Shown here piece by piece: positions 1 through 39,413 of a DNA stretch of 39,413 nt. The notes beneath the pieces are model-generated. The model had not been told where the DNA came from. It searched no databases and saw only the letters and a list, made by a program, of their open reading frames with translations. How positions within the stretch are numbered: position 1 is the first letter of the stretch; the number at the start of each line of letters is the position of its first letter. The translations under genes and the position numbers were made by a program. This stretch comes from a virus, in the IMG/VR virus record IMGVR_UViG_3300037421_000076, positions 1-39,413 of that record; one strand, given 5' to 3'.

Positions 1-176
1 GCGCGTTCACGAACGATCATTCCTCACCGATGTTTCTGCAGGGCGTGCAGAGCCAGGCGGATTCCAGCCAGCAGTGGGGTTGGCGGTGGCCGCCGCGGGA
101 TCCACCGGTTGGTACCTTGACGGCTGTTTCAGTTGAGCACGCGCCGGCGGTGTCGGCCGAAGAGCAGCTCGCGAAA
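1..176. repeat. Terminal direct repeat, left copy
   Basis: The first 176 bases recur as the last 176 bases (39238-39413). I find one difference: A at 120 against G at 39357. The repeat lies inside a coding frame that continues across the junction, so the molecule closes into a circle of about 39,237 bp. It may be a true terminal redundancy or an assembler overlap from a circularly permuted genome. The mismatch argues against a simple exact k-mer overlap. Confidence 0.95.
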
Positions 177-182
177 GTGTGA
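1..182 (+). CDS. Junction-spanning small conserved phage protein, C-terminal part
   Basis: This is the C-terminal end of a 94-aa protein that starts with GTG at 39135; codons here begin at position 3 and the TGA is at 180-182. The part seen carries a W-rich motif (QWGWRWPP) followed by an acidic tail. The pattern resembles small conserved proteins found in many Proteobacteria phages, with an N-terminal beta-rich part and a WxWPP stretch; this is from memory and no function is known. In this copy residue 75 is Thr (ACG at 120-122), while the right-end copy encodes Ala. Confidence 0.75.
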   Translation, partial: AFTNDHSSPMFLQGVQSQADSSQQWGWRWPPRDPPVGTLTAVSVEHAPAVSAEEQLAKV

Positions 183-192
183 GCTGGCCTCG

Positions 193-387
193 ATGCTCTT
201 CGCGGTGATGGTCAAGCGTGGCGATCAAACCCACCCGTGCGTGCTCGCCGGATTCGGCGCCGTGTTGTGCGCCTTCTGCGGTCGACAGTTCCACCTCAGT
301 GTTGAGCACGGCGACAAGTGCCCAGGATGCGGCGCCGAAGTCACCTCGGTCGACCGCCGCGGTAAGGAGATGGGTGTTGAGGTTTAA
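193..387 (+). CDS. Small zinc-ribbon protein (64 aa)
   Basis: The protein has two CxxC knuckles, CAFC and CPGC, about 20 residues apart. This is the layout of a single zinc ribbon, so it probably binds Zn; the partner (DNA or protein) cannot be told. The ATG at 193 lies 10 bp after the preceding stop. The frame is open further upstream to 133, but that would overlap the preceding gene. The 3' end overlaps the next gene, whose AAGGAG ribosome site lies inside it. It is one of several small Cys-rich proteins in this genome (571, 31271, 32096, 33165). The exact role is unknown. Confidence 0.65.
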   Translation: MLFAVMVKRGDQTHPCVLAGFGAVLCAFCGRQFHLSVEHGDKCPGCGAEVTSVDRRGKEMGVEV

Positions 388-574
388 CGACGCGCACAAG
401 ATGATCGTCGCGGCGCTGCAGCTATCGGAAGACGACGCGCGCAAATACCGAACATTCATGCTCCGTCACTACACCCGGGGGCGGAGCCCGAACGCGGTGT
501 TAGCGCTGACGCGCATCCACATCGACGAGGAGCGGGCGAAGGCGGCGAAGCTCCGAGAGGAGCCGGCGGCGTGA
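374..574 (+). CDS. Hypothetical small protein (66 aa)
   Basis: I start this at GTG 374 because AAGGAG lies at 364-369, four bases upstream; the in-frame TTG at 377 is an alternative. The frame is open further upstream, but there it is only a shadow of the zinc-ribbon gene. The product is helical and charged, with a Lys/Arg/Glu-rich end, and has no motif I recognise. It overlaps the preceding gene by 14 bp and the following one by 4 bp (GTGA), so it is part of the tightly coupled run leading to terminase. Confidence 0.55.
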   Translation: MLRFNDAHKMIVAALQLSEDDARKYRTFMLRHYTRGRSPNAVLALTRIHIDEERAKAAKLREEPAA

Positions 575-864
575 ACCGTCGCTCACTGCTACAGCTACTC
601 GGCCTGGCGCCCGTCGCTGCCGCCGCCCCGCAGCTGCTTTCCGCCTCGACCCTAGGGACACACCCGGTTGTCAACGTGCCGAACATCCAGTGCGGTCGGT
701 GTGCCGGCGCAATGGCGTTCGAGCCTTTCAAGACCGCCGTCTCAGCGCGTGAAGCCTTTTCCTCGCGCGAGCCCGTGCTCGCCAAGTGCTACGAGTGTGG
801 CGTGATTGTCGCGGTGCCGATCCCGTTCATCGACTGCCGTGTAGCGGCCAGGGATAGCGATTGA
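571..864 (+). CDS. Zinc-ribbon protein with Tat-like signal (97 aa)
   Basis: The N-terminus, MNRRSLLQLLGLAPVAAAA, has a twin Arg, a hydrophobic core and an Ala-rich end, the form of a Tat or Sec signal or a membrane anchor. The body contains CGRC (near residue 41) and CYEC (near residue 74), a zinc ribbon followed by VIVAVP. That body is related to the product of 31271-31507: both have THPVV, then CG.C, then C..C.VIV.VP. The signal part resembles the orphan peptide at 34881-35000. The GTG start overlaps the previous stop (GTGA). Export of a folded metal-bound protein would fit a Tat signal, but this is inference. Confidence 0.65.
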   Translation: MNRRSLLQLLGLAPVAAAAPQLLSASTLGTHPVVNVPNIQCGRCAGAMAFEPFKTAVSAREAFSSREPVLAKCYECGVIVAVPIPFIDCRVAARDSD

Positions 865-995
865 AGCGCAAACCCGCCGCCGGCTACGCGCCCTCGGATG
901 ATCAGTGGGAAACCGAGGACTTCGCGCGGCGAACGGCGAAGCGACGCCGGAAGAACCAGCTCGCAAAGGCCTCGCGGCGGAAGAACCGACGGTGA
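861..995 (+). CDS. Small very basic protein (44 aa)
   Basis: A TTG at 861 overlaps the previous TGA (TTGA), and the TGA at 993-995 overlaps the next ATG at 995. Such coupling is typical for this genome and is the main reason to believe the gene. The N-terminal part contains a short acidic patch (DDQWETED). The C-terminal half is Arg/Lys-rich (RRTAKRRRKNQLAK and RRKNRR), so it could bind nucleic acid. No family is recognised. Confidence 0.5.
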   Translation: MKRKPAAGYAPSDDQWETEDFARRTAKRRRKNQLAKASRRKNRR

Positions 996-1360
996 TGCGC
1001 TACTACCTGATGGTGATGTTCGCGTTTCCGCTCCTCGAGGTGTGGGATCGGTGGGTGGCGAAGCACACCGAGCAGCTTCCCTACTACGGTGCCATCGATA
1101 TCACCCAGCGCTTCGGGTGGCACGTGATCGAGTGTGGCCTTTATCGCGTGAGAGCGTTTCATTTCACGCTCCCATTGGTGCGTGACTGGCGAACGCGCAT
1201 CAACGACGAGCGGTGGGGATGGCACCGGGTGATGCTGTTGCATATCCGCGTGGACCCGCCAAGGGACGGCATCACCGCCGGCTGGCAACGCGCGTACATC
1301 GCCATCCCAGACTCTCCCGTCGACTACGACGCGCGCGCGCACCAAGCGCGCTACCCGTGA
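995..1360 (+). CDS. Hypothetical protein upstream of terminase (121 aa)
   Basis: The ATG at 995 shares a base with the preceding TGA, and the stop overlaps the terminase GTG (GTGA at 1357-1360), so the gene is coupled on both sides. The protein is rich in aromatic residues and Arg, with a hydrophobic N-terminus (MRYYLMVMFAFPLLEVW) that may be one buried helix or a weak membrane segment. A small terminase subunit is often encoded at this position, but I see no HTH that would support that. Confidence 0.6.
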   Translation: MRYYLMVMFAFPLLEVWDRWVAKHTEQLPYYGAIDITQRFGWHVIECGLYRVRAFHFTLPLVRDWRTRINDERWGWHRVMLLHIRVDPPRDGITAGWQRAYIAIPDSPVDYDARAHQARYP

Positions 1361-3168
1361 GCACCTTCTCGCTCGCCGCCTACCGGCGCTTCTGCGCGCA
1401 CCTCTCGATCAACTCGAAGGAATTCGGGAACATCAAGTTCTCGAAACCGTACGGGCCGCAGCGCTGGTTCATGCACGAGCTCGCCGATGCACTCGAGCAC
1501 GACATCCACGACATCACGTGCCTGAAGTGCCGGCAGATCGGGCTCTCGACCGACATGCTGGCGCTCGACCTCTACTGGCCGTTCACGCACGCCGGGCTCG
1601 ATGGGACCCTCGTCACGCACGACGAGGAGACCTTCATCAGCTTTCGGACCCAGCTCACCCAGTACTACAAGTCGCTCCCGCGCCCGTTCAAGCCGCTCTC
1701 GCCCGTGCACAACCGGAACGAGTTCGTGTTCCAGTTTCAGAGCGGGATCATCTCGCGGTTGCAGTATCAGATCGCCGGCACCCGCAACTCCGGCTCCAAC
1801 AAGCTCGGCCGCGCGAAGGGCAACGCGTATCTGCACGCCACCGAGATGGCCTTTTGGGGCGACCAGGGCGCGTATCAGTCGCTACGCAACTCCCTCGCCG
1901 AGTCGAACCCGAACCGGCTCTATGTGTGGGAGTCGACCGCAAACGGGTTCAACGCGTTCGAGGAATTGTGGCGCATTGCGCGCCGGGCGCAGACCCAGCG
2001 CGCGATCTTTGTGAGCTGGTGGGCGCACGAGCTCTATCGGCTTCAGCGCGGCACCGACCTCTTCAACGTCTACTGGGGCGAGGCGGGCAAGCGCACGCGC
2101 GAGGAGCTTCAGCTCTCGAGGGACGTGGCGCTCCTCTATGGAGACGCGATGGAGTTTGTGAACGGCACCAAGGAAATCTCACCTGAGCAGCTCGCCTGGT
2201 ATCGCTGGTACTCCGAGGAGAAGGTCGCCGACCCCGACATGGCGAAGCAGGAGATGCCCTGGACGGAGCACCAGGCATTCGTCACCACGGGCGCGCAGTA
2301 CTTCTCGAGCCGCTCACTCACCGAGGCTCACAAGCTCGTGGCCGGGCAAGGGTCGCCGACCTCGTTTCGCATCGACATTCGGCACCGGCTGGAAGAGTGC
2401 CAGGTACTCGAGTGCGTGCCGCGTATCGCGAACCTGAAGGTGTGGGAGCCGCCGGTCGACAAGGCGCAGTACGTGCTCGGCGCCGACCCCGCGTTCGGCT
2501 CAAGCGACTGGGCCGATCGGTTCGTCGTCAGCGTGTGGCGCTGCTACGCCGACGGTATTGATCAGGTGGCCGAGTACGCCACCGCCGACTGCCTGCCGCA
2601 TGCCTTCGCCTGGATCATGTGTTACTTGGGCGGGTGCTACGCGCCCTGCGCGTGGAACCTCGAGGTGAATGGGCCGGGCGCCGCGGTGCTCGCCGAGATT
2701 GATCAGTTGAAGCGCCAGCGGTTCATCGGGGATCCCAAGGACCGGCAGACGATGAAGAACTTCTTGGGCGGGATGCAGGAGTTTCTCTACGCGCGTTTCG
2801 ACTCGCTCAACCGCAACCCCCAGGCCCGCGGCACGCAGTCGACGCTCAAGGAGAAGAATCGGTACATGGACTTGCTGAAGGGCTACTTCAGCCGCGGCAT
2901 GGCTCAGATTCGCTCGCGCGACATGCTGGAAGAGATGAAGTGGGTGACGCAGGAGCCGGGCTGCGCGCCGGCGGGGAATGCCCGCCACAAGGACGACCGG
3001 GTGATTGCAGCGGCGCTCGCGGTGCAGATGTGGCACGACAAGTTGCGGTCGCGCCTGATGCAGGCCAACATGACCCGCGCGCGAACCGAGGAGGCGCCTG
3101 AGAAGCGCATGAGCATCATCGACGTGATCGCCGCGCGCCAGCGGAAGCTCCTGGGGATGCCGCCGTGA
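1357..3168 (+). CDS. terL: Terminase large subunit (603 aa)
   Basis: This is the ATP-driven motor that packages phage DNA into the prohead, with a nuclease domain that cuts it. The ATPase domain shows an atypical Walker A (CLKCRQIGLST, residues 55-65), a Walker B-like strand (AYLHATEMAFW, 157-167) and a coupling motif (ESTANG, 192-197). The RNase H-like nuclease domain shows acidic residues in GADPAFG (D377), WNLEVNGPG (E436) and HKDDR (D546/D547). The length is normal for the family. I chose GTG 1357, which overlaps the previous stop; the longer open frame from 1213 would overlap the upstream gene. A portal gene follows nearby, as in most tailed phages. Confidence 0.95.
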   Translation: MSTFSLAAYRRFCAHLSINSKEFGNIKFSKPYGPQRWFMHELADALEHDIHDITCLKCRQIGLSTDMLALDLYWPFTHAGLDGTLVTHDEETFISFRTQLTQYYKSLPRPFKPLSPVHNRNEFVFQFQSGIISRLQYQIAGTRNSGSNKLGRAKGNAYLHATEMAFWGDQGAYQSLRNSLAESNPNRLYVWESTANGFNAFEELWRIARRAQTQRAIFVSWWAHELYRLQRGTDLFNVYWGEAGKRTREELQLSRDVALLYGDAMEFVNGTKEISPEQLAWYRWYSEEKVADPDMAKQEMPWTEHQAFVTTGAQYFSSRSLTEAHKLVAGQGSPTSFRIDIRHRLEECQVLECVPRIANLKVWEPPVDKAQYVLGADPAFGSSDWADRFVVSVWRCYADGIDQVAEYATADCLPHAFAWIMCYLGGCYAPCAWNLEVNGPGAAVLAEIDQLKRQRFIGDPKDRQTMKNFLGGMQEFLYARFDSLNRNPQARGTQSTLKEKNRYMDLLKGYFSRGMAQIRSRDMLEEMKWVTQEPGCAPAGNARHKDDRVIAAALAVQMWHDKLRSRLMQANMTRARTEEAPEKRMSIIDVIAARQRKLLGMPP

Positions 3169-3590
3169 CCCGCCCAGTCGTCATGACATGCGACGAGATT
3201 CGCTACTGGCTGAAGGAGCTCCACGAGAAGCATGGGTGGAACTGGGCGTGCCTCGCCCGTACGCTCCGCCTCGGTGAGGCCAAGCACGCCCGGTCGAAGC
3301 TCCGAAGGAACGTTCGATTCGTCGGCGGCGAGCAGCGCCGGTGCAGCCGCCAGATCGACCGCATCCTTTCTGGCGAACTCGTCACGGCGATGCTGCCCGG
3401 AAAGAAGGGCCCGCCGCGTCAGCAGGCCGTCGTGGCCGATCACCCCGTGCCGATTCAACAGCCCGCTCGGCTCGTGTACGATTTAGCGACCGGCCGGATG
3501 CACTGGAAGAAACCCCGGTCGGTGCCCGAGCCGGTGCTTCCGTCGTTCGCTACGGCACTGAGGAGGCTCACTCATGTCAGTGACCCATGA
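3165..3590 (+). CDS. HTH-like protein after terminase (141 aa)
   Basis: The GTG at 3165 overlaps the terL stop (GTGA); the ATG at 3183 is an alternative. The N-terminal 60 residues, with EIRYWLKELHEKHGWNWACL and then ARTLRLGE, look like an Xre-type helix-turn-helix. A basic region (RRNVRFVGGEQRR) follows, and the C-terminal half is Pro-rich and probably disordered. It could be a small terminase subunit placed downstream of terL, or a late regulator. Only the HTH-like look and the position support this. Confidence 0.65.
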   Translation: MTRPVVMTCDEIRYWLKELHEKHGWNWACLARTLRLGEAKHARSKLRRNVRFVGGEQRRCSRQIDRILSGELVTAMLPGKKGPPRQQAVVADHPVPIQQPARLVYDLATGRMHWKKPRSVPEPVLPSFATALRRLTHVSDP

Positions 3591-4101
3591 TTTCGAGTGC
3601 GCGGCACACGGTCATTTTGAAGCCCGTGTCCGTTCTGGCTACGTCCCGCGCTGCCCGAAGGGCTGTAGCAAGGCGCTCGTCAAGCTGGTGCACTTGAAGG
3701 CGCCAGGGACCGTGAGCGCGCGCACCCGAACGGGCGATCGGCTGCTACGCCAGGCGGCCGAGATGCAGGGCCTGTCGGATGTCAGCACTTCGCCCTCGAG
3801 GCCTGGCGGGAGCGTGGCCGAGCGAAACAGGATGCGCGGGCCGCGCACCCGCCCCGACCTTCAGTACCCGGAGATTGCCGCGGCGCAGTCTGGTGCGCTG
3901 CAGAAGTTCCTGGGCGCAATGACGCACAAGGGGAACGAGCTGACCAACACCGGGTTCGGCCACGCCTACGATGCGTCCGAGTGGAAGAAGGACGACAAGA
4001 CCGGGACCGTCCGGCACGTCGATGCCAAGTCACCGATCGCCCCGCTCCCACTGGGGAGCACGGGCGTCTCGATCGAGCGTGTGAGGGAGACACCGAAGTG
4101 A
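3574..4101 (+). CDS. Zinc-ribbon phage protein between terminase and portal (175 aa)
   Basis: The N-terminus reads FECAAHGHFEARV and then PRCPKGC. These paired Cys/His residues resemble an FmdB-like zinc ribbon, and similar proteins lie between terL and portal in other podoviruses (from memory). The rest is charged and low in complexity (residues 55-100), ending in a conserved-looking stretch around GNELTNTGFGHAYDASEW. A GAGGAG ribosome site precedes the ATG at 3574. The gene overlaps its upstream neighbour by 17 bp and its downstream neighbour by 4 bp. The biochemical role is unknown. Confidence 0.7.
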   Translation: MSVTHDFECAAHGHFEARVRSGYVPRCPKGCSKALVKLVHLKAPGTVSARTRTGDRLLRQAAEMQGLSDVSTSPSRPGGSVAERNRMRGPRTRPDLQYPEIAAAQSGALQKFLGAMTHKGNELTNTGFGHAYDASEWKKDDKTGTVRHVDAKSPIAPLPLGSTGVSIERVRETPK

Positions 4102-4406
4102 GGCTTCACATCAGTTTCGCCGTGCCTGAGGGCACCCCGCCAAACTGGATTGGCGCGCTCCTCGCCGGCCAGGACATCGAGGCCGACGCCTACATAATCG
4201 ACCCCAAGCTCGGGACGCTCACCATCGGGAACTTCATCAAGGACGCCGCTGGCGTGGCAGTCGGTCGGGAAGACATCGTGGTGTATGCTCCCGGCGCGTG
4301 GCGGTCGATCGCTGACGTGGGGGCGCTCGCTGCCGCAGTCGTGAAAGAGGCCCCCAGTGAAGATCCCAGACGGCGACAAGAAGCGCGACAAGCTCGAACG
4401 GCTTGA
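4098..4406 (+). CDS. Hypothetical protein (102 aa)
   Basis: The GTG at 4098 overlaps the preceding TGA. The first 85 residues look like a compact alpha/beta fold (MRLHISFAVPEG, YIIDPKLGTLTIGNFIKDA, DIVVYAPGAWRSI). The last 17 are a charged tail lying in the region shared with the portal gene, which begins inside this one (50-bp overlap). No motif is recognised. It is co-expressed with the packaging and head genes. Confidence 0.6.
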   Translation: MRLHISFAVPEGTPPNWIGALLAGQDIEADAYIIDPKLGTLTIGNFIKDAAGVAVGREDIVVYAPGAWRSIADVGALAAAVVKEAPSEDPRRRQEARQARTA

Positions 4407-6141
4407 CTTCTATCAGTCGCTGATCGAGAAGTGCAAGGTCTCCCGCGTCGAGCGGCGCCAGCAGTACACCTCGCGGCGGATGTACTGGCTTTTCGGGAGC
4501 GACGGCTCCTACGAGAACGAGGACACGGACCTCGGCACGGGTCCCCCGCCAGGCAACAAAATCTGGCCGCACATCGACCAGCTGACCAGCTTCCTCTACG
4601 CCCAGGACACCACGCGCTTCTCGACCGAGCTCGGCGCCTCGGTGAAAAGTCAATTCCAGTCATGGGTGCCGAAGCTGAACGATGCCGTTAACGATGAGTG
4701 GCACAACTCCAACACCGACATCATCTTTGGTTCGGCGCTCGCACTCGCGCTGGTGTACGACTCGACGTTCATCAAGCCACTGTGGAAGAAGAACGGCATC
4801 GCCCCGCACATCGTGCTACCGCACAACATGGGCGTGTTGCGCGAGGACGTGGCGATGCTGTCTCGCCAGGAGGCGTTCTGTCACTGGTACACCATCACCG
4901 CCTCGCAGTTCCGAGCCGACTATCACGACGTGGTGCCGAACTTCGAGGAGAAGTTCAAGCGGCTGATGAAGCGCTCGGAGGGCTCGATGCTAGAGTCCCA
5001 GGAGGCCGGGCTCGATCGCATCATCATGTCATCCCAGGACCCGCTCGGCACCGGCGGTAACCCCGGGAGCGGCGTCGCTGTGGTCGACTGGCTGGCTTCT
5101 GTCTCGATGAACTATGTCCCGCGCGTGAAGGAGGAGCTCGTCGAGATGGTCGAGCTCTACGTGTGGGACGACAAGTTGAACGACTACCGGATCGTGACGC
5201 TCGCGGATCCCGACGTGTCGATCTTCGACCGCCCGCTCTTCACGTGCGGGTGGTTGAAGCACCAAGAGCCCATGATCCAGATTGTCCCGAACCCCGACCC
5301 TCACTACATTTGGGGCATCTCCGAAGTCGAGCGGTTAACCCCACTTCAGACCCAGCGCAACCGCTGCATGGCGCAGATCGAGCACCTGCAGGACTTGCAG
5401 GCGCACCCGCCCAGCATCGTGTCGGGGTTCCCCGCCGACATCATGGAGATGCAGTACGCGCTCGACACGACGTACGGGCTACTCAACCAGCCGGACCCCT
5501 CCGGCATGGGAGCGGGCCCGAAGGCCGAGCGCGTCAAGATCGAAGTGTCGAGGGACCTGTACGAGCGGCTCGACCGGATCGATGCGATGTTCGAGGACAT
5601 GTCGGGCCTGCCGCCGGTGACGCAGGGGAAGAACCCGCCAGGCGTGCGCGCCGGCGGTCACGCGAGCGAGCTCGCCAAGCTCGGGAGCTCACGCGCCCGT
5701 AAGCGCGCGATGATCGTCGAGGACTCCCTCGAGGCGCTCGCGACGCTCTACTTGAAGCTCAAGATGAAGTACGACAAGACGGTGCTCGAGGCGCCGATTG
5801 ACCCGAAGTCGCCCGACAAGACCGAGAGCTTCGTGCCCGCGCAATTCACCGACGACTTCACGGTGAAGGTGGACGCGCATTCCAACTCTCCCATTTTCGT
5901 CGATGATCAGACCGCGCTCGCGTTCCAGCTCCTCAAGGCGAAGGCCATCACGCGGAAGCGCCTCTTGCAGATGGTGCCGGTGTCGATGCGTCAGCAGTTG
6001 ATACACGACCTCGAGAACGAGATTGAGCCCGCGGAGAAAGCCGCGGCCGAGCAGCAGCAGAAGATCGAAGAGACGCGTGCGCAAGGTCGCGCGCAGGGTC
6101 GACCAGGCAAACCGCGTAACGGTTCGGAAGCGACTCAGTAG
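4357..6141 (+). CDS. Portal protein (594 aa)
   Basis: The portal is the dodecameric ring at the capsid vertex through which DNA is packaged and ejected. Support is the position after terL and before scaffold and capsid, the size (about 600 aa), and a portal-like composition. The protein has an acidic, aromatic N-terminal region, a central stretch around HYIWGISEVERLTPLQTQRN, a helical region with PPVTQGKNPPGVRAGG, and a long C-terminal helical part ending in a Gln/Arg-rich tail (AEQQQKIEETRAQGRAQGR). The central pattern fits portals of the podovirus type. The start is GTG 4357. Confidence 0.85.
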   Translation: MKIPDGDKKRDKLERLDFYQSLIEKCKVSRVERRQQYTSRRMYWLFGSDGSYENEDTDLGTGPPPGNKIWPHIDQLTSFLYAQDTTRFSTELGASVKSQFQSWVPKLNDAVNDEWHNSNTDIIFGSALALALVYDSTFIKPLWKKNGIAPHIVLPHNMGVLREDVAMLSRQEAFCHWYTITASQFRADYHDVVPNFEEKFKRLMKRSEGSMLESQEAGLDRIIMSSQDPLGTGGNPGSGVAVVDWLASVSMNYVPRVKEELVEMVELYVWDDKLNDYRIVTLADPDVSIFDRPLFTCGWLKHQEPMIQIVPNPDPHYIWGISEVERLTPLQTQRNRCMAQIEHLQDLQAHPPSIVSGFPADIMEMQYALDTTYGLLNQPDPSGMGAGPKAERVKIEVSRDLYERLDRIDAMFEDMSGLPPVTQGKNPPGVRAGGHASELAKLGSSRARKRAMIVEDSLEALATLYLKLKMKYDKTVLEAPIDPKSPDKTESFVPAQFTDDFTVKVDAHSNSPIFVDDQTALAFQLLKAKAITRKRLLQMVPVSMRQQLIHDLENEIEPAEKAAAEQQQKIEETRAQGRAQGRPGKPRNGSEATQ

Positions 6142-6198
6142 CGCTCGGCGCGCCAGCGGAGTACAGTCTCGCTCGACGATAGGGGCTCAAATCTGAAC

Positions 6199-6214
6199 CT
6201 CACCGAAAGGTGGG
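6199..6214 (+). other. RNA hairpin with GAAA tetraloop
   Basis: CTCACC and GGTGGG (one G-T pair) can form a 6-bp stem closed by GAAA, a GNRA-type loop known for RNA stability and tertiary contacts. It ends 7 bases before the AGGAGG ribosome site of the 13-aa gene, so it could tune translation or protect a processed 5' end. Confidence 0.45.
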
Positions 6215-6235
6215 TGCCTACAGGAGGGCTGCAAG

Positions 6236-6277
6236 ATGGCACGGCATCGCAAAGGCGGACGTCGGAAGCGTCGTTAA
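6236..6277 (+). CDS. 13-aa Arg/Lys-rich peptide
   Basis: ATG at 6236 to TAA at 6275-6277 encodes MARHRKGGRRKRR, with 8 of 13 residues Arg, Lys or His. The ribosome site AGGAGG (6222-6227) is perfect and well placed (8 bases), which is rare even for the large genes here. A hairpin precedes it and an intrinsic terminator follows 27 bases later, so it looks like a deliberate last cistron of the packaging operon. Such a peptide could bind DNA or RNA or the portal, but no family is recognised. It could also be only a ribosome-loading site that protects the transcript end. Confidence 0.5.
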   Translation: MARHRKGGRRKRR

Positions 6278-6304
6278 CCCGCTTCGGGTACGCTCCCAAA
6301 CCAT

Positions 6305-6341
6305 ACGGCTCGGACTTCAACCGTCCGAGCCGTTTTCGTTT
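6305..6341 (+). terminator. Strong intrinsic terminator
   Basis: A perfect 11-bp stem (6305-6315 with 6323-6333, ACGGCTCGGAC paired with GTCCGAGCCGT) closes a 7-base loop, and a T-rich run (TTTTCGTTT) follows. This is the clearest Rho-independent terminator in the window. It separates the terminase-portal genes from the scaffold-capsid genes, and may be partly read through to reset gene dosage. Confidence 0.9.
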
Positions 6342-6401
6342 CAAACTTGACAACGCAGGTGCGCGCGTCGCAGCATCCGCCACCTAGCGACAAGGCACTC
6401 G

Positions 6402-6761
6402 ATGTCCACCCCGGCCGACCAACTTGGGGCCGCACCACCCGGAGGCGCACAGCCCCCCGCGGGTGCTGAGCCATCGCCGGGCGCCGCTCCCACACTCACG
6501 CCTCAGGAGCCACAAGGCGAACAGGCCTCGGCCGATGCTGGCGTGATGGTCGCGCTTCGGATGCTCGAGCACTCGCTCGTCGCGCACGGCTCGACTTCAC
6601 CGAAAGGCAAAGCTCTGAGCAAAGCGATCAACTCGATCGCCAGTGCCTTCGGGAAGACTGAAGACGAGTCGCTACAGATCATGCCGGCGGAACTGAAGAC
6701 GGCGCTCATGGCGCCCGCCGGCGGCGGTGGCGTTCCCGAAGGCGTGGGCGCGGCCGCGTAA
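6402..6761 (+). CDS. Hypothetical structural-region protein (119 aa)
   Basis: The first 45 residues are Pro/Ala/Gly-rich and probably disordered. Residues 46-105 look helical (VALRMLEHSLVAHGS, SKAINSIASAFGK), and the end is Gly/Ala-rich. The location between portal and scaffold suggests a head-assembly accessory protein. It is the first gene after the terminator at 6305, so it needs its own promoter or readthrough. No family is recognised. Confidence 0.6.
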   Translation: MSTPADQLGAAPPGGAQPPAGAEPSPGAAPTLTPQEPQGEQASADAGVMVALRMLEHSLVAHGSTSPKGKALSKAINSIASAFGKTEDESLQIMPAELKTALMAPAGGGGVPEGVGAAA

Positions 6762-6784
6762 CGCACACTGAGAGAGGACGCGCA

Positions 6785-6982
6785 ATGGCTGACAACAGAA
6801 AGAAGTTCCTCGGGCCGAACTCCGGCACGATCCGTGACCCGACATCCAACTCCCTCGAGCACGGCCGGATGCGTAATCCGCCGCGCATGATGGAGATGGG
6901 CGGTTGGGACAACACGCGAAAGGGCTTCCACAAGAACGACAAGAAGCTCGCGAGCGTCGCCGCTTCAGTCGCGAACTCGTAA
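6785..6982 (+). CDS. Small basic protein (65 aa)
   Basis: The ATG at 6785 follows an AGAGAGGA ribosome site. The protein is rich in Lys, Arg, Asn and Met (PPRMMEMGGWDNTRKGFHKN) and probably lacks a large hydrophobic core. It sits with the 61-aa basic gene at 6986 immediately before the scaffold, and may be a minor virion or DNA-associated protein. No family is recognised. Confidence 0.6.
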   Translation: MADNRKKFLGPNSGTIRDPTSNSLEHGRMRNPPRMMEMGGWDNTRKGFHKNDKKLASVAASVANS

Positions 6983-6985
6983 CCG

Positions 6986-7171
6986 ATGGCGTACACCGCG
7001 AAAGGCCGAGGCTTTCATCCTGGTGCGCGTAACAGCACGGCCAGCATGTCCCAACCTCACCCGCGCGGTAAGCCGATCAAGCGAAGCCCGAGTCAGCCAG
7101 CCGGTCGCGGTAAGCCGTACCCGCGATTGAGCCCGAGTCAGCGCGAGCGGCCGCGCGGTTTCAGCAAGTAA
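6986..7171 (+). CDS. Basic SPSQ-repeat protein (61 aa)
   Basis: The ATG at 6986 is 3 bases after the preceding stop. The protein is strongly basic, Pro- and Ser-rich, with an imperfect internal repeat: RGKPIKRSPSQ and then RGKPYPRLSPSQ, also visible in DNA as two copies of CGCGGTAAGCCG and of AGCCCGAGTCAG. Basic Ser-Pro repeats recall histone-tail minor-groove binders, so a DNA-binding role in the head is possible but unproven. Confidence 0.6.
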   Translation: MAYTAKGRGFHPGARNSTASMSQPHPRGKPIKRSPSQPAGRGKPYPRLSPSQRERPRGFSK

Positions 7172-7185
7172 GTGGGGGACGCACC

Positions 7186-7728
7186 ATGCCCGGTATCGAA
7201 GACCTGAGCCCAGCCGACCAGCAGGCACACCGCCTCGGCGTGCTGTTGCTCAAGGACCCCGAGGTGGCCCGCCAGGCGAAGCGCTTGGCGAAGAAAGCCG
7301 ATCCGTCGCTGCGCATCCCCGAGATTGAGCTCGAGGATCAGATCGAGAAGGCGAACGAGAAGAACGCCGAAAAGGTCGCTGAGCTCGAGCAGCGCCTCAT
7401 CAAGCAGGACGTGGACAACCGCCGCGCCGCCTTCCGCGCCGACTGCAAGGAAAAGGGCCTCGATCCCGATGAAGTCGAGAAGATCGTGGTCGCCGAGAAG
7501 TGCTCGACCGCGACCGCCATCAAGATCGCGACCATGCAGCGCGACACCGCCGAGCCGACCGCCGGCGACGTGGCTCACGGCGGCAACCCGCCGCACACCC
7601 CCATCGACATGCGCCCTGATCAGGACTGGCGGAAGTTGCAGGGCAACTCCCTACGCCGCCGCTCCGCGACGCTGGCGCACGAGATGGTCGATCAGTTTCG
7701 TACTCAGAGGCGGACCGCCGCCCGGTGA
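7186..7728 (+). CDS. Probable scaffolding protein (180 aa)
   Basis: Scaffolding proteins fill the prohead during capsid assembly and leave before packaging. This product lies directly before the capsid gene, is highly charged, and is mostly helical with a coiled-coil segment (LEDQIEKANEKNAEKVAEL at residues 48-67, continuing to about 80). It ends in a basic C-terminal tail (LRRRSATLAHEMVDQF, then RTQRRTAAR) of the kind scaffolds use to bind capsid. Position and composition are the evidence, since scaffolds diverge too fast to recognise by sequence. The size is small but within range. Confidence 0.65.
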   Translation: MPGIEDLSPADQQAHRLGVLLLKDPEVARQAKRLAKKADPSLRIPEIELEDQIEKANEKNAEKVAELEQRLIKQDVDNRRAAFRADCKEKGLDPDEVEKIVVAEKCSTATAIKIATMQRDTAEPTAGDVAHGGNPPHTPIDMRPDQDWRKLQGNSLRRRSATLAHEMVDQFRTQRRTAAR

Positions 7729-7774
7729 TCTAACACTCATTCCCGTGGGGGCGGGGTAACTTGGAGCTGAGAAC

Positions 7775-8794
7775 ATGCCCGTTCCCGGTGGAATGCTTCC
7801 CGCAACAGGCCCGCAATATTCCGAACTTGCGGCCATTACCCGGCGCGCTTTCATACCGCAGCTGATCGTTCAGATTTACAACGCCTCGCCTCTCATGGCG
7901 GCGTTGCTCGCGAACGCGCAGTCCGCCGGCGGTGGCGTGTCCTCGGTCACGGTGCCCGTCCAGGGCTCGCCGATGGTGGTCGCATCCGCCGCCGGTTACG
8001 ACGGCTCCTTCACCCCGCCGCCTCCGCTCGCTGCCGTGCAGGACGCGGAATTCAACCTGCAGCTAGTGCTCACCCCGATCCCGTTCCTCGGGATGGAAGG
8101 CCTGGTGCAGGTCGATCACGCGGTGATCCCGCTCATCCAGGCGCGCATGAACGATGCGACCAACGCCACGATGGACTTCATGGCGAACGGTGCGTACTCG
8201 AACATCTCGACGACCAACAATCAGGTCATCGGGCTAGACGGCGCGATCGACAACGGCACCAACCTCGTCGTCTACGGCAACATCAACCGGACGGCGAACC
8301 CGTGGTGGCAGTCCTACATCAAGGCCTCAGGCGGCGGCAACCCGACCCGTAAGACCGTGATGCAGTGGATCGTGGGCCTCAACCGCTACTGCGGTGAGCA
8401 GCCGAGCTTCGGCGTCACGGACGCCGGCACCTGGGCGAACCTCGCGCAGGACTATGTAGGCGCCGAGACCTACATGATCACCCCGGGGAATGCCTTCGAC
8501 TCCGACGCCGACCGGCCGCGCGCCGCGTTCAAGGCGCTCGATGTCGCCGGCGTCCCGGTCTACATGGACCCGTATTTCCCGGTCGCCGACGCCGGGAACA
8601 TCCAGCTGGTCAACTCCAATTACCTCAACGGTTATTGGCATGATCAGGCTGCGTTCAACTTCTCGGGCTTCGAGTCGACGATTCCCAACTTCCAGATCGG
8701 CTACGTGGGAGTGCTGGTCAATGCCTGGCAGATCGTCAACGTGAAGCCGAAGGCCAACGGTCGAGTCACCGGCTACACCTCGCTGCCCATCTGA
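7775..8794 (+). CDS. Major capsid protein (339 aa)
   Basis: The coat protein forms the icosahedral head. It follows the scaffold candidate, is the right size (339 aa), and has the balanced, Ala/Gly/Asn-rich composition of HK97-fold coat proteins. It contains a beta-rich stretch around VTVPVQGSPMVVASAAGY, a helical segment (RMNDATNATMDFMANGA) and a late-domain pattern ending in NAWQIVNVKPKANGRVTG. The ATG at 7775 has a GGAG ribosome site in a 46-bp leader that also contains a GTGGGGGCGGGG run. No cleaved prodomain or protease gene is evident. Confidence 0.8.
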   Translation: MPVPGGMLPATGPQYSELAAITRRAFIPQLIVQIYNASPLMAALLANAQSAGGGVSSVTVPVQGSPMVVASAAGYDGSFTPPPPLAAVQDAEFNLQLVLTPIPFLGMEGLVQVDHAVIPLIQARMNDATNATMDFMANGAYSNISTTNNQVIGLDGAIDNGTNLVVYGNINRTANPWWQSYIKASGGGNPTRKTVMQWIVGLNRYCGEQPSFGVTDAGTWANLAQDYVGAETYMITPGNAFDSDADRPRAAFKALDVAGVPVYMDPYFPVADAGNIQLVNSNYLNGYWHDQAAFNFSGFESTIPNFQIGYVGVLVNAWQIVNVKPKANGRVTGYTSLPI

Positions 8795-8807
8795 TCGCGG
8801 AGCACGT

Positions 8808-9464
8808 ATGCAACAGCTTCAGGCACTTCCGAATAGCGCATTTGTTCAGCCGGAATTCGCGACCACGGCCGTGCCGATCGCGATGGGCGCGGGCGGCCTC
8901 ATGGCGTTGCAGAACGCCGGCGCGGGCTCGAACGTCGCGCTCCTCACCTTCAACTCAGCGCACGGCTACACCGCGACGCTGCAGGCGAGCGGCTTCACCC
9001 TGATCCAGAACGTCACGACCAACCACGTACCGATGCAGGCGGGCGGCGTCAGCACGCAGACGTTCCTCCTCTTCCAGCTCACCGGTGCCACGGTCAACAC
9101 GGCGGTCAACGGGTTCACGATGGCGGTGCTCGCGATCCCATCGACCACGACCATGCTCGTCGCGTGTCCGGTGACGGGCACGAACCCGACCGTCACGGCG
9201 GCGAGCTTCATTCCGGCCTTCGCGTTGCAGTACGGGCAGTTCAATGTGGCGCTCGGCGCGAACTGCGCCGTCAGCTACAACCCGGACAACACGGGCTCGC
9301 CCTACATCAACACCGGCGTCAACACCGTGCCGGCGCCGGTCTTCCGGCAGCTCCAGGCTGTCAGCACCACCGCTCAGATCGAGAGTGAGGGCTACGCCGC
9401 GCAGACGATCGTTCTCGCGAGCGGCGGCGCCGGAACCTCGCGCTGGTCGCAGTACTTCCGCTGA
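8808..9464 (+). CDS. Possible capsid accessory or decoration protein (218 aa)
   Basis: The protein is rich in Ala, Thr, Val, Asn and Gly, nearly free of Lys, and predicted to be beta-rich throughout (for example STTTMLVACPVTGTNPTVT). This composition fits a virion surface protein rather than an enzyme. It begins 13 bases after the capsid stop, where decoration or head-stabilising proteins are commonly encoded. No specific family is recognised; a minor capsid or head fibre role is inferred from position. Confidence 0.6.
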   Translation: MQQLQALPNSAFVQPEFATTAVPIAMGAGGLMALQNAGAGSNVALLTFNSAHGYTATLQASGFTLIQNVTTNHVPMQAGGVSTQTFLLFQLTGATVNTAVNGFTMAVLAIPSTTTMLVACPVTGTNPTVTAASFIPAFALQYGQFNVALGANCAVSYNPDNTGSPYINTGVNTVPAPVFRQLQAVSTTAQIESEGYAAQTIVLASGGAGTSRWSQYFR

Positions 9465-9492
9465 TCCGTAACCTGCAAGAGGAGTGGGGGCG

Positions 9493-9891
9493 ATGGAAAT
9501 GATCAAGGTGATCAACCACAACGAGGAGACCATACGCGGTCGCTTCGATGGGGAAGATTTCGAGTTTCCTCCGGGTAAGGCGGTGAACATTCCGCTCGAT
9601 GCCGCCAAGCACATCTTCGGGCTTGGCGAGGAGGACAAGAGCCAGGCACTCAACATGCTCGGCTGGCTCGTGCCCGGGCGCGACACCATGAAGGACGCGC
9701 TCACAAAGCTCGACAAGGTTTCCTTCCTCGAGGGCCGCACCGTCTACGCAGACGAAGAGGGCTTCGAGGATGCCGAGCCGCCCGGCCAGGTCGAGCGGCC
9801 GCGCCGCAAAACCGGGGGACGCCCCCACGTCGCAGGTCCCGGTGGGGAGTCGGAGGCTGGCGGGCGACCGCCGGCCTCCGCGAACCCCTGA
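9493..9891 (+). CDS. Hypothetical head-region protein (132 aa)
   Basis: I start this at ATG 9493, 8 bases after an AGAGGAG site at 9478-9484; the frame also opens at GTG 9484, which overlaps that site. The first 85 residues look folded, with a beta start (IKVINHNEETIRGRFDGEDF) and helices around AAKHIFGLGEEDKSQALNML. The last 40 residues are Pro/Gly/Arg-rich and probably disordered. Proteins of this pattern occur between capsid and connector genes in other podoviruses, but I know no function. Confidence 0.6.
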   Translation: MEMIKVINHNEETIRGRFDGEDFEFPPGKAVNIPLDAAKHIFGLGEEDKSQALNMLGWLVPGRDTMKDALTKLDKVSFLEGRTVYADEEGFEDAEPPGQVERPRRKTGGRPHVAGPGGESEAGGRPPASANP

Positions 9892-9902
9892 GTGCCTGAC
9901 GT

Positions 9903-10556
9903 GTGGGGCAGCTTGACACCTACACGACGCTGACCCGCCGTCTGCTCTCGGATCCCCAGGGGCAGTACTGGGGGGTGCAGGAAATCACTGACGACATCAA
10001 CCAGGCGCGCATCCGCGTCGCCGCTGATACGAAGTGCCTGCGTCAGTTGATCACGGGAATCAACCTCGTCGCAGCTCAGGAAAATTACCCCATCGTCGCA
10101 ACGGTGAACGGCGGCACTCCGGCGAATCTCGGGCTACAGGTCATCGAAATCATATCGGTGACGATCTACTGGGGCACGCTGCGCGTGAAGTGCCAGAACA
10201 GGAGCTTCACCGAGCAGGATGCGAAGCTACGCATCTTCCAGAACTACCAGACGCGGCCTGGCTCGCTCGCGATCATGGGTAACACCAACGTGTACCTGAA
10301 CCCCGTGCCGGACCAGGCCTACGTGTCCGACTGGGACGTGGTGATTGTCCCAGCTCCGCTCACGAGCTCCGCGAGCCCCGAGGTGATCCCGACGGTATTC
10401 ACGCCGCTCGTGCCGTTTTGGGCCGCTCACCTTGCGAAGTACGGTGAGCAGTCGCTGCAAGAGTCGGACATTTTCTACAAAAAGTATCTGACGGAGCGCA
10501 TCGCCGCGTCGTTCGCATCCTTCTCGTCTCGCTTCCGTGATGCCTACCGGCGGTAG
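9903..10556 (+). CDS. Probable head-tail adaptor protein (217 aa)
   Basis: This product likely forms the ring between portal and tail nozzle (the role of P22 gp4). The N-terminus (YTTLTRRLLSDPQGQYWG, then ITDDINQARIRVAADTKC) is the helical opening of podovirus adaptor-type proteins. A beta-rich middle follows, and then a long helical C-terminus (AHLAKYGEQSLQESDIFYKK). The gene precedes the nozzle candidate by 5 bases, matching the usual gene order. The start is GTG 9903. The call is by pattern and order, not by a database match. Confidence 0.65.
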   Translation: MGQLDTYTTLTRRLLSDPQGQYWGVQEITDDINQARIRVAADTKCLRQLITGINLVAAQENYPIVATVNGGTPANLGLQVIEIISVTIYWGTLRVKCQNRSFTEQDAKLRIFQNYQTRPGSLAIMGNTNVYLNPVPDQAYVSDWDVVIVPAPLTSSASPEVIPTVFTPLVPFWAAHLAKYGEQSLQESDIFYKKYLTERIAASFASFSSRFRDAYRR

Positions 10557-10561
10557 TCGCC

Positions 10562-12142
10562 GTGGCACAGAAAGTCGAAGCGAAGGAAGAGCGACCGCTT
10601 CAGAGCTTTTCGCTTAAAAACTTCCTCGCGGTCGACACGACCAATCAGCGCTTTGCGACTTTCAAGCCGGAGTCGATGTATGCGCTCGAGAACGCGCAGC
10701 CGGTCGGCTTCGGCAACATCCACTCGATCAACGATATCTCGGCGTCGCTTCACAACTACGCGGGCGACACCATCTACTACGATGAAAACGTCAACATCAA
10801 CAACACCGAGTTCCTGATCCAGGCATCGACCAACGGGAAGCTCTTCGCTTACAACGTCCCGGGCGGGACGGCCACGCAGATCAACGGCGCCGCTGTGCTC
10901 TCGGGCTCGGGCACCTTCGTCGTTCAGTGGAACAACAGCAACGCGCTGATCATCGACTCGACCGGCCTCTATCAGTGGAACGGCGCCGGCAACATCGTGC
11001 TCGTTTCAGGGAGCGGCGCGCCTTCTAGCGGGCAGGCGATTGCCGTCTATGGCAACCGGGTATGGGTGGCGCAGAACCGCACACTCACGTGGTCGGCGCC
11101 CGGGTCCTTCACCGACTACACCGTGACCAATGGCGGGGGCTCGACGACGCTCGTCGATCCGGTGCTGCGCTCGAACATCTCGGCGCTCTTCGCCGCTAAC
11201 GGGTACCTGTACGTATTCGGCACCAGCTCGGTAAATTCCATCTCGGACCTCTACGTGCCTTCGGGCGCTTCGCCACCGACGCCGAACTTCACCAACCTCA
11301 ACATCACGCCGATCAGCGGGACGGACCAACCGAGCTCGATACAGTCCTACGGGCGTCTCGTGCTCTTCGCGAATCGGTGGGGCGTGTGGTCGATCTATGG
11401 CACGACGGTGCAGAGCATCTCAAGCCAAGACCCCAACAACGCTTACTTCTCTGCAATCGACGGCACCTGGCAATTCGCAGACTTCACACAAGCCATCTCC
11501 GGCGGTCAGGTGGTGTCCAATAATCTCCTGTGCGCTGCGGTCCTGATGAACCGGAGGGCCGACCCCATCTTCGGCTCGAACACCGTGCTCATGATGTACC
11601 AGGGGGATGCGGCCGGCGGGAAGTGGTGGAACGCGAACTATGGGGCGGTGACTCGCATCTCGACGGCCTTTGTGAACAACGCGCCCGCGCTCTTTGGGTA
11701 CATCGGCAACCAGCTCTACCAGCTTTTCGCCAACGCAGCCTCATCGCCTGCGGCGCTAATCATGACGCCCCTTTGGGACTTCGGCGATCCGATCACTCAG
11801 AAGCAGGCGATCAAGGGTGGCGTCGGGATCTCGGTTGCTGGCGCGAATACCAACGCGATTACGCTCTACCTCGACACCGTGCGCACCTCAACGCCGTTTG
11901 GTGTGAGCGCAGTCGGGCAAATCATATGGGTGAACAACTTGGGCGCCACCGTGCAGTGGGTCAACAGCGTGCCCGCGAACGTGAACTGGGTCCCGGGCCT
12001 CAATCAAACGTACTGGGGACAGGCGCCGCAGGGCTTCGCGAAGTACATTGGCATGCGCCTCACAACGGTCCAAGGCACGACCTTCGAGGTGAATTCCTTT
12101 ATGCTCGACTACAAGTGGGGCGCGCGCTGGGTGGGTAACTAA
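10562..12142 (+). CDS. Tail nozzle / packaged-DNA stabilization protein, P22 gp10-like (526 aa)
   Basis: The protein is almost entirely beta-strand and Asn/Ser/Thr-rich, with repeated blade-like units (LYQWNGAGNIVLVSGSG; AIAVYGNRVWVAQNRTLTW; LFAANGYLYVFGTSSVNSI; GRLVLFANRWGVWSIYGTT). This looks like a beta-propeller, as in P22 gp10 and related nozzles that plug the podovirus tail after packaging. Its N-terminus (FLAVDTTNQRFATFKPESMYALENAQPVG) is that of related phage proteins. The length is slightly above P22 gp10. The GTG start at 10562 lies just after the adaptor gene. Confidence 0.75.
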   Translation: MAQKVEAKEERPLQSFSLKNFLAVDTTNQRFATFKPESMYALENAQPVGFGNIHSINDISASLHNYAGDTIYYDENVNINNTEFLIQASTNGKLFAYNVPGGTATQINGAAVLSGSGTFVVQWNNSNALIIDSTGLYQWNGAGNIVLVSGSGAPSSGQAIAVYGNRVWVAQNRTLTWSAPGSFTDYTVTNGGGSTTLVDPVLRSNISALFAANGYLYVFGTSSVNSISDLYVPSGASPPTPNFTNLNITPISGTDQPSSIQSYGRLVLFANRWGVWSIYGTTVQSISSQDPNNAYFSAIDGTWQFADFTQAISGGQVVSNNLLCAAVLMNRRADPIFGSNTVLMMYQGDAAGGKWWNANYGAVTRISTAFVNNAPALFGYIGNQLYQLFANAASSPAALIMTPLWDFGDPITQKQAIKGGVGISVAGANTNAITLYLDTVRTSTPFGVSAVGQIIWVNNLGATVQWVNSVPANVNWVPGLNQTYWGQAPQGFAKYIGMRLTTVQGTTFEVNSFMLDYKWGARWVGN

Positions 12143-12143
12143 T

Positions 12144-12476
12144 ATGGTTGTCACTCCCTTTGGCGACCTCGATCTCGACGATGAAGTGGCGCTCGAGCGC
12201 TTCATCGACGCCCATGACCGGCGGCACGCCGTCTACGCGAGCTCCCTCGGAATCCCCGGCACGATCCTGCGCTCGAAGATCGACGGCGACTGGATGCTAC
12301 GCCACGCGGCGAAGCACGTCGTGCTCGCCACTCAGACCGGCATCGACCTGTCGAGCGCGGACGTGAAGGTGTTAGCGCTCAACGGAAAGTGGCGAACGAA
12401 TCAGGAGCTGATCGACTGGTCCGACCTCCATAGCCGCCATCACCTGAAAATAGATCAGCAGCTGAAGATCACCTAG
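12144..12476 (+). CDS. Hypothetical tail-region protein (110 aa)
   Basis: This starts at ATG 12144, directly after the nozzle stop. It is helical and His-rich (DDEVALERFIDAHDRRHAVY; DWMLRHAAKHVVLATQTG; WSDLHSRHHLKID). Small helical genes between nozzle and fibre are common in this phage type, possibly as adaptor or chaperone, but nothing in the sequence settles the role. Confidence 0.6.
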   Translation: MVVTPFGDLDLDDEVALERFIDAHDRRHAVYASSLGIPGTILRSKIDGDWMLRHAAKHVVLATQTGIDLSSADVKVLALNGKWRTNQELIDWSDLHSRHHLKIDQQLKIT

Positions 12477-12489
12477 AGGACACACGCTC

Positions 12490-14178
12490 ATGGCTGGCAA
12501 TCTTACGGGGCTGCACGTATTCGCGAACGACGTTTCGCCCGAGCCGCTGTCGCTCCTCGACACCAACTACTCGGCGCTTAACGCCGCCTTCAACGCGCTG
12601 ATCAACTTCTCTAACTACTACGTCGATACCGGCATCGCGAACGCCATGGCGATCGCGGTCACGGCGAATCAGACCGTTTCGTATGCCGATGGCCTGGTGC
12701 TTCAAATTCAGGTAGCGGCGTCCAACACGGGCGCGACCACTCTCAACGTCGCCGGCATCGGTCCTAAGAACGTAGTCGATCAGGCTGGCAATGCGTTGCC
12801 GGCCGGGATGCTCCTCGGCGGCAGCTATATCACGGTCATCTACCGCGCCACCGCTAATAACTTCCAACTCCTAGATGGAGGGCAATTTGCCGGCGGTTCG
12901 GGCGTCGGTCACAACCCGACCGCATTGGTGGGACTCGCGGCGGTCAATGGTACCGCGGTCACGTTCATGCGGTCGGATGCCGCGCCGCCCATAGATCAGT
13001 CGATCGCTCCCACGTGGACTTCGCTACATACCTTCACCAAGGCCGGCGAAGCGATCCTCGTCAACAGCGCATCGCCCTTTATCCGAATTCAGGACACGGG
13101 AGCTGCCGGTAGCATCATCGAAGTCAAGGCAATAAACCTCAAGGCGATCATCAATTCAAACTGGACGACGACGCCCACGCCATTGTCGTTGCAGATCAAC
13201 GGCACGGAAGCCATTGGGATTGGTACTAATGGTAACGTCACCATTGCTGCGCCGAGCATCGGCACGGCGCTAACCGTCAACACGGCGGCTGCTGCCCTAT
13301 CAGCCGTCTTTACAGATGGCACGGTCAGCGGCTTTATTCAGGCATCTTCAACTCTGTTCGGCGTTGGTACTTCTAGCGCTCACAGGACAGGACTATGGAC
13401 TAACAATATCGAGCGCTTGACGATCAGCAGCGCGGGCGCGGTCACCATCAACGCGCCTAGTAGTGCAGTCATCGCACTCACCATTACAGGACAGGGTGGC
13501 ACTGATGTCTTTGTCACGAATGATGGGGGTTTCTCTCGCTCAGCTACGTTCAATTCGACACACGCGAATGGCGGCTACCTACAGTTAACTCAGAGCGGCG
13601 GTGCATTTGGGCAATTAGGTTCCGGTGCTGCGCTTGTCTCTGGCGTGTCAACAGATTTTGGTCTGAATGTTAGCGGCGCGCATAACGTTTTCCTCGGTGT
13701 TAATGGCACGATAATCCTTAAGGCACTTGGGACTTCGGCTCCGACGCTTCAGGGATACGGCCCGGTCAATGCCGGGCTCGTGGACATGACGCCGGACCAG
13801 GGCTCGTGGACGACGACGCTTAGCAGCAGCTTTGTTGCAAATCCCAACGGCACGCTCAACTGGGTTCGGATCGGAAGTCATGTTCGTATTTTTGCCACGG
13901 CCGACATCAGCGGTACTTCTAACGGCGTGGCGGATTTCTCTGCTAGTGGGCTCCCGGCCGCCATCACCCCCGCACATCTGAAAGTGGTGCTTACTCCCTA
14001 TTGCTACAGCAGTGGCAACATCCAAGAAGCGGCGGTCACAGTGAACACGGGCGGTACGCTGACATTCCAAGTGATAGTTGTAAATGGCGCCCTCGTCCAA
14101 GTGGGCGCAAATAGCTGGGGGAATGCCGGAACGAAGGGCATCAAAGCCGGGTTTGAAATCACCTACAGTTTAGGTTGA
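12490..14178 (+). CDS. Tail fibre or tailspike (562 aa)
   Basis: This is the probable host-recognition protein. The N-terminus (ANDVSPEPLSLLDTNYSALN, then AAFNAL) is the standard opening of many phage tail fibres. A repetitive Ala/Asn/Thr/Gly-rich beta region follows (residues about 50-440), with short repeated phrases such as NSASPFIRIQDTGAAGSI and SSAGAVTINAPS. The C-terminal ~120 residues form a distinct beta domain (WVRIGSHVRIFATADISGTS) ending in EITYSLG, probably the receptor-binding tip. Base composition in the middle (13081-13740) seems somewhat less GC-rich than the neighbours, as expected for exchanged fibre modules. An AGAGGA site precedes the ATG. Confidence 0.8.
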   Translation: MAGNLTGLHVFANDVSPEPLSLLDTNYSALNAAFNALINFSNYYVDTGIANAMAIAVTANQTVSYADGLVLQIQVAASNTGATTLNVAGIGPKNVVDQAGNALPAGMLLGGSYITVIYRATANNFQLLDGGQFAGGSGVGHNPTALVGLAAVNGTAVTFMRSDAAPPIDQSIAPTWTSLHTFTKAGEAILVNSASPFIRIQDTGAAGSIIEVKAINLKAIINSNWTTTPTPLSLQINGTEAIGIGTNGNVTIAAPSIGTALTVNTAAAALSAVFTDGTVSGFIQASSTLFGVGTSSAHRTGLWTNNIERLTISSAGAVTINAPSSAVIALTITGQGGTDVFVTNDGGFSRSATFNSTHANGGYLQLTQSGGAFGQLGSGAALVSGVSTDFGLNVSGAHNVFLGVNGTIILKALGTSAPTLQGYGPVNAGLVDMTPDQGSWTTTLSSSFVANPNGTLNWVRIGSHVRIFATADISGTSNGVADFSASGLPAAITPAHLKVVLTPYCYSSGNIQEAAVTVNTGGTLTFQVIVVNGALVQVGANSWGNAGTKGIKAGFEITYSLG

Positions 14179-14231
14179 GGTGTTTCCATGCTAGGCTCGT
14201 TCCGTCACAACATCACGCGCGGGGGCGCACC

Positions 14232-14537
14232 ATGACTATCAAAGTGGACCTGACGGCAACCATCGTGAACGAACTCGACAAGCCGATCACCGAGGGCGAG
14301 ACGCCGCTCACGATGCGCGTGGCCTTGAAGCGTCTCGCGCTCGCCGACCTCGACGGCAACGGCAACCCGATCAAGGGAGACTCGAAGCTCCCGCGTTACG
14401 AACTCTTCCTCAAGCTCAAGAAGGCGGACGCCGAGGATACGATCGAACTCACGCCAGAAGAGGCGACGCTCTTGCGTGAGGGCGCGCGCGTGTACCCGAC
14501 CGTCATCATGGGCCAGGTGCGAGCCGCGCTCGCGTGA
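14232..14537 (+). CDS. Hypothetical protein after tail fibre (101 aa)
   Basis: I use ATG 14232; the open frame reaches back to 14175, but its translation there is Arg/His/Cys-rich and coding-unlike. The product is alpha/beta: TIKVDLTATIVNELDKPI, a helix with VALKRLALADLDGNGN, then ELTPEEATLLREGARVYP. Small proteins with this strand-Asp/Gly-loop-helix pattern occur near tail genes in other phages. The function is unknown. Confidence 0.6.
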   Translation: MTIKVDLTATIVNELDKPITEGETPLTMRVALKRLALADLDGNGNPIKGDSKLPRYELFLKLKKADAEDTIELTPEEATLLREGARVYPTVIMGQVRAALA

Positions 14538-14540
14538 GCC

Positions 14541-15770
14541 GTGACGCTGCGACTCAATCCGAGCCCCGGCGATCAGTGGCTGTCGGACATCTCGCAGCCC
14601 ATCGCATCGAATCCGCCGCCGCCACCCCAGCCTCCTCAGAATAACAATCAGCCGCCGCCAAGTAGCCAGCCGGGGATCTCGTCACAAATTGGCACCGCGC
14701 TCGGCGTTGCGAGACTAGCCTCGAAGGTGACGGGGACCGGTGTCGGAGCTGTCGGCGGACTCTCAAACCTGACGGGAATCTATAGCGGGCTCGAGCAAGG
14801 CGGTGTCGGCGGCGACCTGAGCGCGGCTGCTAACGCCGCGACGCTCGCCGGGAAACTCGGTGGCACCGCAGTCGACGTGACCGACATGAGTGCAGGGGAA
14901 GCCTCTGCCGTTTCTACAGCACAGGGCGTCGGGCGCAGCCTAGGAGAAGTGGCCCCGGTGCTCGTTGATGCTGCGGCGATCTATAGCTTCGCGAACGCGT
15001 GGCAGTCGGGGAAGACCGGATCGGACGCGCTAGCGGGTGCCGAGTCGGGCGCGGCGATCGGCACCACCATCATGCCAGGCATAGGCACCATTGCTGGCGC
15101 GGTGATCGGCGGTGCGATCGGCGCCCTCTCATCGGCATTCGGCGGTGGCGCGACCGATCCAGAAACGAAGAACTGGCAGAGCTTCATCGACGCGACCGGC
15201 GGCGCGAAGGCGACACCGGCTCAAGTTGCGAAGTATCAGAACATGCACCCGCAGGCGGCGTTCAACCTTCTCGCCGGTGTCATGGACATCAAGAACAACC
15301 GCATCCCGATCGTCAATGCGTTTGGGCGCATGGGCGAAACTAAGTTGTTGAACGGGATGCTCACGCAGATCAACAGCGCCTACAAGGCCGGCAAGATCAA
15401 GCCCGGGTCCTCGCCGCAGCAGATTTTCAAATCCATCGTCACCCCCTGGCTCAACTCCAAGGGAGCCACCATCGGACCTGAGACCGGCGGGCTTCAGCTT
15501 CAGGCGGTGCTCACGAGTCTCATCGGAAGCTGGCAGAAGGGCGGGCTCACTGCCAATACGCCGCTCACTGCGACCGGAAGCAAAGACACGACGATCCCGC
15601 CTTACGCCGGCAACGCCGCGAAAAGCCACCCGCTCGCAACGCAGACGGCTCAGACAGTGACCCAGCAACTAGCGACCTTCGGGACATCCAAGCAGCCCCC
15701 GGTTAATATCCCGCCGTTGCTCGCGATGCCTACTCATCAGCCAATCCGGGCAGGAGTACCACGTGGCTGA
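14541..15770 (+). CDS. Internal virion (ejection) protein with glycine-zipper segments (409 aa)
   Basis: The Pro/Gln/Asn-rich N-terminus (residues 20-45) precedes an Ala/Gly-rich helical region. That region includes a strongly hydrophobic Gly-zipper (MPGIGTIAGAVIGGAIGAL, about residues 180-200), the kind of segment that inserts into membranes. The C-terminal half is helical, then Thr/Pro/Gln-rich. Four such genes in a row (14541, 15763, 17088, 18299) match the ejection-protein cluster of podoviruses, whose products leave the head with the DNA and build a channel across the cell envelope. This is pattern and order only. The start is GTG 14541. Confidence 0.6.
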   Translation: MTLRLNPSPGDQWLSDISQPIASNPPPPPQPPQNNNQPPPSSQPGISSQIGTALGVARLASKVTGTGVGAVGGLSNLTGIYSGLEQGGVGGDLSAAANAATLAGKLGGTAVDVTDMSAGEASAVSTAQGVGRSLGEVAPVLVDAAAIYSFANAWQSGKTGSDALAGAESGAAIGTTIMPGIGTIAGAVIGGAIGALSSAFGGGATDPETKNWQSFIDATGGAKATPAQVAKYQNMHPQAAFNLLAGVMDIKNNRIPIVNAFGRMGETKLLNGMLTQINSAYKAGKIKPGSSPQQIFKSIVTPWLNSKGATIGPETGGLQLQAVLTSLIGSWQKGGLTANTPLTATGSKDTTIPPYAGNAAKSHPLATQTAQTVTQQLATFGTSKQPPVNIPPLLAMPTHQPIRAGVPRG

Positions 15771-17079
15771 CCCGAACACTGCCGCTCCCTTGCCGAGCCC
15801 CACGAACCCCACTGCTTTGTCGGACATGCAGCCGATGCCCCAAATGCGCACGGGCACACAGGGGATGCCATCGACTGGGGACTCGACGGGTGTCGTCGGC
15901 TTGCCGACACCGGGGAGCGGCTATTCCCCTGCCGCGCTCGCGGCGCCGGCTGCGGGCGACACGACTGGCACCACCGACCCCTCGTTTCTCTCTAGCCTCG
16001 GCGGCGACATCACGGGCTTCCTCAATAGCCCGTTGGGCAACCTCACTGAATTCGGCACCCTTGCGGCCGCTGGCCTTTCGCAGGCTAGCTCGCAGAAGAG
16101 CGAGAACCAGGCGCTCGCCGGGAATATCTCGGACCTCGGGAAGCCATTCAGCGCCGCCGGCGCCGCCGAGCTCGGGCAGCTCACCGGCGGTCCCTCGGTG
16201 GGCGGGCCGCTCGGGGCCTCGATAGACCAGCAGACGGGCGCGGCTGCTAACCTCGGCAAGATCGCTCAGGATTATTCGACCGGCCAGCTCACCCCCGCGC
16301 AGCAGCAGCAGGTGAGCGACTACGTGGCCCAGCAGAAGTCCACCGCCCGCGCCGAGCTTGCCGCGGCTGGGATCACGGATCCCAACAGCCAGCAGTTTCA
16401 ATCGCGGATGCAGCAGATCGACAACAACGCGGCTGAGCTGGGTCAGAGTCTCATCACCAGCGACACCGCCATGGCCGAAGGCGCGCTCACGGCAGTGCAG
16501 CAGACGTACAGCGGACTCCTCAACCAGGCGCTCACCTCGTCAGAATTCGGGCTCGGGGCCGAGGAGTCGGCGGTCACGCTGCAAATCCAGCAGGACACTG
16601 CGCTCGCCAATTCACTGCAAACTCTCTTCGCCGGGATAGCGCAGGGCTTCGGCAATGCGATGCGCCAGCCGAGTGGTGGCGGCGGAGGTGGCGGCGGGAC
16701 CTCGCCCGCGAGCACCGCGGCCGGGGTCGCCAAGCAGGCGGCGGGTGGCGCTGACAGCAGTGGTGTGGCCTCGAGCGCCGCTGGCGGTGCAACCCCGGCG
16801 CAGTTGCGAGCCGCTGGCGGCTCCGATGCCGGCATCGCCGCAGGCGGACCGTCGGCAGCGGACCAGGCGACTTACGACGCGAACAACCAGCAGTTCCTTC
16901 AGGACACGCAGACCAACATCGACCAGACCCCGAGCTTCGATCCGAACTCGGTCTCGATGCCTGACCTCCCCTCTTACACGTCCGAGCCCGTCGACTTCAC
17001 CGGGGATCCCTTGAGCAACTTCACGTCTGATCCCTTCGCGCTCGACGCGTCTTCTGACCCCTTCGCGATCGGCGGGTGA
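15763..17079 (+). CDS. Internal virion protein, Ala/Gln/Gly-rich (438 aa)
   Basis: The GTG start overlaps the previous gene by 8 bp. The N-terminus MADPNT followed by a Pro-rich linker is shared with the next gene. Residues about 85-290 are helical and Gln/Ala-rich (DYVAQQKSTARAELAAAG; ITSDTAMAEGALTAVQQTYS). A poly-Gly run (codons around 16674-16698) and a Ser/Asp-rich tail with repeated SDPF/DPF motifs follow. It is a candidate component of the ejected channel. No enzymatic motif is seen. Confidence 0.6.
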   Translation: MADPNTAAPLPSPTNPTALSDMQPMPQMRTGTQGMPSTGDSTGVVGLPTPGSGYSPAALAAPAAGDTTGTTDPSFLSSLGGDITGFLNSPLGNLTEFGTLAAAGLSQASSQKSENQALAGNISDLGKPFSAAGAAELGQLTGGPSVGGPLGASIDQQTGAAANLGKIAQDYSTGQLTPAQQQQVSDYVAQQKSTARAELAAAGITDPNSQQFQSRMQQIDNNAAELGQSLITSDTAMAEGALTAVQQTYSGLLNQALTSSEFGLGAEESAVTLQIQQDTALANSLQTLFAGIAQGFGNAMRQPSGGGGGGGGTSPASTAAGVAKQAAGGADSSGVASSAAGGATPAQLRAAGGSDAGIAAGGPSAADQATYDANNQQFLQDTQTNIDQTPSFDPNSVSMPDLPSYTSEPVDFTGDPLSNFTSDPFALDASSDPFAIGG

Positions 17080-17087
17080 GGTGAATC

Positions 17088-18299
17088 ATGGCTGACCCCA
17101 ACACGCCCGCTCCCTCGCAGCCGACCGGCGGCAACGCTCCGCTCTCCCCGCCTAACGAAGGTCAGCTCCTCAGCGACATATCGGGGCTCGAGGCGCAGTA
17201 CGAGCCGCGTATCCAGAAGGGCCAGGAGGAGGCGCGCGGCTACGAAGCGAAGGCTGTGACCGCCGAGGAAGAGGTGTCTCGAGAGGCCGAGCGCGCGGCC
17301 GGCGAGCAGACTGCGGAAGATCAGGAGATGAAGCACTGGCTCGACCACACTCCGACTCGCCAGGCCGCCTATGCCACCGGGATGCACGCGGCCCCCGCTC
17401 TTGCGATTCTCACCGCGCTCGGTGGAAAGCTCACCAAGCTGAACGGCATGCAGATGCTCGCGGCGACGAACGGGATCGTTCAGGGCATCAACGAGTCCTC
17501 CGAGCAGAGGTACAACGACTCGCTCAAGGCCTGGGAGGCCGCCTACGAGAAGATGCGGGACCACCAGCGCCGCCTTATGGATGCCCATAAGATGATGCTC
17601 ACAGCGTACCAGGGGCGGGCCGACGCCTATCAGAAGGCGAGCGAGGCCGCGCGGCGCATGACTGGGGACATCCTCGACGACAAGCAGCGCCAGATTTCGC
17701 AGCACATCGATAGCTTCAAAGCGCAGACGGCCGCGTGGGACAAGGTGCAGCGGGTGAACATCGCCATCCAAGGACAGCGTGATCGCGTCAATGCAGAGCT
17801 CGCGCGCGAAAAGCTGATGAAAGAGAAGCTCGAGAAGACCGCCAACATGCCGCCCGAAATCAAGGCGCAAGTCGCGGCCGAGCACGCGCGGTGGCAGAAC
17901 GCCAAGGCACAGATCGACGAGAACCTGAAGCGCCGCGGGCAGACCGTCAGCAACCTCACGATGCCGGAGGCTGACAAGCAGTCGCAGATCACGGCGATCG
18001 ACGAAGCCACCGAGCGGCTGCGTGCCGAGATGGACAAGGCGCAGGGGAACATCGACGCCATCGTCGCTGGCTACTCGGCATCCGGCGCGCACGCGCCTCG
18101 GCCGACTCCTCCTGGGCCGGCACCTGGCGTCGGGCGAGCTGGCAATATCCCGCGCCCCGGCGGCGGTGGAGGAGTCGAGCAGCCGAGCGAGCCACAGCTG
18201 GCGCTGATCAAGAGCCAACCGCCAGGTAGCACGGTGAAATTGAGCGACGGCTCGAGCTGGATCATGGAGCCTGACGGGAACGTGCGCCGAGTGCAGTGA
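17088..18299 (+). CDS. Internal virion protein, coiled coil (403 aa)
   Basis: This starts MADPNT plus a Pro-rich linker, like its upstream neighbour. One hydrophobic helix (ATGMHAAPALAILTALGG, about residues 97-114) is followed by long amphipathic and coiled-coil segments (residues 140-340). The C-terminal 55 residues are a Pro/Gly linker and a small domain (LALIKSQPPGSTVKLSDGSS). It is a probable rod-like component of the ejected envelope-spanning complex. The stop overlaps the next ATG. Confidence 0.6.
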   Translation: MADPNTPAPSQPTGGNAPLSPPNEGQLLSDISGLEAQYEPRIQKGQEEARGYEAKAVTAEEEVSREAERAAGEQTAEDQEMKHWLDHTPTRQAAYATGMHAAPALAILTALGGKLTKLNGMQMLAATNGIVQGINESSEQRYNDSLKAWEAAYEKMRDHQRRLMDAHKMMLTAYQGRADAYQKASEAARRMTGDILDDKQRQISQHIDSFKAQTAAWDKVQRVNIAIQGQRDRVNAELAREKLMKEKLEKTANMPPEIKAQVAAEHARWQNAKAQIDENLKRRGQTVSNLTMPEADKQSQITAIDEATERLRAEMDKAQGNIDAIVAGYSASGAHAPRPTPPGPAPGVGRAGNIPRPGGGGGVEQPSEPQLALIKSQPPGSTVKLSDGSSWIMEPDGNVRRVQ

Positions 18300-21200
18300 T
18301 GGCGGACGAGCTCAGCATCGCCGGCGTAGACCCGCCCAGCCCGGGTCCAGACCAGGGCGAGCCCGGACCGCTCAAGATCACCGGTGTCGAGCCGCCGAAG
18401 CTCACCGTGGCATCGGTGAACGGGAAGCCGGTCGGCGAGCGGCAGGGTTTTTGGGCCGACTTCGGCCAAGGCACCGGTGGCTTCAAAGGCCTGATCTCCG
18501 CCCCGTTCACGAGCTCCATCCCAGCCGAACTCGTCAAAGGTGTCGCCAAGGACAACCCCGAGGCGGCAACGAGTCTCAACCCGTTCGGGCCGCTCTCCGT
18601 GACCGCAGGCCTCGTCTACAAGAAGATCGAGGACTTCCTCCACTCGCCTGACCATCGTCCGCTCACCGAGCGCCTGCAAGAGACGTTCCACGAACTGAAG
18701 GAAACGGCCAAGGACAGGCCAGGGCTGCTCGTGGGTTCGCTGGTGCACGCCGCGGCGGCCGACCCTGAGCTGTTCTTTCTGCCTGAACTCGGTGGCGCGC
18801 GCGCCGCGACCGCGGCCACGAAGGCCGCTACGACCGCAGGAGCGGGCGCAGGCACGGCGAAGGTGGTGGGCGCTGTCACCGGTGCCGCCGCGCGCGCTGG
18901 CGGCGGGGCTGCTATTGGCGGCGGCGCTGAACTCGCTTCTGAGCTCGGCGAGGATCGGCCGCTTGACCTGGGCGAGCTCGGTGTGTCGTCGCTCTTGGGC
19001 GCGGCCGCAGGCGTCGGCCTGCAGGCTCGGCTTCGGACGGGCGCGCCGACGCCGAAGCTCACCCCGGCCGAGATTGACGCCGAGCTCGCGAAGGCGTGGA
19101 GCGCCAGGCGCCCGAAGCCAGAAGTGACCCCTGTAGCCGGCGGGTACATGGTGCGCTTCGAGGGGGAGACCGCCGGCAAGACCTTCGGCACCAAGGCTGA
19201 GGCGGAATCAGCCGCTCGCGAGCTCGAGGCGGTCGGATCGGCGCACGAGTCGATGGGCAGCGTTCCACGTGGAACGGAAGGTGAGTCGAAGCTCCTCCTC
19301 GAGAACCCCTTCACCGCGGAGAACATGGCGAAGTGGGTCGAGCGGCCGAAAGCGGCCGTGCGCGACACAGCGCGCGCCTCGCTCGAGTTCTGGGGCAAGA
19401 CCCTTTTCAGCGCCGGCGTGGGCGCGGCGATCGGGGCCACGCTAGACCGCGACGACCGGACCATGGGGGCCACCTTCGGCGCCGCCATCACGCTCGTGCC
19501 GCGCGCCCTCTCCAAACTCTCGCCGGCCGGGAAGCGTTTGTCGATCGCCGAGGTGATCAACCGCCGCAACGGCGAGATTGCCGTGATGGCCCGCCATACG
19601 CTTCAGCTTAAGGCCGCGATTGACGCCGCGGTGCCTGAGCCGCTTCGCCGATCTGCCATCTCGCTCGCTCTCGAGAAGCACGAGGGCGTGACCTTAAACC
19701 CCGAAGAGGCCAAGGTCGCCGCCACGGTGCGCGGCTGGTTTGACCGCATGGGCCAGGCCGCGGTCGACGCCGGCGTGATCAAGGAGCTCCTCAACGACTA
19801 CATCACCCATATCGTCGAGGAGGACCCCACAGCCAAGGCCAGGGACACGATTTCCCGCCTGGTCGATGTGATCGCCGGTAAGGCGCGCGGCGTGCAGCCG
19901 TCCGGCCGCCAGTTTGCGCAGCACCGCCAGTACGCCACCTTCGACGAGCTCCAACAGGCCCTGCGCGGCTCGGGTCTGCGCATCAAGACCGGGGACGTGG
20001 GGGAGATCGTGGCGATCTACTCCAAGGCCATGTTCAAAGCGATCACCGACAAGCGCCTGGTCGAGGCCCTGAAGGTTACGCCCGTCGAGGGGATGCGCCC
20101 CCTGGTGGCGCCGCGCGAGGTACCGACGACGCCGCCCACGGGGCCCTCAGGCTTTCGCCTCCCGCCTGGTCAACCTCCTGGCCAGGCGGCGAAGAAGTTC
20201 GGCGAGCGGCCGCCCGCGATGCTCCTGCAGCCGCTCGACAAGATCGACCCCAACTTCACGATCCTGCCGAACCGGCAGCTCGCCGGTTACGCCGTGCACA
20301 AGGACATCGCGCCGCAGCTCAACTTCGTTTTCAGCGCCCGGGATCCGAACGACGTCACGCTGGGGCTCATGGCACTCAACCAGGCGAGCAAGCGCGCCGT
20401 GGTGAGCTTCTCGCTCTTCCACGCGAAGTCGCTCACGGATGCCTTCATCGGCGCGATGGGCACCAAGGCCTTCACAAAGGGCTCGCCGCTCGAGCAGGCG
20501 CGGCTCGCCGTCGAGACGTTCAAGCGCCCGGGGAACAACGAGGGGATCGACGCTCTCCTCCGCGGCGGCATGGTGCTTCAGCAGCCCGAGGACACCGTGC
20601 ACGGGGCGCTGGGCCACATCGCCCACATCTTCGACGAGACGCTGCCCGTGGGATCGGCCAGCACCAAGGCGGCCGAGGCCATTTCCAAGTTCAACACGGC
20701 GCTCGACAACTTCACCTTCGCCCACCTGCAGACCGGGTTCAAGATCATCACGGGACTCGACGCCTACGAGCGGCTGCTCAAGAAGGGTCTCTCGAAAGAG
20801 GTAGCTGGCAAGCTCGCCGCGAGCTACGCGAACGACATCTACGGCTCGCTCGACTGGTTCCGGGTCGCGAATGACGTGGGCTCGAGGATCGGACGTGACG
20901 CCGCCTACATGTTCTTCAACCCGAACGGCCGGCGCGTGGCGCAGCTCCTCATGTTCGCTCCCGACTGGACGGTGAGCACCTTCCGGGCGGCGTACAAGGC
21001 GCTCCCAGGAGCAGTCGATGACCCGGCGCTCGCGGCGCTCCACCGGCGCTACCTCGCCAAGAGCGCGGTGTACTACCTCACGATCGCGAACGGCATCAAC
21101 CTGCTCACCGCCGGGCATTCGATCTTCGACAACGAGAACCCGACGCGCGTGCAGTTGAAGGACGGGCGCACGATGCAGTGGTCGAAGCACAGCATGGAGC

Positions 21201-21541
21201 CATTCGAGTGGCTGCGCGACCCGCTGCAGACCACCGCCAACAAGCTCGCGTTCCTCCCACGAGAGGCGATTCAGCAGCTCACGGGCAAGGAGTACGTATC
21301 GGTGCACGATGCGGCGCCCGACATCGACAACCGGGCCAAGCACCTGGCCGAGCAGTTCCTGCCGATCATGGCGCAGCAGGGGCTCGGCGGCGGCGGCGCG
21401 ACATCGGCTCTCGGACTGGTCGGCATGCCTGTGTATGGCCGCGATCCCGAACAGAAACGCGAGGCGCGCCTCGCGAAGAAGAAGGCCGACCTCGAGAAGC
21501 GCAAGCGTGCCGCCGAGTACTACCGAAGGTTGAATCGGTAG
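18299..21541 (+). CDS. Large internal virion protein (1080 aa)
   Basis: The largest gene in the window. I choose ATG 18299 (TGATG overlap); the in-frame GTG at 18296 is the alternative. The N-terminus has repeated acidic/Pro phrases (AGVDPPSPGPD, TGVEPPKLTV), then a helical part. An Ala/Gly-rich hydrophobic region (about residues 165-225) follows, and a second Gly/Ala helix near residue 375. The C-terminal half is folded and helical (for example NGRRVAQLLMFAPDWTVSTF), ending in a very basic coiled tail (EARLAKKKADLEKRKRAAEY). Size and position match the large ejection proteins of podoviruses. I find no clear lysozyme or transglycosylase motif. A parS-like site lies inside the gene. Confidence 0.65.
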   Translation: MADELSIAGVDPPSPGPDQGEPGPLKITGVEPPKLTVASVNGKPVGERQGFWADFGQGTGGFKGLISAPFTSSIPAELVKGVAKDNPEAATSLNPFGPLSVTAGLVYKKIEDFLHSPDHRPLTERLQETFHELKETAKDRPGLLVGSLVHAAAADPELFFLPELGGARAATAATKAATTAGAGAGTAKVVGAVTGAAARAGGGAAIGGGAELASELGEDRPLDLGELGVSSLLGAAAGVGLQARLRTGAPTPKLTPAEIDAELAKAWSARRPKPEVTPVAGGYMVRFEGETAGKTFGTKAEAESAARELEAVGSAHESMGSVPRGTEGESKLLLENPFTAENMAKWVERPKAAVRDTARASLEFWGKTLFSAGVGAAIGATLDRDDRTMGATFGAAITLVPRALSKLSPAGKRLSIAEVINRRNGEIAVMARHTLQLKAAIDAAVPEPLRRSAISLALEKHEGVTLNPEEAKVAATVRGWFDRMGQAAVDAGVIKELLNDYITHIVEEDPTAKARDTISRLVDVIAGKARGVQPSGRQFAQHRQYATFDELQQALRGSGLRIKTGDVGEIVAIYSKAMFKAITDKRLVEALKVTPVEGMRPLVAPREVPTTPPTGPSGFRLPPGQPPGQAAKKFGERPPAMLLQPLDKIDPNFTILPNRQLAGYAVHKDIAPQLNFVFSARDPNDVTLGLMALNQASKRAVVSFSLFHAKSLTDAFIGAMGTKAFTKGSPLEQARLAVETFKRPGNNEGIDALLRGGMVLQQPEDTVHGALGHIAHIFDETLPVGSASTKAAEAISKFNTALDNFTFAHLQTGFKIITGLDAYERLLKKGLSKEVAGKLAASYANDIYGSLDWFRVANDVGSRIGRDAAYMFFNPNGRRVAQLLMFAPDWTVSTFRAAYKALPGAVDDPALAALHRRYLAKSAVYYLTIANGINLLTAGHSIFDNENPTRVQLKDGRTMQWSKHSMEPFEWLRDPLQTTANKLAFLPREAIQQLTGKEYVSVHDAAPDIDNRAKHLAEQFLPIMAQQGLGGGGATSALGLVGMPVYGRDPEQKREARLAKKKADLEKRKRAAEYYRRLNR
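19262..19275. promoter_or_regulatory. parS-like palindrome, copy 1 (intragenic)
   Basis: GTTCCACGTGGAAC is a perfect 14-bp palindrome equal to the core of the bacterial centromere-like site parS (consensus TGTTNCACGTGNAACA). The outer bases are C and G instead of T and A. It lies in frame in the 1080-aa gene as Val-Pro-Arg-Gly-Thr. A second perfect copy is at 38295-38308. ParB would be the binding protein, but the window encodes no ParB. Confidence 0.7.
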
Positions 21542-21582
21542 CGTAAGCTCCGGCGGTCCAAATCGCGCAGGGGGCGGCGCTA

Positions 21583-21780
21583 ATGGCAAAGTCAACCGAC
21601 GACGAGATTTTCGAGAAGGCGAAGAAGAAACTGAGCGCGGCGATTGCCAGGGTCGACACCAAACAACCAGGCGGAGTCGCTGACCTCGTGAAGCTCTGCG
21701 AGACCCTCGCGACCATGCGAGAAGTCGAGCTCAAGGCGAATCAGGAGGGGTACGGCGGCGCCCTCGGTGGCCAGCAGTGA
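21583..21780 (+). CDS. Small helical protein (65 aa)
   Basis: ATG at 21583 after a GGGGGCGG stretch. The product is helical (EIFEKAKKKLSAAIARVDTK; VADLVKLCETLATMREVELK) with a Gly-rich end. It overlaps the next gene by 4 bp (GTGA). No family is recognised. Confidence 0.6.
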   Translation: MAKSTDDEIFEKAKKKLSAAIARVDTKQPGGVADLVKLCETLATMREVELKANQEGYGGALGGQQ

Positions 21781-22022
21781 ACCTCGTCGAAGTGCTTCAG
21801 GGCGCGCACGTCGCGCTCGGGCTCCTGCAGGCGCGGCTCGTGCTGATTCTCTGCATGATCATGACCTTCGGGCTGTTCTGTTGGGCGATGTGGCTTCAGA
21901 CGGCGCTCGCGGCTATCATCGCCGCTGCGTGGGGGGTTTCGATCTTCCTGCCGGTGCTCTTTGCCGGCCGTGGAGGCCACGATGCACAGGAAGCCCCGCA
22001 GCACCCAGCGCCCGAAGCATAA
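21777..22022 (+). CDS. Small membrane protein, holin-like (81 aa)
   Basis: The GTG at 21777 overlaps the previous stop. Two hydrophobic stretches lie back to back (LVLILCMIMTFGLFCWAMWL, residues about 21-40, and TALAAIIAAAWGVSIFLPVL, about 43-62), followed by a short polar tail. This is the outline of a two-segment holin or a small inner-membrane protein. The true lysis genes lie 2-3 kb downstream, so it could equally be a virion-associated membrane factor. Confidence 0.55.
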   Translation: MNLVEVLQGAHVALGLLQARLVLILCMIMTFGLFCWAMWLQTALAAIIAAAWGVSIFLPVLFAGRGGHDAQEAPQHPAPEA

Positions 22023-22371
22023 GTACGCGGCCGGCTTCGTGCCTCGAGGCCCCACCGCCCACAACCCGCACGTCCCGGCGGCCACGCCCGAAGCTGGACT
22101 CACGGAGCATCCGAGCGGCTCTAATTCCCCGACGCACTTCGGCCCGCGAGTCGATCGAACAGGCGAGGACAACAAGCGCCTATCGAACATCACGAACGAA
22201 CGGGCCCGCGCGGCGCCACACCGCCTCTCGCGTCGCTTCACCAAGTTCATCACCAACATGCACGGCCAGGTGAAGGTGCCGCACAACCTTCTGAGCCCCG
22301 ACCGCTACAGCTCTGGCGCTCAGGAAGACGCTGAACGCTGTCTCGACGTGGGCCAAGTGCCCGAGGATTGA
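21982..22371 (+). CDS. Hypothetical basic protein (129 aa)
   Basis: I start at ATG 21982, 5 bases after GGAGG at 21972-21976; the earlier ATG at 21961 lacks such a site. The gene overlaps its upstream neighbour by 41 bp. The N-terminus is basic (HRKPRSTQRPKHKYAAGF), the middle is Pro/Ser-rich, and the end is charged (VPHNLLSPDRYSSGAQED). No motif is recognised; it is probably a minor virion protein. Confidence 0.55.
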   Translation: MHRKPRSTQRPKHKYAAGFVPRGPTAHNPHVPAATPEAGLTEHPSGSNSPTHFGPRVDRTGEDNKRLSNITNERARAAPHRLSRRFTKFITNMHGQVKVPHNLLSPDRYSSGAQEDAERCLDVGQVPED

Positions 22372-22374
22372 CCC

Positions 22375-22782
22375 ATGGCCCTGAGCTCCGCATTCCAGAA
22401 CGTCGGCAAGAGCTTCACCATTTCGGTCGCGGCCGCGAATCAGGTCACGCCGGTCAACCTGGCTGACCTCGGACTCCAAGGCCTGCCGCAGGCGCTACAG
22501 TTCATCAACAACGGCCCGGCGGACGTGTGGGTGGTCATGTCGGCCGCGAACAACCCCGTGGCGGCCTTCCCCACCGCCGGCACTATCACGACCGGCACGC
22601 CGCAGCCCGGGTTCCGCCTCAAGCCTGGCGCGATCGTCGTCTACGAGGCCAACGCGAGCACGGTCGCGCAGAACGTGCCCAACGCCGCGGGAACCAACCA
22701 GGGCCCCGGCTTCTACCTCGCCATGATCGGCTCTGCGGCTGGCCCAACGCTGGTGGACGTAACCCCGGGCGAGGGCGTCTGA
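22375..22782 (+). CDS. Beta-rich hypothetical protein (135 aa)
   Basis: The composition is beta-type: Ala, Val, Asn, Pro, Gly and Thr dominate, with little charge (FINNGPADVWVVMSAANNP; PGFRLKPGAIVVYEANAS). Small beta-sandwich proteins of this kind near tail genes are often head decoration or fibre accessory proteins. The next gene has the same character, and the two probably act together on the virion surface. Confidence 0.6.
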   Translation: MALSSAFQNVGKSFTISVAAANQVTPVNLADLGLQGLPQALQFINNGPADVWVVMSAANNPVAAFPTAGTITTGTPQPGFRLKPGAIVVYEANASTVAQNVPNAAGTNQGPGFYLAMIGSAAGPTLVDVTPGEGV

Positions 22783-22783
22783 C

Positions 22784-23266
22784 ATGCTCCGGGCGGTAGC
22801 TGCTCTCGCCAGCGCCCTTTTCGGCACCAACACCAACGACAACGCCGCGGCGGGCCATCTCGGGGAATTCATCACTTCGACGGTCGCGACGCCTGGCACC
22901 GTGCTCGCGACCGGAGTAGCCGGCAACGTCACCTCGATCGTGCTCACCGCTGGCGACTGGGATGTCAGCTTCACGGCGGACTTTGCCTTTGCGGCGACTA
23001 CCAGCTACACGGCGGTGCAAGCCGGCCTTGGCAGCGCGACCGGCGTCATGCTCGGCCAAGCTGGCGGCGGTGGAATAGGCACCGATCCGAATGCCAGCTT
23101 TTCGACTCCTGCTCAGGTACCCACGGCGCTCCCCTTCACATTGGAAGGCGGGCCGACTCGGGTCAGCCTGGCCGCCACCACGACCATCTACCTCAACGCG
23201 GTGGCGACCTTCACTGTCGCCGGCCTCACGGTCTTCGGGACCATCCGCGCGAGGCGCGTGCGGTGA
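22784..23266 (+). CDS. Beta-rich virion surface protein candidate (160 aa)
   Basis: A short hydrophobic N-terminus (MLRAVAALASALFG) precedes a beta domain of about 130 residues. It contains AGDWDVSFTADFAFAATTS and ends RVSLAATTTIYLNAVATFTV followed by a basic tail (RARRVR). This end pattern, a strand pair with TTTIYLNA then TV.GTI.ARR, recurs in phage tail or head fibre knob domains that I know from other genomes. A receptor or carbohydrate-binding role is possible. Confidence 0.55.
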   Translation: MLRAVAALASALFGTNTNDNAAAGHLGEFITSTVATPGTVLATGVAGNVTSIVLTAGDWDVSFTADFAFAATTSYTAVQAGLGSATGVMLGQAGGGGIGTDPNASFSTPAQVPTALPFTLEGGPTRVSLAATTTIYLNAVATFTVAGLTVFGTIRARRVR

Positions 23267-23269
23267 GGG

Positions 23270-23608
23270 ATGAACGAGCCTACCCCCACGCTCAAGATGC
23301 GTGCGCTGATTGAGCAGGTCGGCGTTACCAGCTTTGCGTTCACTGTTTTGCGTCAGTACTGGAAACCAGTCTCAGCCACGGCCGGCGCAATTCTCGCGCT
23401 CGGCACCATCATCCAGCAGGGACGCGATGCGAAAACGACTCTCGAAACGATCCAGGCGACCCAGTTAGCGCAAGGCGAGCGGCTCACACGGCTTGAGGCG
23501 GAATGGGGCGCGCTCTTTGGCGCCGCTCACATCAACGTAGTGCCGAATGAACCACAGCCCTCAATACCTACACCATCTGAAGCGCGTAAGGGCAAGGTGA
23601 AACGATGA
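23270..23608 (+). CDS. Membrane-anchored coiled-coil protein (112 aa)
   Basis: One hydrophobic segment (about residues 33-50, PVSATAGAILALGTIIQQ) is followed by an amphipathic helix (TTLETIQATQLAQGERLTRL) and a Pro-rich, basic tail. This single-membrane-segment plus coiled-coil layout is seen in holin-like and spanin-like accessory proteins near lysis cassettes. The ATG at 23270 follows TGAGGG. The function is uncertain. Confidence 0.55.
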   Translation: MNEPTPTLKMRALIEQVGVTSFAFTVLRQYWKPVSATAGAILALGTIIQQGRDAKTTLETIQATQLAQGERLTRLEAEWGALFGAAHINVVPNEPQPSIPTPSEARKGKVKR

Positions 23609-23621
23609 AGGGGATCACGCG

Positions 23622-23858
23622 ATGTCAGGACATGCGCCTAACCGCCTCGATGCCGCGCTCACCCGCCTCGAGAAAACCGTCAAAGACGCCGAGCACTCCA
23701 TGAGGCACTTACGCGCGGCGATCGAGCACCAACGCAAGATCGGCGTCTTCGACGAGAAGCGTGTCCTCGTCGAAGTCGAGAAAATCCTGACGCGCCAAGA
23801 GCTCGATGCCGAAGACATCAACAACCTCGCCGACCGACTACAGAAAGAGGCGCCATGA
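23622..23858 (+). CDS. Small coiled-coil protein (78 aa)
   Basis: Almost wholly helical and charged (NRLDAALTRLEKTVKDAEHS; RVLVEVEKILTRQELDAED). It overlaps the next gene by 4 bp (ATGA). There is no membrane segment and no recognised family. It sits at the start of the lysis region and could be an antiholin-like regulator, but nothing in the sequence shows that. Confidence 0.55.
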   Translation: MSGHAPNRLDAALTRLEKTVKDAEHSMRHLRAAIEHQRKIGVFDEKRVLVEVEKILTRQELDAEDINNLADRLQKEAP

Positions 23859-24385
23859 CGAAATTACTACTGTCGATTCTTCTGGCGGCGGCCCCTTTGG
23901 CGGCCAACGCGCAAACCTATCTACCGACGCCGCAGACCATCGCGCTCACGCCGGTGGTTCATACCTTCCTCTGCTACGCCGAGAACGTGAACGTGCGGGT
24001 CTACAGCACCGCCGTCACCGGCTTCAGCGCGGATGGCAACTACGTCACTGGGCAGGCCCCGGCCTACTTCACCTGCGGGCACAGCGGACGTGGAGCCACC
24101 ATCCACACGTACTACTCGTGCGCGCAACTTACCTGGGATCTCTCGGGGAACCTCGTGAGCGCGACCGACACCGTGCAATTTGCCAGCAACGGCGCGCCGA
24201 TGTCGTACAACTGTCCTGACCTTGGGCTGGTGATGCCTTCACGCACTCCCCCAAGCACCACGACAGTCGGCAACTCATTCACGAATGCCAGCGGTTACAC
24301 AGCAGAGACCCTCTTGTCACAGCCGTGCGGCTCAATCGCCTGCTATGGTCAACCCATCTACGCCCCGACCCTACTCACGCCATGA
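23855..24385 (+). CDS. Secreted six-cysteine protein (176 aa)
   Basis: The N-terminus is a textbook Sec signal (MTKLLLSILLAAAPLAANAQ, probable cleavage after ANA). The mature part has six cysteines (about positions 40, 74, 89, 120, 158, 163), suggesting three disulfides in an oxidising compartment such as the periplasm, and is otherwise beta-rich. It is coupled by ATGA overlap to the endolysin gene. It could be a periplasmic lysis factor, an exclusion protein acting on the infected cell surface, or a protease inhibitor. I recognise no family. Confidence 0.7.
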   Translation: MTKLLLSILLAAAPLAANAQTYLPTPQTIALTPVVHTFLCYAENVNVRVYSTAVTGFSADGNYVTGQAPAYFTCGHSGRGATIHTYYSCAQLTWDLSGNLVSATDTVQFASNGAPMSYNCPDLGLVMPSRTPPSTTTVGNSFTNASGYTAETLLSQPCGSIACYGQPIYAPTLLTP

Positions 24386-24846
24386 CAAACCTCACTGAAC
24401 ACTTCACGCTCGAGGAGCTCACCTTCTCGCAGAAGGCGCTGCGCCTCGGCATCGACAACACGCCGACGCCTGAGGTCGTTACCCACCTCACGCAACTCTG
24501 TGACCTACTCCTCGAGCCCGCCCGTGCCATCCTCGAGGCTGTCGCCGGGCATCCGGTGCCGCTGCACATCGACTCGGGCTACCGCTGCCTTGCCCTCAAC
24601 TCGGACGTCGGCGGGGACCCGCACAGTGCCCATATGGAGGGGCGAGCCGCGGATGTCATCCCGATCGGGATGCCGCTCCGCCAGGCCTTTGACGCACTTC
24701 GCAGTAATGGGCTTCCGTTCGATCGCATCATCATCGAGTGCAACGCCTGGTTGCACCTCGCAATCCCAGCGGACGGGGCTGAGCCGCGACGCATCGCCGA
24801 GACCGCAGCAGGAACACCCGGCCACTGGACCTACGCGCTTGCGTAA
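24382..24846 (+). CDS. Endolysin, M15-family peptidase (154 aa)
   Basis: This enzyme would cut the peptide stems of peptidoglycan to release progeny. It has the M15 zinc motif SAHMEGRAADV (H84, D91) and a third ligand in WLHLAI (H125), preceded by the substrate-binding stretch SGYRCLALN. The length is typical of a single-domain phage M15 enzyme. There is no signal peptide, so it needs a holin to cross the inner membrane. The ATG at 24382 overlaps the preceding stop (ATGA); holin and spanin genes follow. Confidence 0.9.
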   Translation: MTNLTEHFTLEELTFSQKALRLGIDNTPTPEVVTHLTQLCDLLLEPARAILEAVAGHPVPLHIDSGYRCLALNSDVGGDPHSAHMEGRAADVIPIGMPLRQAFDALRSNGLPFDRIIIECNAWLHLAIPADGAEPRRIAETAAGTPGHWTYALA

Positions 24847-24854
24847 GGAGGATC

Positions 24855-25235
24855 ATGGACGACACTGTGCATGGAGTGGGCACCGCGCTGAAGCTGGCAA
24901 GCGACTACCCCGACATCATTGCCCTCATCGTCGGGAGCCTGATCGGCTGGGTCTTCGTCGTGATGATCGAAACCTACTTCCTCCCGACCGAGACTGACCC
25001 GACGCGCCTGCGCCGGCAGAAGGGCCTCACCTTCATCCTCACCTGGCTCTCCTCGGGCGCCGCCTCTTCGATCCTGTGGGGATTCTTGGACCCGCGCGAT
25101 CGCCGTGCCGAGCGCGTCATCATCAGCTACTTGGTCGGCATCCTCGCCTTCGCGACATACCCCTTGGTCGGTCGGCTCATCACACGCTTCTTCCCGTCCG
25201 TGGGGTCGGCGTGGTCGCCGCGGGATCCGCACTGA
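24855..25235 (+). CDS. Probable holin (126 aa)
   Basis: Three hydrophobic segments are visible: IIALIVGSLIGWVFVVMIET (about residues 21-40), FILTWLSSGAASSILWGFL (about 60-78) and ISYLVGILAFATYPLVGRLI (about 90-109), with charged loops between. The gene sits between endolysin and spanins and has an AAGGAGG ribosome site, so holin is the best call. Holins time lysis by opening the inner membrane to the endolysin. The sequence family is not recognised. Confidence 0.65.
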   Translation: MDDTVHGVGTALKLASDYPDIIALIVGSLIGWVFVVMIETYFLPTETDPTRLRRQKGLTFILTWLSSGAASSILWGFLDPRDRRAERVIISYLVGILAFATYPLVGRLITRFFPSVGSAWSPRDPH

Positions 25236-25236
25236 C

Positions 25237-25725
25237 GTGCTCGGCTTCACCACCGCCACGGAACTGCGCCTAGCCTTATGGGCTGTCCTCGCACTCGGCT
25301 GCGCGGGGCTCGCGCTCTACATCCACCACGCCGGCTACGAGGAGTGTCGAGCTCCCGAAGTCGCCGCACAGAAGGCGCAGAAGGCGAACGACACGAAGAT
25401 CGACACGGGGGTCAGCAATGAAAGCGATCAATCGAAAGCCGCGCTCGTGGCGCCTGGTGGCGCTGCTTCCACTCCTGCTCCTCACCTGCGGGTGTGTCAG
25501 CCGGCAAGTAGCCTGCCAGCACGACCCGCCGCCGCCAAAGCTGAACCCAGCCAACCTCCCGCAAGTGGAGGCGATCGAGGGGTGTTACCGGGAGCTCAGC
25601 CAGAAACCGCCGTTGATCTCGGGCCCGTTTTGCAAGACCTTACACTCGCAAGTTTGCTCCTCGCTACCGACAGCCAGCTCCTGTGGAAACGGGACGTAGA
25701 GCAAGCGAAGGCCGTGCCGAAGTGA
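25237..25725 (+). CDS. Inner-membrane spanin (Rz-like, 162 aa)
   Basis: An N-terminal membrane anchor (LALWAVLALGCAGLALYI, about residues 12-29) precedes an Ala/Lys/Gln-rich periplasmic part. Spanins fuse inner and outer membranes in the last lysis step of Gram-negative hosts. The decisive clue is the lipoprotein frame nested inside this gene (25418-25699). The GTG at 25237 lies 1 base after the holin stop. The Pro/Ala-rich middle is forced by the overlapping frame, so this protein is less coiled than lambda Rz. Confidence 0.7.
   Translation: MLGFTTATELRLALWAVLALGCAGLALYIHHAGYEECRAPEVAAQKAQKANDTKIDTGVSNESDQSKAALVAPGGAASTPAPHLRVCQPASSLPARPAAAKAEPSQPPASGGDRGVLPGAQPETAVDLGPVLQDLTLASLLLATDSQLLWKRDVEQAKAVPK
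25418..25699 (+). CDS. Outer-membrane spanin (Rz1-like lipoprotein, 93 aa), nested
   Basis: Wholly embedded in the inner-membrane spanin gene in the +1 frame. The N-terminus is a lipoprotein signal: basic start (MKAINRKPRSWRL), hydrophobic core, then LLLLTCGC with a slightly atypical lipobox, so lipidation would be at C26 or C24. A Pro-rich stretch follows (DPPPPKLNPANLP), as in Rz1 proteins. The nested lambda-type arrangement is strong evidence for a spanin pair and for a Gram-negative host. Confidence 0.8.
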   Translation: MKAINRKPRSWRLVALLPLLLLTCGCVSRQVACQHDPPPPKLNPANLPQVEAIEGCYRELSQKPPLISGPFCKTLHSQVCSSLPTASSCGNGT

Positions 25726-26171
25726 AGTGGGCGCCGTGGCTGTGGTTTGCGCTTTGCCAGGTCATCGGCTTCTTCGTGCTCTTCCCCCTCGGGTGGTTGA
25801 TCGTCGGAGCCGCGTGCGCGTGTAGCGCGTGGACTCCGGCCGACACGCCTTCGATCAAGCCGTTGCCGAACCGCGAGAAGGTCGACCGCTGGACGTGGCC
25901 GATCAACCTCATCTACGGCAACAAGGAAGACGGCACCACGGGCCGATACGCGCTTGGGTCGTGGACCGGCTTCTACAACCAGACGGGCTCGAGGTGGAAG
26001 GCTTTCGAGTGGTCAGGACTTCGAAACTCGGCCGACGGCTGGAACTACATCACGTGGCTGTGGGCGAGCGCGCCGCCTCTTTACGTCACCACCTGGCTCG
26101 GCGGGCGGCGCCAGCTCAAGATAGGCTGGCAGCAACGCTACGGCTGCACGGTCATGGTGTGCTCGGCTTGA
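25722..26171 (+). CDS. Membrane protein, DUF7338-like (149 aa)
   Basis: The GTG at 25722 overlaps the spanin stop (GTGA). Two hydrophobic segments near the N-terminus (about residues 7-33) precede a W/Y/N-rich domain with NREKVDRWTWPINLIYGNKE, then SRWKAFEWSGLRNSADGWNY. This matches, from memory, a conserved phage membrane protein of the DUF7338 type with unknown function. It is the last clear gene of the rightward late block. Confidence 0.6.
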   Translation: MKWAPWLWFALCQVIGFFVLFPLGWLIVGAACACSAWTPADTPSIKPLPNREKVDRWTWPINLIYGNKEDGTTGRYALGSWTGFYNQTGSRWKAFEWSGLRNSADGWNYITWLWASAPPLYVTTWLGGRRQLKIGWQQRYGCTVMVCSA

Positions 26172-26287
26172 GCATCGCAGACGAGGACTGGAAGCGCTTC
26201 ACGCGCGGCCGACGCTATCCCGCAGTCCCGAGAGCCTCGCGTGCAATGCGCGCAACTTCGATATGGAACACAAGCCAGCGGGTGTAG
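26168..26287 (+). CDS. Possible short gene at block end (39 aa)
   Basis: A TTG at 26168 overlaps the preceding TGA (TTGA), the coupling used throughout. It opens with a protein-like start (MSIADEDWKRFTRGRRYP), then runs 73 bp antisense into the leftward gene ending at 26215. It may be a truncated remnant or noise. Confidence 0.25.
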   Translation: MSIADEDWKRFTRGRRYPAVPRASRAMRATSIWNTSQRV

Positions 26288-26661
26288 TCGGGCTGCATGC
26301 CCTGCTCGCCCATTACTGCTATCCGCTCCAACGCCGCGCGTATTTGCTGTCGCTCTGTGGGCTTCAGAGCACCACCGGCTAGCGTCTCACGGACCTTCAA
26401 CCAGCCGCATGAGCACGAGAACGCCGGAACGCGCACCGTGTGGATGGTGCACGAAGATAGGTGCTTGCCGTACTTCCACATAGCCGCGCGCAGCCGATCA
26501 AGCTCTTCTACCGGGCGCCCGTCAGGTGACGTGTACAGCGGATGCCACACCGTATCGTCCGGCTCCGGCGGAGGCCAATCACCCCAAGCAAAGATTGGAA
26601 CAGCGGCTCCATCGGGGATGCGATACCACGCAACAGGCAGCTCAGGTTGCGGGTCGCTCAT
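26215..26661 (-). CDS. Hypothetical early protein (148 aa)
   Basis: The start at 26661 overlaps the upstream stop (ATGA), which is why I prefer it over an earlier in-frame ATG at 26691. The N-terminal half (VAWYRIPDGAAVPIFAWGDW; WHPLYTSP) resembles small phage proteins with a conserved PLYxxP end. The middle has a Cys/His cluster (CTIH, CSCGW) that may bind Zn. The C-terminus is helical. It is the last gene of the leftward early block. Confidence 0.6.
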   Translation of the reverse strand: MSDPQPELPVAWYRIPDGAAVPIFAWGDWPPPEPDDTVWHPLYTSPDGRPVEELDRLRAAMWKYGKHLSSCTIHTVRVPAFSCSCGWLKVRETLAGGALKPTERQQIRAALERIAVMGEQGMQPDYTRWLVFHIEVARIAREALGTAG

Positions 26662-26939
26662 CGCTGCACCACCCGGTAAGTCCTGATCCAACTCTGCGCC
26701 GCCTCGCAGGCCACTATGTACGCCTCGGTCATCCGATCAGGGTGATCCTCCTGGCCGAGCTCGTAGGCCTGCCAGATACCGTTGCGTAGCGCCTTCGGCA
26801 GCGTCTCCCAGTGCTCGCGACATCCCCAGTGAGAGCGCGGTACCTGTATGTGACAGTCCGGCCACAGACACTCGTGACTCGAGTTAGGGTCGCGCGGGTC
26901 CACGCGGTCCGACCGAATGTGCGCGAACTTATTTGGCAT
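26658..26939 (-). CDS. Cys/His phage protein (93 aa)
   Basis: This contains a metal-binding type cluster, CLWPDCHIQVPRSHWGCREH, followed by WETLPKALRNGIWQAYELGQ. The order CxxxxC, VPxxxxxC, HW, LP, LR..IW..Y..GQ is one I know from other Proteobacteria phages as a conserved small protein of unknown function. It probably folds around one Zn. It overlaps its neighbours on both sides. Confidence 0.65.
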   Translation of the reverse strand: MPNKFAHIRSDRVDPRDPNSSHECLWPDCHIQVPRSHWGCREHWETLPKALRNGIWQAYELGQEDHPDRMTEAYIVACEAAQSWIRTYRVVQR

Positions 26940-27036
26940 GGTGATGGGCCGCGAGCCACGTCAACACCAAGAGCCCGACAACGACGAGCGACCACACGGC
27001 GACGCTTATCAACCCAACCTCGCGCTCCTCATCCAT
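26929..27036 (-). CDS. Small single-pass membrane protein (35 aa)
   Basis: A short frame from ATG 27036 to TAA 26929-26931. It has an acidic start (MDEEREVG), then one hydrophobic helix (VWSLVVVGLLVLTWLAA) and a HHHAK end. It overlaps the upstream gene by 8 bp and the downstream gene by 11 bp. The amphipathic layout and placement in the coupled operon argue that it is real. Superinfection exclusion or toxin-like membrane peptides have this shape, but no function can be assigned. Confidence 0.55.
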   Translation of the reverse strand: MDEEREVGLISVAVWSLVVVGLLVLTWLAAHHHAK

Positions 27037-27298
27037 TGAGCTTCACCGCCTCGGCCGGCGTGTCGTTGAGCTCAATCTCCATCAGCTTCTCGGTGGCATC
27101 GAACACGCGATCGAGAAAGCGAACCACGTGCTCCTCGTTCCCGCATAGCATGGACGACACGCGAGTAACCACGCTCTCGAGCTCGACGATGATCAGCGCC
27201 TGGTGCACCTGGCCCTCACGCACCCGCGCGAGGAGCCACTCGAGGCGCTTGATCAGTTCCTCGTCGGCCTGCTCGCTTGTCATCTCGAAGTCGATCAT
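27029..27298 (-). CDS. Hypothetical helical protein (89 aa)
   Basis: Almost wholly helical and acidic (EQADEELIKRLEWLLARVRE; FLDRVFDATEKLMEIELND). A GGAAG site lies just before the ATG at 27298; ATG 27283 is a possible internal start. No family is recognised. It is one of several small helical early proteins here. Confidence 0.55.
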   Translation of the reverse strand: MIDFEMTSEQADEELIKRLEWLLARVREGQVHQALIIVELESVVTRVSSMLCGNEEHVVRFLDRVFDATEKLMEIELNDTPAEAVKLNG

Positions 27299-27416
27299 TG
27301 ACCCACTTCCAGCCGCACACGCGGAAAATAACCCGGGCCGGCCAACGCGGCTCTACGCCGCAGAGATTCGTGCGTTGCCTCCGCCACTGCCAAGTGCTGA
27401 CCCAGTAACCGCTCAC
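27216..27416 (-). CDS. Possible Trp/Arg-rich small gene (66 aa)
   Basis: GTG at 27416 overlaps the upstream stop (GTGA). The first 40 codons fill the otherwise empty 27299-27412 and encode a Trp-rich stretch (SGYWVSTWQWRRQRTNL; VIFRVCGWKW). The rest overlaps the 89-aa gene. Coupling and gap-filling favour it, but the long overlap and biased composition do not. It could be a shorter remnant. Confidence 0.3.
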   Translation of the reverse strand: MSGYWVSTWQWRRQRTNLCGVEPRWPARVIFRVCGWKWVNDRLRDDKRAGRRGTDQAPRVAPRAGA

Positions 27417-27634
27417 GATGGCGTAAGCGCCAGCAGGAAGTCGTCGATCACCTGGCAGGCGCTCTGAAGGAGGGCGTGGTGCTGTTGTCGGTGGCCCTGC
27501 AGGGCATAGGCCTGCGTCACGAGCTCGCAGCACGTGCGGCGGTCCGTGGCCTTGGCCTCCCCCTTCACCCCAGCGCGATCGAGCAGGAGCGAACGGAAGT
27601 TGGCGGCGTGCACGATGGCATCTTCTGTCGTCAT
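27413..27634 (-). CDS. Hypothetical helical protein (73 aa)
   Basis: I start at ATG 27634, which overlaps the upstream stop (ATGA) and has GAGGAG a few bases before it; an earlier in-frame start at 27670 is less likely. The product is helical, with AANFRSLLLDRAGVKGEAKA, then a His/Gln patch (GHRQQHHALLQSACQ). No family is recognised. Confidence 0.55.
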   Translation of the reverse strand: MTTEDAIVHAANFRSLLLDRAGVKGEAKATDRRTCCELVTQAYALQGHRQQHHALLQSACQVIDDFLLALTPS

Positions 27635-28107
27635 GCGACTCTCCTCTTGTTCCGGTTCTGTTCGGACCACGTGGCCCAGCGACAGTTGCTTGGTTCGTAG
27701 TTGCCGTCGTTGTCGTTACGCTCAAGCGTGAGACTCGGCGGGCACCGGCCCATATCGACTAGGAAATTCTCGAAGGACTCTAGCCAGCGCTGGCATACTT
27801 TGATTCCGCGCGCACCGTAGTACTTGAAGTTCTGAGCGTCGGGGTTGTAGCACCGCTGCTGTATTCCCTGCCACGTGCGGTACTCCCGGGACGGCCCATT
27901 CACAGTTTCGCCGTGGGTCGTCATCACCTGTTTGGTGCGCTCGACCTTAAAGCACCCGCACGACAGGGTGAGACCTTGCGTAAGACTCCCGCGGTAGATG
28001 GTTTTCTCAGTCCCGCACGAGCAACGGCACAGCCAGTTTCCGCCGCCCGCGTAGCTAATCACGGTGAGTCGACCGAACACCTGACCGCTGATGTCTTTGA
28101 CCGGCAC
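27631..28107 (-). CDS. HNH-like homing endonuclease family protein (158 aa)
   Basis: The N-terminal part is a zinc ribbon (WLCRCSCG, then SCGC) behind a GQVFGRLTVI opening. The C-terminal half has REYRTWQGIQQRCYNPDAQN, then YYGARGIKVCQRWLESFENF, SLTLERNDNDGNYEPSNCRW and AT.SEQ.RNKR. This arrangement is shared by many free-standing phage HNH-related endonucleases that spread between phages. The classic HNH histidines are hard to place, so activity is uncertain. It lies between two early genes with a 4-bp overlap, as a selfish insertion would if it had become fixed. Start GTG 28107 abuts the upstream TAG. Confidence 0.7.
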   Translation of the reverse strand: MPVKDISGQVFGRLTVISYAGGGNWLCRCSCGTEKTIYRGSLTQGLTLSCGCFKVERTKQVMTTHGETVNGPSREYRTWQGIQQRCYNPDAQNFKYYGARGIKVCQRWLESFENFLVDMGRCPPSLTLERNDNDGNYEPSNCRWATWSEQNRNKRRVA

Positions 28108-28842
28108 CTACTTGCTCCCAGCCGCCAACACCTTATCTACCACGGCCCGCACTCCGGGGTAATTCAACTCCTTCTTCAGTGCCTTCGCCATCTTGTTGAG
28201 GTTCGTCATATTCGCCTCGACCATCGACAGCGGAACTGCCCCAGCAGCGACCGCATCCACCAAAGCCTTGAGATCAATCACCAATGCCGACCAGTTCTCA
28301 CGGGTGGCGACGCCGGCGACCCGTGGGGCCTCGCGCTGGATGATCGGCGCGACCGTGGACGCGGCCGCATCGGTCTTAAGGTCCGCCTTGGCTTCCAGCT
28401 TCTCGGCCTGGCGGATGTTGCCGGCCTCGCGCGCCGCGCGGGCCCGCTCCTCAGCCTCGCGCGCCTCCTTCTCGAGGCGCAGCCGCTCGCGCTCGGCCTT
28501 CTCATTCGCCTTGCGCTGCTCCTCCTCGCGAATCCGGTCCTGCTCGTCCGAGTAGGCGAGCATGCCGCGCTTATAGAGGTTCTCGGCCTGCTCGAGCTGC
28601 GACTCCGGGTCCGCGAAGAGGTTACGGATCGCCTTCACCGTCGCGAGCGCGGGGCCTAAGATGCCATGCTTCTTGACCTCGAGGAGCTTCTGCGCGGCCT
28701 TGATTTCCTTGAGCCGCCCGCCGGCCTCCTCGTAGGAGGGCCCGTCGATCACCTTGAAGTCACGCGCGCGCGCGACGATGTTGAGCGCGGGCTGGGTGAT
28801 TTCCTTACGGTCTTCAGCGGTGATCGTGACCAGTTCGCTCAT
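28108..28842 (-). CDS. Coiled-coil early protein of the recombination operon (244 aa)
   Basis: An N-terminal helical domain (residues 1-95) leads into a long Glu/Arg coiled coil (about residues 96-155). A short C-terminal domain follows (NWSALVIDLKALVDAVAAGA, then LKKELNYPGVRAVVDKVLAA). Proteins of this layout accompany phage exonuclease and annealase genes in other genomes that I know, where they are annotated only as hypothetical. It could bridge recombination proteins or act on DNA ends. It is coupled by ATGA to the gene upstream. Confidence 0.65.
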   Translation of the reverse strand: MSELVTITAEDRKEITQPALNIVARARDFKVIDGPSYEEAGGRLKEIKAAQKLLEVKKHGILGPALATVKAIRNLFADPESQLEQAENLYKRGMLAYSDEQDRIREEEQRKANEKAERERLRLEKEAREAEERARAAREAGNIRQAEKLEAKADLKTDAAASTVAPIIQREAPRVAGVATRENWSALVIDLKALVDAVAAGAVPLSMVEANMTNLNKMAKALKKELNYPGVRAVVDKVLAAGSK

Positions 28843-29042
28843 ATCTCGGGCTCCTTAAGGGCGGCAGCGCCGCGGGCGATCATTTCTCGGGTCTCGGACC
28901 AGTCGTCCGTCTTTTCGACAAACTCCGTCAGCGCGCCCTCGAGCCCCTCGATGTACGCGGCAATCTTCCCGAGCTTATAGAAGTTGACTCTCGTCAGCGT
29001 GAGCGAGGTAAGCGATCTCAGGTAGTCGGACGAACGGCTCAC
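28839..29042 (-). CDS. Hypothetical small protein (67 aa)
   Basis: Coupled on both sides by 4-bp overlaps. Helical, with a basic N-terminus (SRSSDYLRSLTSLTLTRVNF) and acidic middle. No motif is recognised. The location between the exonuclease and the coiled-coil protein suggests an accessory role in recombination. Confidence 0.55.
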   Translation of the reverse strand: MSRSSDYLRSLTSLTLTRVNFYKLGKIAAYIEGLEGALTEFVEKTDDWSETREMIARGAAALKEPEI

Positions 29043-29251
29043 GGCAGCAGCTTCCCGTCAATGTTGGTTCGAATCCAGCGGTACACAATCTCGCGCATGG
29101 CCGCTCGCTGATCATCGTTAGACGTGGGGAGCCCCTGTTCAGTGTCTTTGCTGTGGGCGTACTTGTTGAGCGCCTCGAGTAATTCGTCTACCAGCTCCGG
29201 GTGCTGGATCGCCATGTTGAGCGCGACACTCACGAGTTGCGCCAGTGCCAT
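29039..29251 (-). CDS. Hypothetical small protein (70 aa)
   Basis: I prefer ATG 29251 to the earlier in-frame start at 29275, because it overlaps the exonuclease 3' end by only 22 bp. The product is helical: VALNMAIQHPELVDELLEAL, then a charged end with REIVYRWIRTNIDG. No family is recognised. Confidence 0.5.
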   Translation of the reverse strand: MALAQLVSVALNMAIQHPELVDELLEALNKYAHSKDTEQGLPTSNDDQRAAMREIVYRWIRTNIDGKLLP

Positions 29252-29811
29252 ATGTTCAGGGCGCTCACGAACCACGTGAAGTCGCGCGGGTCCTCGAACG
29301 GGAACAGCTTGTAGTCGCCGGTCTCGAGGAGCTGCACCCCGTAGCGCTTCATCGGGCGCCCGCCGAGGTTGCGGCGGTAGAGGTGGTCATACGCTGCGGT
29401 CTGCGGGCCCGCCGTGCGCGGCATCATGCTCGTCGCCTTCCAGTCGAACACGCACGTGTATCGCCGAAAGACACCGAGCAGATCGAGCGTGCCGGCGAAC
29501 TTCAAGCCGTCGTCGGCCATCCGGTACTCGGCGGCGAGCACCTTAATCTCGTTCTCTTCGATGAATTTCTTCGCCGCCTGGACGTAGGGAACGAGCTTAA
29601 GATCCAGCGTGCGCCACTCGAGCACCTTGTTGACCATCATCGCGCAGGCAGTGTGCACGTGCTGCCCGAGGATGCGCGCATGCTCGAGCACGTCGCGCGG
29701 GATACCGTCCAACTCCTGCAGCGGCTCGAGCACCGCCGACACCGAGGGCACCGCCTTGCCTTTGATGGCGTAGGTGTGCGTCTCGGCGTCGAAGGAGAGC
29801 TCGGGGTTCAC
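29230..29811 (-). CDS. PD-(D/E)XK exonuclease (193 aa)
   Basis: Most likely the nuclease partner of the Bet/RecT annealase, resecting DNA ends to give single strands. The RecB/Cas4-like core is visible: AAEYRMAD (E95), KFAGTLDLLG (D110), VFDWKATS (D123, K125) and the QTAAY helix (Q137). The opening SFDAETHTYAIKGKAVPSVS is typical of phage nucleases of the PDDEXK_1 type. The GTG start at 29811 overlaps the upstream stop. Two genes upstream is the annealase, a standard pairing. Confidence 0.8.
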   Translation of the reverse strand: MNPELSFDAETHTYAIKGKAVPSVSAVLEPLQELDGIPRDVLEHARILGQHVHTACAMMVNKVLEWRTLDLKLVPYVQAAKKFIEENEIKVLAAEYRMADDGLKFAGTLDLLGVFRRYTCVFDWKATSMMPRTAGPQTAAYDHLYRRNLGGRPMKRYGVQLLETGDYKLFPFEDPRDFTWFVSALNIWHWRNS

Positions 29812-30029
29812 GGACGCGCGAGTTCGGTTAACAAATGGTCAGCGTACTCAAGAGCGACAACCGCCAGCCTCTGTGTGGTCTCGAACGATGCCTCTGAATT
29901 CGAAAGTAGCCCTTGCATTGCGCACGCCGCTAAGTACTCGCGCTTGGTCAGCGCCACGGCAGGTTTAAGTTCATTCTCGCAGGCTTTTTCGGTAACAATC
30001 TCCGCTAGTTCAGCATCGGTCATGGTCAT
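29808..30029 (-). CDS. Hypothetical protein between annealase and exonuclease (73 aa)
   Basis: Coupled by 4-bp overlaps to both recombination genes. Helical, with a Cys pair (one in ACENELK and one in AACAMQG) and a C-terminal Leu-rich helix (VALEYADHLLTELA). No recognised family. Its fixed place between two known partners suggests a helper in the same complex. Confidence 0.55.
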   Translation of the reverse strand: MTMTDAELAEIVTEKACENELKPAVALTKREYLAACAMQGLLSNSEASFETTQRLAVVALEYADHLLTELARP

Positions 30030-30823
30030 GGCGCGTTGTCCTGAATGAACTTGAGAACCTCGGGCACCTGGCTCGCGCGGAAGTCTTCTAAAGTACCAAC
30101 CTGATACTTCGCCAGGACGAGGTTATCGGGGACCCCTGTCTTGCCCAGCGCCTCGCGAATCATGATCAGCTGATCCTCGGTCGCGAACGGCTCCTCGGCC
30201 GTGCGCGCCTGCGGCGGCTCGACGTGGGTGCGCTGCATCGGCAGTAGATCGACGCCGGTGCTGAGCGCAATCTGTTCGCCCTCGTCATCCTGATAGATGC
30301 CGCCGAAGCCGAAGGCCACGCGCGAGCACTGGATCAACGCCCGGTGGCGCAACATGCGCTGCGGCGACTGTTGCCAGGGCCCGGTGTTCCGCCTGCACTC
30401 GGCGAGGTACTCGCGGACGGTGAAGGGCACCCGGCGGTCTTTGCGCGTGATGGTCGCTTCCACCCACTCCCCATCCTCGTCGTACTTGAACTCGATGCCA
30501 TCGAAGGCCGGATGCCCCTGCATCATCCGCACGTACCCGTCGACCCCGATGATCGGCATGATCCCGCCCTTCTGATCGCGAAAGGCGTAAATCTCCTTGA
30601 GAAACGGGTTGAGCCCATACTGCTCGGCGACCACAAGGAGCGCCAGCATCTCCTCGTTGGATACGGGCGGATCGTTCTTCCCGGTCTTAAAGGCGGTCGC
30701 CCGGAGTGTCGCGAGCATCTTCTCGGGCTCGACCCCGAGGCGCCCGGCGAACCTGGCAACGAGCGACTTCGGCTCGTCGCGCTTCTTCGTGGGGGCGGCA
30801 ACCTGCTTACTCGGTGCGTTCAA
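30026..30823 (-). CDS. bet: Single-strand annealing recombinase, Bet/RecT family (265 aa)
   Basis: This protein coats resected single strands and anneals complementary DNA during phage recombination and replication. It has the Bet core: EQYGLNPFLKEIYAFRDQKG, then IIGVDGYVRMMQGHPAFDGI and an RMLRHRALIQCSRVAFGF segment. The C-terminal 70 residues are acidic and variable, where such proteins bind host or partner proteins. I start at TTG 30823, which overlaps the upstream stop (TTGA); the longer frame to 31093 is Arg/His-rich and reads through the promoter region. Confidence 0.85.
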   Translation of the reverse strand: MNAPSKQVAAPTKKRDEPKSLVARFAGRLGVEPEKMLATLRATAFKTGKNDPPVSNEEMLALLVVAEQYGLNPFLKEIYAFRDQKGGIMPIIGVDGYVRMMQGHPAFDGIEFKYDEDGEWVEATITRKDRRVPFTVREYLAECRRNTGPWQQSPQRMLRHRALIQCSRVAFGFGGIYQDDEGEQIALSTGVDLLPMQRTHVEPPQARTAEEPFATEDQLIMIREALGKTGVPDNLVLAKYQVGTLEDFRASQVPEVLKFIQDNAP

Positions 30824-31032
30824 TCGGTGTCTCCTTCTACGGTGATGCCTGTCGCGTCTTCGATCTTGGTGCCACGGCTCGAGAGCACATGGGCCCGCTC
30901 GGCGTCGCACTTGTCGATCTTGAACCACGTGCCGACTGCGAACGACAGCGCCGTGGCCTTGTTCTTGGCCTTGATAAGCCGCGGACCGATGAGATTCGGC
31001 GGCTTCCCAGCCGTCACTTCGTAAAGTGGCAT
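30820..31032 (-). CDS. First gene of the leftward early operon (70 aa)
   Basis: ATG 31032 follows a GGGGGCG stretch. The promoter entered at 31073-31102 would give a leader of about 30 bases. The product is small, alpha/beta, Lys-rich (MPLYEVTAGKPPNLIGPRLI, then KAKNKATALSFAVGTWFKID) with an acidic end. Short first cistrons like this are often immediate-early factors, but no family is recognised. Confidence 0.6.
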   Translation of the reverse strand: MPLYEVTAGKPPNLIGPRLIKAKNKATALSFAVGTWFKIDKCDAERAHVLSSRGTKIEDATGITVEGDTD

Positions 31033-31051
31033 ATGTCGCCCCCACATCAGG

Positions 31052-31080
31052 AGTTGAGGAATCGGACGCGGGAGTATAGA
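31052..31080 (+). promoter_or_regulatory. Rightward promoter candidate for HTH gene
   Basis: -10 TATAGA (31075-31080) with a poor -35 (TTGAGG, 31054-31059, 15-bp spacer). The predicted start is only about 5 bases before ATG 31093, so the transcript would be nearly leaderless. I see no ribosome site. It shares the operator with the leftward promoter. Confidence 0.4.
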
Positions 31081-31084
31081 CTCC
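31071..31084. promoter_or_regulatory. Operator candidate in divergent control region
   Basis: GGAGT-ATAG-ACTCC is a perfect 5+5 inverted repeat with a 4-bp centre. It overlaps the -10 box of the leftward promoter and the probable -10 (TATAGA, 31075-31080) of the rightward one. A dimeric repressor bound here would block both. The HTH protein encoded 9 bp to the right is the obvious candidate. Confidence 0.6.
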
Positions 31085-31102
31085 GCGCCACAATGGTGTC
31101 GA
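31073..31102 (-). promoter_or_regulatory. Leftward early promoter
   Basis: On the minus strand: -35 TCGACA (31097-31102, 5 of 6 to TTGACA), 18-bp spacer, -10 TATACT (31073-31078, 5 of 6). Transcription would start about 31065 and serve the bet-exonuclease operon. The -35 box lies inside the first codons of the HTH gene. Confidence 0.6.
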
Positions 31103-31284
31103 TAGCCAATTTCATCCGCACGCACAGTCTCTCGCAGGAGCAGTTCGCCAAGCAGCTCGGCGTCACGCGCACGACGGTTGCGAAGCTGCTCGCCGGCGAT
31201 CGCAAACCTTCGCTGCAACTTCTGCGCAAGATCCACGAAGTTACGCAAATCCCGGTGAAGACGCTGCTCTATGAGTGCACCTGA
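31093..31284 (+). CDS. Cro/CI-type HTH regulator (63 aa)
   Basis: Residues 14-35 (SQEQFAKQLGVTRTTVAKLL) form a clear lambda-repressor-type helix-turn-helix, followed by PSLQLLRKIHEVT. At 63 residues it is a bare DNA-binding domain with no cleavable C-terminal domain, thus more Cro-like than CI-like. It is divergent from the recombination operon, with the operator in between and no ribosome site, so it likely represses both itself and that operon. No second repressor or integrase is seen, which argues against normal lysogeny. Confidence 0.85.
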   Translation: MVSIANFIRTHSLSQEQFAKQLGVTRTTVAKLLAGDRKPSLQLLRKIHEVTQIPVKTLLYECT

Positions 31285-31507
31285 GACCCACCCGGTTGTC
31301 GGCGTCGCGCAGATGTTTTGCGGCAAGTGCGGCTATGCGATGTACGTCGAGCGCGACGGGATGGCTGTCGACGGCCACGCGAAGTTCAAGGGCACGTGCG
31401 CAGCCTGCAGGGTGATAGTCGATGTGCCACGCATGATCACGGACGTCGTGGTTGTCGCGACGATAGAGCAGTCCCCGTCGGGGAGCTGGCATGGCGTCCC
31501 AAAATAG
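31271..31507 (+). CDS. Zinc-ribbon protein, paralogue of 571-864 (78 aa)
   Basis: This overlaps the HTH gene by 14 bp. It shares THPVV, CGKC, the CAAC knuckle and VIVDVP with the zinc-ribbon part of the protein at 571-864, but begins only 5 residues before THPVV, so it has no signal sequence. It probably is a cytoplasmic copy of the same metal-binding fold, after duplication within the phage or independent gain. No function is recognised. Confidence 0.65.
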   Translation: MSAPETHPVVGVAQMFCGKCGYAMYVERDGMAVDGHAKFKGTCAACRVIVDVPRMITDVVVVATIEQSPSGSWHGVPK

Positions 31508-31880
31508 CTTCCGCATGTTCCGCGCTCGCGGCCAACCTGGCTGTTACTACGGCTACGCCGAGCTCGATGGCGTCACCTACAAGATCGACGCGAAGCACGT
31601 CGGCAAGGGGAAGGACAAGCACTTCGAGGGCACGATTAAGCGGCACCTGAAGGCCGACCAACAGTCGCTTCGGCTCACTATCCCGGCGACTGGCAGCGGC
31701 GCGATAAAGCCGCCGAAGGTCGCGCTAAGAGTGGACGCCGGAGTGGTCGGAGATGGGCGCGGCACGGGATTCGATGTCCTGAGCGATGCGATCAACCGGC
31801 GCACCGATGCCGAGGTGATGCGGCACGTGAAGCCCGAAGAGGGCTTCGACTTCGACGACGACCTGCCGGAGAACCTGTAG
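31491..31880 (+). CDS. Hypothetical beta-rich protein (129 aa)
   Basis: ATG 31491 overlaps the previous gene by 17 bp. The N-terminal half looks like a small beta barrel (FRMFRARGQPGCYYGYAELD, then TYKIDAKHVGKGKDKHFEGT), and the C-terminus is acidic (KPEEGFDFDDDLPENL). A basic folded part with an acidic tail is typical of single-strand binding proteins, but I cannot recognise an OB-fold. The role is uncertain; SSB-like is only a guess. Confidence 0.55.
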   Translation: MASQNSFRMFRARGQPGCYYGYAELDGVTYKIDAKHVGKGKDKHFEGTIKRHLKADQQSLRLTIPATGSGAIKPPKVALRVDAGVVGDGRGTGFDVLSDAINRRTDAEVMRHVKPEEGFDFDDDLPENL

Positions 31881-32099
31881 ATGGGCGTGATCGCGCAGCT
31901 GGCGGACGAGATGGAGCAAGAATCGCGCGAGGTGCGAGAGCGCGCGCCGGGACCTGGCGCGGTTCAGCGCATGCAAGTGTTGCTCGCCGTCGGCGCGTAC
32001 ATGCTGCGCCGAATGCAGGAGCAGCAGGACAAGACCGACGAGCTACTGATGCGCCCGCCGCGCATCATCAACTTCGACCCACCAGGGACACCGATATGA
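31881..32099 (+). CDS. Small helical protein (72 aa)
   Basis: ATG 31881 directly follows the previous stop. Helical and acidic (IAQLADEMEQESREVRERAP), then VLLAVGAYMLRRMQEQQDKT, and a Pro-rich end. No family is recognised. Overlaps the next gene by 4 bp. Confidence 0.55.
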   Translation: MGVIAQLADEMEQESREVRERAPGPGAVQRMQVLLAVGAYMLRRMQEQQDKTDELLMRPPRIINFDPPGTPI

Positions 32100-32221
32100 C
32101 TCGTTGGCTCTGCAAACTCGGCTGGCACAGCTGGCGCCATGTGGGGTTCAACCTGACGATGATCACCGAAGAGGTGCGCTGCCGCCGTTGCGGGCGCCCT
32201 GGCTGGCGGCAGCTCGGGTGA
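32096..32221 (+). CDS. Mini zinc-ribbon protein (41 aa)
   Basis: ATG 32096 overlaps the previous stop (ATGA) and its stop overlaps the RuvC-like GTG. The sequence has CKLGWHSWRHV, then EEVRCRRCGRPGW: a Cys/His start and a CRRCGR knuckle. This is the pattern of DUF1660-type small phage proteins (recognised from memory). It probably binds one Zn. The function is unknown. Confidence 0.6.
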   Translation: MTRWLCKLGWHSWRHVGFNLTMITEEVRCRRCGRPGWRQLG

Positions 32222-32685
32222 GTCACAATCTCGTCATCGGTATCGATCCAGGCCTCACGGGCGGCGTCGCCGTGCTCGACCGAAGCGGCATCCTGATCGC
32301 GCTCGCCGACCTACCCGTGATCCGTGACGGCGCGCTCGCGTGGGTACACGGTGGGAACCTCGCCTCGTGGATCATGGAGCACACGGCCGGCATGCATAAG
32401 GCCGCCGTCGTCGAGCGGGTGAGCGCCATGCCGAAGCAGGGTGTAGCGAGCTCGTTCAAGTTCGGCGTCGGCTTCGGTGCCGTGCTCGCCACGCTTCAGA
32501 CCCTCCAAATCCCGCTCGAGCTCGTGACGCCCTCCAAGTGGAAGGGCGACTTGAAACTCGCCAAAGACAAAAAGGCCGCGCTCAACAAGGCGCGCCTCCT
32601 CTATCCCGCTGCCGACCTCGCCCTCGAGAAACACGACGGCCGCGCTGAAGCCATCCTTATCGCCTTGTGGGGGACCAGCAAATGA
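32218..32685 (+). CDS. RuvC-like Holliday junction resolvase (155 aa)
   Basis: This enzyme cuts four-way DNA junctions left by recombination and replication before packaging. The RNase H-fold acidic residues are in place: IGIDPGLTGG (D10), AVVERVSAMP (E67) and the end motif HDGRAEAILIALWG (D140, E144). The length is typical for phage RuvC-like enzymes. GTG 32218 overlaps the preceding stop. It complements the annealase and exonuclease of the leftward block. Confidence 0.9.
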   Translation: MSHNLVIGIDPGLTGGVAVLDRSGILIALADLPVIRDGALAWVHGGNLASWIMEHTAGMHKAAVVERVSAMPKQGVASSFKFGVGFGAVLATLQTLQIPLELVTPSKWKGDLKLAKDKKAALNKARLLYPAADLALEKHDGRAEAILIALWGTSK

Positions 32686-32903
32686 TCGAACGAGTGATCG
32701 ACCGAGAGCTACGGCCTGAAATACAGGCGATCCACCAAACGCTGCTACAGATCGCCGACGTCGCCGACATGGTGCGCGACCTCGCGGAGCTGCAGCGCAA
32801 AGGGCCGATCAGCCCTCAGAAACTGAACGGCATTCACGCGCGAGCCGTTTACGTCGCACACAACCTGCGGCAGATTGCCTCAGGAAACCGAACGAGGAGA
32901 TGA
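32682..32903 (+). CDS. Hypothetical helical protein (73 aa)
   Basis: ATG 32682 overlaps the resolvase stop. Wholly helical (MIERVIDRELRPEIQAIHQT; QIADVADMVRDLAELQRKG) with a basic end. No family is recognised. It contains the ribosome site of the Tad2 gene at its 3' end. Confidence 0.55.
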   Translation: MIERVIDRELRPEIQAIHQTLLQIADVADMVRDLAELQRKGPISPQKLNGIHARAVYVAHNLRQIASGNRTRR

Positions 32904-32905
32904 GC

Positions 32906-33172
32906 ATGAACTTTGGCGCTGCGCTGATGATCGTGAAGAATGGGGGCCGCGTGGCCCGTTCTGGCTGGAACGGTAAGGGCATGTTCATCTTCCTCGTCCC
33001 TGGCAGCGTCTTTAAGGTCAACCGGCCGCCGCTTCTCGGAATCTACCCGGAAGGGACCGAAATCAACTACCACGGCCACATCGACATGCGCACCGCGCAA
33101 GGCCAAGTCGTGCCATGGGTCGCCTCTCAAGCCGACCTCCTGTCGGACGACTGGGAGAAGGTCGATGCGTAA
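32906..33172 (+). CDS. tad2: Tad2-like anti-Thoeris protein, DUF2829 family (88 aa)
   Basis: The family sequesters the cyclic ADP-ribose signals made by the Thoeris sensor, so the NADase effector is not switched on. All family hallmarks are present: MNFGAALMIVKNGG, ARSGWNGKGMFIFLVPGS, VNRPPLLGIYPEGTEINYHG, HIDMRTAQGQ and WVASQADLLSDDW. The length is typical. I prefer ATG 32906 (GAGGAG at 32894-32899, 6-base spacing) to ATG 32900, which abuts that site. It lies in the early rightward block, fitting a counter-defence gene. Which signal this copy binds cannot be told from sequence alone. Confidence 0.92.
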   Translation: MNFGAALMIVKNGGRVARSGWNGKGMFIFLVPGSVFKVNRPPLLGIYPEGTEINYHGHIDMRTAQGQVVPWVASQADLLSDDWEKVDA

Positions 33173-33398
33173 GCGCATCGGGCGCCTCTACTACGTCGGC
33201 AGCAAGCGCAGCCGCGTGCTCCACCTCTCGCACTCCATCGTCGAGTGCTCGCGCACGCTCTGCGGAGTCATGATCGGCCATGGCACTTGGAAGTGGGCCC
33301 GGAGCCTCCAGGCGCAGAAGAACGCGAAGCGCGCCTCGCTCTGCAGCAAGTGCCTGAAGGTCGCGCCGCAGATCATCGTCGCGCGCGTCCGCCGTTGA
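33165..33398 (+). CDS. Small basic Cys protein (77 aa)
   Basis: ATG 33165 overlaps the Tad2 3' end by 8 bp. Very basic (MRKRIGRLYYVGSKRSRVLH), with Cys at CSRTLCG and CSKCL that could form a zinc site with the HLSHS histidines. It probably binds nucleic acid. No family is recognised. Confidence 0.55.
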   Translation: MRKRIGRLYYVGSKRSRVLHLSHSIVECSRTLCGVMIGHGTWKWARSLQAQKNAKRASLCSKCLKVAPQIIVARVRR

Positions 33399-33448
33399 AA
33401 AACCTCGGCACATTCGAACCATCACAACCTTCCGGGGGGAGCCCTCCT

Positions 33449-33847
33449 GTGTCCAACAAACTCAACACCGTTACCGCGAGCCTCGGGGAGACCTGCATGC
33501 AGGTGCTGCTTGAGGAGATTCGCAACCAGCGCGTCCCGTGGACCGCGATCCCCGCGACCATGCAGCAGGAAGTCATCGACCGGATGGCGAAGCAGGTCGA
33601 CAACGCGATCAAGGGCGGCGTCAAGCGCATCCTCGGCGCAGGCCTGCCGTGCGTTGTCGTCAAGCTCGACCGCATCACGATCGACGAGGGCGTGAAGGCG
33701 ACGATCAGTTTCGGGAATGATCAGCTCCACGCGCTCACCGATGTGGTCGGGAGCGATGTGGTGCTGGTGCTCTCCTCCCCCGAGCAGCACACCGCAGGCG
33801 TTCACGGGTTCCAGGCGGACGCGGATCAGCCGGCGCTAGACCTATGA
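33449..33847 (+). CDS. Hypothetical conserved-looking phage protein (132 aa)
   Basis: I start at GTG 33449 with GGGGGGAG at 33434-33441; the TTG at 33395 (TTGA overlap) is the alternative. A helical first half (ETCMQVLLEEIRNQRVPWTA, then MQQEVIDRMAKQVDNAIKGG) leads to a beta second half (VVKLDRITIDEGVKATISFG) and an acidic end. I have seen this pattern in other phages as a hypothetical. The beta half may oligomerise. Confidence 0.6.
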   Translation: MSNKLNTVTASLGETCMQVLLEEIRNQRVPWTAIPATMQQEVIDRMAKQVDNAIKGGVKRILGAGLPCVVVKLDRITIDEGVKATISFGNDQLHALTDVVGSDVVLVLSSPEQHTAGVHGFQADADQPALDL

Positions 33848-34167
33848 GCACGTTACGGCCTGAGTGCAGGAACGCCACCCCAGGCAGTCCCTGCCCGCCG
33901 CGGGATACCGCGTATTTACTGATTCGCGAGTCCGTTGCCAAACGGCGCTCGCTGGCTTGGGGAGCGTTCCACCGGGGCGGACTAGCTTGCGCCGTAGGCA
34001 CGTTCTTCGATGACCACCCGGGATACGCGTTACCCAGGGACGTGATCGACGAGGTGGCCGCAGTCAACGACAGCTACAAGAACCTCTCGGAGCACGAGCG
34101 CTGGAAGAAGGTCAACTCGTGGCTGCGGTGGAAGATCCGCGTACTCGCGGGAGCGACGAGCACATGA
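33844..34167 (+). CDS. Hypothetical protein (107 aa)
   Basis: ATG 33844 overlaps the previous stop. The N-terminus has two Cys (PECRNATPGSPCPPRDTAYL), then SLAWGAFHRGGLACAVGTFF and a helical end with KNLSEHERWKKVNSWLRWKI. No family is recognised. Confidence 0.55.
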   Translation: MSTLRPECRNATPGSPCPPRDTAYLLIRESVAKRRSLAWGAFHRGGLACAVGTFFDDHPGYALPRDVIDEVAAVNDSYKNLSEHERWKKVNSWLRWKIRVLAGATST

Positions 34168-34577
34168 CCGTCGAAGAACGCAAGCTCAGCAAAGACGAGG
34201 AGCGCGCGCAGGTGACGCGCGACAACGCGTTCCGCGACCTGGCCGAAATCGTCAACAAGCTGCAGGGCCAGTCGCTGCAGGTGGTGAAGATCCCGAACGT
34301 TCTCGTGCGCACGGATGTCGGCGATCAGCCGATGGGGTTGCTCGTCTACCAGAACCCCGGTGACGTGGCGGCGATGGTCGGGCACATGATGCACAAGGTG
34401 AAGCAGCTGGAGATCGCGCTCAACGTGCTGACCTCGATGGTGCTCGAGAAGAACCTGATCGACCTCTCGGAATTCATGGTCCGGTGCGCGCGGGACGCTG
34501 AAGAGACCGCCCGCACGATGCGCCGGGGCCAGTTGTCGCTCGGCACCCAGGGCCGGAGTATCATCCGGCCGAACTAG
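34164..34577 (+). CDS. Hypothetical helical protein (137 aa)
   Basis: ATG 34164 overlaps the previous stop (ATGA). Helical N-terminal part (EERKLSKDEERAQVTRDNAF), a short beta section (VKIPNVLVRTDVGDQPMGLL), then long helices (MVGHMMHKVKQLEIALNVLT). A 7-bp inverted repeat (GGCCGGA at 34551-34557, TCCGGCC at 34564-34570) lies at its 3' end but has no T-run. No function is recognised. Confidence 0.55.
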   Translation: MTVEERKLSKDEERAQVTRDNAFRDLAEIVNKLQGQSLQVVKIPNVLVRTDVGDQPMGLLVYQNPGDVAAMVGHMMHKVKQLEIALNVLTSMVLEKNLIDLSEFMVRCARDAEETARTMRRGQLSLGTQGRSIIRPN

Positions 34578-34593
34578 GTCAGGAGATACCGCC

Positions 34594-34884
34594 ATGCCCG
34601 TGCTGCCGCGCCCAGTGAATACCCCGATCGGCGCCACCGGCGGGAAGCCCATCAACACCGGCCGCACCAAGCCTGGCCCGGCTTCGCCTGGCGCACAGAA
34701 GTCGTACATCGAGCACATGCTCGAAGCTGACAAGGCATACCACGCCGCGCAGCCCGCGCCGCCGGCCCGAGGCTCTTCGGGCGGTCTCAGCGGAGTGCTC
34801 GCCAAGGGCAACCCGCCAGTAGGGGCCGGCGGCCGCGCCCGCGAGGCGACCATCATGGGCAACGTCGACAAGATGTCGCGGTGA
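34594..34884 (+). CDS. Hypothetical Pro/Gly-rich protein (96 aa)
   Basis: An AGGAGA site precedes ATG 34594. Low in complexity: Pro/Gly/Thr-rich start, a short helix (QKSYIEHMLEADKAYHAA), then Gly/Ala/Arg. Probably mostly disordered. The stop overlaps the next GTG (GTGA). Confidence 0.55.
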   Translation: MPVLPRPVNTPIGATGGKPINTGRTKPGPASPGAQKSYIEHMLEADKAYHAAQPAPPARGSSGGLSGVLAKGNPPVGAGGRAREATIMGNVDKMSR

Positions 34885-35000
34885 ACCGCCGCCAATTCCT
34901 CACTAGAGCTCTGACCGCGCTGCCCGTCATCGCGGCGCCGGGTTCACTCGATACCGCACGGAAAACGTCGGCGTCACGTGGTGGGCGTAGTTGTCCGTGA
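34881..35000 (+). CDS. Orphan Tat-like signal peptide (39 aa)
   Basis: GTG 34881 overlaps the previous stop. The product starts MNRRQFLTRALTALPVIAA: twin Arg followed by QFL, a hydrophobic stretch and an Ala/Pro end, very close to a Tat signal. It then runs out after about 20 more residues (AGA near LDTARKTSASRGGRS) with no domain. It resembles the N-terminus at 571-864. It overlaps the 3' end of the leftward lipoprotein gene, so it may be a gene truncated by that junction. Confidence 0.45.
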   Translation: MNRRQFLTRALTALPVIAAPGSLDTARKTSASRGGRSCP

Positions 35001-35340
35001 CGCACGCCGCCTCGACGCCGATGCCGATGCCTTCCCAAGTCCGCAGGACCCACGGCGGCGCGCCGCGGCGCACGAGCAGCTCGGTAACGCCGAAGTGTGC
35101 GGCCGATGTGACCGCAAAGAGCGCGACCACCGAATGCGGCGCGGGATGCTTACCGAGAAAGGGACTCACATCCTCGTACATGTGCGCCGGGTCATCCGCA
35201 ATGCGCAGCGTCTCGAGCCCGTCGACCGCGTGGAGGGCCTGGTAAGCGCCCTCCTCGATCCGCGTCTCGGGAGTCCACGTCGCGCACCCGGGGAGCGCCG
35301 CCGTTATGAAGAGCGCCAAGGGGAGCTTCGCCGCGCTCAT
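34927..35340 (-). CDS. Putative lipoprotein beside ArdC (137 aa)
   Basis: A lipoprotein signal is clear: MSAAKLPLALFITAALPGCA, with lipobox LPGC, so the mature protein would start at C19 and be anchored in a membrane facing the periplasm. The body has helices (RIEEGAYQALHAVDGLETLR; VVALFAVTSAAHFGVTELLV) and an end with HVTPTFSVRYRV, resembling the small outer-membrane-type domain of some plasmid lipoproteins. ATG 35340 overlaps the ArdC stop (ATGA). A surface role such as superinfection exclusion is possible but unproven. Confidence 0.7.
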   Translation of the reverse strand: MSAAKLPLALFITAALPGCATWTPETRIEEGAYQALHAVDGLETLRIADDPAHMYEDVSPFLGKHPAPHSVVALFAVTSAAHFGVTELLVRRGAPPWVLRTWEGIGIGVEAACVTDNYAHHVTPTFSVRYRVNPAPR

Positions 35341-36248
35341 GCGGCCACCGCCAGGGCGGGCCCGGCTGGCGCGCGCGTCGGCAGCTCCTCGACTGCCTCG
35401 GGCCGCACCTTGCCGAGTATCCAGTTCGCCGCCGCTTGCGCCTTGCTGGCTGCGGTGAAGACCGCGCGCGAGTCGTGCCGCAGTAGGTCCTGCCAGCTCG
35501 CGATATAGCTCGCGTGGTGCTCGAGCGCGGAATTGACACCGAGCGCTGCGCACAGGAACGCCGACCCCAGCTCGGCGACCAGCTCCTCAGCGGCATAGGC
35601 GCGGTCGCCGAACCGTTTCCCCCAGGTGCCGATTCGATCAAGGCGCGACCCGTGGCCCGTCCAGTGTGTGAGCTCGTGCAGGCCTGTCGCCGCATACGCA
35701 TCCGCGCTCGTGAAGGCTTCCGGCCGCGGCATCAACACCTTGTCGACACTCGGCACATAACACGCCCGGTCGCCGCCGTGCTCGACGCGCGCCGCGAGTT
35801 TGTCGTAAACATCCAGCATCACCGGCGGCGGCGGAATCGGCTCGGGCCCTTTTGAGGCGCCCGGCAGTTTCACCCCTTCACACTGGCCGATGTTGAACAC
35901 GGTGTAGACCTTGAGTAGGAGCGATTCGCGCAGCTCTTCCGCCCCGGCCTCGTCGCGCGTCGTGTAAGAGCGCTTTTGCCAGAACACGACTTGTTGGCCG
36001 TGCTCGCCCTTGCGCACGTGGCCACCGTGCTCGGCCGCTTGCCGGTATGTCAGATAGCGCATGTCGGCATCCTGGCGCGCCCACAAGAGGCAAGTATTGA
36101 TGCCGTTGTAGCAGCGGCCCGTGATGGCGTTCCGCGGGAGCGTAGATGCGCCCGCCTCGCGCAGTGTGCGCCAGGGCCGGCGCCACGCCGGCGCCTCCCC
36201 GTGCAGCATGTTGGCGATTGCCGCCGTGATGCGTTCATAGTTGTTCAT
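35337..36248 (-). CDS. ardC: ArdC-type antirestriction protein (303 aa)
   Basis: ArdC proteins, first known from plasmids, protect incoming DNA from restriction; they join an N-terminal single-strand DNA-binding domain to a zinc-metallopeptidase-like domain. The N-terminal domain (residues 1-125) has AWRRPWRTL, NAITGRCYNGIN and GEHGQQVVFWQ. The zincin motif is HELTHWTGH (191-199) with a downstream Glu helix (YAAEELVAELGSAFL, E226 region). The length is typical. ATG 36248 overlaps the upstream stop. It lies in a leftward block beside the replication genes, as an early-expressed anti-defence gene. Confidence 0.88.
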   Translation of the reverse strand: MNNYERITAAIANMLHGEAPAWRRPWRTLREAGASTLPRNAITGRCYNGINTCLLWARQDADMRYLTYRQAAEHGGHVRKGEHGQQVVFWQKRSYTTRDEAGAEELRESLLLKVYTVFNIGQCEGVKLPGASKGPEPIPPPPVMLDVYDKLAARVEHGGDRACYVPSVDKVLMPRPEAFTSADAYAATGLHELTHWTGHGSRLDRIGTWGKRFGDRAYAAEELVAELGSAFLCAALGVNSALEHHASYIASWQDLLRHDSRAVFTAASKAQAAANWILGKVRPEAVEELPTRAPAGPALAVAA

Positions 36249-36571
36249 GTGAGCACCTCGCGCCCGGCACGTTTGTGAGGCGTCCAGCTCACTACGCGGC
36301 CGTCCCGTGTGTGCTTTGGCTCGTGCCATTCGCCCTCGCGTTCGAGATAGGTGTTGAGGCGCTCAGACATAAGCCGCACCTGATCGTCGCCGTCGGGCGT
36401 GCCATCACTGCAAACGCACCACGGCGCTATGTGCGCGTCGTTTGAAATGGTGCCGTCATCCCATTGCACGACGCCACGCCATTCCCAGTCCGCGACGCCT
36501 TTGTAGGTGCTGTGCTCGATAGCTGTCAGCACCACGATTTTGCCGCCGTGTTTGTGCAGCATGTTACTCAT
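36245..36571 (-). CDS. Hypothetical protein upstream of ArdC (108 aa)
   Basis: I start at ATG 36571, which overlaps the preceding 26-codon gene (ATGA); the longer frame from 36604 has no support. The N-terminal half is beta-rich (HGGKIVVLTAIEHSTYKGVA, then WEWRGVVQWDDGTISNDAHI), and the end is helical and basic. It could be a small SH3-like fold. No family is recognised. It is coupled to ArdC and may help in anti-restriction. Confidence 0.55.
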   Translation of the reverse strand: MSNMLHKHGGKIVVLTAIEHSTYKGVADWEWRGVVQWDDGTISNDAHIAPWCVCSDGTPDGDDQVRLMSERLNTYLEREGEWHEPKHTRDGRVVSWTPHKRAGREVLT

Positions 36572-36648
36572 GGCCGCACCTGTAACCGACGCCACTCGCG
36601 GCAAAAAGCCGCACGAGACTCGGCGCTTTTGTGTTCACGAACTCGCAT
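36568..36648 (-). CDS. Leader-type small basic gene (26 aa)
   Basis: ATG 36648 to TGA 36568-36570, encoding MRVREHKSAESRAAFCREWR plus RLQVRP. It has a strong ribosome site, GGAGGG on the minus strand (plus 36656-36661), 7 bases from the ATG, and is coupled to the next gene by ATGA. It may be a real small protein or a ribosome-loading leader for the ardC operon. Confidence 0.5.
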   Translation of the reverse strand: MRVREHKSAESRAAFCREWRRLQVRP

Positions 36649-36906
36649 GTTAGGACCCTCCAAACTCGTCGGCACAATTGCCGCGTGACTGAGAGTCTAC
36701 AGTGTTGTGTGCTAAGAGTCCATACCCCTCCGACAAAACGTGACGCGTGTCAAGATACTGGCAAACCCTCCTCCGCCGCGGTAGCTTCCGCCTCGGGCCG
36801 GCCCACCGCGCGGAGTAGCTACCCGCGGGCGTGCCGACATCCAACCTGGCCCCCGGCCGGGCCGGCTCGATCCCCCAACAACCGCGGGCCGGGTAGGGGC
36901 CGACCC
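36649..36906. promoter_or_regulatory. Divergent intergenic region, ArdC operon / replication genes
   Basis: No gene is visible. A leftward promoter candidate is TGGACT (36717-36722), 17-bp spacer, TAGACT (36694-36699), 4 of 6 at each box. A stray TTGACA (minus, 36748-36753) has no -10 at 17 bp. A second AGAGTC at 36715-36720 repeats 36692-36697. TAGACTC here (minus, 36693-36699) also occurs at 31077-31083 in the early operator. 36780-36906 is very GC-rich with no sign I can name. Confidence 0.45.
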
Positions 36907-37290
36907 ATGCTGCCAGCCGACGTGAGCGCTGCGCTCGATCGCGAGATTTCCCAACTCGTGAGTGGCGACAGGGCCGACCGCGCCGCGAACTTCGCCGGCG
37001 CCGTGCGCACCAACGTCCGCTTTTGGGAGCGATTCCGCGCCGAGGATCCGAAGGCTTGGGAATGGGCCGTGCTCGATGCCTACCGCGCCCGCCGCGACTG
37101 CGACGATCACAGCAGCCCCGTCTATGCCGACCGCGTTGCTTGGCTCAACCGCAAGGTGCGCGAGCTCGTCGCGCGTGACGGCGGCCCCTACGTGATGGCG
37201 TGCAAGCAGCGCCTTACCTTGGTCTACCGAGTCGACCCCTACCTCGCACGGTCGTTGCAATTCCCTGACATGGGGTTCGAGCTCACGTGA
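36907..37290 (+). CDS. Hypothetical protein before replication initiator (127 aa)
   Basis: ATG 36907 is the first start after the divergent region; the frame is open upstream but lies in a GC-biased gap. A helical first half (SAALDREISQLVSGDRADRA; VRTNVRFWERFRAEDPKAWE) and a helix-strand second half (RVAWLNRKVRELVARDGGPY). The stop overlaps the initiator-like GTG. Position suggests a replication or regulatory partner; no family is recognised. Confidence 0.6.
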   Translation: MLPADVSAALDREISQLVSGDRADRAANFAGAVRTNVRFWERFRAEDPKAWEWAVLDAYRARRDCDDHSSPVYADRVAWLNRKVRELVARDGGPYVMACKQRLTLVYRVDPYLARSLQFPDMGFELT

Positions 37291-37982
37291 GCCTCGAGCA
37301 GCTGCGCCGGGCGTTTGCCACCCCGTGCCAGGGCCCTGGGCAACAGCTTCTCCTGATCGTTCTCGCCGACCTCGCCGACGATTCTGGCACCCGCGTCTAC
37401 CCCTCCCAAGCGACCCTCGCCGAGCGCTGCCGGATCGACGTACGAACCGTCCGCCGCTTCCTCTCAGACCTCCTTCAGAGCGGACATATAGCCCTCACTA
37501 CGCCAGCCCTCGGCCGTGCTCCTGCCGTCTACCGCCTCCTCTTAGAGCGGGCGCCTCGCCCTCTCTCTACACCGGGCATATCGCCCACCCCGGACGGCTC
37601 GCCCGGGCAATCAGGTTTCGTAGACCGGACATCTACGTCGGGAGACCGGACAACGCGCCCGCCAATCCCCTCCGAATCCCTAAGAGACCCTAAGAGCGCG
37701 GACGCGCGCGCGCGCGTGAACGGCGCGCCGCTTGAGACCGGACAGGACGCCCGCCCACCGCTCACGCCTGAAGCGAAGGCCGCCATGAAGGCTCGCGCCC
37801 TCGGAAGACCTCCCGACCTGAGCACCGGAAACGGCGCGCACCCTGAGCCGACGTCACCGCTCGTCAAGCACCCCATGACCGAGACCGAAGCGCTCCTCGA
37901 AACCGAACGCCGACGCCGTCAAGCCGCCGCCACCGCCGACTCCCTCGCCGCCGGCAAACCGGTACCAACCCGTACCGACTGA
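37287..37982 (+). CDS. Replication-initiator-like HTH protein (231 aa)
   Basis: The N-terminal domain (residues 1-75) is a winged HTH of the HTH_36 / replication O type, with QQLLLIVLADLADDSGTRVY, PSQATLAERCRIDVRTVRRF and LSDLLQSGHIAL. The C-terminal 150 residues are Pro/Arg/Thr-rich, with a basic helical end (ETERRRRQAAATADSLA). Such proteins open an origin and load host helicase; the origin is often next to or inside the gene. A 391-bp origin-like gap follows directly. The initiator role is inferred. The GTG at 37287 overlaps the previous stop (GTGA). Confidence 0.7.
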   Translation: MSLEQLRRAFATPCQGPGQQLLLIVLADLADDSGTRVYPSQATLAERCRIDVRTVRRFLSDLLQSGHIALTTPALGRAPAVYRLLLERAPRPLSTPGISPTPDGSPGQSGFVDRTSTSGDRTTRPPIPSESLRDPKSADARARVNGAPLETGQDARPPLTPEAKAAMKARALGRPPDLSTGNGAHPEPTSPLVKHPMTETEALLETERRRRQAAATADSLAAGKPVPTRTD

Positions 37983-38223
37983 GGGGTGGTTATTTCGGCC
38001 GCGCTCGCCACGGTACGCCTGGGTACCGGATTTCCCGAGCTGGGCCTCGGACCCCCTCTGGACGCGACATCCTGGCGGGTTATGCGCACTATTCTCGCGT
38101 AACCTCTTGAAACCCTTGGACTCTGCTAGTGCGCGTAATAGTCATTACGTTAAATCCACCCATGGGCGCCTTTGTCCCGAGGGGCAATGGACCGAGCGCG
38201 ATTTTTCCGAGTGGATGCCACGC

Positions 38224-38260
38224 TTCTCCACAAAAAAATCAGCGGGTTAGTACTGTGGAG
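38224..38260. repeat. DnaA-box-like inverted pair around an A-run
   Basis: TTCTCCACA differs from the DnaA box TTATCCACA at one base. Its CTCCACA part is mirrored as TGTGGAG 21 bp downstream, with AAAAAAA between. An inverted pair of DnaA-type boxes around a weak-melting run is a common origin design. Confidence 0.5.
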
Positions 38261-38261
38261 T

Positions 38262-38293
38262 GGGCAGTAGTGGGTGGTGGTGGTGGGGGAGGG
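38262..38293 (+). other. G-rich tract with quadruplex potential
   Basis: Four G runs (38262-38264, 38272-38274, 38285-38289, 38291-38293) with extra GG pairs between could form a two- or three-layer quadruplex on the plus strand. It sits between the DnaA-like boxes and the parS-like site. The middle loop is long, so stability is uncertain. Confidence 0.35.
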
Positions 38294-38309
38294 TGTTCCA
38301 CGTGGAACT
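38294..38309. promoter_or_regulatory. parS-like palindrome, copy 2 (intergenic)
   Basis: TGTTCCACGTGGAACT matches the parS consensus TGTTNCACGTGNAACA at 15 of 16 positions, with a perfect 14-bp core (38295-38308). It directly abuts TTGACA (38309-38314), so a bound ParB could also act on that promoter. The other copy is at 19262-19275. Confidence 0.75.
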
Positions 38310-38341
38310 TGACAATTTCGCGTGAGGTGGCGCAGATTTCG
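38309..38341 (+). promoter_or_regulatory. Possible promoter for rightward block
   Basis: TTGACA (38309-38314) is a perfect -35, but the best -10 at 17-18 bp (CAGATT) is weak, so an activator or a different sigma factor might be needed. The next gene begins at 38374. Confidence 0.35.
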
Positions 38342-38373
38342 CGCGACCCGTCGCTCAACGCCAGGAGATTTCC

Positions 38374-38736
38374 ATGCGCCGACTTGCCGTGATTGCCTCG
38401 CTGTTCGTGGTGGTTGCGATAGCTGCGGTTGCGGTGAGTTTCGCGGGTGTAAGCCCTGCGGAGGCGCATGTGGCGCTAGCCGGTACGACCACGCTGGCGA
38501 TGGCGGCGAATGCGGGAATTTCGGATGAAGCGCAGCACCTGCTCAACTCGCTCGAGGCGCATTTTGCCGCGGTGCAGAAGGCGGTGGCGAGCGGGTCAGA
38601 CGCGTTGATTGCGCACGTCGAGAAGGCGTGGGAGGACGTGCTGGCGGCGATCGAGGGGGTCGAGTTTTCGGGGAAGACGGACGCGGGTGCTGGCGAGACG
38701 GCTGGCACGGCGGTTACGACTTCGAAGGCGGCCTGA
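38374..38736 (+). CDS. Secreted or anchored Ala-rich protein (120 aa)
   Basis: An AGGAGA site precedes ATG 38374. The N-terminus (MRRLAVIASLFVVVAIAAVA) is a Sec signal or a membrane anchor, with a possible cleavage at AEA-HV. The body is helical (SDEAQHLLNSLEAHFAAVQK; LIAHVEKAWEDVLAAIEGVE), ending in a Gly/Thr/Ala tail. It is the first gene after the candidate origin and parS site. No family is recognised; a periplasmic exclusion or envelope protein is possible. Confidence 0.6.
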   Translation: MRRLAVIASLFVVVAIAAVAVSFAGVSPAEAHVALAGTTTLAMAANAGISDEAQHLLNSLEAHFAAVQKAVASGSDALIAHVEKAWEDVLAAIEGVEFSGKTDAGAGETAGTAVTTSKAA

Positions 38737-38777
38737 CGACGCGTTGACGAACGATTTCTGCCGCGCAGGGGGTGCGT

Positions 38778-39128
38778 GTGACTGAAGCCGAGAAGAGCGG
38801 GACCGAGAAGCCTGCACCGACGCCCGCCGAGCGGGTAGCAGCACAGACGAAAGACGCGTTGCGCTCGCACCTCCACGGTCGACGCGCACATCTGGTCGAG
38901 CAGATCAAGGTGCTCGAGAACGCGGAGAAAAACCTTAAAGTTTTGCGCGAAGAGCTCGCGGCGGTCATGCAGACCTACGCCGAGCACGGCGTCGAGACGC
39001 CCGATCAAGAGGCCGAGCGGATCAAGCGCGAAGAGGAAGAGCGGCGTCAGCAGGCGGCGTTGGTAGACTTAAATGCCCAGGCGGCCGCGGACGCGCATCC
39101 TGCGCGGACCGAGAGAAAGCCGAGCTAA
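38778..39128 (+). CDS. Coiled-coil protein (116 aa)
   Basis: I use GTG 38778; GTG 38772 in the same frame lies in the GGGGG ribosome-site region. A Pro/Ala/Lys-rich start precedes a long helix (residues 20-100, with QIKVLENAEKNLKVLREELA and ETPDQEAERIKREEEERRQQ) and an Ala/Arg tail. No family is recognised. It precedes the junction gene by 6 bp. Confidence 0.55.
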   Translation: MTEAEKSGTEKPAPTPAERVAAQTKDALRSHLHGRRAHLVEQIKVLENAEKNLKVLREELAAVMQTYAEHGVETPDQEAERIKREEEERRQQAALVDLNAQAAADAHPARTERKPS

Positions 39129-39134
39129 ACGGCT

Positions 39135-39413
39135 GTGATTCCAACCCTGGGACGGATTGTGTTGGTGCGCTCGCCTGCATTCATTGGCGAGTGCCCGGCG
39201 ATCGTGGTCGCTGTGGTCGGGCCGCTGATCAACGTACGCGCGTTCACGAACGATCATTCCTCACCGATGTTTCTGCAGGGCGTGCAGAGCCAGGCGGATT
39301 CCAGCCAGCAGTGGGGTTGGCGGTGGCCGCCGCGGGATCCACCGGTTGGTACCTTGGCGGCTGTTTCAGTTGAGCACGCGCCGGCGGTGTCGGCCGAAGA
39401 GCAGCTCGCGAAA
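39135..39413 (+). CDS. Junction-spanning small conserved phage protein, N-terminal part
   Basis: This starts at GTG 39135 and runs off the end; it is completed by 177-182 after circular closure, giving 94 aa. The first part is beta-rich (TLGRIVLVRSPAFIGECPAI, then VVAVVGPLINVRAF). With the WxWPP motif it looks like an SH3-like phage protein that I have seen in other genomes. Residue 75 here is Ala (GCG at 39357-39359). Confidence 0.75.
   Translation, partial: MIPTLGRIVLVRSPAFIGECPAIVVAVVGPLINVRAFTNDHSSPMFLQGVQSQADSSQQWGWRWPPRDPPVGTLAAVSVEHAPAVSAEEQLAK
39238..39413. repeat. Terminal direct repeat, right copy
   Basis: Matches 1-176 at 175 of 176 positions (G at 39357 against A at 120). With the gene reading across the junction, the genome is circular or terminally redundant. 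Confidence 0.95.

Follow-up and report, generated by a model that had tools for sequence, protein, structure and literature searches.

Conserved Arg/Lys-Rich Microgenes between the Portal and Capsid Genes in a Family of Tailed-Phage-Like Viruses

Introduction

Does a 13-codon basic frame lying directly behind a phage portal gene encode a peptide that selection maintains, and if so, what might such a peptide do? The question is raised by IMG/VR record IMGVR_UViG_3300037421_000076, a stretch of 39,413 bases (hereafter the window) with terminase, portal, and major capsid protein (MCP) among its genes. A sequence-only reading of the window had pointed to a GAAA-capped hairpin, an AGGAGG, the 13-codon frame, and an 11-bp terminator that follow each other within 143 bp, and had proposed either a DNA-condensing or RNA-binding micropeptide, perhaps made in large amounts, or an attenuator-like device. 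Genes of 9–14 codons fall under the limit of gene callers, and no protein or RNA family describing the microgene or its leader was found in Pfam, PHROG, or Rfam. Nor did we find a description of Arg-rich phage micropeptides beside portal genes in the literature, although an unnamed cluster in earlier small-gene catalogues is possible.

Results

The Microgene and Its Neighbors in the Window

All four parts named in the sequence-only reading are found in the sequence, and they are listed with the neighboring elements in Table 1. The leader hairpin consists of ACC, a bulged U, CACC, the GAAA loop, GGUG, and GGU, with a folding energy of −9.9 kcal/mol (z = −2.25). The encoded peptide, MARHRKGGRRKRR, has a computed mass of 1.67 kDa and a computed charge of about +7.6 at pH 7. 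Its frame is unique on both strands of the window among frames of at least 10 codons with at least 60% Lys/Arg and a Shine-Dalgarno (SD) match of at least 5 nt, and such a Lys/Arg frame arises in 0 of 4,000 dinucleotide shuffles of the gap downstream of the portal gene. Because an AGGAGG stands 3–12 nt before an ATG four times on the plus strand and never on the minus strand, it is fair to count this ribosome site among the best of the genome, as had been claimed.

Table 1. Features at and around the microgene in the window
Feature	Position	Strand	Basis or remark
Portal protein gene (594 aa), immediate upstream neighbor of the microgene	4357..6141	+	PHROG portal match (E = 7.9e-7); alignment of 12 relatives
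G-rich box GGGGC ahead of the microgene, also in many relatives	6182..6186	+	Spotted by eye
Leader hairpin, GAAA loop	6197..6215	+	Folding; same-place stems in L003, L004, L005, L018, L022
Shine-Dalgarno AGGAGG, ATG 8 nt downstream	6222..6227	+	Sequence; SD kept in relatives
Microgene MARHRKGGRRKRR plus stop	6236..6277	+	Frame 6236–6274 (13 codons), TAA 6275–6277
Short hairpin ACCCG-CTT-CGGGT at the microgene stop codon	6277..6289	+	Comparable stems in relatives
Intrinsic terminator, closes the terminase-portal unit	6305..6340	+	Stem 6305–6333 (11 pairs, loop of 7), then U-rich tail TTTCGTTT
TTGACA box ahead of the capsid-side genes	6347..6352	+	Sequence; TTGAC[AT] common in relatives
Pro/Ala-rich acidic 119-aa gene, conserved downstream neighbor	6402..6761	+	Next gene after the microgene

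The neighbors of the microgene are terminase, portal, a small head-region gene, and MCP, and the portal, Pro/Ala-rich protein, and MCP of the window are all acidic. This acidity and the gene position are what one would expect if the peptide were an assembly cofactor binding acidic head proteins instead of nucleic acid. We consider such a role quite improbable, since no conserved motif is present beyond charge and small spacers, and nucleic acid is the expected preference of free polycations. Two more small basic genes occur at 6785–6982 (65 aa, pI 10.6) and 6986–7171 (61 aa, pI 12.0) of the window; both precede the likely scaffold gene, and several loci contain relatives of the 65-aa one.

Distribution in Relatives

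A nucleotide search of the phage collection with the window gave no match. Among the annotated phage genomes of the collection searched, only MW202825 and MW202753 are related via portal and capsid; both are Manatee Spring metagenomic phages with 43–58% identity in these two proteins. Most relatives are uncultivated environmental contigs, and nine come from genome bins with inconsistent hosts. In the relatives fetched by their portal, the gap after the portal gene carries between one and three short frames that start with ATG and are preceded by an SD; they have 9–27 codons, mostly 10–14, and encode on average 46% Arg and 22% Lys. When a strict rule is applied, which asks for a micro-ORF in the gap that has an SD and a Lys/Arg content of 50% or more, 52 of 61 non-redundant relatives have one directly behind the portal gene, compared with an expectation of 0.03 loci in shuffles of the same stretches and with 0 on the opposite strand. 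One, two, or three tandem copies are present in 25, 20, and 8 non-redundant loci, respectively. Examples are MRHRKGRKGRR in locus L002, MARRKRRGRKSKR in L009, and MARKARKGRKARK in L094, and L041 carries three such peptides (MYKSVKRSRRSRRK, MRRKGRKGKR, and MRRKGRKARR). The peptides of L077 (MARKRKGGRRKRR) and L075 (MSRKRKGGRRKRR) are one and two residues off that of the window, with portals only ~42% identical to the portal of the window.

The gap lacks such a frame in L014, L016, the L070–L074 group, and L095; L070 and L095 instead keep a 56–59-aa gene with a basic end in this gap. In L056, ATA replaces ATG and the remaining frame is kept, which may reflect a loss or a sequencing error. As some relatives are without the microgene, it is not strictly needed for the head of every relative. 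We also observed a gene of 50–59 aa with the pattern ADQPR...LQYRVQ...GR..R between the portal gene and the microgenes in many relatives (right after the portal gene in, for example, L070, L095, L056, L033, L088, L092, and L097); it is absent from the window, and one such gene is annotated as hypothetical UOF81571. In MW202825 and MW202753, which form the L096/L097 pair, the microgenes are missing from both annotations and the region is covered by minus-strand CDS calls, which are probably spurious.

The position of the microgene was also examined by searching the viral collection with DNA patterns for micropeptides of other clades alone, ignoring their neighbors, and at least 164 loci were analyzed. 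The pattern MARKARKGRK[AG]RK occurs in at least 80 loci; among the matches listed, 80 of 80 belong to the phage family of the window, and wherever the piece includes the neighbors, the match is flanked by the portal gene on one side and, on the other, by the Pro/Ala-rich gene that precedes the capsid gene. Two other peptide-type patterns gave 84 of 84 analyzed loci in the same family and at the same position, some of them overlapping the portal-fetched set, and the window-like pattern MAR[KHQN]RKGGRRKRR is rare. Across the at least 164 loci, nearly all microgenes are situated between portal and capsid genes. The exceptions to the context rule were read by hand: L246 has a gene inserted after the portal gene, and in L269 the portal gene is off the piece and the downstream neighbors are there.

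This distribution bears on whether the peptide could act on the host, for example by inhibiting the ribosome, RNA polymerase, or a nuclease or by aiding lysis, and merely hitch-hike in the head operon. Small basic phage peptides can target host machines, and the translation signals here are strong; host-takeover genes, however, are usually early and mobile, whereas the portal-capsid position is strict in essentially all analyzed loci and holds across very different G+C contents, so a host-acting peptide appears improbable.

Selection on the Peptide and on Codon Choice

Selection was evaluated in 28 independent pairs of loci picked by portal identity. Of the codon differences, 57 are silent, where 20.2 would be expected, and 40 are replacing, where 76.8 would be (P = 4×10−16). 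The departure from expectation is large, although counts within a pair, and likewise loci inside one clade, are not fully independent. Third codon positions hold most of the changes (81 vs. 39 and 34), and the Gly/Ala/Ser positions of the micropeptide are conserved too. The share of CGT among the Arg codons of the microgene exceeds that in the portal gene in 49 of 53 loci and falls below it in 4; in G+C-rich relatives, CGT makes up 35% of the Arg codons in microgenes, whereas it makes up 9% in portal genes. This enrichment fits selection for fast translation, and weaker RNA structure is another possible reason.

The sequence-only reading had proposed to weigh codon conservation against hairpin conservation among relatives, with a conserved hairpin over unconserved codons as the outcome speaking against a peptide. 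The comparison gave the reverse: the codons are conserved, and the hairpin is kept as a mere shape in one small clade, with other RNA shapes elsewhere. At the level of sequence, the comparison demonstrates that the frame is conserved as codons, is preceded by an SD, uses fast Arg codons, and occupies this position in essentially every member carrying it. The 13-codon frame is thus almost certainly a conserved, translated micropeptide gene. Synteny, purifying selection on the codons, the conserved SD, and the fast-codon bias together give strong support to the proposal of a micropeptide that may be produced abundantly.

RNA Structures around the Microgene

In the clade of the window (the window, L003, L004, L005, L018, and L022), a stem-loop occupies the same position ahead of GUGCCUACAGGAGG or a closely similar sequence, and both stem and loop sequences vary. 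The GAAA loop is present in none of the other five members and only in the window (n = 6 sequences and folds). Because the MAFFT alignment is poor for these six hairpins, their pair counts were not drawn from it.

A different structure characterizes the MARKARKGRK clade (L099–L178), in which the microgene is immediately preceded, at about 25–75 nt, by a covarying H-type pseudoknot. The pseudoknot has a 4-bp stem with GGCUGNN in its loop, and this motif base-pairs with 7 nt that end in GCC or ACC and are closer to the SD. Among the matches listed, the pseudoknot is present in 68 of 80 MARKARKGRK loci, and it occurs once elsewhere in 608,655 bases. In 26 distinct versions, 279 of 286 pairs are formed, compared with 248 ± 3.6 (maximum 258) in a control in which the 3′ halves were exchanged between loci and the offsets re-optimized. 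The same scan found no pseudoknot in the window itself. Rfam searches at the gathering score gave nothing relevant, either in the window or in the surroundings of the microgene of 12 relatives; when relaxed to E up to 10, they gave only chance-level matches and nothing for the pseudoknot.

A third leader type was observed upstream of MRHRKGR(R/K)GRR (L002, L019, L020, and L021), with the layout CUGGGGGC...GGCAACACCCGGCA-variable stem-UGCAACCGGGACGCC; it apparently forms several nested helices. At the other end of the frame, 42 of 90 loci have a stem at or over the microgene stop codon, where 5.6 would be expected; a frequent form of this hairpin is UAAUCC-loop-GGAUUA, in which the pairing takes in the stop codon itself. 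A (U/A)GGGG(A/G)C box is seen ahead of the microgene in the window and most relatives, sometimes preceded by TAGACT or TACAGT. As a candidate −10 element in the clade of the window, the latter is accompanied by no −35 box, and it was not seen in other clades.

These leaders raise the alternative that the Arg-rich peptide is an autoregulatory or trans-acting RNA binder, which binds its own leader (hairpin or pseudoknot) and controls the translation or transcription of late genes. Arg-rich peptides of such length can bind RNA hairpins, and the presence of structured leaders in several clades, with the covarying pseudoknot in 68 of the 80 listed matches of one clade and the same-place stem in six members of another, would also fit a regulatory RNA-binding peptide. 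The leader fold, however, changes between clades and the peptide character stays constant, the GAAA loop is confined to the window, and tandem copies and fast codons suggest that dose matters. Moreover, the microgene is the last one before the terminator, so its own transcript offers no obvious downstream target. We therefore regard RNA regulation as unlikely, though well worth keeping in view. The peptide resembles the Arg-rich-motif peptides of the lambda N/boxB system in being short and Arg-rich with a GNRA-type-loop hairpin beside it in the window; unlike in that system, the loop varies in L003, L004, L005, L018, and L022 while the stem is kept, the hairpin belongs to the leader of the peptide itself, and a larger N-like protein is missing.

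Transcription of the Capsid Side

In 70 of 87 loci, a TTGAC[AT] box lies no more than 200 nt downstream of the microgene, compared with 3 of 87 on the opposite strand, which argues for the capsid-side genes being on a separate transcript, as judged from these boxes. In the window, a sigma-70 promoter for the capsid side was not recognized, and the TTGACA box alone is present.

The suggestion of an attenuator-like device finds no support here. In such a device, the movement of ribosomes over the Arg/Lys codons would set the folding of the terminator stem (6305–6333) and hence the expression of the capsid genes. As in amino-acid attenuators, the 143 bp hold a short Arg-rich frame and then a terminator. 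Unlike in those attenuators, a TTGACA-type box stands beyond the terminator in most relatives, CGT, a fast codon, is enriched instead of slow codons, and the peptide is conserved at the residue level, Gly/Ala/Ser positions included, with silent changes dominating. In addition, there are as many as three tandem copies, the genes after the terminator are head genes with no biosynthetic gene or Arg metabolism among them, and a non-exhaustive search of window folds shows no alternative pairing between frame and terminator. Attenuation of the downstream capsid genes is accordingly disfavored, and we consider it highly improbable.

Discussion

The best explanation overall, to which we assign a probability of roughly 45%, is that the locus is a microgene for a polycationic peptide under purifying selection that neutralizes phage DNA. 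The 143-bp segment is a dedicated microgene composed of a structured leader, a strong ribosome site, the 13-codon frame, and the terminator. The micropeptide would be strongly translated late in infection and would bind nucleic acid via its charge; its most likely role, with protein J of phiX174 as a model, would be to coat or neutralize the DNA of the phage as it is packaged, either at the portal or within the head. The leader RNA may tune its translation, possibly through feedback binding of the peptide. Nucleic-acid binding is to be expected because 13 residues with a charge of about +7.6 would be made in quantity beside the portal and capsid genes. A role in packaging or head neutralization specifically is plausible, at somewhat short of even odds, as charge alone cannot separate DNA binding from RNA or protein binding.

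Protein J of microviruses, which have ssDNA, is 24–38 aa in length and attaches to the coat protein through a hydrophobic/aromatic tail. In phiX174, genome packaging depends on protein J, which is carried into the particle along with the DNA (PMC5830620). Like protein J, the micropeptide is small, strongly basic, and encoded with the capsid genes. Unlike protein J, the micropeptides have 9–27 aa, are often encoded in tandem, belong to dsDNA tailed-phage-like viruses with terminase and portal, and have no hydrophobic/aromatic C-terminal tail, as they mostly end in Arg/Lys and aromatics are rare. In searches with Pfam and PHROG profiles, four relatives of 20–27 aa gave no match even at E values of 10 and 1; the 13-aa peptide of the window is too short to test. 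The viral protamine-like peptide mu/pX of adenovirus is likewise a very short polycationic peptide and a proposed neutralizer of dsDNA in the capsid; mu is cut from a precursor, whereas the micropeptide is encoded directly by a 13-codon gene. What is new is thus the occurrence in dsDNA phages of directly encoded, often tandem micropeptides with structured leaders, the known kind being small basic packaging proteins. We tentatively suggest, at odds clearly below even, that a tailed-phage-like virus family encodes protamine-like peptides (9–27 residues, usually 10–14) as tandem microgenes with their own structured leader RNAs.

Ordinary proteomics is unlikely to detect such a peptide because trypsin would cut after most of its residues. 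The pseudoknot of one clade adds a covarying RNA element that is missing from Rfam, and a polycationic micropeptide at the portal/capsid boundary makes it testable how some dsDNA phages neutralize their packaged DNA. If the suggestion of protamine-like microgenes is true, few conserved structural genes known would be as small as these, and bacterial viruses would possess a peptide-based neutralization of packaged dsDNA that has been hidden from gene callers and trypsin-based proteomics.
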